A stretch of DNA of 32,059 bases, from the NCBI GenBank assembly GCA_945860165.1, contig CAMAPL010000025.1, positions 1 to 32,059 of the forward strand, given 5' to 3'. Made by a program: the position numbers and the translations under genes. The notes beneath the pieces were generated by a model, which had not been told where the DNA came from, searched no databases, and was given only the letters and a program-made list of their open reading frames with translations. Shown here piece by piece: positions 1 through 32,059 of this stretch. Origin of the DNA: Rhizobium sp. Q54. GTDB lineage: Bacteria > Pseudomonadota > Alphaproteobacteria > Micropepsales > Micropepsaceae. Every line of letters begins with the position of its first letter. Within the stretch, counting starts at the first letter, position 1.

Positions 1-107
1 ACGGCTTTGTCGACACCAGGCTTCACCTTGGTCTCAAGGGCTACAGCCTTCTTCTGAAGTTCAGCGATACGAGCCTGGATGGTTTTCAGTGAGATTGAAC
101 GAGCCAT
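1..107 (-). CDS. H-NS-like nucleoid protein, N-terminal part only (runs off the window)
   Basis: Only about 35 residues are visible, beginning MARSISLKTIQARIAELQKK. The pattern is a short basic start followed by a charged amphipathic helix rich in Ala, Glu, Leu and Lys. This resembles the N-terminal oligomerisation helix of H-NS-family proteins of Proteobacteria, which bind AT-rich DNA and silence acquired genes. The start is supported by a GAGGAAA ribosome binding site about ten bases upstream. The DNA-binding C-terminal domain would lie outside the window, so the family call is tentative. Its upstream region carries the tandem palindromic array at 199-255. An H-NS homologue on an island edge is a common arrangement, but any small coiled-coil protein could begin this way. 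Confidence 0.4.
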   Translation of the reverse strand, partial: MARSISLKTIQARIAELQKKAVALETKVKPGVDKA

Positions 108-198
108 ATGAAGCGCATTTCCTCGGTTGATGTGATGGGGGGAGGGTACACCCTGGGCGGCTTGGTGGGGCAGGGTTTCTTATAAGAAAATCCGTTCC

Positions 199-255
199 AA
201 ATTGAACACTGTTCATTTTGGAAATTGAACACTGTTCATTTAGCAAATTGAACAG
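199..255. promoter_or_regulatory. Tandem palindromic operator array, 23-bp period
   Basis: An identical 20-mer occurs at 199-218 and 222-241. Each copy contains the perfect palindrome TGAACA-C-TGTTCA. A third copy begins in register at 245 but only its left half (AAATTGAACA) is kept. The unit period is 23 bp, about two helical turns, so bound dimers would lie on the same face of the DNA. The array sits 92-148 bp upstream of the H-NS-like start codon. The palindrome resembles TetR-family operators, but no regulator gene is visible. Autoregulation or control by an island-encoded repressor is inference. Confidence 0.6.
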
Positions 256-402
256 AAACCCAACGAAAACAGCTACCTAGATATAGGAAATTTACCAATT
301 AAATCAAATACTTGACCGCAATCCGAAATAAACGGATCGTAAACGGATTTATTTGTAGTGCGTTTAACCCCATAGAATATGGCTTTGGAAATAGTACCGT
401 CA

Positions 403-448
403 CTTGCCAAGGTTAAGGTCGACGGTTCGAATCCGTTTGCCCGCTCCA
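403..448 (+). mobile_element. att-like 3' fragment of tRNA-Gly(GCC)
   Basis: These 46 nt match the 3' part of an alphaproteobacterial tRNA-Gly. The anticodon loop TTGCCAA (anticodon GCC) is at 404-410, the 3' anticodon strand GGTTA at 411-415 and a short variable loop at 416-420. The T arm GACGG-TTCGAAT-CCGTT is at 421-437, the acceptor strand TGCCCGC at 438-444, the discriminator T at 445 and an encoded CCA at 446-448. Upstream of position 403 the sequence does not pair as a D arm, anticodon stem or acceptor partner, so this is not a functional tRNA. Such 3' fragments are the classic duplicate left by tRNA-targeting tyrosine recombinases. Confidence 0.75.
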
Positions 449-466
449 ATTTTATCACAATAAAAT
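449..466. other. AT-only inverted repeat just after the tRNA fragment
   Basis: ATTTTAT (449-455) and ATAAAAT (460-466) form a perfect 7-bp inverted repeat around CACA, one base after the CCA end of the tRNA fragment. It may be part of the recombination core, a weak terminator remnant of the original tRNA, or chance in AT-rich DNA. Confidence 0.35.
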
Positions 467-485
467 CAAATGCTTATTATGAAGC

Positions 486-501
486 CGCCCCTACGGGGGC
501 G
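486..501. terminator. Stable hairpin with UACG tetraloop
   Basis: CGCCCC (486-491), loop TACG, GGGGCG (496-501). A C(UACG)G tetraloop is exceptionally stable. On the + strand it is followed by an imperfect T-rich tract (ATTTATTTG), which would suit termination after the ancestral tRNA-Gly. It also lies about 60 bp past the stop of the leftward SDR gene and may act for both. The remaining DNA between 502 and 563 shows nothing else. Confidence 0.5.
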
Positions 502-563
502 CGGACATTTATTTGTCGGGAAACCGGCAGGAAACCATTCTGGTTCGGCTAGGCGCTTCTCGA

Positions 564-1313
564 TTAATAGGTTGTGCGGCCGCCCGACGTGTCCAGCGTC
601 GAGGCGGTGGTGAACGAGCATTCCTCGCTCGCCAGCCAGCAGACAGCGGCGGCGTTTTCTGTCGCCAAGCCGAAGCGCTCCATCGGAATCTTTGACCTCA
701 TATAGTCGATATGGCTCTGCGGCACACCCTCCAGAATTGGGCTTTCAAAGGTCGCAGGCGTCACGGCGTTGACGATCACGCCCTTGGTCGCAAGTTCCTT
801 GCCCAGCGACTTGGTGAAACCCAGCACCGCGGCCTTGGACGCAGAATAGGCGCTCGCATTGGGATTGCCTTCTTTGCCCGCGACCGATGAAATATTGACG
901 ATGCGGCCATAACCGTTTTCCAGCATCAGCGGCGTCACGAAGCGGCAGCAATAGAACAGGCCGTTGACGTTGACATCCATTACCTTCAGCCAGCTGTCTA
1001 TCGGATAGGTCACGACCGGGCCGGTGGTGCCGGTGATGCCGGCGCTATTGACCAGAATGTCGATGTTGCCCAGCACCTTCTTGCTTTCGGCGGCGGCGGC
1101 TTCGACCGCCTTGGCGTCGCTGATATCCAGCGCGATGGTGTGGACGGCACCGGTTTGCGTCTTGGCCGCCGCCAGCGTGTCGGAATTCTTGTCCCACAGG
1201 CAGACCTTGCCGCCTTCCGCCGTGATGCGCTTGGCCGTTTCCAGCCCCAGGCCTGACGCGCCGCCGGTTACGATGGCGGTGCGGCCGTTGAAGCGCCCAG
1301 TGTACACGGTCAT
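564..1313 (-). CDS. NAD-dependent short-chain dehydrogenase/reductase, probably on a sugar acid
   Basis: A classical SDR of 249 residues, normal for the family. Visible features are the Rossmann motif TGGASGLG (16-23), an acidic Asp at position 41 after strand beta-2 (favouring NAD over NADP), NSAG (89-92), catalytic Ser142/143 and YSASK with Tyr156 and Lys160. The C-terminal SGGRTTY tail resembles SDRs acting on 2-keto-3-deoxy sugar acids or sugars, but the substrate cannot be read from sequence. An AAGGATC ribosome binding site sits eight bases before the start. It is transcribed divergently from the sugar-acid operon at 1511-5362 and shares its promoter region. A dehydrogenase for a sugar or keto-deoxy-acid in the same route is the natural reading; a general 3-oxoacyl-type reductase is the alternative. 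Confidence 0.8.
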   Translation of the reverse strand: MTVYTGRFNGRTAIVTGGASGLGLETAKRITAEGGKVCLWDKNSDTLAAAKTQTGAVHTIALDISDAKAVEAAAAESKKVLGNIDILVNSAGITGTTGPVVTYPIDSWLKVMDVNVNGLFYCCRFVTPLMLENGYGRIVNISSVAGKEGNPNASAYSASKAAVLGFTKSLGKELATKGVIVNAVTPATFESPILEGVPQSHIDYMRSKIPMERFGLATENAAAVCWLASEECSFTTASTLDTSGGRTTY

Positions 1314-1369
1314 GCGATGATCCTTGTTTGAAATAGCGCCGGTTATAGCAGCGGCCCATTAAAAGAAAA

Positions 1370-1399
1370 TGCTGCAACGCAATAGTCGACAAAATGTCG
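1370..1399. promoter_or_regulatory. Candidate operator between divergent SDR and sugar-acid operon
   Basis: Two elements lie side by side in the 197-bp divergent intergenic region. TGCTGCAACGCAA (1370-1382) resembles motifs near 5367, 25636 and 27697. The perfect palindrome CGACA-AAA-TGTCG is at 1387-1399. Position between divergent genes of one pathway fits a shared regulator site. The TGCTGC...GCA form recalls PhaR-type sites of alphaproteobacteria, but this is only similarity by eye. Confidence 0.35.
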
Positions 1400-1510
1400 C
1401 GATAGTGTGGCCAGACTGGCCCGCACCAAGACTGGCTTCTGTCAGGCCCGCTTGTCTAAAGTGGCGGGGGCCGCGCCGGTGAACGCGGCAATTCGGGAAT
1501 GGAGAGATAC

Positions 1511-2626
1511 ATGGATCGCAGGAAATTCTTTGGCCTTTCGGTCGCGGCTGGCGGGTTGCTGGCGGCGAAATCGGCGGCCGCACAGGCCACTGGCCCCGCC
1601 TATAACGGCGTGCCGCGCATGGAAGTGCAGCCCAAGCTGCGCCAGCAGCAGCAATTCCGCATCGGCTACACCACCAATACCCGCGGCGGCTGGGAAGGTG
1701 ATCCCTTCGTCGGCATCACCGAAGGCCGCGATGTCGGCTTCCGCTATTTCGAGATTTTCGGCTCCTCCTTCTGCGCAACCAAGGACGGGCTTGAGGCTCC
1801 GCCGCGCGATACCCAGACGATGAAGGCCTGGCCGAACGGCTATAGCTGGAAACAGCCAACCGGCCCGCGCAAGAAGCGCGAAGTCTATTATGCCGACCGC
1901 TGGGAAGCCCTGCAGCACCGCATGTATGAAATCGGGGCGCAGTTCACCGCCATCACCGGCGGGGATGCGGGCGGCAGCACCGACTTCCACGATCCGGCCC
2001 AGCGCAAGGCGGTGGTGGACAATCACTTCAACATGACGCGTTTCGCACGCCGCTTCGGCTGCGACCATCAGAAGACCAATACCGGCGCCCGCAAGCAGCC
2101 TGGCGGCACACCCGATGCCGACCTGAAGGAAATCGCCATCACCTGCGATCTTCTGGGCAAGCGCATCCGCGAAGAACTGGGTATGACCTTCGGCGTACAT
2201 CCGCATCTGGGCAGCCAGATCCAGAACGAGCATGAGACCAACTACATCTTGGAAAATACCCGGCCCGAAAATGTCGGCCTGATCCTGGACACCGGCCATA
2301 TCACTATGGCGGGCATGGACCCGGTGGCCTTGGCCAAGAAATACGGCCACCGCGTTCTGGAATTTCACTTCAAGGACACCGGCAGGGCCGATCGCGGCGG
2401 CACCAGGAATGTGCCCACACCCCAGCGCGATATGATGAACGATCCTTATTTCTATCCGATGGGCGAAGGCGGCGTGGATTTCCCGGCGATAATGGCCTAT
2501 CTGAAATCCATCAACTGGCGCGGTCATCTCAATGTCGAGCTGGACACCTCGCCCTGGCGCACGCCCAAGGAAAGCGCGCGCATCACCGCCAACTATATCC
2601 GCAACACCCTGAAGCTCGAGCTGTAG
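1511..2626 (+). CDS. Tat-exported TIM-barrel protein, xylose isomerase/sugar epimerase-like
   Basis: 371 residues from the ATG preceded by GGAGAG; an upstream in-frame ATG at 1499 is less likely. The protein opens MDRRKFFGLSVAAGG, a twin-arginine signal with an Ala-rich segment ending near residue 25, so the folded enzyme should act in the periplasm. The body is of the AP-endonuclease-2/xylose-isomerase TIM-barrel type. Candidate metal ligands are an early Glu (EIFG, 81-84), GVHPHLGS (228-235), LDTGH (259-263), EFHFKDTG (284-291) and NVELDTS (341-347). Family members isomerise or epimerise sugars or use keto-sugars; the substrate here is unknown. Its stop is seven bases from the next gene, so it is the first gene of the operon. 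An exported enzyme in an operon of otherwise cytosolic enzymes is unusual. Confidence 0.8.
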   Translation: MDRRKFFGLSVAAGGLLAAKSAAAQATGPAYNGVPRMEVQPKLRQQQQFRIGYTTNTRGGWEGDPFVGITEGRDVGFRYFEIFGSSFCATKDGLEAPPRDTQTMKAWPNGYSWKQPTGPRKKREVYYADRWEALQHRMYEIGAQFTAITGGDAGGSTDFHDPAQRKAVVDNHFNMTRFARRFGCDHQKTNTGARKQPGGTPDADLKEIAITCDLLGKRIREELGMTFGVHPHLGSQIQNEHETNYILENTRPENVGLILDTGHITMAGMDPVALAKKYGHRVLEFHFKDTGRADRGGTRNVPTPQRDMMNDPYFYPMGEGGVDFPAIMAYLKSINWRGHLNVELDTSPWRTPKESARITANYIRNTLKLEL

Positions 2627-2633
2627 AATCGTC

Positions 2634-3785
2634 ATGACGAACACCACGTCCTTTCCGCTTCCCCATGACTGGCGCGATGCCGTGCTGGTCGGCCGTCTGG
2701 ACCTGGGCGAAGGCCCGACCCCGGTGGTGGTGAAGGAGGGCCGGGTGTTCGACGTGTCGGCCACGGCGCCGACCACGGCGCAGCTGTTGGAAAAATGGAA
2801 CGGCACCGTGCCGCCCGGAAAAGACCTTGGCGACATCAACGACCTGGGTCTTTCCACCGCCTGGAGCGAGACAAAAGGCAACGTGAAGTTGCTGGCGCCG
2901 GTGGACCTGCAATGCGTCAAGGCGGCCGGCGTAACCTTCGCGGTCTCGGCGATGGAACGGGTGATCGAGGAACGCGCTCAGGGCGTTCCGGCGCGCGCCC
3001 GGGCCATCCGCGAAGAACTGGCGGCCAAGATCGGCACCGATATACGCAAGGTGGTGCCGGGCAGCGGCGAAGCCCAGAAGCTGAAGGAGGCGCTGATCGC
3101 CGACAAGCTGTGGTCGCAATATCTCGAGGTGGCGATCGGCCCCGACGCCGAAGTCTTCACCAAGGCGCCACCGCTGTCGTCGGTCGGCTGGGGCGACTAT
3201 GTCGGCATCCGCACCCAGTCCACCTGGAACAATCCTGAGCCCGAAGTGGTAATCGTGGTGGACCGGGCCGGCAAGGCGGTGGGGGCAACCCTCGGCAACG
3301 ACGTGAACCTGCGCGACTATGAAGGGCGCAGCGCGCTTCTGCTGGGCAAGGCCAAGGATAACAACGCGGCCTCGGCGCTCGGCCCCTTTATCCGCATGTT
3401 CGACGACAAGTTCACTATGGACCATGTCCGCAATGCGGTGGTCGAGCTGGAAATCGTCGGCACAGACAATTACCGGCTGGAAGGCAAGAGCACGATGGCG
3501 GAAATCAGCCGCGATCCGCTCGAGCTGGTGAAGCAGACCATCAGCGAGCACCAGTACCCCGACGGCTTTGTGCTCTATTGCGGCACTCTGTTCGCGCCCA
3601 CCCAGGACCGCGACACGCCCGGCGCCGGCTTCACCCACAAGGAGGGTGACGTGGTGCGCGTCTCCACCCCCAAGCTGGGCGTGCTGGAAAACCGGGTCAC
3701 CACCTGCAAGCAGGCGCCGCCGTGGAGTTTCGGCATTGCCGACCTGATGAAGAACCTTCTCAAACGCGGGCTTTTGAAGGCCTGA
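2634..3785 (+). CDS. FAH-family 2-keto-3-deoxy-pentonate dehydratase (XylX/AraD1-like)
   Basis: 383 residues, the length of the longer fumarylacetoacetate-hydrolase-family enzymes such as Caulobacter XylX. These dehydrate 2-keto-3-deoxy-D-xylonate or -arabinonate to alpha-ketoglutarate semialdehyde. The catalytic core keeps the family metal ligands: PEPE (Glu202, Glu204), GNDVNLRDYEG (Asp223) and LGKAKDNNAASALGP (238-251). The N-terminal 90 residues form the accessory domain of this subfamily. No signal peptide, so cytosolic. It lies seven bases after the TIM-barrel gene and is followed by a semialdehyde dehydrogenase, exactly the next step of the Weimberg-type route. That context is the main reason for preferring a dehydratase over a diketo-acid hydrolase. 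C5 stereochemistry cannot be told. Confidence 0.75.
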   Translation: MTNTTSFPLPHDWRDAVLVGRLDLGEGPTPVVVKEGRVFDVSATAPTTAQLLEKWNGTVPPGKDLGDINDLGLSTAWSETKGNVKLLAPVDLQCVKAAGVTFAVSAMERVIEERAQGVPARARAIREELAAKIGTDIRKVVPGSGEAQKLKEALIADKLWSQYLEVAIGPDAEVFTKAPPLSSVGWGDYVGIRTQSTWNNPEPEVVIVVDRAGKAVGATLGNDVNLRDYEGRSALLLGKAKDNNAASALGPFIRMFDDKFTMDHVRNAVVELEIVGTDNYRLEGKSTMAEISRDPLELVKQTISEHQYPDGFVLYCGTLFAPTQDRDTPGAGFTHKEGDVVRVSTPKLGVLENRVTTCKQAPPWSFGIADLMKNLLKRGLLKA

Positions 3786-3796
3786 AGCGGCCTTTT
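3777..3796 (+). terminator. Hairpin overlapping the stop codon of the FAH gene
   Basis: AAGGCC (3777-3782) and GGCCTT (3789-3794) form a 6-bp stem around TGAAGC, followed by two further T. The left arm lies in the last codons. The stem is short, so partial termination or mRNA processing between the dehydratase and the dehydrogenase is more likely than a full stop. Confidence 0.45.
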
Positions 3797-3922
3797 CAGC
3801 CATACCTTCAAAGCACCACCGGGATGCGGTTTCGGGGTTGGATTAGGCCGTCCAACCCCTTAAATACCCACCAGCCCCCACTCACTTCACGATTAAACAG
3901 TCCCCATCCAGGAGAGATTTTG

Positions 3923-5362
3923 ATGACCGAGACCCTGACCCATTTTATCGGCGGCAAGCAGATTTCCGCCCCCGGTGCGCTCGAAAGCATCAATCCCTCC
4001 AACACCAAGGAAGTGATCGCCAGATTCCCGGACGGCAGCCCGGAAGATGTGAACAAGGCCGTCGAAGCCGCCCGCAGCGCCCAGCCCGCCTGGGCCGCCT
4101 CCAGCCCCGAAGTCCGCGCCGACATCCTGGACAAGGCCGGCAGCCTGATCATGGAGCGCAAGGAAGTCATCGGTAAGCTCCTGGCACGCGAAGAAGGCAA
4201 GACCCTTCCCGAAGCCATCGGCGAGACCGCCCGCGCCGCCCGCATCTTCAAATATTTCGCCGGCGAAGCCCTGCGCCGCCACGGCCAGAATCTGGAATCC
4301 ACCCGTCCCGGCGTCGAAGTCCAGACCTATCGCGAAGCGGTCGGCGTCTATGGCCTGATCACGCCCTGGAACTTCCCCATCGCCATTCCGGCCTGGAAGA
4401 TGGCCCCGGCGCTGGCCTTCGGCAACACGGTTGTGCTGAAGCCCGCCAACCCGACGCCCGCCACCGCCCATGCGCTTGTTTCCATTCTGCATGAAGCCGG
4501 TGCGCCGGCCGGCATCGTGAACCTAGTGCTGGGCCGCGGCATTGTCGGCGATGCGCTGTCTAAGCATCCCGACGTCAATGGCATCTCGTTCACCGGCTCG
4601 CAGGGCGTCGGCTCCAAGGTCGCGCTGGCGGCGGTGTCGCGCCAGGCCCGCGTGCAGATGGAAATGGGCGGCAAGAATCCGCTGGTGGTGCTGGACGATG
4701 CGGAATTCGACCGCGCCGTGCAGATCGCGGTGGACGGCGGCTATTTCGCCACTGGCCAGCGTTGTACCGCCTCCAGCCGCATCTTCGTGCAGGCTGGCAT
4801 CTATGACAAGTTCATCGCCGCTGTTGCCGAACGCGCCAGGGCGCTGAAGGTCGGCGATGCGCTGGACCCCACCACCCAGATGGGCCCGGCCGTGACCGAT
4901 GCCCAGCTGAAGGGCAACCTGGATTATGTTGACATGGCGATTAAGGAAGGCGGCCGCCTGCTGGCCGGTGGTTCCTCGCCGCTCGAACTGGGCACGCCGG
5001 GCTATTACATGAGCCCGACCCTGATCGTGGACACCAAGGCCTCCGACCGCATCAACAACGAAGAAGTGTTCGGCCCGGTCGTGTCGGTGGTGAAGATCAA
5101 GGACTATGAAGAAGGCCTGGCGCTGTCCAACGCGGGCAATTTCGGCCTGTCCGCCGGCATCGTCACCAGCAGTCTGAAATATGCGCGTCACTACCAGCGC
5201 AACGTCAAGGCGGGCATGGTGATGATCAACTTGCCGACCGCCGGCGTGGATTATCATGTGCCGTTCGGCGGCTCGCGCGGTTCGTCCTATGGCGCCCGCG
5301 AACAGGGCTTCTCGGCGGTGGAATTCTTCACCCAGATCAAGACGGCTTATTCCTTCTCGTAG
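3923..5362 (+). CDS. Alpha-ketoglutarate semialdehyde dehydrogenase-like aldehyde dehydrogenase
   Basis: 479 residues, typical for NAD(P)-dependent aldehyde dehydrogenases of the KGSADH group, which oxidise 2,5-dioxopentanoate to 2-oxoglutarate. Catalytic residues are in place: Asn150 (TPWNFP), Lys173 (LKPAN), Glu247 (EMGGKNP) and Cys281 (GQRCTASSR). FGGSRGSSYG and GFSAVEFFTQIKT near the C-terminus are typical of this clade. The start at 3923 has GGAGAG ten bases upstream; the frame is open further upstream, but that part overlaps the previous gene and looks noncoding. Cytosolic. A 137-bp gap with a weak hairpin separates it from the dehydratase gene, and a strong terminator follows, so it closes the pathway block. 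Confidence 0.85.
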   Translation: MTETLTHFIGGKQISAPGALESINPSNTKEVIARFPDGSPEDVNKAVEAARSAQPAWAASSPEVRADILDKAGSLIMERKEVIGKLLAREEGKTLPEAIGETARAARIFKYFAGEALRRHGQNLESTRPGVEVQTYREAVGVYGLITPWNFPIAIPAWKMAPALAFGNTVVLKPANPTPATAHALVSILHEAGAPAGIVNLVLGRGIVGDALSKHPDVNGISFTGSQGVGSKVALAAVSRQARVQMEMGGKNPLVVLDDAEFDRAVQIAVDGGYFATGQRCTASSRIFVQAGIYDKFIAAVAERARALKVGDALDPTTQMGPAVTDAQLKGNLDYVDMAIKEGGRLLAGGSSPLELGTPGYYMSPTLIVDTKASDRINNEEVFGPVVSVVKIKDYEEGLALSNAGNFGLSAGIVTSSLKYARHYQRNVKAGMVMINLPTAGVDYHVPFGGSRGSSYGAREQGFSAVEFFTQIKTAYSFS

Positions 5363-5382
5363 GAAATTGCTGCATCGCAATC

Positions 5383-5414
5383 AAAAGGGCGGCGAAAGCC
5401 ACCCTTTTCTTTTT
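5383..5414 (+). terminator. Strong intrinsic terminator after the aldehyde dehydrogenase
   Basis: AAAAGGG-C-GGC, a GAAA tetraloop, GCC-A-CCCTTTT, then CTTTTT. The A-rich left arm and T-rich right arm make it usable from both sides. It marks the end of the sugar-acid operon. A TTGCTGCATCGCAA motif lies just before it at 5367-5380. Confidence 0.9.
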
Positions 5415-5468
5415 GGGGATCGGAACGTTAGAGTCGTCTCAATCAAGGAAAACATACGGGGTGGGAAC

Positions 5469-6617
5469 ATGCGCGCGATCTGGCTTGCAACGGCACTGAC
5501 GCTCACCCCTGTTGCGGCTTTCGCCGATATCGCGATCTCGGGACAGGACGGCAAGCAGGTCCGCGCCGGCGACGGCCTGCCGATGGTGCCGACGCCCGAC
5601 AGCGTCGCGGTGATCGAATTTTCCAGCAGCCGGGCGCCCCGGGTTATCGGCAGCATCGATATCTGCTCTACCCAGATGGGCCCGCCCAGCGCCATCGCGG
5701 TAGCGCCCGATTACAGTTTCGTACTGGCTACCTGCCCGCAGAAGTTCGTCGGTGACGGCAAGTTGGGGCCGGAAAACAAGGTGTCGGTGATCGGGCTCTC
5801 CGACCCCACCCATCCCAAGCTGTTGCAGACGGTGGAAGCGGGCCTCGGCGCCACTGGTGTCTTCCTGAACAAGAAGGCCAATATCGCGCTGGTCACCGGC
5901 ACCGGCGACGACACCATCACCCTGTTCACCATCAAGGACCGTCAGCTGACCCAAGCCAGCCAGGTCAAGCTCGAAGCCAAGGCCGAGCCGCGCGATGTGA
6001 TCATCGCCCCGGACGGCAGAAGCGCCTACGCGCTGCGCTTTGGTGATGCCAAGGTGACCAAGCTGGCGATCAATGACGATCAGATCTCGAGGGTGGCGGA
6101 CTTTGATGTCGGCGTGCAGCCGGACGGCGGCAATATTTCGGCAGATGGACGCTATCTGTTCGTCAACTTTTTTGGCGGCGCTCCCACCACCACCAAGGGT
6201 GTCGGTGCCACCGCAGCCATTGATACGCGCAGCGGCAAGATCGTGGATGCGCATGAAGTCGGCGCCTTACCGGAATCCGTGGTGCTGTCGCCTGACGGCA
6301 AATATGTCGCTGTGGTGATCGGCAATGGTTCGGCCACGGTGCGCAACGCGGCCAACTACAACAGCATCTTCGGCAAGCTCGCCATGTTCCAGGTGGGTAA
6401 AGGCGGCAAACTGACCCCCGTCACCGATGCAAAACTGGGCCATGCCTGCCAGGGCGTGGTGTTCAGCGACGATGGCAAGCGCCTTTTGGTGCAATGTTCG
6501 GTGGAACGCGACATCCGGGTGTTCGATTTCGACGGCAAGGTGCTGACCGAGCGCCCCGAGGCGATCCTGCCCATGGTGTCGCGCCCCGGCGCCATGGTGA
6601 CGGCCAGAACCCGCTAA
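5469..6617 (+). CDS. Secreted YncE/lactonase-like beta-propeller protein
   Basis: 382 residues. The start at 5469 gives a clear Sec signal peptide, MRAIWLATALTLTPVAAFA, cleaved before DIAIS, so the protein is periplasmic. The rest is a series of WD40/NHL-like blades with repeated APDYSFVLATC, APDGRSAYAL, SADGRYLFVN, SPDGKYVAVV and SDDGKRLLVQ signatures, as in YncE or 6-phosphogluconolactonase-type propellers. These bind ligands or open sugar lactones. No catalytic residue can be assigned with confidence. It follows the sugar-acid operon but is separated by a strong terminator, so it has its own transcript. A periplasmic lactonase would fit the neighbourhood, but a binding or scaffold role is equally possible. 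Confidence 0.7.
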   Translation: MRAIWLATALTLTPVAAFADIAISGQDGKQVRAGDGLPMVPTPDSVAVIEFSSSRAPRVIGSIDICSTQMGPPSAIAVAPDYSFVLATCPQKFVGDGKLGPENKVSVIGLSDPTHPKLLQTVEAGLGATGVFLNKKANIALVTGTGDDTITLFTIKDRQLTQASQVKLEAKAEPRDVIIAPDGRSAYALRFGDAKVTKLAINDDQISRVADFDVGVQPDGGNISADGRYLFVNFFGGAPTTTKGVGATAAIDTRSGKIVDAHEVGALPESVVLSPDGKYVAVVIGNGSATVRNAANYNSIFGKLAMFQVGKGGKLTPVTDAKLGHACQGVVFSDDGKRLLVQCSVERDIRVFDFDGKVLTERPEAILPMVSRPGAMVTARTR

Positions 6618-6631
6618 ACAAGACTTGCCAA

Positions 6632-6660
6632 GCGCCGTCCGTGCCCGCACATAGCGGCGC
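6632..6660 (+). other. Inverted repeat directly before the uup start codon
   Basis: GCGCCG (6632-6637) pairs with CGGCGC (6655-6660), which abuts the ATG at 6661. No good Shine-Dalgarno is seen, so the stem could limit initiation. The loop is 17 nt, so the structure may be weak. Confidence 0.25.
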
Positions 6661-8460
6661 ATGAAGCCGCTTTTGCATCTGAAAGACATCACCGTCGCCT
6701 TTGGCGGCAGCAAGCTTCTGGACGGCGCCGAGCTCAGCGTTGGCGCGGGCGACCGGCTGTGTCTGGTGGGGCGCAATGGCTCTGGCAAATCCACCCTGCT
6801 CAAGATCGCGGCGGGGCTGATGGAAAGCGATGGCGGCACCCGTTTTGCCCAGCCCGGCGCCACCATCCGCTACCTGCCGCAGGAGCCGGACCTGGGCGGC
6901 TATGCCACCACCCGCGACTATGTCGAGGCGGGACTAAATCTCCACGAGGACCCTAACCGCGCCTTCTACCTGCTGGGCAATCTGGGACTGAGCGGAGATG
7001 AAAATCCGGCCACGTTGTCGGGCGGCGAGGCGCGGCGGGCGGCGCTGGCCCGGGCGCTGGCGCCCCGGCCCGATATCCTGCTGCTGGATGAGCCGACCAA
7101 TCACCTGGACGTGCGCGCTATCGAATGGCTGGAAGGCGAGCTGAAATCGGGCAGTGGCGCGCTGGTGCTTATCAGCCATGACCGACGCTTCCTGGAAAAC
7201 CTGTCGCGTGTCACGGTGTGGCTGGATCGCGGCCGGACCTACCGGCTGGAAAAGGGCTTTGCCAGTTTTGAAACCTGGCGCGACGATATGCTGGAAAAAG
7301 AAGATGTCGAACGCCACAAGCTGGCGCGCCGCATCGCCGCCGAGGAAGACTGGGTGCGTTACGGCGTGTCGGGCCGGCGCAAGCGCAATGTCGGACGGCT
7401 GGATCGCTTGCGGGGCCTGCGTACCGAGCGCCGCGATCAGATCCGCCAGCTTGGCAATGTCCGGATGGAAGCGGCGGAAGGCACAGGTTCCGGCACCAAG
7501 GTGATCGACGCCAAGGGCTTGGCTTTTGCTTATGGCGAGCGCGATATCGTCAAGGATTTCTCGCTGCGCATCCATCGCGGCGACCGCATCGCCCTTGTGG
7601 GGCCGAATGGCGCCGGCAAGACGACCTTGCTGAAGCTTTTGATCGGGCAGCTTGCGCCGCAAAAGGGCAATGTGAAACTGGGGCAGGGCCTGTTGATGGC
7701 CGAACTGGACCAGAACCGCAGCAAGCTTCGTCCCGAACAATCGCTGGCCGCCGCCGTCACTGACGGCAGCGGCGACACGGTGATGGTGGCGGGCAAGCCG
7801 CGCCATGTGATGAACTACCTGCAGGACTTTCTCTTCACGCCGCAGCAGGCGCGCACCCCCGTCAAAGTCCTGTCAGGCGGCGAACGGGCGCGGCTGCTGC
7901 TGGCCAAGCTGTTCGCCACGCCATCCAACTTTCTGGTGCTGGACGAACCGACCAACGATCTAGATCTGGAAACCCTGGACCTGCTAGAAGAAGTGATCGC
8001 CGATTATCCCGGCACCGCCCTGTTAGTCAGCCATGACCGTGATTTTCTCGACCGAGTGGCGACCCAGATCGTACTGGCGGAAGGCGATGGCCGCTTCACC
8101 GAATATGCCGGCGGTTATGCCGACATGCTGTTCCAGCGCGGCGAGCGCCCCCCCATCCGGCCGGAATCGAAAAAAGCAGCGTCCGGCCCGACGGCGGAAA
8201 AGCGCGCGCGGACCACGGCGCCCAAGATGAACTTCGCCGATGCGCACGTCCTGAAGGAACTGCCCGGAAAAATAGTAGCGGCGGAACTTCAAATTGCAGA
8301 GCTGGAGAAAAGCCTGTCCGAAAGCGGGCTTTACGCCAAAAATCCCAAACGGTTCGCCGACCTGTCGGAACAGTTGGGCGAAATCCGCAGCCAGAAGGAT
8401 GCGGATGAGGAGCGTTGGCTGGCGCTGGAAATGGCCCGAGAGGCGCTGGAAACCCAATAG
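6661..8460 (+). CDS. uup: ABC-F family ATPase, Uup type
   Basis: 599 residues with two fused ABC ATPase domains and no membrane segments, as in ABC-F translation factors. Domain one has Walker A GRNGSGKS (38-45), LSGGEARR and LLLDEPTNHLD. Domain two has Walker A GPNGAGKT (about 314-321), LSGGERAR and LVLDEPTNDLD. The stretch between domains carries the basic linker (SGRRKRNVGRLDRLRGLR) that reaches the ribosome in this family. The Lys- and Ala-rich region with a final coiled coil (about residues 500-599) is the Uup C-terminal domain linked to branched-DNA binding. It probably relieves ribosome stress or affects DNA intermediates, in the cytosol. Antibiotic-resistance ABC-F proteins lack this tail, so housekeeping Uup is preferred. 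Confidence 0.85.
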   Translation: MKPLLHLKDITVAFGGSKLLDGAELSVGAGDRLCLVGRNGSGKSTLLKIAAGLMESDGGTRFAQPGATIRYLPQEPDLGGYATTRDYVEAGLNLHEDPNRAFYLLGNLGLSGDENPATLSGGEARRAALARALAPRPDILLLDEPTNHLDVRAIEWLEGELKSGSGALVLISHDRRFLENLSRVTVWLDRGRTYRLEKGFASFETWRDDMLEKEDVERHKLARRIAAEEDWVRYGVSGRRKRNVGRLDRLRGLRTERRDQIRQLGNVRMEAAEGTGSGTKVIDAKGLAFAYGERDIVKDFSLRIHRGDRIALVGPNGAGKTTLLKLLIGQLAPQKGNVKLGQGLLMAELDQNRSKLRPEQSLAAAVTDGSGDTVMVAGKPRHVMNYLQDFLFTPQQARTPVKVLSGGERARLLLAKLFATPSNFLVLDEPTNDLDLETLDLLEEVIADYPGTALLVSHDRDFLDRVATQIVLAEGDGRFTEYAGGYADMLFQRGERPPIRPESKKAASGPTAEKRARTTAPKMNFADAHVLKELPGKIVAAELQIAELEKSLSESGLYAKNPKRFADLSEQLGEIRSQKDADEERWLALEMAREALETQ

Positions 8461-8523
8461 AATTAGCGCCGGAACGGTCGCGGCTTTTTCGCGTTAACAC
8501 CTCGAGGTCCCAGGGTCAGTTCC

Positions 8524-9120
8524 ATGAAACGTGCCGCCATCGCAGGTTTTTCCGCAGGCGCCGCCATGATGATTGGCTGCGCGCACGGCGCGGGTTCGGG
8601 CAACGATCCCAAGCCCGTGACGGAAGGCGATGCTGCGATCATGTATCCGATGATTGGCAGCCAGGCGATGCTGCCGGACCGTGACATCATGAACAATATC
8701 ACCGCCTCGCCGATGCATGGCCGGCTGGTGGCGGCGCTGAAGTAAACCGGCGTGGCCAGCGCCCTGAAAGCCAACGGCCAGTTCACCGTCTTCGCGCCCA
8801 CCGATGCCGCCTTCGCGGCCGCCGGGGCGCAATCCAAATCCCTGCTGGCGCGGCAGATGAGCTATCTGAACGTCCTAGGAAAATACGACGCGGTGGCATT
8901 GCTGCGGGTGATCAATGAAGCCGGCGGCGAAGCCAAGCTGCGCACCGCGCAGGGCGGCGTGCTGGTGGCGCGGATGAATGGCCCGACCAACATCCAGGTC
9001 ATTAACGAGAAGGGCAAAACCGCCAATATCGCGATCTATGATGTGCGCGACAAGAACGGCATCGTGCATGTCGTCTATCACCTGATCGAGCCGGCCGGAC
9101 CGGCGCGCCAGGTCGCGCTA
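8524..9120 (+). pseudogene. Fasciclin-domain lipoprotein interrupted by an in-frame TAA
   Basis: The start MKRAAIAGFSAGAAMMIGC is a lipoprotein signal with the lipobox Cys at 19. After LVAALK, codon 74 is TAA (8743-8745), yet the same frame continues without any shift into TGVASALKANGQFTVFAPTDAAF, the core motif of a fasciclin (FAS1) domain. It goes on to GIVHVVYHLIEP, the usual last strand. A single substitution would restore a whole domain. The frame then has no stop where the domain should end and runs on to 9390, antisense to the M3 peptidase gene; TAA at 9119-9121 in another frame may be the original stop, implying a second indel. Most likely a recent pseudogene. Reinitiation at GTG 8752, readthrough or a sequencing error are alternatives. 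Confidence 0.75.
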
Positions 9121-11148
9121 AGCGGCCGCTGGCGCCGCAAGCCCGCGCCCTTCCAGCAAAGCTTCTATATGCGGATCGCGGCCGCGAAAGGCGCGATAGG
9201 CGGTGGCATAGTCGCGCGTGCCTCCCGCCGAATAGATGAACTTGTGCAGCCGACGCGCTGTGGCGGGATCGAAGGGGTCAAGGGCTTCCTCGAAAGCCTT
9301 GAAGCCATCGGCATCCAGAACCTCCGACCACATATAGGCATAATAGCCCGCCGAATAGCCGTCGCCGCTGAAGATGTGCGTGAAATGTGACGCGGCATGC
9401 CGCGGCGCGATTTCCTCGGGCATGCCAATGCGGGCCAGAGTTTGCGCCTGAGCGACTAACGGATCGCTGCCGGGCGGCAGGGTATGGAAATCCATGTCGA
9501 TCAGCGCCGAGGCCAGGAATTCGACGGTGGCGAAGCCTTGCCCGTAATTGCGAGCCGCCAGCAGCTTGTCCAGCAAGGTCTTGGGAATCGGCTCCCCCGT
9601 CTCATAGTGGCGGGCGAAACGGGTCAGAACATCGGGCTCTTCCAGCCAGTGCTCATAAAGCTGGGACGGCAGTTCGACGAAATCGCGCGCCACATTAGTG
9701 CCAGACAGGCGCGGAAAGCGCACTTGGCTCAGCAGGCCGTGCAGGGCATGGCCGAACTCGTGAAACAGCGTCACCGCATCGTCGAAGGACAGAAGGCAGA
9801 GATCGCTTTTGCTGAAATTGCAATTGTTGATGATGATGGGCAGGACGTTGCCATTAACCTGTTCCTGGTCGCAGAAGCTGGACATCCAGGCGCCGCCCTG
9901 CTTGCCGGTGCGGGCGAAATAATCGCCATAAAACAGGCCGATCACGCCGCCTTCGCGCATCACTTCCCATACCCGCACATCGGGATGATAGACCGGCACG
10001 TCATGGCGTTCGCGAAAGCTCAGGCCGAACAGTTTTTGCGCCGTGTAGAAAGCGGCCTCGATCAGGTTGCCGAGCTGGAAATAGGGCTTGAGCTGCGCCT
10101 CGTCGAAATCATACAGCGCCTGTCGCAGTTTCTCGGCGTAATAGCGCCAGTCCCATGGCGCCAGCCGGAAATTTGCACCCTCGCGCGTGATCAGCGCCTG
10201 CAGGCCCTCGCGTTCTTCCAGGGCGCGCAGCCTCGCTGGTTCCCACACATCTTCCAGCAGGGCGCGCGCCTTTTGCGGCGTTTCCGCCATGCTGTCAGAC
10301 AGTTTGAAGGCGGCGAAATTCTCATAGCCTAGCAGGGTGGCGCGCTCGGCGCGCAGCGCCAGCATCTCGGCCATGATGGCGCTGTTGTTGTGTCTGTTTT
10401 CATTGTCGCCGCGCGATACCCAGGCGCGATAGAGCTGTTCGCGCGCGCTGCGGTCGTCGGCATATTGCAGAAAGGGTTCGGCGCTGGAGCGCGATAAGGT
10501 CACCGCGAAAGGCGCCTCGATCTTCAGCTCCGCCGCCTTGGAGGCCGCCGCATCGCGGATCGAGGCGGGAATACCGGCCATCTGGATTTCTGTCAGCGGC
10601 AGGATCCAGCCCTCCTCGTCGGCCAGGACATTCTGGCTGAACTTGGTGCCCAGCACCGCGAGGCGCTGGGCGATATCCGCCAGGCGGTCGCGGTTTCCGC
10701 CCTTCAACTGCGCACCCGCACGCACGAAGTCGAGATGATACCGCTCCAGCACCCTCAAAGATTCCCCGTCCAGGCCCAGGCTTTCGCGTTGACCATAGAG
10801 TGCGTCCAGCCGGGCGAACAGAACCGGATGCATGGAGATGGTACTCCAGTGCGCCGACAGGCGCGGCGCCATCCCCAGTTCGATCGCCTGCAATTCCTCA
10901 TCAGTTGCGGCTGAGGTGAGATTGCCAAAAACACTGTCCACCCGCGTCAGAAGCCGTCCGCTTTTCTCCAGAGCCAGCACAACATTGTCGAAACTCGGTG
11001 GCGCGAGATCGGAGGCGATGGCCGCGATTTCGGCAATGTGTTCGACCAGGGCGCGATCATAGGCGGGGCGGAAATGCTCCGCCCGGACCCGGTCCAGCGG
11101 CGGGGCGCCGAACGGGCCAGTCCAGTCTTCGAAAAACGGGTTGGTCAT
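9118..11148 (-). CDS. dcp: M3-family metallopeptidase, peptidyl-dipeptidase Dcp / oligopeptidase A type
   Basis: 676 residues, the usual size for this group. The zinc site HEFGH is at 463-467 (His463, Glu464, His467) with the third ligand Glu492 in FVELPSQ. Other family signatures are YGDYFARTGKQGGAWMSSF (substrate loop), NVLPIIINNCNFSK and the C-terminal FSGDGYSAGYYAYMWSEVLDADGFKAF. The enzyme cleaves short peptides. There is no signal peptide in front of MTNPFFEDW, so it is cytosolic. It starts 18 bases after the SIMPL protein gene and probably shares its transcript. Its last codons converge on the broken fasciclin gene. Confidence 0.85.
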   Translation of the reverse strand: MTNPFFEDWTGPFGAPPLDRVRAEHFRPAYDRALVEHIAEIAAIASDLAPPSFDNVVLALEKSGRLLTRVDSVFGNLTSAATDEELQAIELGMAPRLSAHWSTISMHPVLFARLDALYGQRESLGLDGESLRVLERYHLDFVRAGAQLKGGNRDRLADIAQRLAVLGTKFSQNVLADEEGWILPLTEIQMAGIPASIRDAAASKAAELKIEAPFAVTLSRSSAEPFLQYADDRSAREQLYRAWVSRGDNENRHNNSAIMAEMLALRAERATLLGYENFAAFKLSDSMAETPQKARALLEDVWEPARLRALEEREGLQALITREGANFRLAPWDWRYYAEKLRQALYDFDEAQLKPYFQLGNLIEAAFYTAQKLFGLSFRERHDVPVYHPDVRVWEVMREGGVIGLFYGDYFARTGKQGGAWMSSFCDQEQVNGNVLPIIINNCNFSKSDLCLLSFDDAVTLFHEFGHALHGLLSQVRFPRLSGTNVARDFVELPSQLYEHWLEEPDVLTRFARHYETGEPIPKTLLDKLLAARNYGQGFATVEFLASALIDMDFHTLPPGSDPLVAQAQTLARIGMPEEIAPRHAASHFTHIFSGDGYSAGYYAYMWSEVLDADGFKAFEEALDPFDPATARRLHKFIYSAGGTRDYATAYRAFRGRDPHIEALLEGRGLAAPAAA

Positions 11149-11166
11149 GATCCTATATAAGCCCGC

Positions 11167-11856
11167 TCAGCGGATTTCCCAGACGATCGCAATATCGGCG
11201 GTGACGCTTTCCTCGCCAGCGGCCACGTGTACGCTGCGGGTGCCAGGCGGGGCGGCCATCATGCGATACATGGGCCGCGGCTCGCTGCCACCTTTGCTGA
11301 TGGACTGGATCGGACCCAGTGCAACGCCGGCGGCCTTGGCATAGGTTTCAGGTCGGAGTTTCGCGTCGGCGATGGCATCAGCGCGCGCCTTGGCCAGCCG
11401 CGGTTCGGGATCGCGGATGTAAAAATTGATCCCGTTCATTTGGTTGGCGCCCGCCGTGACCAGCGCGTCCAGCGCCGCGCCCAGCTTGGTGACATCGTCC
11501 ATCCGCACCGAGACGTCATTGCTGACCTGATAGCCGGTCAGGCGCGGGCGCTCATTGTTTGTGCCGCCGGTATACTGCGGCGAAATTGAGAAATTGATGG
11601 TCTGGGTGTTCCTTTGGGGCACGCCCATTTCTTCCAGCGCAGCAAAGACGGTGCGCATGCGGGCGGTGTTGGCGGTCAGTGCCTGGGCTGCGGTGGGGGC
11701 GCTGGTGGCGACGCCGGCGCTGACCTGGACCTGGTCGGGGGCGCCCTTCACCACGCCATGGCCGGCCATAGAAATGGTGCGGAGGTCGGCGGCCAGAGCC
11801 GGGCCTGCTGCAAGGAAAAGCGAGGCAGCGAGTAGGGCGGAAAACCCGGTTTTCAT
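11167..11856 (-). CDS. Periplasmic SIMPL-domain (DUF541) protein
   Basis: 229 residues from the ATG with GAGAAA upstream; the longer frame back to 11946 has no such support. The signal peptide MKTGFSALLAASLFLAAGPALA is followed by DLRTISMAGHGVVKGAPDQVQVSAGVAT, the standard start of a SIMPL domain. QTINFSISPQY, LTGYQVSNDVSVRMDD, IRDPEPRLAKARADAIADAKLRPETYAKAAGVALG and the closing SVTADIAIVWEI follow in family order. SIMPL proteins are periplasmic and linked to oxidative stress or envelope assembly, without a settled biochemical role. It is the first gene of a pair with the M3 peptidase. The 120 bp upstream also hold the promoter of the divergent tRNA. Confidence 0.85.
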   Translation of the reverse strand: MKTGFSALLAASLFLAAGPALAADLRTISMAGHGVVKGAPDQVQVSAGVATSAPTAAQALTANTARMRTVFAALEEMGVPQRNTQTINFSISPQYTGGTNNERPRLTGYQVSNDVSVRMDDVTKLGAALDALVTAGANQMNGINFYIRDPEPRLAKARADAIADAKLRPETYAKAAGVALGPIQSISKGGSEPRPMYRMMAAPPGTRSVHVAAGEESVTADIAIVWEIR

Positions 11857-11939
11857 AGAAATTTCTCTATAAAACTCAAGGCCCATCCGGCAGGGATGCT
11901 GGCGGGCCGATGCGGCAAAATCATGGCGCAAACAGGCGG

Positions 11940-11966
11940 TTGGCACCCCGGAAAATCCTGTTATAC
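11940..11966 (+). promoter_or_regulatory. Sigma70-type promoter of tRNA(CAT)
   Basis: TTGGCA (11940-11945) and TTATAC (11961-11966) are separated by 15 bp, or 16 bp if the -10 is read as TATACC. The tRNA begins eleven bases after the -10. Confidence 0.5.
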
Positions 11967-11977
11967 CCGCTTTCGGA

Positions 11978-12054
11978 GGGCCTGTAGCTCAGTTGGTTAG
12001 AGCTGACCGCTCATAACGGTTAGGTCCCAGGTTCGAGTCCTGGCGGGCCCACCA
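11978..12054 (+). tRNA. tRNA with CAT anticodon (Ile2 or Met)
   Basis: A complete 77-nt cloverleaf. The acceptor GGGCCTG pairs with CGGGCCC, the D arm contains AGCTCAGTTGGTTAGAGC, the anticodon arm is GACCG-CTCATAA-CGGTT, the T arm is CCAGG-TTCGAGT-CCTGG, discriminator A, and CCA is encoded. It is an elongator type, since the first acceptor pair is G-C. The GGGCC acceptor with A73 resembles tRNA-Ile2, whose CAT is modified to lysidine to read AUA; elongator Met cannot be excluded. Confidence 0.93.
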
Positions 12055-12082
12055 ATGCAAGTTCGTCGCAGTTCGCCTACGT
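12055..12082 (+). promoter_or_regulatory. Shared upstream motif, copy 1 (before the enolase-superfamily gene)
   Basis: It starts at the base after the tRNA CCA end. It matches the copy at 13511-13538 in 23 of 28 positions without gaps. Both copies contain AGTTC twice with a 10-bp period, here at 12060 and 12070, one helical turn apart. It lies 118 bp before the start of the dehydratase-like gene. A common regulator site is inferred. Confidence 0.45.
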
Positions 12083-12200
12083 GTTTTGGCAGCCAGATTT
12101 CTAACCGGGCTGCACGCTGGAATTGGCGGCGCAAAGCTATTACGTTTTCGACAAAATTAAGGGACGTCGCCGATCATGGTACGCGTCCGGGGGAGGGGCA

Positions 12201-13457
12201 ATGGGCTTTCAACGACGTGATTTTCTGACTGGTGCAGCGGCGGTGGCCGCAGGCGCAATTTCCCTTCCGACGCTGGGCTGGGCCCAGGAGAAATCCAAGC
12301 TCAAGATCACCGGCATCCGGCTAGTGAGGATCGAGCCGAAGAATCCGCCGCCCAAATACACGCCGACGGCTGGATCGTGGTCGACCCAGGGCGTGGAAGT
12401 CTCCGCTCCGCCCAACATCTATCCGGAATTCCGTCCCACCCGCAGCCTCTTCGCTGCCAGGAATGTACCGACTTTCACCGTGGAGATCACCACCGACAAG
12501 GGCGTCACGGGTTACGGCAATGGCGGTGCCGGCGGCGGCGCCATCGTGATGGGCCATCTGGCACCCCTGATGATGGGCCGTGACCCTTTCGATATCGAGC
12601 GCAACTGGGACATCAACTGGCGCGTCACCGAATCCTACGGCCAAGCCGGCGTTACGATGAATGCCATCTCCGGCTTCGACAACGCGCTGTGGGACATCAT
12701 CGGAAAGGCGCTGAACGAGCCAGTGTGGCGGCTGCTGGGCGGCGACGCCAAGTCGCGCATTCCGGCCTATTGCACCGGCAATGACACCGAGCAGCACGTC
12801 GCCTTCGGTTATCGCCGCGTGAAGCTGGCCATGCCGGCCGGGCCCATACGCGGCGAGGAAGGCAAGCGCGCCAATCTCGCGCTGGTGGCAAATGCGCGCA
12901 AGCTTGTCGGCCCTGATGGCGATGTGATGTGCGACTGCTGGATGTCGTGGGACGAGCAGTACACGATCGAAATGTGCAAGCTGATGGAGCCTTACCGCGT
13001 CAAATGGGTGGAGGAAGTTCTGCCGCCCTACGAGTTCGAAGGTTTCGGCCGGCTACGACGGAAGATCACCTCCACCCATATCGCCACCGGCGAGCATGTC
13101 TATGGCCGCTATGGTTTTGCTAAGCTGCTGAAGGCGGAAGGCGCCTCGATCTGGCAACCCGATGTCGCCTGGTGCGGCGGCATGAGCGAGTTGCGTAAGA
13201 TCGGCGCGCTGGCGGAAGCCTTTGACATTGACGTGATCCCCCATGACGGGGGCCGCAACGGCGCGGCTCACTGGTCCATCAGTCATGTCAACGCGCCCTG
13301 GGCCGAACTGTTCATGCCCCCGCCGGGTGGACCCAAGCAGGTCTATGACATGTTTGAACAGCAGTACGAGATCACCCGCGGGCCCGAAGGTCTCTACATG
13401 CACCCACCCCGCATACCGGGCTGGGGCCATGGAGACGTGGTGGCGACGTCGGTCTAG
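12201..13457 (+). CDS. Tat-exported enolase-superfamily sugar-acid dehydratase, L-rhamnonate dehydratase-like
   Basis: 418 residues from the ATG behind GGGGGAGGGG; the frame is open further upstream only from a TTG. MGFQRRDFLTGAAAVAAGAIS is a clear twin-arginine signal, ending near GWAQ. The mature part keeps the enolase barrel ligands Asp245 (CDCWMSWD), Glu271 or Glu272 (WVEEVLPP) and Glu298 (TGEHVYGRYGF). Asp321 (QPDVAWCGG) and His348 (VIPHDGG) are 27 residues apart, the spacing of the catalytic Asp-His pair in L-rhamnonate dehydratase. YRRVKLAM fits the other face of the active site. Such enzymes dehydrate aldonates to 2-keto-3-deoxy acids; the sugar is not certain. Export of a Mg-dependent dehydratase is unusual for the family. 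Confidence 0.8.
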   Translation: MGFQRRDFLTGAAAVAAGAISLPTLGWAQEKSKLKITGIRLVRIEPKNPPPKYTPTAGSWSTQGVEVSAPPNIYPEFRPTRSLFAARNVPTFTVEITTDKGVTGYGNGGAGGGAIVMGHLAPLMMGRDPFDIERNWDINWRVTESYGQAGVTMNAISGFDNALWDIIGKALNEPVWRLLGGDAKSRIPAYCTGNDTEQHVAFGYRRVKLAMPAGPIRGEEGKRANLALVANARKLVGPDGDVMCDCWMSWDEQYTIEMCKLMEPYRVKWVEEVLPPYEFEGFGRLRRKITSTHIATGEHVYGRYGFAKLLKAEGASIWQPDVAWCGGMSELRKIGALAEAFDIDVIPHDGGRNGAAHWSISHVNAPWAELFMPPPGGPKQVYDMFEQQYEITRGPEGLYMHPPRIPGWGHGDVVATSV

Positions 13458-13510
13458 ACGTTATGCGATGACGTGGCGCGGCTCACGGCCGGAAGGCCGG
13501 GGCATGCGCT

Positions 13511-13538
13511 ATGCAAGTTCACTGCAGTTCGCGTATGT
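13511..13538 (+). promoter_or_regulatory. Shared upstream motif, copy 2 (before the RraA-like gene)
   Basis: The second copy of the motif at 12055-12082, with AGTTC at 13516 and 13526, again 10 bp apart. It ends 47 bp before the RraA-like start codon. Its presence before both genes suggests they respond to the same regulator though they lie in tandem. Confidence 0.45.
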
Positions 13539-13585
13539 TCCGCAAACATCGGGAACGTGCCATCTCTTGGGCAAGGGAAACAGAC

Positions 13586-14272
13586 ATGGTCGAGAATGAG
13601 CCGGTGCTCACCATTCATCGCGGTCATCGGAGGCCGGGCGCTGAGCTGATCGCGGCATTCCGGGGTGCGCAGACCTCGCACCTGGTGGACGCCATGGACG
13701 GGCGCGGCGCGCTGGACTGGCAGATCAAGCCGCTCGATCCCGCCAACGCAACCTTCATAGGCCCGGCGCTGACGGTGCATGCCTATCCCGCCGATTTTTG
13801 CGCGGTGGCCGGTGCGGGCATGGAGGCCGAGTCTGGCGACGTGATCATGTGTACCAATGACAGCTATACGGGCACGGCGCTGATCGGCGACCTGGCGTCC
13901 GGGATGATGCGCAACAAGGGCGTGGCCGCCTTCGTGACCGACGGGCTGGCGCGCGACCGCGCCGGTATTGTGGCGACCGGGCTGCCGCTGTTTGCAAAGG
14001 GTATAGTGCCGAATTCTCCGGCCAGCACCGGGCCGGGGCAGGTTGGCGCCCCCATTGTGCTGGGCGGTGTTGCGGTGAGCTCGGGGGATATCGTGGTGGG
14101 CGATGTCGACGGCGTGGTGGTGATCCCGCTGGCGCGCGCCGAAGTCGTGCTGGCGCGGCTGCGCGCGGTGCAGGCTGCTGAAACGGGAGCGGAAGCATTG
14201 GTGCGAGCGGGTAACACCAGCTTTGCGTCTTGGCACGATATCGTCGGGAATGCGCGGATCGTGCAGTCGTGA
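13586..14272 (+). CDS. RraA / 4-hydroxy-4-methyl-2-oxoglutarate aldolase-family protein
   Basis: 228 residues from MVENEPV, preceded by a purine-rich GGGCAAGGGAAA; the open frame back to 13511 runs through the shared motif and is not used. Family features are a Gly-rich substrate loop around GDLASGMMRNKG (101-112), the catalytic VTDGLARD (Asp119, Arg123, Asp124), ATGLPLFAKG and GDVDGVVVIP (172-181). The family includes class II pyruvate aldolases cleaving 4-hydroxy-2-oxo acids, and RraA, a ribonuclease E regulator. The metabolic branch is more likely next to a sugar-acid dehydratase, whose keto-deoxy product could be an aldolase substrate. No signal peptide, so it would meet that product only after uptake. 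Confidence 0.75.
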   Translation: MVENEPVLTIHRGHRRPGAELIAAFRGAQTSHLVDAMDGRGALDWQIKPLDPANATFIGPALTVHAYPADFCAVAGAGMEAESGDVIMCTNDSYTGTALIGDLASGMMRNKGVAAFVTDGLARDRAGIVATGLPLFAKGIVPNSPASTGPGQVGAPIVLGGVAVSSGDIVVGDVDGVVVIPLARAEVVLARLRAVQAAETGAEALVRAGNTSFASWHDIVGNARIVQS

Positions 14273-14377
14273 CGATGCCGGGACCCAAGAAATCCTAAAA
14301 GCAGATCAGTGTGTCGGCGGCTTTCTCGCCGGCCTCAAACCCGCGATGCTGCCGCCTGATATACGCAGGATGCAAAG

Positions 14378-14530
14378 ATGAAGCGGATCTGGCTGGGACT
14401 GATTGCGGCGCTGGGACAGCGGGCGAACCAGGCCGAGACCGATCCGGTTGCCCTGAAATTTGGCGCCGCCTTCCCGCAATGCGATGTCGAGGACTGTATC
14501 GCGTCCCCGACCGAAGCGCCGAGCTGCTAG
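14378..14530 (+). CDS. Small possible secreted peptide or gene remnant, 50 aa
   Basis: ATG to TAG encodes MKRIWLGLIAALGQRANQAE and a short tail with three Cys (FPQCDVEDCIASPTEAPSC). The N-terminus looks like a short Sec signal: positive charges, then WLGLIAALG. The spacing of the Cys pair recalls the start of formylglycine-generating-enzyme-like proteins (FRDCxxCP), so it may be the 5' remnant of such a gene. The similarity is too weak to name it. AGGATG upstream could serve as a ribosome binding site. A chance ORF is a real possibility. Confidence 0.25.
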   Translation: MKRIWLGLIAALGQRANQAETDPVALKFGAAFPQCDVEDCIASPTEAPSC

Positions 14531-14533
14531 GCT

Positions 14534-14559
14534 GTTTCATTGGTTGCACCCAATGAAAC
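14534..14559. terminator. Perfect 10-bp inverted repeat between convergent genes
   Basis: GTTTCATTGG (14534-14543), loop TTGCAC, CCAATGAAAC (14550-14559). It lies 3 bases after the small ORF stop and 16 bases beyond the methyltransferase stop, so it can be transcribed from both sides. Neither side has a T-run, so it is not a standard intrinsic terminator; a 3'-end stabilising hairpin is equally likely. Confidence 0.5.
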
Positions 14560-14575
14560 GCCAAAGCGGAATGAA

Positions 14576-15391
14576 TCAGCGGCGCATCGCCTGCCATGTG
14601 CTGCCGTCCGAGGCCGTGCCTTCCATGCGGTTTCCGGTGACGCGGCCGGTGTAGACCTTGTCGGCGACCGTGAAGGATATCTGATCGGCCCGCATCTTGG
14701 CGTTGCTGATCGGCGTGTCGCCCCCGGGGGATTTCAGCGTGCCGGACACATTCTGGTAGGTCTGCGCCAGGGTCAGATCGCCCCGCGGCATCTGCCAGGT
14801 TCCGGCGACCTTGGCCGGTATGATCCATAGCATGGCGCGGCAATAGCTGGTGCATTCCGTGGTGGCGGAGACTTCCTGGTCCGGCTCCCAGTCGCCCATG
14901 TCGAAGGAATTCGACACCACGCGGGTGCCGGGCTTCATGCCTTGCAGTTGTGGGCGCAGGCGGACATTCAGGTCGGGCAGCAGGAACAGGGTAATGACGG
15001 TGGCCTGGCTGAAGTCGGTCTTGAAAATATCACCTTGCACGAAGGTTGCCAGTTTGGCGCCGGCAGCGGCGGCGTTTCTCCGGGAAAGTTCAACCATGTC
15101 CGGATTGTATTCGACGCCCAATGCCTTGATGCCGCGCTTGGCGGCGGTAATGACGGTGCGGCCATCGCCCGAGCCCAGGTCGATGACATAATCGCCGGGC
15201 ACGGCCTTCGCCATGTCCAGCATCCGGTCAACCAGGGCCTGCGCCGTGGGCACCCAGACCACGTCCTTGCCCTGCTGGCCATATTCCGGCTCGAAGGGCT
15301 TCTTGGTGTCCTGCGCAAAGGCCGGGCTGAAAGCCATCATGACCACGATGCACGAGGCTGTCAGCGATCGGGAAAGAAACTTAGGTGTCAT
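14576..15391 (-). CDS. Exported SAM-dependent methyltransferase, FAM173/ATPSc-KMT-like, with C-terminal extension
   Basis: 271 residues. A strong AGGAGG ribosome binding site supports the start. The first 26 residues (MTPKFLSRSLTASCIVVMMAFSPAFA) form a Sec signal peptide before QDTKKP. Then comes a class I methyltransferase: PTAQALVDRML (48-58), SAM motif I DLGSGDGR (71-78), GVEYNPDMVELSRRNA, QGDIFKTDFSQATVITLFLLPDL and MKPGTRVVSNSFDMGDW. This order matches the FAM173 protein-lysine methyltransferase group. After about residue 195 follows an antiparallel-looking beta region (WQMPRGDLTLAQTYQNVSGTL... YTGRVTGNRMEGT), lipocalin-like in pattern. A periplasmic SAM enzyme is puzzling because SAM is cytosolic. 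It follows the permease gene by 51 bp on the same strand. Confidence 0.75.
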   Translation of the reverse strand: MTPKFLSRSLTASCIVVMMAFSPAFAQDTKKPFEPEYGQQGKDVVWVPTAQALVDRMLDMAKAVPGDYVIDLGSGDGRTVITAAKRGIKALGVEYNPDMVELSRRNAAAAGAKLATFVQGDIFKTDFSQATVITLFLLPDLNVRLRPQLQGMKPGTRVVSNSFDMGDWEPDQEVSATTECTSYCRAMLWIIPAKVAGTWQMPRGDLTLAQTYQNVSGTLKSPGGDTPISNAKMRADQISFTVADKVYTGRVTGNRMEGTASDGSTWQAMRR

Positions 15392-15442
15392 TGGTCCTCC
15401 TGATGCTTTTTTGAAATGGTATTCAAAGGCACTTTCTGAAAT

Positions 15443-16798
15443 TCACTCGGCCGGATCCTGCACCGGCTTCGCCACGCGACCCAGCAGCAGCAGCGGCGTT
15501 CCCGCCACCAGCACGCCCACGCTGAACAGTGCGCCGATGCCGGTGTAGTCCAGGCTGGAATAGAGCAGATAGAGACAGGTCGCGACGAAGATGATGGGTG
15601 TAACCGGGTAGAGCGGCACGCGATAGCCCAGTGCGCGTCCCGGCTCGCGGTGCCGGAAGATAAAGAGCGAGATGGCCACAAGAGACATGAACAGCCAGAA
15701 GACTGGCGAGGTGTACTCCACCATGGTCTTGAAGCCGTCGCGCGCGAAGGCGCCCAGTCCCACAAGCCCCAGCGCAATGGCGCCCTGCAGCGCGAAGGCA
15801 TTGGCGGGATTTTCGCCCTTGGCGCTCCAGGTGCCGAACAGCTTCAATCCGGGCAGGTCGCGCCCCAAGGCGTAATAGACGCGCGCACCAGTGAAGATGG
15901 TGGCATTGAGGGTGCTGATGGCCGCACCGCAGACGAAAATCGCGATCAGGGTTGCGCCGGCGGGGCCAAAGGCCGCGCGCATGACGTCGGCGGCAATGGT
16001 GCTGGATTTCTGCAGGCCCTCAAAGCCCAGCACATGCAGATAGGACCAGGCCACCAGGAAATAGAGCAGGGTGACGCTTATGATGCTCAGCACCAGAACC
16101 CGCACGATGTTGCGCTTGCCGTCGCGCAGTTCGGCCGAGATATAGGCCGCCTCATTCCATCCGCCATAGGTCAAAAGGACAAAGACCATGGCCAGGCCGA
16201 GCAGGCCGATATTCATATCGCCCGGCGGCGCGGCGGGGGGCGCCGCAGGCGCAGCGCCGGAGAAGGTGACCACCAGCCCGGCCACGATGAGCATCAACAG
16301 GGCGAGGATGTCCATGGTGGTGAAAATCGTCTGGGCCAGCTTTCCCTGGGCGGTGCCCACCATGTTGATGGCGGTAAAGACCAGGACAATGATGCCGGCG
16401 TGAATAGCCGGGCCATAGGGGCCTAGCGGTACGATTGCCTGGGCGTAATCGCCATAAACGAAGGCCACCAGGGCGATGGCGCCGGTCTGGATCACCGTGC
16501 AGCGGGCCCAGGCAAACATCAGCGCGGTTCTGCGTCCATAGGCGCGGGACAGGAAATGATACTCGCCGCCGGCATGCGGGAAGGCGGTGGCGATTTCCGC
16601 GTAGCAAAGCGCACCGTTCAGGGTGAGCAGGCCCCCGATCAGCCACAGGGCCAGATAGGTGAAACTGGTGCCGGCGAACTGTGCCACCAGTGATGGCGTG
16701 GCGAAAACGCCAACGCCGATGACCATCCCGACCACGATCACCATGCCGTCAGCGAGCGACAATGTCTCGCGCGGTGCGGCGGAGTCCTTACGCAACAT
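15443..16798 (-). CDS. APC-superfamily amino acid permease (LAT-like)
   Basis: 451 residues with about 12 hydrophobic segments, inner membrane. The start has GGGGAAGGATC upstream. The first helix carries the substrate-binding motif GMVIGVGVFATPSLVAQ, and helix 2-3 shows AEIATAFPHAGGEYHFLSRAYG, typical of amino acid/polyamine/organocation transporters. TYGGWNEAAYISAELRDGKRNI matches the heavy-chain-independent LAT group of bacteria. GAAISTLNATIFTGARVYYALGRDL supports the same. The solute is probably a neutral amino acid; sequence alone does not say which. An Ala/Pro-rich loop (SGAAPAAPPAAPPGD) is a minor oddity. The methyltransferase gene follows 51 bp downstream and may be co-transcribed. Confidence 0.85.
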   Translation of the reverse strand: MLRKDSAAPRETLSLADGMVIVVGMVIGVGVFATPSLVAQFAGTSFTYLALWLIGGLLTLNGALCYAEIATAFPHAGGEYHFLSRAYGRRTALMFAWARCTVIQTGAIALVAFVYGDYAQAIVPLGPYGPAIHAGIIVLVFTAINMVGTAQGKLAQTIFTTMDILALLMLIVAGLVVTFSGAAPAAPPAAPPGDMNIGLLGLAMVFVLLTYGGWNEAAYISAELRDGKRNIVRVLVLSIISVTLLYFLVAWSYLHVLGFEGLQKSSTIAADVMRAAFGPAGATLIAIFVCGAAISTLNATIFTGARVYYALGRDLPGLKLFGTWSAKGENPANAFALQGAIALGLVGLGAFARDGFKTMVEYTSPVFWLFMSLVAISLFIFRHREPGRALGYRVPLYPVTPIIFVATCLYLLYSSLDYTGIGALFSVGVLVAGTPLLLLGRVAKPVQDPAE

Positions 16799-16968
16799 GG
16801 CGATCCTTCCCCTCAGGCTCGTCAGACACGGCGGACGAGCCGGTGCGATCGAGCTTATGCATTTATATGGAAAGTCGTGACGTGAGCAGGTGAATTCTGC
16901 CGGTCACGGGCCGGTCTGTCAAAGTGACCAGAAGCGGCCATCAGCGCGCGGCGATTTGGCCGGACAGG

Positions 16969-17007
16969 CTGTCAGTCGATTGTCAGCTGGCTGTCAGGAA
17001 GCTGTCA
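16969..17007 (+). promoter_or_regulatory. Four CTGTCA-like direct repeats with exact 11-bp period (Pho-box-like)
   Basis: CTGTCA at 16969, TTGTCA at 16980, CTGTCA at 16991 and CTGTCA at 17002. The 11-bp period and the hexamer are those of PhoB boxes, which pair two such half-sites. The spacers here are GC-rich rather than A/T-rich, weakening the match. The last repeat overlaps the stop of the permease ending at 17005. The array lies 171 bp upstream of the other permease start (16798) but in reverse orientation to it. Confidence 0.4.
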
Positions 17008-18354
17008 GTCGGCCGTATCGGGCGCCATGTCACGGCCCCTGCGGCCTAAAAAGTACGTCGCCAGAATGATGGCGATCAGGCTGCCAGCGATGGCCGGCGC
17101 CCGCCAGTCACTTTGCAGGACCTGGCCCAGGATCAGGACCAGACAGATGGCGGCGCCCAGCAGCGGGAAAATGGTGGGGGCGTTGAAGCGTCCCGGCAGA
17201 TCTCCCTCCCGCCGCTTCACGACGACCAGCGCGCCGTTGACGATGACGAAAACGGTCAGCAGCAGCAGTACGGTGGCGCCCGCCAGCTGGGTGACGTCGC
17301 CGGCAAATTGCAGGGCGACGACGATAAAAAACATCACGCCGACCGCGACATGGGGGGTGCGGCGCGTCGGATGCACCTTTCCCAGCACCTTCGGGAGCAG
17401 GCCCTGCCGGGCCATGCCATACAGCATCCGCGAGCCCATGATGGTGTTCACCAGGGCGGTGTTGGCCACGGCAGCGATGGTGATGAAGGTAAAGCCGATG
17501 GCCGGAAACCAGGGCGCGGCGCGTTCGATCACGGCGCGCAAGGGGCCTGGTGCGGTGGCCAGCTCCCGCCACGGCACAACGGAAACCGCGGTGATTGAAA
17601 TTGCGATATAAAGAAGTGAAACCAGCAGCATAGCGCCGATCATGGCGACCGGTATGCTGCGCTCCGGGTCCTTCACCTCTTCGGCGACATTGAGCATGTC
17701 CTCAAACCCCATGAACGAAAAGAAGGTCAGAAGCGCCCCCTGCAGCAGCAAGGCGATTGTCAGGGCGCCTTCTGGATTGGACGGACTGCTCGCCACTTCC
17801 AGCAGATCGGTCCCGCCCCAGAAGCGGATGCCGACCGCGATCACCAGCAGAAGGCCGGATGCCTCCACCAAGGTGCAGACGGTATTGGCCAATATCGATT
17901 CTGAAATGCCGCGATAGACGACCCCCGCCACCACCAGCAAAAAACCAATGGCGAGCAGCAGGATTTCCAGCGGCGCTCCCGCGAAGGTCACGCCGGTGCT
18001 GAGACCCAGAAGACTGTTGAGATTGCCCGCTATCACCTTGGAGCCGGTGGAGATGGAGCCGATGCCGGAGGCGACCACCATCAGGCCCACCAGGTAACTG
18101 AGCCAGTGCTTGCCGAAGGCGCGGTGGGTGACATAGGCGGCGCCGGCGGCCCGGGGATAGCGCGAGGCGATGGAAGCATAGCTGAGGCCGGTGAGCATGG
18201 CGCACGTCATCGCCAGCAGAAAAGCCATCCAGACGGCGCTGCCCATGATGCCCGCGCCCTTGCCGACGAGGCCATAAATGCCCGCGCCCATCATCGAGCC
18301 GGCGCCGTACAGCATCAGCTGGAACGGCCCGATACTGCGTTTGAGCTCCGTCAT
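17005..18354 (-). CDS. APC-superfamily amino acid permease
   Basis: 449 residues from MTELKRSIGPFQLM; the open frame further upstream is hydrophilic and unsupported. About 12 membrane helices. Helix 1 has the family motif YGAGSMMGAGIYGLVGKGAG, followed by SYASIASRYPRAAGAAYVTHRAFGKHWLSYLVG. FSFMGFEDMLNVAEEVKDPERSIP is the typical loop-helix 6-7 signature of amino acid permeases such as the YbaT/cationic group. MGSRMLYGMARQGLLPKVLGKVHPTRRTPHVAV marks helix 8-9. It likely imports or exchanges an amino acid at the inner membrane; substrate unknown. It runs divergently from the amidohydrolase gene and lies upstream of the other permease on the same strand, separated by 206 bp. Confidence 0.85.
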   Translation of the reverse strand: MTELKRSIGPFQLMLYGAGSMMGAGIYGLVGKGAGIMGSAVWMAFLLAMTCAMLTGLSYASIASRYPRAAGAAYVTHRAFGKHWLSYLVGLMVVASGIGSISTGSKVIAGNLNSLLGLSTGVTFAGAPLEILLLAIGFLLVVAGVVYRGISESILANTVCTLVEASGLLLVIAVGIRFWGGTDLLEVASSPSNPEGALTIALLLQGALLTFFSFMGFEDMLNVAEEVKDPERSIPVAMIGAMLLVSLLYIAISITAVSVVPWRELATAPGPLRAVIERAAPWFPAIGFTFITIAAVANTALVNTIMGSRMLYGMARQGLLPKVLGKVHPTRRTPHVAVGVMFFIVVALQFAGDVTQLAGATVLLLLTVFVIVNGALVVVKRREGDLPGRFNAPTIFPLLGAAICLVLILGQVLQSDWRAPAIAGSLIAIILATYFLGRRGRDMAPDTAD

Positions 18355-18563
18355 GATCTTTTGCGCCCGCCGGGATGATGGGACCAGTATGAAGCAGGTC
18401 TTCGAAATGTGGTCGAAATAATGCCGTTCCGGCAAAGGCATTTTGCCCCGGCGGCGATTGTTTCTAGGCTGGTGAGAAATTGGCGCGTCAGAAGCGCTTT
18501 CCGCCCAAAAACGGGGCGTTAGGCGCGAGCCGGACCGCCCCATCAAAAAAGGAGCGCACCGCC

Positions 18564-20069
18564 ATGACCGGAATGCTCAGTGAACAGGACCTGTCGGCGC
18601 TTACGCCGTCGGAGCTTTGCCCGCACCGCACCCCCATTCCCACCCAGGCTGTCTCCAGCGACGAATATTATCCGCCGCCACAGAATGAAAAGCAGCGCGA
18701 AGTCGAAGCGCGCCTGCTGGCCATGGCGGACGCGCTGGGAAAAAAATCGGGTCTCGACCGGCGGCGCTTTTTCCAGACCGCCTCGGGCATGGCGGCGGCC
18801 TTTGTGGCGATGAACCAGGTCTATGGCGGACTGTTCGATGCCCAGGCGCAGGAAGCGGCGACGCCCGAGCAGGCCAAGGCGCGTGCCGATGGCTTGAAGG
18901 ACCAGTTCATCATGGACATGCACACCCATTTCCTGCGCGACGATACTCGGCTGACCAGCTTTGTCGCCATGCGTGCCAGCGTGGGCAAGCAGGGCTGGAA
19001 CAAGGCGCTGGCCGAGAAGGAACAGACCATCGAGGATCTGAAATTCGAGAACTACAAGAAAGAGATGTTCCTCGACAGCGATACCAAGATCGCACTGATC
19101 TCCTCGGCTCCGTCGGAAATCCCGCAGGACTGGTTCCTCACCAACCAGCAGATGGCCGATGCGCGCGCGCGGGTGAACAAGGAAGCCGGCTCCCGCCGTC
19201 TGTTCGCCCATTGCATCTTCACGCCGGGCCGTCCCGGCTGGCTCGACGATCTGGACGCCGCCCTCGGCCTCAAGCCGGAATCGGCCAAGGGCTACACGGT
19301 GGGCGACAACACCCACAAAGACTTCAGCATCTATCCTTGGCGGATGGACGACGAGAAGACGACCTATAAGGGCTACGAGCGGATGGTGAAGGCGGGCATC
19401 AAGAATGTCTGCGTCCATAAGGGGCTGTTCACCGCCGCCACCGCGCAACGGTTTCCCAAGCTGGAAGCCTATGCCGATGTTTCGGACGTGGCGAAGGCGG
19501 CCAAGGACTGGCCGCAGCTCAATTTCATCATCTACCACTCTGCCTATCGCAACGAGAATCCCGCTGCCTCGCTGGCCGAGTTCGACCGGACGGGACGGCT
19601 GGAATGGGTCAGCGACCTGGCCGATATTCCCGCAAAGCATGACGTGCATAATGTGTATGGCGATCTGGGGCAGATTTTTGCTTCCACCCTGGTGGCGCAG
19701 CCACGCGTCTGCGCCGCGATCATGGGCATATTGCTCCGCGGCCTGGGTGCCGACCGGGTGGTGTGGGGCAGCGATGCGCTATGGACCGGCTCGCCGCAAT
19801 GGCAGATCGAAGGCCTGCGTCGGCTGGAGATACCGCAGGACATGCAGAAGAAGCACGGCTTCAAGCCGCTGGGCGGCGCGCGCGGTGCGGTAAAGACGGC
19901 GATCTTCGGCGACAACAATGCGCGGCTCTATGGCATCAACCAGAAGCGCGCCGGTCTGGATGTTAGCCTCGACAAATTCGCAGGCCTGAAACGGGACTAT
20001 GACGCAGCCGGTACCAATCCCAGCAACCTGCGCTATGGCTATATCAATACCGGCGCGGATCGCGCGTGA
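18564..20069 (+). CDS. Amidohydrolase-2 family protein with a delayed twin-arginine signal
   Basis: 501 residues from MTGMLSEQDL, with AAGGAGCG ten bases upstream. The protein begins with a 65-residue polar region (PSELCPHRTPIPTQ... EYYPPPQNEKQREVEARLLAMADALGKKSG) before RRRFF at 66-70 and a hydrophobic stretch to about residue 95. The Tat signal therefore sits unusually far from the start, and a shorter start is not evident. The mature part is a metal-dependent TIM-barrel hydrolase: HTH at 120-122, YHSAYRNE with a further His, and GSDALW with the catalytic Asp near the end. The family includes decarboxylases and carboxylate hydrolases; substrate unknown. Its stop codon abuts that of the convergent ankyrin gene with no bases between. 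Confidence 0.75.
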   Translation: MTGMLSEQDLSALTPSELCPHRTPIPTQAVSSDEYYPPPQNEKQREVEARLLAMADALGKKSGLDRRRFFQTASGMAAAFVAMNQVYGGLFDAQAQEAATPEQAKARADGLKDQFIMDMHTHFLRDDTRLTSFVAMRASVGKQGWNKALAEKEQTIEDLKFENYKKEMFLDSDTKIALISSAPSEIPQDWFLTNQQMADARARVNKEAGSRRLFAHCIFTPGRPGWLDDLDAALGLKPESAKGYTVGDNTHKDFSIYPWRMDDEKTTYKGYERMVKAGIKNVCVHKGLFTAATAQRFPKLEAYADVSDVAKAAKDWPQLNFIIYHSAYRNENPAASLAEFDRTGRLEWVSDLADIPAKHDVHNVYGDLGQIFASTLVAQPRVCAAIMGILLRGLGADRVVWGSDALWTGSPQWQIEGLRRLEIPQDMQKKHGFKPLGGARGAVKTAIFGDNNARLYGINQKRAGLDVSLDKFAGLKRDYDAAGTNPSNLRYGYINTGADRA

Positions 20070-21545
20070 TTATTCGGGGGACCGCTTGGTGTCGACCTTA
20101 CGGTCCTTCAGCAGCTGGATATAAAAGACCCGCAGCTTCTCAGGTCCCACCCGGTTGACGTAGCTGCCCGGCGAGATGCGCCGTTCATCGACCAAATTCA
20201 GCGCCGCGCCCTTGTCGGCCAGATAGCTAACCACCGCCTCATACTCGGTCGAGGTGCGGTTCTCCACCACCATATGCATGATGCCGCGGCCTTCCTGGGC
20301 CAGGGCGTGGATGTCGGGATCGCGCTCCATCGCGAACTTCAGCGCATCGAGATTGCCGCCGCGCGCCGCGGCCAGTGTCAGGGTCAACCCGTCATCAGCC
20401 TTGGCCTTGGGATCGGCGCCGGCTTCGATCAGCACCTTCATGGCGTCCAGCGAACCGGACTGGGCCGCCAGCAGCAGCGCCGGATTCGGTTTGGCCGGCG
20501 GCGGCAGCAGATATTCGAAGGCTTCCAGCGGGCGGCGCTTGACGCCTTCCGCGTCGGCCTTGGCCGGCTGCTTGGGATTGGCGCTACCCAAAGCGGCGAC
20601 CTGAAACACCTTGCCGTAAATGGGCGAGGGCTGAGTCAGCAGAGCGGTGTACATGACGCCTTTCTGCTGTTCGACCGGCGGCGGCGCAGTCACGGCCCTG
20701 GCGTCACCGCCCTTTGACAGGACAAGCTTGATGAAATCTGCATCGCCGCTGGCGGCGGCGACATGGATCATCTGCCAGCCGCGGGCGTCGCGCGCATTCA
20801 CGTCGGCGCCGCGTTTCACAATATCCATGGCGATGGGAATGTTTTTCACCACCATGGCGGCCTGCACCACCGTGGTGCCGTCGGGCGAGACCGTCTTGGT
20901 GTCGGCGCCCAGATCCAGCAGCTTGGTTGAAGACGCGGTGTCCCGGCTCTGCAGCGCAAAGAAGATCGGCGTCCAGCCATTTTTGGAAGCGGCGTTGACG
21001 TTGGCGCCGTTCTTGGCCAGCACAGCGATATTATCGGTCCGGCCCTTGGCCGCCGCCCACATCAGCGGCGTCTGACCCTGCATGTCGGCCGCATTCACAT
21101 CGGCGCCTTTTGCTATCAGGCCGGCAACCGTTTCGGGCGTGGAGATGCCGGCGCACAGCGCCAGGGCGGAGATGCCGTCCGCGCGCGCCGCTTTTGCGTC
21201 CGCGCCGGATTTCAGAAGGCTGGAGATGATGGCGGGGTTGCCGCCTTCGCAGGCCAGGGTCAGCGGCGTGGCGCCATTGACGTCGGTGACGTTGGGCTTG
21301 GCGCCCGCCCCCAGCAGCAGCAGCATCGTTTCCGCGTCCTGGCGATCAACCGCCCAGGACAGGACGGTCGCATTGTCGGACAGCAGCGCATTCGGATTGG
21401 CGCGATTTTTCAGCGCGCTCTTGATGGCCGCGTGATCGTTATTGCGCACCGCCCCTATCAGACGGTCCTCCTGAGCGCCTGCCCAACCGGGTACCGGCAG
21501 GACAGCGCCAAGAAGCAGAAAACCAAGTCCGAATGCATTTTTCAT
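20070..21545 (-). CDS. Secreted ankyrin-repeat protein, third gene of the cytochrome/HXXSHH operon
   Basis: 491 residues. MKNAFGLGFLLLGAVLPVPGWAGA is a Sec signal. The rest is a solenoid of ankyrin repeats with clear units such as NGATPLTLACEGGNPAIISSLLKSGADAKA, QGQTPLMWAAAKGRTDNIAVLAKNGANVNAA, NGWTPIFFALQ and ARGWQMIHVAAASGDADFIKLVLSKGGDA. Around 280-345 a non-repeat insert (APPPVEQQKGVMYTALLTQPSP... LPPPAKP) separates the repeats into two blocks. Ankyrin solenoids bind other proteins; in the periplasm the natural partner would be one of the two upstream products. It starts 14 bases after the HXXSHH gene stop, so co-transcription is very likely. No catalytic motif is visible. Confidence 0.85.
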   Translation of the reverse strand: MKNAFGLGFLLLGAVLPVPGWAGAQEDRLIGAVRNNDHAAIKSALKNRANPNALLSDNATVLSWAVDRQDAETMLLLLGAGAKPNVTDVNGATPLTLACEGGNPAIISSLLKSGADAKAARADGISALALCAGISTPETVAGLIAKGADVNAADMQGQTPLMWAAAKGRTDNIAVLAKNGANVNAASKNGWTPIFFALQSRDTASSTKLLDLGADTKTVSPDGTTVVQAAMVVKNIPIAMDIVKRGADVNARDARGWQMIHVAAASGDADFIKLVLSKGGDARAVTAPPPVEQQKGVMYTALLTQPSPIYGKVFQVAALGSANPKQPAKADAEGVKRRPLEAFEYLLPPPAKPNPALLLAAQSGSLDAMKVLIEAGADPKAKADDGLTLTLAAARGGNLDALKFAMERDPDIHALAQEGRGIMHMVVENRTSTEYEAVVSYLADKGAALNLVDERRISPGSYVNRVGPEKLRVFYIQLLKDRKVDTKRSPE

Positions 21546-21559
21546 CTGGCGTCCGTAAT

Positions 21560-22906
21560 TTATGCGGTGTATCCGGCGAGGCGGCCGGTGCTGTCGCCTA
21601 GCTTCTCCACCTTCACGTCCAGCTGGTCCATCATGGATAGCATCAGGTTGGTCATGGGCGTGTCCTTCGCCGCGACCAGGTGGCGGCCGCCCTGTGTCAT
21701 GCCGCCCGCAACGATGGTCGGCAGGTTGCGATGGGCGTGCTTGTTGGGGTCCGCCAGGCTGGCGCCGGCCAGCAGCAGCGAATTGTCCAGCAACGTGCCG
21801 TTGCCGTCCTTGGTCTCGCCCATACGCTTCAGATAATAGGCGACCTGGGCCATGTGCAGGGTGTTGATCTTGGTCAGCTTGGCCAGCTTTTCCGGATCGT
21901 TGCCGTGATGGCTCATCGGATGGTGCGCGTCCGGCACGCCGATTTCCGGATAGGAACGACCGCTGACTTCGCGCGCCAGCATCAGGGTGTTGACGCGGGT
22001 CAGGTCGGCCTGCGCCGCCAGTACCATCAGGTCGATCATCATCTGGGCATGGTCGGCGAAATTGTCCGGAATGCCCGAGGGGCGGGTATAGTTGGGCAGG
22101 GCCGCAACATCGGCGCCGCCCTGTTCGATCTTCTGGATGCGGCGCTCGATGTCGCGGACCGAGGTCAGATATTCGTCCAGCTTCTTCCTGTCATTGGCGC
22201 CCATGGTGCCGGCCATGCGGCGGGCATCGTCGGCGACGAAATCCAGGATGCTGGCCTGGCGCTTCAGGCGCATCATACGAGTCTTGGCGTCCAGGCTGTC
22301 GCCGTCGCCAAACAGCCGCTCGAAGATTTCGCGCGGATTGACGGTGACGGGCAGCGGGGTGGACTCGTTGCTCCAGGACAGGGTGTTGGTATAGGCACAG
22401 CTGTAGCCAGTGTCGCAGCTGCCCACCAGGCTGGGAGGCTCCAGGCCCATTTCCAGCGAGGGGATTTGGGTGAATTCGGCGAACTGCTTGGCCACCACCT
22501 GGTCCATCGAAATGCCGTTGGTCAGGTCGGCGCCTTCAGTCTTCTTGACGTGCATGCCGGTCAGGTAAGTGCCGCAGCAGCGGCCGTGATCGCCAGCGCC
22601 GTCGCCCAGGGCTTCGGCCTGGCCATGGTCCAGATTGCTGATGACCTGGAATTTCTCGCGATACGGTTCCAGCGGCTTGAGGATCGGCGTCATCTCATAA
22701 TTCGCGCCTGCCTGGGCCGGAATCCAGTTCTCCATCTGCATGCCGTTGGGGGCATAGATGACGTGCAGCCGCTTGCGGACCTTGGCCGACAGTTCGGCCG
22801 CGACGCTGCTGGCCGGCATCATTGCGTCCATCAGCGGCAGCGCCAGGGCGGCGCCGGTCCCGCGGAGCAAGTTGCGGCGATTCATGGATTTGCGCGTGAT
22901 GATCAT
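21560..22906 (-). CDS. HXXSHH-domain protein (DUF1552), Tat-exported
   Basis: 448 residues. The ATG overlaps the stop of the upstream cytochrome gene by 4 bases (ATGA), which decides the start and implies translational coupling. MNRRNLLRGTGAALALPLMDAMMPASSVAA contains a twin-arginine signal (RR at 10-11). The eponymous motif is HPMSHH (329-334), preceded by EVSGRSYPEIGVPDAHH. Other conserved parts are LHVIYAPNGMQMENWIP, VISNLDHGQAEALGDGAGDHGRCCGTYLTG and the closing LLDNSLLLAGASLADPNKHAHRNLPTIVAGG. The family has no established biochemical function. The overall layout recalls the related DUF1501 proteins, considered alkaline-phosphatase-like. Conserved pairing with PSCyt/PSD proteins suggests a common periplasmic complex. 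Confidence 0.85.
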   Translation of the reverse strand: MIITRKSMNRRNLLRGTGAALALPLMDAMMPASSVAAELSAKVRKRLHVIYAPNGMQMENWIPAQAGANYEMTPILKPLEPYREKFQVISNLDHGQAEALGDGAGDHGRCCGTYLTGMHVKKTEGADLTNGISMDQVVAKQFAEFTQIPSLEMGLEPPSLVGSCDTGYSCAYTNTLSWSNESTPLPVTVNPREIFERLFGDGDSLDAKTRMMRLKRQASILDFVADDARRMAGTMGANDRKKLDEYLTSVRDIERRIQKIEQGGADVAALPNYTRPSGIPDNFADHAQMMIDLMVLAAQADLTRVNTLMLAREVSGRSYPEIGVPDAHHPMSHHGNDPEKLAKLTKINTLHMAQVAYYLKRMGETKDGNGTLLDNSLLLAGASLADPNKHAHRNLPTIVAGGMTQGGRHLVAAKDTPMTNLMLSMMDQLDVKVEKLGDSTGRLAGYTA

Positions 22907-25377
22907 TTCTCGGGTGTCCTTCTCATGACAAAGGGAGCGCTTTGAACGATGGCCATAATGACCGTTTGCATGCGGTAGTTATCCTTGACGGCGGCATCGC
23001 GCACGATGCGGACAGCCGGCATGTCATAGCCTTCCACGCCACGGCCCAGGGCGTAGGTCATCAGCCGCTCGGTGAAGGCTTCGACGAACTGGTCCTTGCG
23101 GGACAGCAGCACGTTCTGAAGGCCCTGCGGACCGGCGAACTTGGTGCCATCCGGCAGCACGGCCGAAACGTCCAGCAGCTTGCCGGCATCGGTGCTGCGC
23201 CAGGCGCCGATGGCGTCGTAATTTTCAAGGCTGAAGCCGAACGGATCCATCTTGGTGTGGCAGGAAGCGCAGATCGCGTTGGTGGCATGTGCCTGCATCT
23301 GTTCGCGCACCGTCATTGCCTTGCCATTCTTCACTTCGGTCAGGGCCGGAATGTCCGGTGGCGGCGGCGGCGGCGGCGCGGCCAGGATATTCTCCAGGAT
23401 CCACTTGCCGCGCAGCACCACCGAGGTGCGGTTGTTGTAGGAGGTGACGGTTAGGATGCTGGCCTGGTTCATAAGGCCGCCATGGCGCTGGGTGGGGTCC
23501 AGCTTCACCTTGCGGAAGGTGGTGCCATAGACGCCGGGCACGCCGTAATGCTCGGCCAGGCGCTGGTTGAGATAGGTGTAGTTGGCATCCAGGAAGTCCA
23601 AGACGCTGCGGTTATCTTTCACCACGCCGTCGAAGAACATCTCGGTTTCCGTCAGCATCGCCGTGCGCAGGCGCTGATCGAAGTTGGGGAACACGCGGCG
23701 GTCGGGGCGCTGGTGCTCCAGCTTGCGCAGATACAGCCACTGGCCGGCGAAATTCGCCGTCAGCGCCTTGGCGCGCTGATCGTTAAGCATCCGCGCGATC
23801 TGCTGCTTCAGCATAGCGGGCCGGCTGAGCTGCCTGCGCTCGGCCACTGCCAGAAGCTGTTCGTCGGGGATCGAGCTCCACAGGAAGAAGGACAAGCGGC
23901 TGGCAAGTTCGATGTCGTTGATACGGTGCACGGAGCCCGGCGCGGCGCCGGCCGGGTCGCGCTCGCGCATGAACAGGAAGCTGGGCGAAACCAGGATGGC
24001 TTCCAGCGCCGCTTCGACACCGTGATCGAAGTCGGCGTCCTTGCGGCCTTCGTTGTACAGCTTCATCAGCGGCGCAACGTCCACCGGCGTCACCGGGCGG
24101 CGATAGGCCTGGCGGGCCAGCGCGGTGAGAATCTTGTTGGCGCAGGCAGTTTCCTGCGCGCCGGATGCCGGACGGCAGACGAAGATCTTGCGGCGGCTGG
24201 GCGTGTCGCCGGGGCCCTTCACGTCATAGGGTCCGGTAATAGAAATCTGCATCACATCGCGCAGGTAGAAATTCTGCTGCATGCCAGGGCCGTTGGCATA
24301 GGACGGCACCGAGATGGTCTGCATCTTCGCGCCGTCCACCCACACATCCATGGGCAGAGGCTGTGCGGGGCCGGTCGGCTTGACGGGGCGCGCGCCGGTG
24401 GTGGTCTTGGGCAGCAGGCTTTCGTCCAGCGCCAGTTGCTTGCGGAACGAGGCGCCGATGGTGCGCAGGCCCGCCTTCAGCGGCATCTTCACTTCATAGC
24501 GGTTGTGGAAGTCGATCTCGTTCTCGGTCTGGGTGCCGGAATTCAGGTAGATCTGGACGGAATAGGTGGCGTCGAGGGGCGCATAGAATTTGAAAGCACC
24601 GCCGCCGCGCGAATCCAGCGGAAGATCGTCGCTGGCCCGCTCGTTATAGGCCGGCACGCCGAAGGCAATCTCGAACAGGTCCCTGGTGAGCTTGTAGTCG
24701 TTGGTGATGACGCGGTGCGAGGTCTGCCCCGTCGCCAGGCGGGCGATCTTGCCGGCCGCGTTCATGTAGCGGTCCATCAGGGTGGGCGAGACGGTGAGGA
24801 TGTCGGCGATATTGTCGAAGCCATAGCCGGTATCGTCGACGGGCAAATCCTTGCTCATATCGACATCCAGGGCGAGAAGATCGCGAACCGCATTGGCGTA
24901 TTCCGCGCGGTTCATGCGCCGAAGCGTGGCGCGGCCGGGATTGGGATTGGCTTCGCCCAGCCTGTCGAGCGAGGATTCCAGCCAGTTGGTGAAATCGGCA
25001 AGCTGTTCCTTGGACGGCCGTTTCATGCCGCGCGGGGGCATCTCGCCCAGACTGATGCGGCGCAGGATTTTTTCCCAGGTGGGATTGTGGACGTCGAGAT
25101 CATCCGCCTTCAGCGGCAGCACGGACATGCCGGCGGTCTTCATCTTGTCGTTGTGGCAACCCGAGCAGTACTGGACCAGCATCTGCTTGCGATCGGCAGG
25201 GGTGGCAGCGGTCTGGGAAACAGACAAGGCGGAGGCGGTGGGAGTCGTGGCGGCTGCCGGCACGGTTTCGGCGGTAGCGGTACCCAGCAGCTGCAAGCCG
25301 ATCACGCCCGTAAGGGCGACGATGCCGGCCGAGGCGAGAATTCTTCCCGATACGCTCCGTTTAGTCATTGGCGACAT
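22903..25377 (-). CDS. Planctomycete-type cytochrome c protein (PSCyt/PSD: DUF1587-1595-1592-1588-1585)
   Basis: 824 residues from ATGTCGCCAATG, preceded by AGGAAAA. MSPMTKRSVSGRILASAGIVALTGVIGLQLLG is an uncleaved anchor or Sec signal. Two haem c sites are visible: CSGCH (71-75) near the N-terminus and CASCH (703-707) near the C-terminus. In order: an N-terminal cytochrome-like part (YCSGCHNDKMKTAGMSVLPLKADDLDVHNP... SLGEMPPRGM), DUF1587 (RATLRRMNRAEYANAVRDLLALD), a carbohydrate-binding-like beta region, DUF1595, DUF1592 (DIELASRLSFFLWSSIPDEQLL), DUF1588 (RHGGLMNQASILTVTSYNNRTSVVLRGKW) and DUF1585 at the end. A periplasmic redox enzyme or electron conduit is implied. No substrate is known for the family. 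First gene of the three-gene operon. Confidence 0.85.
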   Translation of the reverse strand: MSPMTKRSVSGRILASAGIVALTGVIGLQLLGTATAETVPAAATTPTASALSVSQTAATPADRKQMLVQYCSGCHNDKMKTAGMSVLPLKADDLDVHNPTWEKILRRISLGEMPPRGMKRPSKEQLADFTNWLESSLDRLGEANPNPGRATLRRMNRAEYANAVRDLLALDVDMSKDLPVDDTGYGFDNIADILTVSPTLMDRYMNAAGKIARLATGQTSHRVITNDYKLTRDLFEIAFGVPAYNERASDDLPLDSRGGGAFKFYAPLDATYSVQIYLNSGTQTENEIDFHNRYEVKMPLKAGLRTIGASFRKQLALDESLLPKTTTGARPVKPTGPAQPLPMDVWVDGAKMQTISVPSYANGPGMQQNFYLRDVMQISITGPYDVKGPGDTPSRRKIFVCRPASGAQETACANKILTALARQAYRRPVTPVDVAPLMKLYNEGRKDADFDHGVEAALEAILVSPSFLFMRERDPAGAAPGSVHRINDIELASRLSFFLWSSIPDEQLLAVAERRQLSRPAMLKQQIARMLNDQRAKALTANFAGQWLYLRKLEHQRPDRRVFPNFDQRLRTAMLTETEMFFDGVVKDNRSVLDFLDANYTYLNQRLAEHYGVPGVYGTTFRKVKLDPTQRHGGLMNQASILTVTSYNNRTSVVLRGKWILENILAAPPPPPPPDIPALTEVKNGKAMTVREQMQAHATNAICASCHTKMDPFGFSLENYDAIGAWRSTDAGKLLDVSAVLPDGTKFAGPQGLQNVLLSRKDQFVEAFTERLMTYALGRGVEGYDMPAVRIVRDAAVKDNYRMQTVIMAIVQSAPFVMRRTPEK

Positions 25378-25745
25378 TCGTTTTCCTGCCTTCAAAGAAA
25401 CAGGCGGCTGAGCCACCTCGGCGCTGCACTTTCGAAAAAGCGCGGGCAAATTTGAACACCTTGTTAACAGCGCATCCTGCGCATTTCTAGAATTATTCCA
25501 GTGTTGGATCTGGATATCTATAGCATTAAGGCCGACTGGCTTTTAAGTAACCGATTCCCCGAAAAGCCTGACAATTTGCGGCAAATGTTTCTGAGCATTT
25601 GTCATTTATGCTGCGTGCGCGAACTGATTTCGCAATTCGCTGCATCGCAACATAAAGTTGCCCCACGGAACTTCGATGCCAAGCTGGCTTTGCCTGCCAA
25701 ACGAAGGCGAACTGGCTGGCACAGAATCACAGGCGAGAACGGTCC
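25378..25745. promoter_or_regulatory. 368-bp divergent promoter region with palindromes
   Basis: It separates the cytochrome operon (leftward) from the second amidohydrolase (rightward) and is AT-richer than its flanks. It contains GCGCA-TCC-TGCGC (25470-25482), the perfect palindrome ATTTGC-G-GCAAAT (25574-25586) and TTCGCTGCATCGCAA (25636-25650), the last similar to motifs at 1370, 5367 and 27697. A 90-codon frame at 25501 has no ribosome binding site and looks spurious. No exact -35/-10 pair could be fixed. Confidence 0.45.
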
Positions 25746-26672
25746 ATGCACATCCACAGGCGAACAGTTCTGACATCCCTGGGCGCCATGGCGCTGGCCT
25801 CGCCGCTGCGCGCTCAAGAAGCGCCGATATGGAGCGCGCCGGTGCTCGACCTGCATTGGCATATGCGCCGCACGCCCGAGGCCAACCTGGCGCACATGAA
25901 TGGCAGCGGGGTGACCAAGGCTAATCTTCTGACCAACGGCAATGCGGTGGAAAATGTGCGCGCGCTCCAGGCGGGCAATTCAGGGCGCTTCCCCATCTGG
26001 TTCGCGAGCGCCGACATTACCAAGCCCGATGCGGAAGCGCTTTTGACCAGGGCCGTGAAAGACGGCGCCAGCGGTTTTGGCGAAATCAAATTTCCTGTTG
26101 CGGCTGACGGGCCGGAGCTGCGCCGCATGTATGCCCTGGCGGCTGAACTGAACGTGCCAATCATGGTGCATTTCCAGGAAGTGGGGCATACGCCCACCGA
26201 AGGCACGTTCGCAGCGGGGTGGAAACGGTTCGCCGCTATGCTGAAGGCGTTTCCCAAAACTAAATTCATCGGTCATGCCGACGCCTTCTGGGCCAATATC
26301 AGCGCCGACTATGCGGAAGCAGACGCCTATCCCGCCGGTCCGGTGGTGCGCGGCGGCGTTACCGACAGGCTGCTGGCCGATTATCCCAACCTGTTCGGCG
26401 ACATGTCAGCCAATTCCGGCAATAACGGCCTGTCACGCGACGCGGAATTCACCAGGGATTTCCTGCGCCGTCACCAGGGCAAGCTGATGTTCGGCAGCGA
26501 CTGCAATTGCAGTGATGGCAAGGGCAGCAACACCGAGCGCGCCGCGCCGCGCATGCGCGGCAAATGCGTGGCGCGCGAAACGCTGGGCATCTTGGCGGCA
26601 TCGACCACGCCATCGGTGTTCCGCAAACTGGTGTGGGACAATGCCCACACCCTGCTGAAGCTTCCGGCCTGA
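25746..26672 (+). CDS. Tat-exported amidohydrolase-2 family protein
   Basis: 308 residues. MHIHRRTVLTSLGAMALASPLRAQ is a short twin-arginine signal (HRRTVL) with cleavage after AQ. The mature protein opens with VLDLHWHMRR, the HxH metal motif of the amidohydrolase-2 fold. MVHFQEVGH (about 138-146) and KFIGHADAFW give further His ligands, and LMFGSDCNC holds the catalytic Asp. The C-terminal VWDNAHTLLKLP is the usual closing helix. The enzyme is a metal-dependent hydrolase or decarboxylase of a small carboxylate in the periplasm; the substrate is unknown. AGGCGAGAA about ten bases upstream is a weak ribosome binding site. It is divergent from the cytochrome operon and converges on the esterase gene with a 3-base gap. 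Confidence 0.75.
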   Translation: MHIHRRTVLTSLGAMALASPLRAQEAPIWSAPVLDLHWHMRRTPEANLAHMNGSGVTKANLLTNGNAVENVRALQAGNSGRFPIWFASADITKPDAEALLTRAVKDGASGFGEIKFPVAADGPELRRMYALAAELNVPIMVHFQEVGHTPTEGTFAAGWKRFAAMLKAFPKTKFIGHADAFWANISADYAEADAYPAGPVVRGGVTDRLLADYPNLFGDMSANSGNNGLSRDAEFTRDFLRRHQGKLMFGSDCNCSDGKGSNTERAAPRMRGKCVARETLGILAASTTPSVFRKLVWDNAHTLLKLPA

Positions 26673-26675
26673 TAG

Positions 26676-27665
26676 TTATTTGGCGCCGAACATCCAGCGC
26701 ATGACGGACGGCAGCAGCCAGCCGCCATGCACGTCGGAATGGGCGCCATCACCCCATTCGTAGCGCACATCGTAACGCGCGCCCGCGACCTTCTTGATAT
26801 CGGCATTGGCGTTGGCCCATTGCAGCGACGACAGCATCTGCTGGTTGGCGAGGAACCAGCTGCCATGCTCGTTGTTGAGATCGTTGGCGCCATCCTGCAG
26901 GAAAATGCGGATGGGGCGGATCGGGTTTTTGCGGATCAGGCCGGGATAGGTGTCGCCGCCCACGATCACGGGACTGGTGGCGGTCGCCGGACGATAACCG
27001 ATCGACGTATAGCTGCCGATGTAGCTGATGACGTTGCCGAAGGATTCCGGCTTGTTCCACGCCACGGTCCAGGCGCAGATGGCGCCGCTGGAGGTGCCGC
27101 CGATGGCGCGCTTCATGGGATCGCTGGTGAAGGCATATTTCTTGGCGACTTCCGGCAGCATTTCCTCGGTCAGGAAGCGCGCATAGGCGTCGCTGACCGC
27201 GTCATACTCCTGGGCGCGGTTGTTGGGATTTCCAGTGCAGGCATAGCCGGTGCAGCCCACGGGTCCCAGGCCATCGGGATAATGATCGGTGCCCTTGTTG
27301 CCAGGGGTGATGAAGATGCCCAGGGTTGCGGGGATGTCGCCCTTGGCGATCAAATTGTCCAGCACTACCGGAATGTTCAGCGGTCCTTGCGGATTGATGG
27401 CGCGCTGGCCGTCCTGAAACACCAGCAGATTGGGCGGAGTTTTGGCATCGTAATTAGCCGGGACATAGATCCAGTAGCGCCGTACCGTGCCGGCGATGAT
27501 CTGGCTCTTGAATTCCAGTGGCCCGATCAGCTTGCCCTTCTTGACGGCGGGTTGCGGCACCGAATCCTGGGTCGGGGGATATTCGCCCGGCTTGCGCGGC
27601 TCAGCCGCCACAGCCGGTCCGGCCAGAAACGCCAATGTCAATGCACATACTGTCCAGATTTTCAT
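26676..27665 (-). CDS. Exported esterase, enterochelin-esterase/esterase-D-like alpha/beta hydrolase
   Basis: 329 residues. MKIWTVCALTLAFLAGPAVA is a Sec signal. The mature part has the putative-esterase (PF00756-type) pattern: RRYWIYVPANYDAKTPPNLLVFQDG (strand plus oxyanion loop), the nucleophile elbow GTSSG (190-194, Ser192), IRIFLQDGANDLNN for the acid region and GDGAHSDVHGGW with the catalytic His. Family members cleave ferric-enterobactin, feruloyl or other carboxylic esters. GCTGYACTGNPNNRAQEYDAV is an insert seen in the polysaccharide-esterase-like group. It would act in the periplasm. It is transcribed alone; upstream lies TTTGCTGCATTTGGCGAA (27697-27714), a relative of the recurring GCTGCA motif. 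Confidence 0.8.
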   Translation of the reverse strand: MKIWTVCALTLAFLAGPAVAAEPRKPGEYPPTQDSVPQPAVKKGKLIGPLEFKSQIIAGTVRRYWIYVPANYDAKTPPNLLVFQDGQRAINPQGPLNIPVVLDNLIAKGDIPATLGIFITPGNKGTDHYPDGLGPVGCTGYACTGNPNNRAQEYDAVSDAYARFLTEEMLPEVAKKYAFTSDPMKRAIGGTSSGAICAWTVAWNKPESFGNVISYIGSYTSIGYRPATATSPVIVGGDTYPGLIRKNPIRPIRIFLQDGANDLNNEHGSWFLANQQMLSSLQWANANADIKKVAGARYDVRYEWGDGAHSDVHGGWLLPSVMRWMFGAK

Positions 27666-27744
27666 CGCGTCCGCCCCTTATGGAATTTTTCGCGAGTTTG
27701 CTGCATTTGGCGAAAGGCTACAACACCGACAATTGGTCAGCGAT

Positions 27745-27972
27745 CTAATGATCGCGCATGTCGCGCCAGCGGCGCAGATGGGCTTTGACCTCTTCGCTCA
27801 GGTCATGGCCGCTGCGCAGCGCCATGCCGTCTTCCACCACATCGTCATACGGTCCGGCGGCAAAACAGCAGGGGCAGACGGCCAAGTCGTGGAATTGGGT
27901 CTGGGCAATGCGGATCAGCGACTCCTTGCAGTCGGTGCAGGCGACGGTCAGAAAGCTGTGAAAGGGCTCCAT
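27745..27972 (-). CDS. Small double-CxxC (possible zinc-ribbon) protein in the kor operon
   Basis: 75 residues, MEPFHSFLTVACTDCKESL... AVCPCCFAAG. CTDC (12-15) and CPCC (33-36) would hold one zinc or iron-sulphur centre. The C-terminal half is charged and helical (SGHDLSEEVKAHLRRWRDMRDH). AAGAGA upstream supports the start. It follows korB by 46 bp on the same strand, the likely last gene of the operon. No family could be recognised; a small iron-sulphur or redox accessory of the oxidoreductase is a reasonable but unproven idea. Confidence 0.55.
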   Translation of the reverse strand: MEPFHSFLTVACTDCKESLIRIAQTQFHDLAVCPCCFAAGPYDDVVEDGMALRSGHDLSEEVKAHLRRWRDMRDH

Positions 27973-28018
27973 GACGTTGTTCTCTTGGTGTGGCCGTGAA
28001 GGACGGCGCGGATTGCGA

Positions 28019-29074
28019 TCAGCGATGGGATGCGTTGAAGGACTCCAGGCCTTTGGCGCCGGGGCAGAGCTGTTTTTCGGACATGCGATTGAGCGGATGG
28101 CTGACGGTGTTCAGATTGGCATGCATGTCCGTAGCGCCGGACTCCATATAGATCAGGCCGGTGACCAGCTCGCCCGCTGCGGCGCGGTTTTGCAGATAGG
28201 TCATGGCGCCGATGCGGTCATGGGGATCGTAATCGGCCGCCAGCTTGGACAGCCGCAACGTCGAGCCGTCATGCAGCGCCACTTCTTCCGTGGTGCCCGG
28301 CGCATACTCGACCGTGATCGCCTCGCGCGGTTCCATCAGGTCCAGCCGGTTTACCGCTTCGTTATGCTCCCGCACATAATCGTAGGCCTTGGTCGAGCCG
28401 GCATGGTTATTGAACGCGACGCAGGGGCTGACAATGTCGATAAAGGCCGGGCCGGGATGGCTCATCGCCGCCATGATCAGCGGCACCATCTGGGCCTTGT
28501 CGCCGGAAAAGCTGCGTCCGACGAATGTCGCGCCCACCATCAGCGCCATGCTGACCAGGTCGAGCGGGGAATCCATGTTGCTGCCGCCGGCCTTGCTCTT
28601 GGAGCCCTTGTCGGCGGTGGCGGAGAACTGGCCCTTGGTCAGGCCGTACACGCCGTTATTCTCGGTGATATAGACCATGTTCACGCCGCGCCGCACGCAG
28701 TGCACGAACTGGCCCAGGCCAATCGAAGCGGAATCGCCGTCACCCGACACGCCCATATACAGAAGCTCTCGATTGGCCAGATTGGCGCCGGTCAGCACCG
28801 ATGGCATACGGCCATGCACCGAGTTAAAGCCGTGGCTCTGGCCCAACAGGTAATCGGGTGTCTTGGACGAGCAGCCGATGCCCGACAGTTTGGCAACTCG
28901 ATGCGGTTCGATGTTCAGCTCGAAACAGGCCTGGATGATGGCGAAGGAAATCGAGTCATGGCCGCAGCCGGCGCACAGCGTCGAGACCGAGCCTTCATAG
29001 TCGCGGTGGGTGAAGCCCAGTTTGTTCACCGCGATGCCGGGATGGCGCAGCTTGGGCTTGGCGATATAAGTCAT
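28019..29074 (-). CDS. korB: 2-oxoacid:ferredoxin oxidoreductase beta subunit (KorB)
   Basis: 351 residues. The start overlaps the korA stop as ATGA. CAGCGH (Cys34, Cys37), GCSS (Cys68) and VSPC (Cys218) are the four ligands of the 4Fe-4S cluster in this subunit. GDGDSASIGLGQ (111-122) with ITENNGVYGLTKGQ (136-149) is the thiamine-diphosphate and Mg site. GFNSVHGRMPSVLTGANLAN is typical of the 2-oxoglutarate enzyme group. With KorA it oxidatively decarboxylates a 2-oxoacid, most likely 2-oxoglutarate to succinyl-CoA, passing two electrons to ferredoxin. Pyruvate or branched-chain acids remain possible. Cytosolic. Confidence 0.87.
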   Translation of the reverse strand: MTYIAKPKLRHPGIAVNKLGFTHRDYEGSVSTLCAGCGHDSISFAIIQACFELNIEPHRVAKLSGIGCSSKTPDYLLGQSHGFNSVHGRMPSVLTGANLANRELLYMGVSGDGDSASIGLGQFVHCVRRGVNMVYITENNGVYGLTKGQFSATADKGSKSKAGGSNMDSPLDLVSMALMVGATFVGRSFSGDKAQMVPLIMAAMSHPGPAFIDIVSPCVAFNNHAGSTKAYDYVREHNEAVNRLDLMEPREAITVEYAPGTTEEVALHDGSTLRLSKLAADYDPHDRIGAMTYLQNRAAAGELVTGLIYMESGATDMHANLNTVSHPLNRMSEKQLCPGAKGLESFNASHR

Positions 29075-30897
29075 TGCGCGGCCTCTTTGGATTTCAGCGC
29101 GATGCGCTCGGCGATGGCCGCGATGATGAAGCGCGCGGTGATGGGTGTGCCGTCATAGTGCAGGATGGAAATGAATCGCGCCGGGTCGATGCCGCATTCA
29201 TTGACCAGCAGCGAGCGCATCTGGGCGTCGCGGTTCTGCTCGACTAGGAAAATCTGGTTATGGGCGTTGATGAAATCCACCACCGCATCGCTGAACGGGA
29301 AGGCGCGCAGCCGCAACGTGTCCAGATGGACGCCATCGGCATACAGGGCCGCCAGCGCCTCGTTCATCGCTGCGCTGGTGGAGCCGAAATAAATCACGCC
29401 GGTCTTGGCTTTCTCCTTGGTGCGGCGCACGACCGGGGCGGGCACCAGCGTCTTGGCGGTTTCGAATTTGCGCAGCAGGCGCTGCATATTGTCCTGATAG
29501 ACCGAGCCTTCCTCGCTGTATTTTGCGAAGCGGTCGCGGCTGGTGCCGCGGGTGAAATAGGCGCCCTTGGTGGGATGGGTGCCGGGCAGGGTGCGCCAGG
29601 GAATGGCGTCGCCGTCCACATCCAGATAGCGGCCGAAGGTCTTGCCGGCTTCCAGTTCCTCCGCCGTCATCACCTTGCCGCGGTCATAAACCTTGGCATC
29701 GTCCCAGGTGAAAGGATCGCACAGCCAGTCATTCATGCCGATGTCCAGGTCTTCCAGCACAAAGACCGGGGTCTGCAGTCGTTCGGCCAGATCGAAGGAT
29801 AGAGCGGTGAACTCGAATAGCTCCTTTGGGTCTTCGGGCAGCAGCACCACATGCTTGGTGTCGCCATGGCTGGCATAGGCGCAGATCAAGAGGTCGGCCT
29901 GCTGGGTGCGGGTGGGCATGCCGGTGGAAGGACCGCCGCGCTGCACGTCGATGATCACGGCGGGAATTTCCGCGAAATAGGCCAGGCCGAGGAATTCCTG
30001 CATCAGGGAAATGCCCGGCCCGCTGGTGGCGGTAAAGGCGCGCGCCCCGTTCCAGCTCGCGCCGATCACCGTGCCGATGGCCGAGATTTCGTCTTCCGAC
30101 TGCACGATGGCGAACTTGTTTTTTCCGCTTTGCGCATCCACCCGGTATTTCCCGCAATGTTTGGCGAAGGCTTCCGCCACCGAGGTGGACGGTGTGATGG
30201 GATACCAGGCCGCCACGGTGGCGCCGCCATAGACGCAGCCCAGTCCGGCCGCGTCATTGCCATTGACGAAGATGCGATCACCCACCGCATCGGCTTTCTC
30301 GATTTTTAGCCCGCACGCACCGGAGAGGTTATCGCGGGCATAGTCATGGCCCATGCGCAGCGCCCGATGGTTGGGCGCAATCAGCTTGTCCTTACCCTTA
30401 TACTGTGCGCCGATCATCTGCTCGAGCATGGCGCGGTCGATGCCCAGAAGTTGGGCGAGGGCGCCGACATAGATGATGTTCTTGAACAGCTGGCGCTGGC
30501 GCGGATCGCTATAGGTGCTGTTGCAGATTTCGGTCAGCGGCATCACTAAGATGTTGATGTCATCGCGCAAGCGCGACATCGGAATGGGCTTTGAGGAATC
30601 GTAGAACAGATAGCCGCCGGGATCGATACCGGCGATGTCCTTGTCCCAGGTCTGCGGATTCATCGCCACCATCAGGTCGACACCGCCGCGCCGACCCAGC
30701 CAACCCTTGCCCGAGACGCGCACCTCATACCAGGTCGGCAGGCCCTGGATGTTCGAAGGAAATATGTTGCGCGACGCCACCGGCACGCCCATGCGCAGGA
30801 TGGAGCGCGCGAACATCTCATTGGCCGAGGCCGAGCCAGAGCCATTGACGTTGGCGAATTTGACGACGAAATCGTTGACGTGTTTTACCGGTGACAT
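29071..30897 (-). CDS. korA: 2-oxoacid:ferredoxin oxidoreductase gamma-alpha fusion subunit (KorA)
   Basis: 608 residues from MSPVKHVNDF; the frame upstream lies inside the previous gene. The gamma domain is fused at the N-terminus (about 1-190: VNGSGSASANEMFARSILRMGVP). The alpha domain begins near 205 with AAGLGCVYGGATVAAWYPITPSTSVAEAFA (YPITPST 232-238). SGPGISLMQEFLGLAYFAEIPAVIIDVQRGGPSTGMPTRTQQADL is the CoA-binding core. ALYADGVHLDTLRLRAFPF and the last 150 residues are the transketolase C-terminal-like domain. The start codon overlaps the end of the GltD-like gene by 13 bases and the stop overlaps korB by 4, so the three proteins are translationally coupled. Confidence 0.87.
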   Translation of the reverse strand: MSPVKHVNDFVVKFANVNGSGSASANEMFARSILRMGVPVASRNIFPSNIQGLPTWYEVRVSGKGWLGRRGGVDLMVAMNPQTWDKDIAGIDPGGYLFYDSSKPIPMSRLRDDINILVMPLTEICNSTYSDPRQRQLFKNIIYVGALAQLLGIDRAMLEQMIGAQYKGKDKLIAPNHRALRMGHDYARDNLSGACGLKIEKADAVGDRIFVNGNDAAGLGCVYGGATVAAWYPITPSTSVAEAFAKHCGKYRVDAQSGKNKFAIVQSEDEISAIGTVIGASWNGARAFTATSGPGISLMQEFLGLAYFAEIPAVIIDVQRGGPSTGMPTRTQQADLLICAYASHGDTKHVVLLPEDPKELFEFTALSFDLAERLQTPVFVLEDLDIGMNDWLCDPFTWDDAKVYDRGKVMTAEELEAGKTFGRYLDVDGDAIPWRTLPGTHPTKGAYFTRGTSRDRFAKYSEEGSVYQDNMQRLLRKFETAKTLVPAPVVRRTKEKAKTGVIYFGSTSAAMNEALAALYADGVHLDTLRLRAFPFSDAVVDFINAHNQIFLVEQNRDAQMRSLLVNECGIDPARFISILHYDGTPITARFIIAAIAERIALKSKEAAQ

Positions 30898-32059
30898 GCG
30901 TACCCAGTCCTGGGCGCGTTCAGCAGGAATTTCTGCATGTCCCAGGCGCCGGTCGGGCAGCGCTCGGCGCATAGCCCGCAATGCAGACAAAGGTCTTCAT
31001 CCTTGGCCATGATGCGCCCGGTCTTGAGGGCGCCGGAAATATAGAGGTCCTGGTCCTTGTCCAGCGCCGGCGCGGTCAGGCGCGTGCGCAAATCCTCTTC
31101 TTCGCCATTGGCGGTGAAGCTGATGCAGTCCATCGGGCAAATATCGACGCAGGCATCGCACTCGATGCATTTTGGCGTGTCGAACACGGTCTGGACATCG
31201 CAGTTCAGGCAGCGTTCGGCTTCCGCGAAAGCCTGCTGTAGATCAAAACCCAGCTCCACCTCCAGCTTCACATCCTTTAGGGCTTTTTCGATCGGGGCGT
31301 GCGGCACCTTGAAACGATAATCGTTGGAAATGTCGTTGTCATAACTCCATTCATGGATGCCCATCTTCTGGCTGCTGAGATTGACCAGCGGCGAGGGGCG
31401 CTGGCCCAGATCCTTGCCCTGGCAGAGAAGATCGATGGAGATCGCGGCGTCATGGCCATGCGCCACCGCCCAGATGATGTTCTTGGGACCGAAGGCGGCA
31501 TCGCCGCCGAAGAAAACGCGGCTGTTGGTGGACTGAAAAGTGCGCGGATCGACCTTGGGCATGTCCCACTGGTCGAATTCCAACCCGACATCGCGCTCGA
31601 TCCAGGGGAAAGCGTTCTCCTGGCCCACCGCCACCAGCACATCATCGGCTTTCATCACCACATCCGGCTCACCCGACGGCACCAGGTTGCGGCGGCCCTT
31701 GGCGTCGAACTCCGCCTTGACCTTCTGGAAGCGCATGCCGGTCAGCTTGCCGTTTGCATGCAGGAATTCCTTCGGCACCAGGAAATTGTGGATTGGGATG
31801 CCTTCATGCATCGCGTCTTCTTTTTCCCAAGGCGACGCTTTCATTTCGTCAAAGCCGGATCGCACCACCACGGTTACCTGTTCGCCGCCCAGCCGCCGCG
31901 AGGTGCGGCAGCAATCCATCGCGGTATTGCCGCCGCCCAGCACGATCACGCGCTTGCCGATTTTTGTGGTGTGGCCGAACGACACCGAGGACAGCCAGTC
32001 GATGCCGACATGAATATTGGCTTTGGCGTCCGTGCCGCCCGGTAGCTCCAGCGCCCGCC
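30885..32059 (-). CDS. GltD-like FAD/NAD(P) oxidoreductase with C-terminal ferredoxin domain (5' end outside window)
   Basis: About 391 residues are visible; the frame is open to the window edge, so a GTG at 31985 is not the start. The NAD(P)-binding part shows IGKRVIVLGGGNTAMDCCR, and GGDAAFGPKNIIWAVAHGHDAAISI is the FAD closing motif of glutamate-synthase-small-subunit proteins. The C-terminus carries CIECDACVDICPMDC and CLHCGLCAERCP, two 4Fe-4S binding motifs, plus an extra CLNC. Coupled directly to korAB, it probably moves electrons between the 2-oxoacid oxidoreductase and NAD(P). Glutamate synthase itself is unlikely because no large subunit is nearby. Its last 13 bases overlap the korA start. 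Confidence 0.82.
   Translation of the reverse strand, partial: RALELPGGTDAKANIHVGIDWLSSVSFGHTTKIGKRVIVLGGGNTAMDCCRTSRRLGGEQVTVVVRSGFDEMKASPWEKEDAMHEGIPIHNFLVPKEFLHANGKLTGMRFQKVKAEFDAKGRRNLVPSGEPDVVMKADDVLVAVGQENAFPWIERDVGLEFDQWDMPKVDPRTFQSTNSRVFFGGDAAFGPKNIIWAVAHGHDAAISIDLLCQGKDLGQRPSPLVNLSSQKMGIHEWSYDNDISNDYRFKVPHAPIEKALKDVKLEVELGFDLQQAFAEAERCLNCDVQTVFDTPKCIECDACVDICPMDCISFTANGEEEDLRTRLTAPALDKDQDLYISGALKTGRIMAKDEDLCLHCGLCAERCPTGAWDMQKFLLNAPRTGYACHR

Follow-up and report, generated by a model that had tools for sequence, protein, structure and literature searches.

Architecture of the locus

The window (the whole stretch of 32,059 nucleotides that was analysed) carries on its minus strand three adjoining genes, encoding a PSD/PSCyt3 di-haem protein (PSD), an HXXSHH (DUF1552) protein and a putatively exported ankyrin-repeat protein (ANK). 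The tight operon described in the first-pass annotation is confirmed: PSD and HXXSHH share a four-base ATGA overlap (22903-22906), and 14 bases (21546-21559) separate HXXSHH from ANK. The same ATGA overlap is seen again in 54 of the 71 PSD-HXXSHH junctions measured. The main features are the following.

22903..25377, minus strand: PSD/PSCyt3 di-haem protein, 824 aa; Pfam matches over cut-off, AF2 pLDDT 84.5
25153..25167, minus strand: haem motif 1, C71-x-x-C74-H75, with M113 of 'MPP' as likely distal ligand
23257..23271, minus strand: haem motif 2, C703-x-x-C706-H707, within PSCyt3 (alignment A4)
21560..22906, minus strand: HXXSHH (DUF1552) protein, 448 aa; PF07586 E 3e-107, AF2 pLDDT 82.5
22586..22588, minus strand: H107 codon; the residue lies near the start of helix 106-114 in the model
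21905..21922, minus strand: HXXSHH motif, H329-x-x-S332-H333-H334, from conservation in the alignment
21737..21739, minus strand: H390 codon, candidate metal ligand, from conservation and DUF1501 profile comparison
20070..21545, minus strand: ankyrin-repeat protein (ANK), predicted to be exported, 491 aa; PF12796 and other ankyrin models
25746..26672, plus strand: amidohydrolase (PF04909), exported, in divergent orientation to PSD; kept at some relatives' trios
26676..27665, minus strand: putative esterase (PF00756), kept near some relatives' trios

For PSD, the ATG at 25377 is a plausible start; from an alternative TTG at 25449 the protein would be 24 residues longer. Read by eye, the export signals are of the Sec type on PSD and ANK and of the twin-arginine type on HXXSHH, from which all three proteins are predicted to reach the periplasm. 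Of 78 aligned HXXSHH sequences, 77 retain the RR pair and the other one has a gap there.

Recurrence of the trio

The genome from which the window comes holds three copies of the trio. Among the 80 nearest HXXSHH loci, PSD adjoins HXXSHH (within 1 kb) in 77, and ANK lies at most 6 kb away in 70 when searched with a broad profile (A3), a count that is not independent because A3 was built mostly from the same loci (56 of their ANKs, plus three from the window's own genome). A profile made from the own genome's three copies only provides an independent check and finds ANK at 69 of the 80. Three gene orders are seen, and the trio is spread over Alpha- and Gammaproteobacteria, Acidobacteriota and Hydrogenedentota; a single Acidobacteriota metagenome-assembled genome contains at least 15 trios. 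The three copies in one genome and the recurrence across phyla make the association more than chance. A concern voiced at the outset, that the ankyrin gene might be unlinked in relatives, is not borne out: it is linked to PSD and HXXSHH there, in several arrangements.

Linkage was also counted in 12 genomes picked for holding a trio, with bit thresholds (340 and 200 for ANK, 289 for HXXSHH) chosen after the scores were known; there, an HXXSHH gene is found no more than 8 kb away for 41 of 47 full-length trio-type ANKs, where about 2.7% are expected, and for 29 of 35 without the 12 seed loci. Generic ankyrin proteins of the same genomes are found at this distance in just 2 of 26 cases, and 16 of the 61 trio-type HXXSHH genes are without ANK within 8 kb. 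The main counts were the same when redone on all 96 ANK and 98 HXXSHH rows with split ANK pieces merged.

The set is not always complete. ANK has neither PSD nor HXXSHH beside it at one locus (L174, G035:C32) and adjoins PSD without HXXSHH at another (L166, G366:C383), and PSD-HXXSHH pairs without ANK occur, for example, at C14b and C9 in the window's own genome. On C9, what is left of ANK is a remnant without its N-terminal 107 residues and with an internal deletion, and two ANKs of genome G368 (on C4 and C77) each contain one internal stop. Overall, ANK does belong to the set, as a third member beside PSD and HXXSHH.

The pairing of the first two genes is already known, from Verrucomicrobia, where PSCyt3/PSD genes come in pairs with genes of an uncharacterised family; DUF1552 is counted three times in that 2017 paper, and its available passages call PSD/PSCyt functions wholly unknown and suggest carbohydrate metabolism (PMC5615132). 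An ankyrin gene, present here, is not mentioned in those passages. For the ANK link, search listings of open-access papers showed none that described HXXSHH together with an ankyrin gene.

The di-haem protein

PSD scores over the Pfam cut-offs for PSD4 (PF07631), PSCyt3 (PF07627), PSD3 (PF07626), PSD2 (PF07624), PSD5 (PF07637) and a cbb3-type cytochrome c domain (PF13442), the last barely (27.7 bits against a cut-off of 27) and on the N-terminal part. With PSD2 to PSD5, PSCyt3 and two CXXCH motifs, it belongs to the PSD family, and its N-terminal part, with a CXXCH motif and a candidate distal methionine, classes as a c-type cytochrome domain. In an alignment of long PSD proteins only (A4, from which those on C37, C14b and C9 of the own genome were left out), the cysteines and histidine of both motifs (residues 71-75 and 703-707) are invariant in all 57 sequences, the window's included. 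M113 and H697 are each conserved in 57 of 57 as well, and M113 may serve as distal haem ligand. The haem pair is a trait of the long type only, because the shorter PSD proteins on C14b and C9 begin downstream of the first haem domain.

The window PSD has no PDB sequence match at E <= 1, and its whole model gave no confident fold match in the structure search. Residues 221-390 form a beta-sandwich that faintly resembles galectins and CBM35 (Z about 4 to 5); with a Z of about 5 at best, this likeness was set aside as too weak.

The HXXSHH protein

Membership of the HXXSHH family (PF07586) is clear, with 359 bits against a cut-off of 30 and the motif present. In structure comparison with Foldseek, the model matches sulfatases with a probability of 1.00; there are ten matches at E <= 0.001, nine of them sulfatases, a putative one included, and one the YejM periplasmic domain. 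VIA matched ENPP phosphodiesterases, among them ENPP7 (Z 17.1, rmsd 3.4, 245 residues). The predicted fold is, by its model, that of the alkaline-phosphatase/sulfatase superfamily.

H107, H329 and H333 are conserved in all 78 aligned sequences, H390 in 77 and H334 in 72. Motif spacing and topology, rather than superposition, suggest that H107 takes the position of the sulfatase nucleophile, and four invariant or nearly invariant histidines would surround the nucleophile and metal positions; the protein probably binds metal. While it shares the overall fold of sulfatases and ENPP enzymes, it differs from them by this histidine at the presumed nucleophile place and by its histidine-rich motif. 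The hydrolases of this superfamily carry Asp/His metal ligands as the motifs of a two-metal site. Such an Asp-based motif was not recognised by eye among the conserved HXXSHH residues.

Profile similarity is shared with DUF1501 (probability 97, 102 columns). In this alignment, S332 and H334 fall on the Asp and His of the GWDxH motif, one off from a reading based on H329 and H333, and H390 aligns with the His of the RDH motif. Direct profile comparison of HXXSHH with an ENPP-type family gave no match; that of DUF1501 with the same family was weak (probability 13.5) and is taken as a hint only.

Co-variation within genomes

Distances between paralogous copies were compared in G368 (15 trios) and G366 (6 trios), a sample of 20 linked places (21 trios) that covers part of those present; at L209 and L213, PSD is represented by the best long piece of a broken frame. 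In G368, Mantel r is 0.76 for PSD-HXXSHH, 0.68 for PSD-ANK and 0.55 for HXXSHH-ANK, the corresponding values in G366 being 0.93, 0.97 and 0.88. The partial correlation of ANK with PSD, given HXXSHH, is 0.48 (p 0.001) in G368 and 0.85 (p 0.002) in G366, and that of ANK with HXXSHH, given PSD, is 0.07 (p 0.34) and -0.18 (p 0.74). When PSD is trimmed to 150 columns, the preference of ANK ties in G368 (0.33 and 0.33) and is 0.71 and 0.22 in G366. ANK tracks PSD more than HXXSHH, with a tie in one strict control. Such co-variation points to the haem protein PSD as the cognate of ANK, although duplication of whole trios can produce it without contact.

Haem binding by ANK itself was considered and set aside, its conserved His and Met residues resembling, by eye, ordinary ankyrin consensus positions.

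Proposed function and alternatives

Our preferred reading, held tentatively and at a little short of an even chance, is a periplasmic redox metalloenzyme made of HXXSHH and the di-haem PSD, with ANK as a dedicated accessory that aids PSD assembly or stability. Within its predicted alkaline-phosphatase/sulfatase fold, HXXSHH would have exchanged the Ser/Thr/formylglycine nucleophile site for a histidine-rich metal site (H107, H390, H329, and either H333 or H334), and it would fold and load its metal in the cytoplasm before Tat export. The co-translated PSD would exchange electrons with it and relay them to or from the respiratory chain, via cytochrome c′ and b561 where these genes are present. 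ANK, as the cognate partner of PSD, would most likely assist its assembly or stability, and different paralogous trios may act on different substrates, by oxidation or reduction.

For the redox part, Cbp2D of Cellvibrio japonicus offers a likeness: it combines a DUF1587 (PSD3) domain with the c-type cytochrome domain CjX183, which reduces LPMOs, in a single redox protein (PMC8981238). Its architecture is different, and neither HXXSHH nor ANK is mentioned in the passages available of that paper. For ANK, the likeness is with AnkB (Pseudomonas, Xanthomonas) and Cj1386 (Campylobacter), ankyrin proteins encoded beside the haem enzymes catalase and KatA. As far as the available excerpts go, ankyrin proteins interact with and promote catalase (PMC10294975), those of this type are needed for full activity of their haem enzyme, and the Pseudomonas helper is periplasmic (PMC10294975, PMC4518328). 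In the present set, a c-type di-haem PSD takes the place of the catalase, and there is a co-translated third protein of metal type. Since its neighbours are PSD and HXXSHH, ANK may be said to work like the AnkB/Cj1386 helper, not to be one.

A different use of the same fold would make HXXSHH a phospho- or sulfo-ester hydrolase with H107 as nucleophile, and PSD a substrate-binding or redox-sensing partner in lieu of an electron carrier. The mostly sulfatase Foldseek matches and the ENPP phosphodiesterases added by VIA agree with this, as does an invariant H107 at its presumed place, and the faint galectin/CBM35 likeness of the PSD beta-sandwich could be counted on the same side. Nevertheless, the unrecognised Asp-based two-metal motif speaks against hydrolysis, and a hydrolase has no need for haems, yet both haem motifs are kept throughout the long PSDs. 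We consider it rather unlikely.

Ankyrin solenoids are generic binding proteins, and ANK could be a scaffold joining PSD and HXXSHH, with no role in assembly or stability. All three proteins are tightly linked and co-vary, and ANK tracks both partners equally in G368 once PSD is cut to 150 columns. The full partial tests, however, tie ANK to PSD and not to HXXSHH in both genomes, and ANK adjoins PSD without HXXSHH at L166, while C14b and C9 have the pair without it. A pure scaffold is unlikely; of the first-pass annotation's suggestion, the partner role is well supported, and scaffolding is one of several such roles.

The AnkB/Cj1386 precedent also suggests a peroxide-defence or stress system, in which PSD would be a peroxidase assisted by an AnkB-like ANK, and an R. 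baltica gene with PSD1 and PSC2 domains is discussed under common stress response in the available part of PMC2754498. Fifteen diverged trios in one genome look like substrate diversification rather than a single defence task, and no catalase or peroxidase was present among the Pfam-scanned neighbour clusters, which are part of all neighbours; this explanation is highly unlikely.

The preferred redox reading can be taken further: the HXXSHH family would be a branch of the alkaline-phosphatase fold devoted to redox chemistry. Its nucleophile would have become the fourth histidine of a redox-active Fe or Cu site, electrons would pass via the di-haem PSD matured by ANK, and the paralogous trios would form a substrate-diversified class of periplasmic enzymes. 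This extension is unlikely, and we know of no redox branch of this fold. If the redox reading is true, a redox enzyme has arisen here on a fold known from hydrolases.

Neighbouring genes and substrate

Neighbour families were defined as BLAST clusters over 82 loci (the 80 plus two of the own genome), one representative per cluster being scanned with Pfam. PQQ-type dehydrogenases lie near the trio in 10 of 80 loci, and also beside the ANK remnant on C9. This was rejected as evidence of a link: in the one genome tested (G368, of nine searched, with 50 of 59 match places), the number of the 15 trios with such a gene nearby is 3 at up to 5 kb, where 2.6 are expected, 3 at up to 3 kb (expected 2.0) and 4 at up to 10 kb (expected 3.9). 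An ANK-PQQ pair drawn from the C9 remnant was likewise discarded, the remnant being damaged and a G035 site that shares one neighbour gene having an intact ANK with a different upstream neighbour.

The amidohydrolase adjoining PSD is kept in 8 of 80 loci and the esterase in 10 of 80, all alphaproteobacterial. Other genes look like sugar-acid catabolism: distant window genes resemble 2,5-dioxovalerate dehydrogenase and L-rhamnonate dehydratase with scores short of the cut-offs, and close to the C9 remnant of ANK there is an L-rhamnonate dehydratase that passes its cut-off. The proposal that the flanking amidohydrolases and esterase serve the periplasmic oxidation of an aromatic or a complex carboxylate is very improbable, since these kept neighbours are restricted to alphaproteobacterial relatives and the farther genes resemble sugar-acid enzymes. 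From this initial proposal, a periplasmic oxidative role would fit the haem pair, the Tat-type signal of HXXSHH and the sphingomonad neighbours described below; the aromatic or carboxylate substrate, drawn from flanking genes only, is unsupported.

Environmental bacteria have multiplied their PSD/PSCyt genes, and recurrence of the trio in distant bacteria makes a long-unexplained protein family testable. The handles now available are a third conserved component, a partner fold with a putative metal site, and sphingomonad isolates. Cytochrome c′ and b561 genes come after the trio in a minority of loci, in sphingomonads, which makes electron flow there accessible to genetic tests.

Linkage of the Ankyrin Gene to the PSD and HXXSHH Genes

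Three genes read from the minus strand follow each other closely in the window, and encode a PSD/PSCyt3 di-haem protein (PSD), an HXXSHH protein (DUF1552, PF07586), and an exported ankyrin-repeat protein (ANK):

Minus strand, first of three genes in a run from 25377 down to 20070: PSD/PSCyt3 protein, 824 aa, two CXXCH motifs
Minus strand, second gene of the same run: HXXSHH protein, 448 aa
Minus strand, third gene of the same run: ANK, 491 aa
25520-25492, same strand as PSD and upstream of it: promoter-like site

The PSD and HXXSHH genes are joined by an ATGA overlap, and ANK starts 14 bases past the HXXSHH end. The promoter-like site may tentatively be assigned to PSD, with 3 such sites found versus 1.1 expected. 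Judged by eye, the export signals of PSD and ANK are of the Sec type and that of HXXSHH is twin-arginine; of the 78 sequences aligned, 77 have its RR (the remaining one is gapped).

A profile search of genome contigs, based on an alignment of four HXXSHH proteins from the Rhizobium sp. Q54 genome, yielded 462 relatives, and the analysis used the best 80. By their record titles, these 80 loci span Alpha- and Gammaproteobacteria, Acidobacteriota, and Hydrogenedentota. ANK was found in 69 of them with a profile built from only this genome's three ANKs. With a broader profile, itself partly built from these same 80 loci, ANK lies within 6 kb of HXXSHH in 70/80 loci and PSD within 1 kb in 77/80. 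ANK is downstream on the same strand in 51 of the 70 loci, upstream and divergent in 12, and upstream on the same strand in 7; at one locus (L099), a second, truncated HXXSHH gene may be the one to which the counted ANK belongs. Of the ten ANK-less loci, only some are truncated near HXXSHH. HXXSHH is rare in the phylum (6/299 genomes, own included). Among 61 genomes (the own one, 36 of the same genus, and 24 of the same class), ANK occurs at E ≤ 1e-40 in 11, and 15 of its 17 distinct places adjoin HXXSHH, the exceptions being a remnant on own-genome contig C9 and a gene on contig C32 of genome G035.

The specificity of this linkage was assessed in the 12 genomes behind the trio loci (those with all three genes), with the 12 seed loci counted in or out, and with bit thresholds (340 and 200 for ANK, 289 for trio-type HXXSHH) chosen post hoc, the scores having already been seen. 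Of the ANKs scoring 340 bits or more, 41/47 have an HXXSHH gene within 8 kb (29/35 minus the seed loci), for about 2.7% expected. The proportion is 5/7 for ANKs of 200-340 bits and 2/26 for generic ANKs below 200 bits. Conversely, 45 of the 61 trio-type HXXSHH genes (at least 289 bits; 33/49 minus seeds) have such an ANK nearby, versus 2 of the 37 other HXXSHH matches. Eight ANKs of at least 200 bits have no HXXSHH within 8 kb; three of these adjoin a PSD gene (L166, L169, and L170, the last two being short contigs).

Co-Variation of the Three Proteins

Comparing paralogues within one genome removes the species tree from the comparison. G368, an Acidobacteriota MAG (behind locus L089), carries 15 trios (L196-L210) in several gene orders, and at least one further linked place (contig C63) outside the 15 compared; six trios were compared in G366, and each of the two genomes has one broken PSD frame. 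Mantel correlations were 0.76 (PSD-HXXSHH), 0.68 (PSD-ANK), and 0.55 (HXXSHH-ANK) in G368 (p ≤ 0.0008), and 0.93, 0.97, and 0.88, respectively, in G366 (p ≤ 0.0054). In partial tests, the ANK-PSD correlation stays (G368: 0.48, p 0.0011; G366: 0.85, p 0.0016), as does PSD-HXXSHH (0.63, p 0.0004; 0.64, p 0.026), while ANK-HXXSHH vanishes in both genomes (0.07, p 0.34; -0.18, p 0.74). The order of ANK-PSD versus ANK-HXXSHH is unchanged with equal column numbers (0.46 vs. 0.13 in G368; 0.82 vs. -0.07 in G366), and the values with 200 columns are 0.42 vs. 0.25 and 0.75 vs. 0.16. Trimming PSD to 150 columns while retaining full-length HXXSHH makes the two correlations equal in G368 (0.33, 0.33), with 0.71 vs. 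0.22 in G366. On the basis of these partial tests and column-matched controls, PSD is probably the hub of the trio. The same co-variation could arise by joint duplication without contact.

Structural Features of the HXXSHH and PSD Proteins

The AlphaFold2 (AF2) model of HXXSHH, built from 73 sequences (mean pLDDT 82.5), resembles sulfatases (Foldseek probability 1.00, with ten matches at E ≤ 0.001, YejM among these), and, in a VIA comparison, ENPP phosphodiesterases (Z 17.1, rmsd 3.4 over 245 residues), the sulfatase and ENPP rows being equal in Z. H107, H329, H333, D374, and R304 are present in 78/78 aligned sequences, H390 in 77/78, and H334 of the HXXSHH motif in 72/78. H107 stands at a helix start, in the window protein ten residues ahead of the Gly in an LTG motif, the same spacing as for the Cys of the sulfatase motif.

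Profile comparison with DUF1501 (PF07394), a related family, gave a probability of 97 and an E-value of 8.8e-11 (single comparison) over 102 columns. In the resulting alignment, GWDxH lies opposite the HXXSHH motif, its Asp and His paired with S332 and H334, and the His of RDH is paired with H390. DUF1501 in turn has a weak resemblance (probability 13.5) to an ENPP-type family, in the region of its D-x3-H motif. A reading with H329 and H333 as ligands is one residue off this DUF1501 alignment. From the invariant His residues, the position of H107, and the profile likeness of HXXSHH to DUF1501 and of DUF1501 to the ENPP-type family, we infer that a His-rich metal site would occupy the usual place of the nucleophile and metal ligands in HXXSHH. 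DUF1501 is also multiplied in some genomes (60 matches in G358, 38 in G359).

M113 and both haem motifs are found in 57/57 long PSD proteins. A PDB search with the PSD model (pLDDT 84.5) gave no confident match; the beta-sandwich at residues 221-390 resembles galectins and CBM35 only weakly.

Neighboring Genes

Neighbor families were defined as BLAST clusters, the representatives of which were identified by Pfam. Genes located after the trio in sphingomonads encode cytochrome c′ (cluster of 8/80 loci) and cytochrome b561 (cluster of 11/80, of which L029 is a non-sphingomonad with the gene on the opposite strand). PF01292 proteins are membrane cytochromes serving the quinone pool. GSDH-type dehydrogenases occur in 4/80 loci, and also downstream of the trio on own-genome contig C14. 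PQQ dehydrogenases are near 10/80 loci; in G368, PQQ genes are no nearer to trios than by chance (3/15 within 5 kb, 2.6 expected). The amidohydrolase adjoining the window PSD is kept in 8/80 loci and the esterase in 10/80, alphaproteobacterial throughout, and sugar-acid-type enzymes lie farther off within the window. Two further clusters, each with one Pfam-scanned representative, comprise a NUP-type gene (near trio loci L042, L049, L054, L058, and L061) and an adenosine-deaminase-type gene (near the L042, L044, L045, L046, L053, and L060 trios).

Proposed Function

The reading that fits HXXSHH best is that of a redox enzyme of the periplasm, given the hydrolase fold, the putative His-rich site, the Tat-type signal, the co-translation with a di-haem protein, and the cytochromes found in some genomes. 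HXXSHH would be a hydrolase-fold protein with a putative His-rich metal site, exported by its Tat-type signal, and the co-translated di-haem PSD would act as its redox partner, with membrane and soluble cytochrome genes next to them in some genomes. In one report, PSCyt3 genes of Verrucomicrobia adjoin a family of unknown genes, the function being said to be wholly unknown (PMC5615132). Another describes Cbp2D, a cytochrome domain of which reduces LPMOs, and which also contains DUF1587 (PMC8981238).

ANK may assist the assembly or stability of the haem protein PSD. This role is preferred over that of a pure scaffold because ANK co-varies with PSD, and ankyrin proteins that promote adjoining haem enzymes are known. 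According to two reports, such ankyrin proteins interact with catalase and promote it, and are proposed to keep it in its proper conformation or to aid haem binding (PMC10294975; PMC4518328). No report of an ankyrin link to PSD/HXXSHH was found in the literature searched.

Copies in the Own Genome

The own assembly (2.48 Mb, 42 contigs) contains 6 PSD2 genes and 6 HXXSHH genes. ANK follows three of the pairs (window, contig C1, and contig C14) and is missing from three others: C37, on a 6.6 kb contig whose end cuts PSD; C14b, the second pair on C14; and C9. The C14b and C9 PSD proteins are shorter and begin past the first haem domain, and genes for cytochrome c′, cytochrome b561, and a plastocyanin-type protein lie downstream of the C14b pair. 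The closest HXXSHH records (92 and 93% identity, best segment) are from MAGs (L025, L036), one labeled Rhizobium sp. Q54 and one Alphaproteobacteria bacterium.

Some 10 kb away from the C9 pair lies a fourth ANK, in which the initial 107 residues and an internal segment are missing. This truncated gene (G000:C9:24888-25871; L024:989-1972) is immediately 3′ of a PQQ dehydrogenase gene, with an L-rhamnonate dehydratase (above the curated cut-off) nearby. The intact ANK of G035 (L174:7030-8520), with no adjoining PSD/HXXSHH, has one neighboring gene in common with this site. Proteins of about 500 aa with ..APW[ST]RGYVV past the signal are encoded near three own-genome PSD/HXXSHH loci (L019:4679-6196; L021:9754-10355, cut by the contig end; L023:6754-8235), and the two that were scanned gave no Pfam match. 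The genome is also rich in PQQ dehydrogenases: its 2.48 Mb contain 37 matches to PF01011 (PQQ propeller), a number of them being fragments of a single gene.
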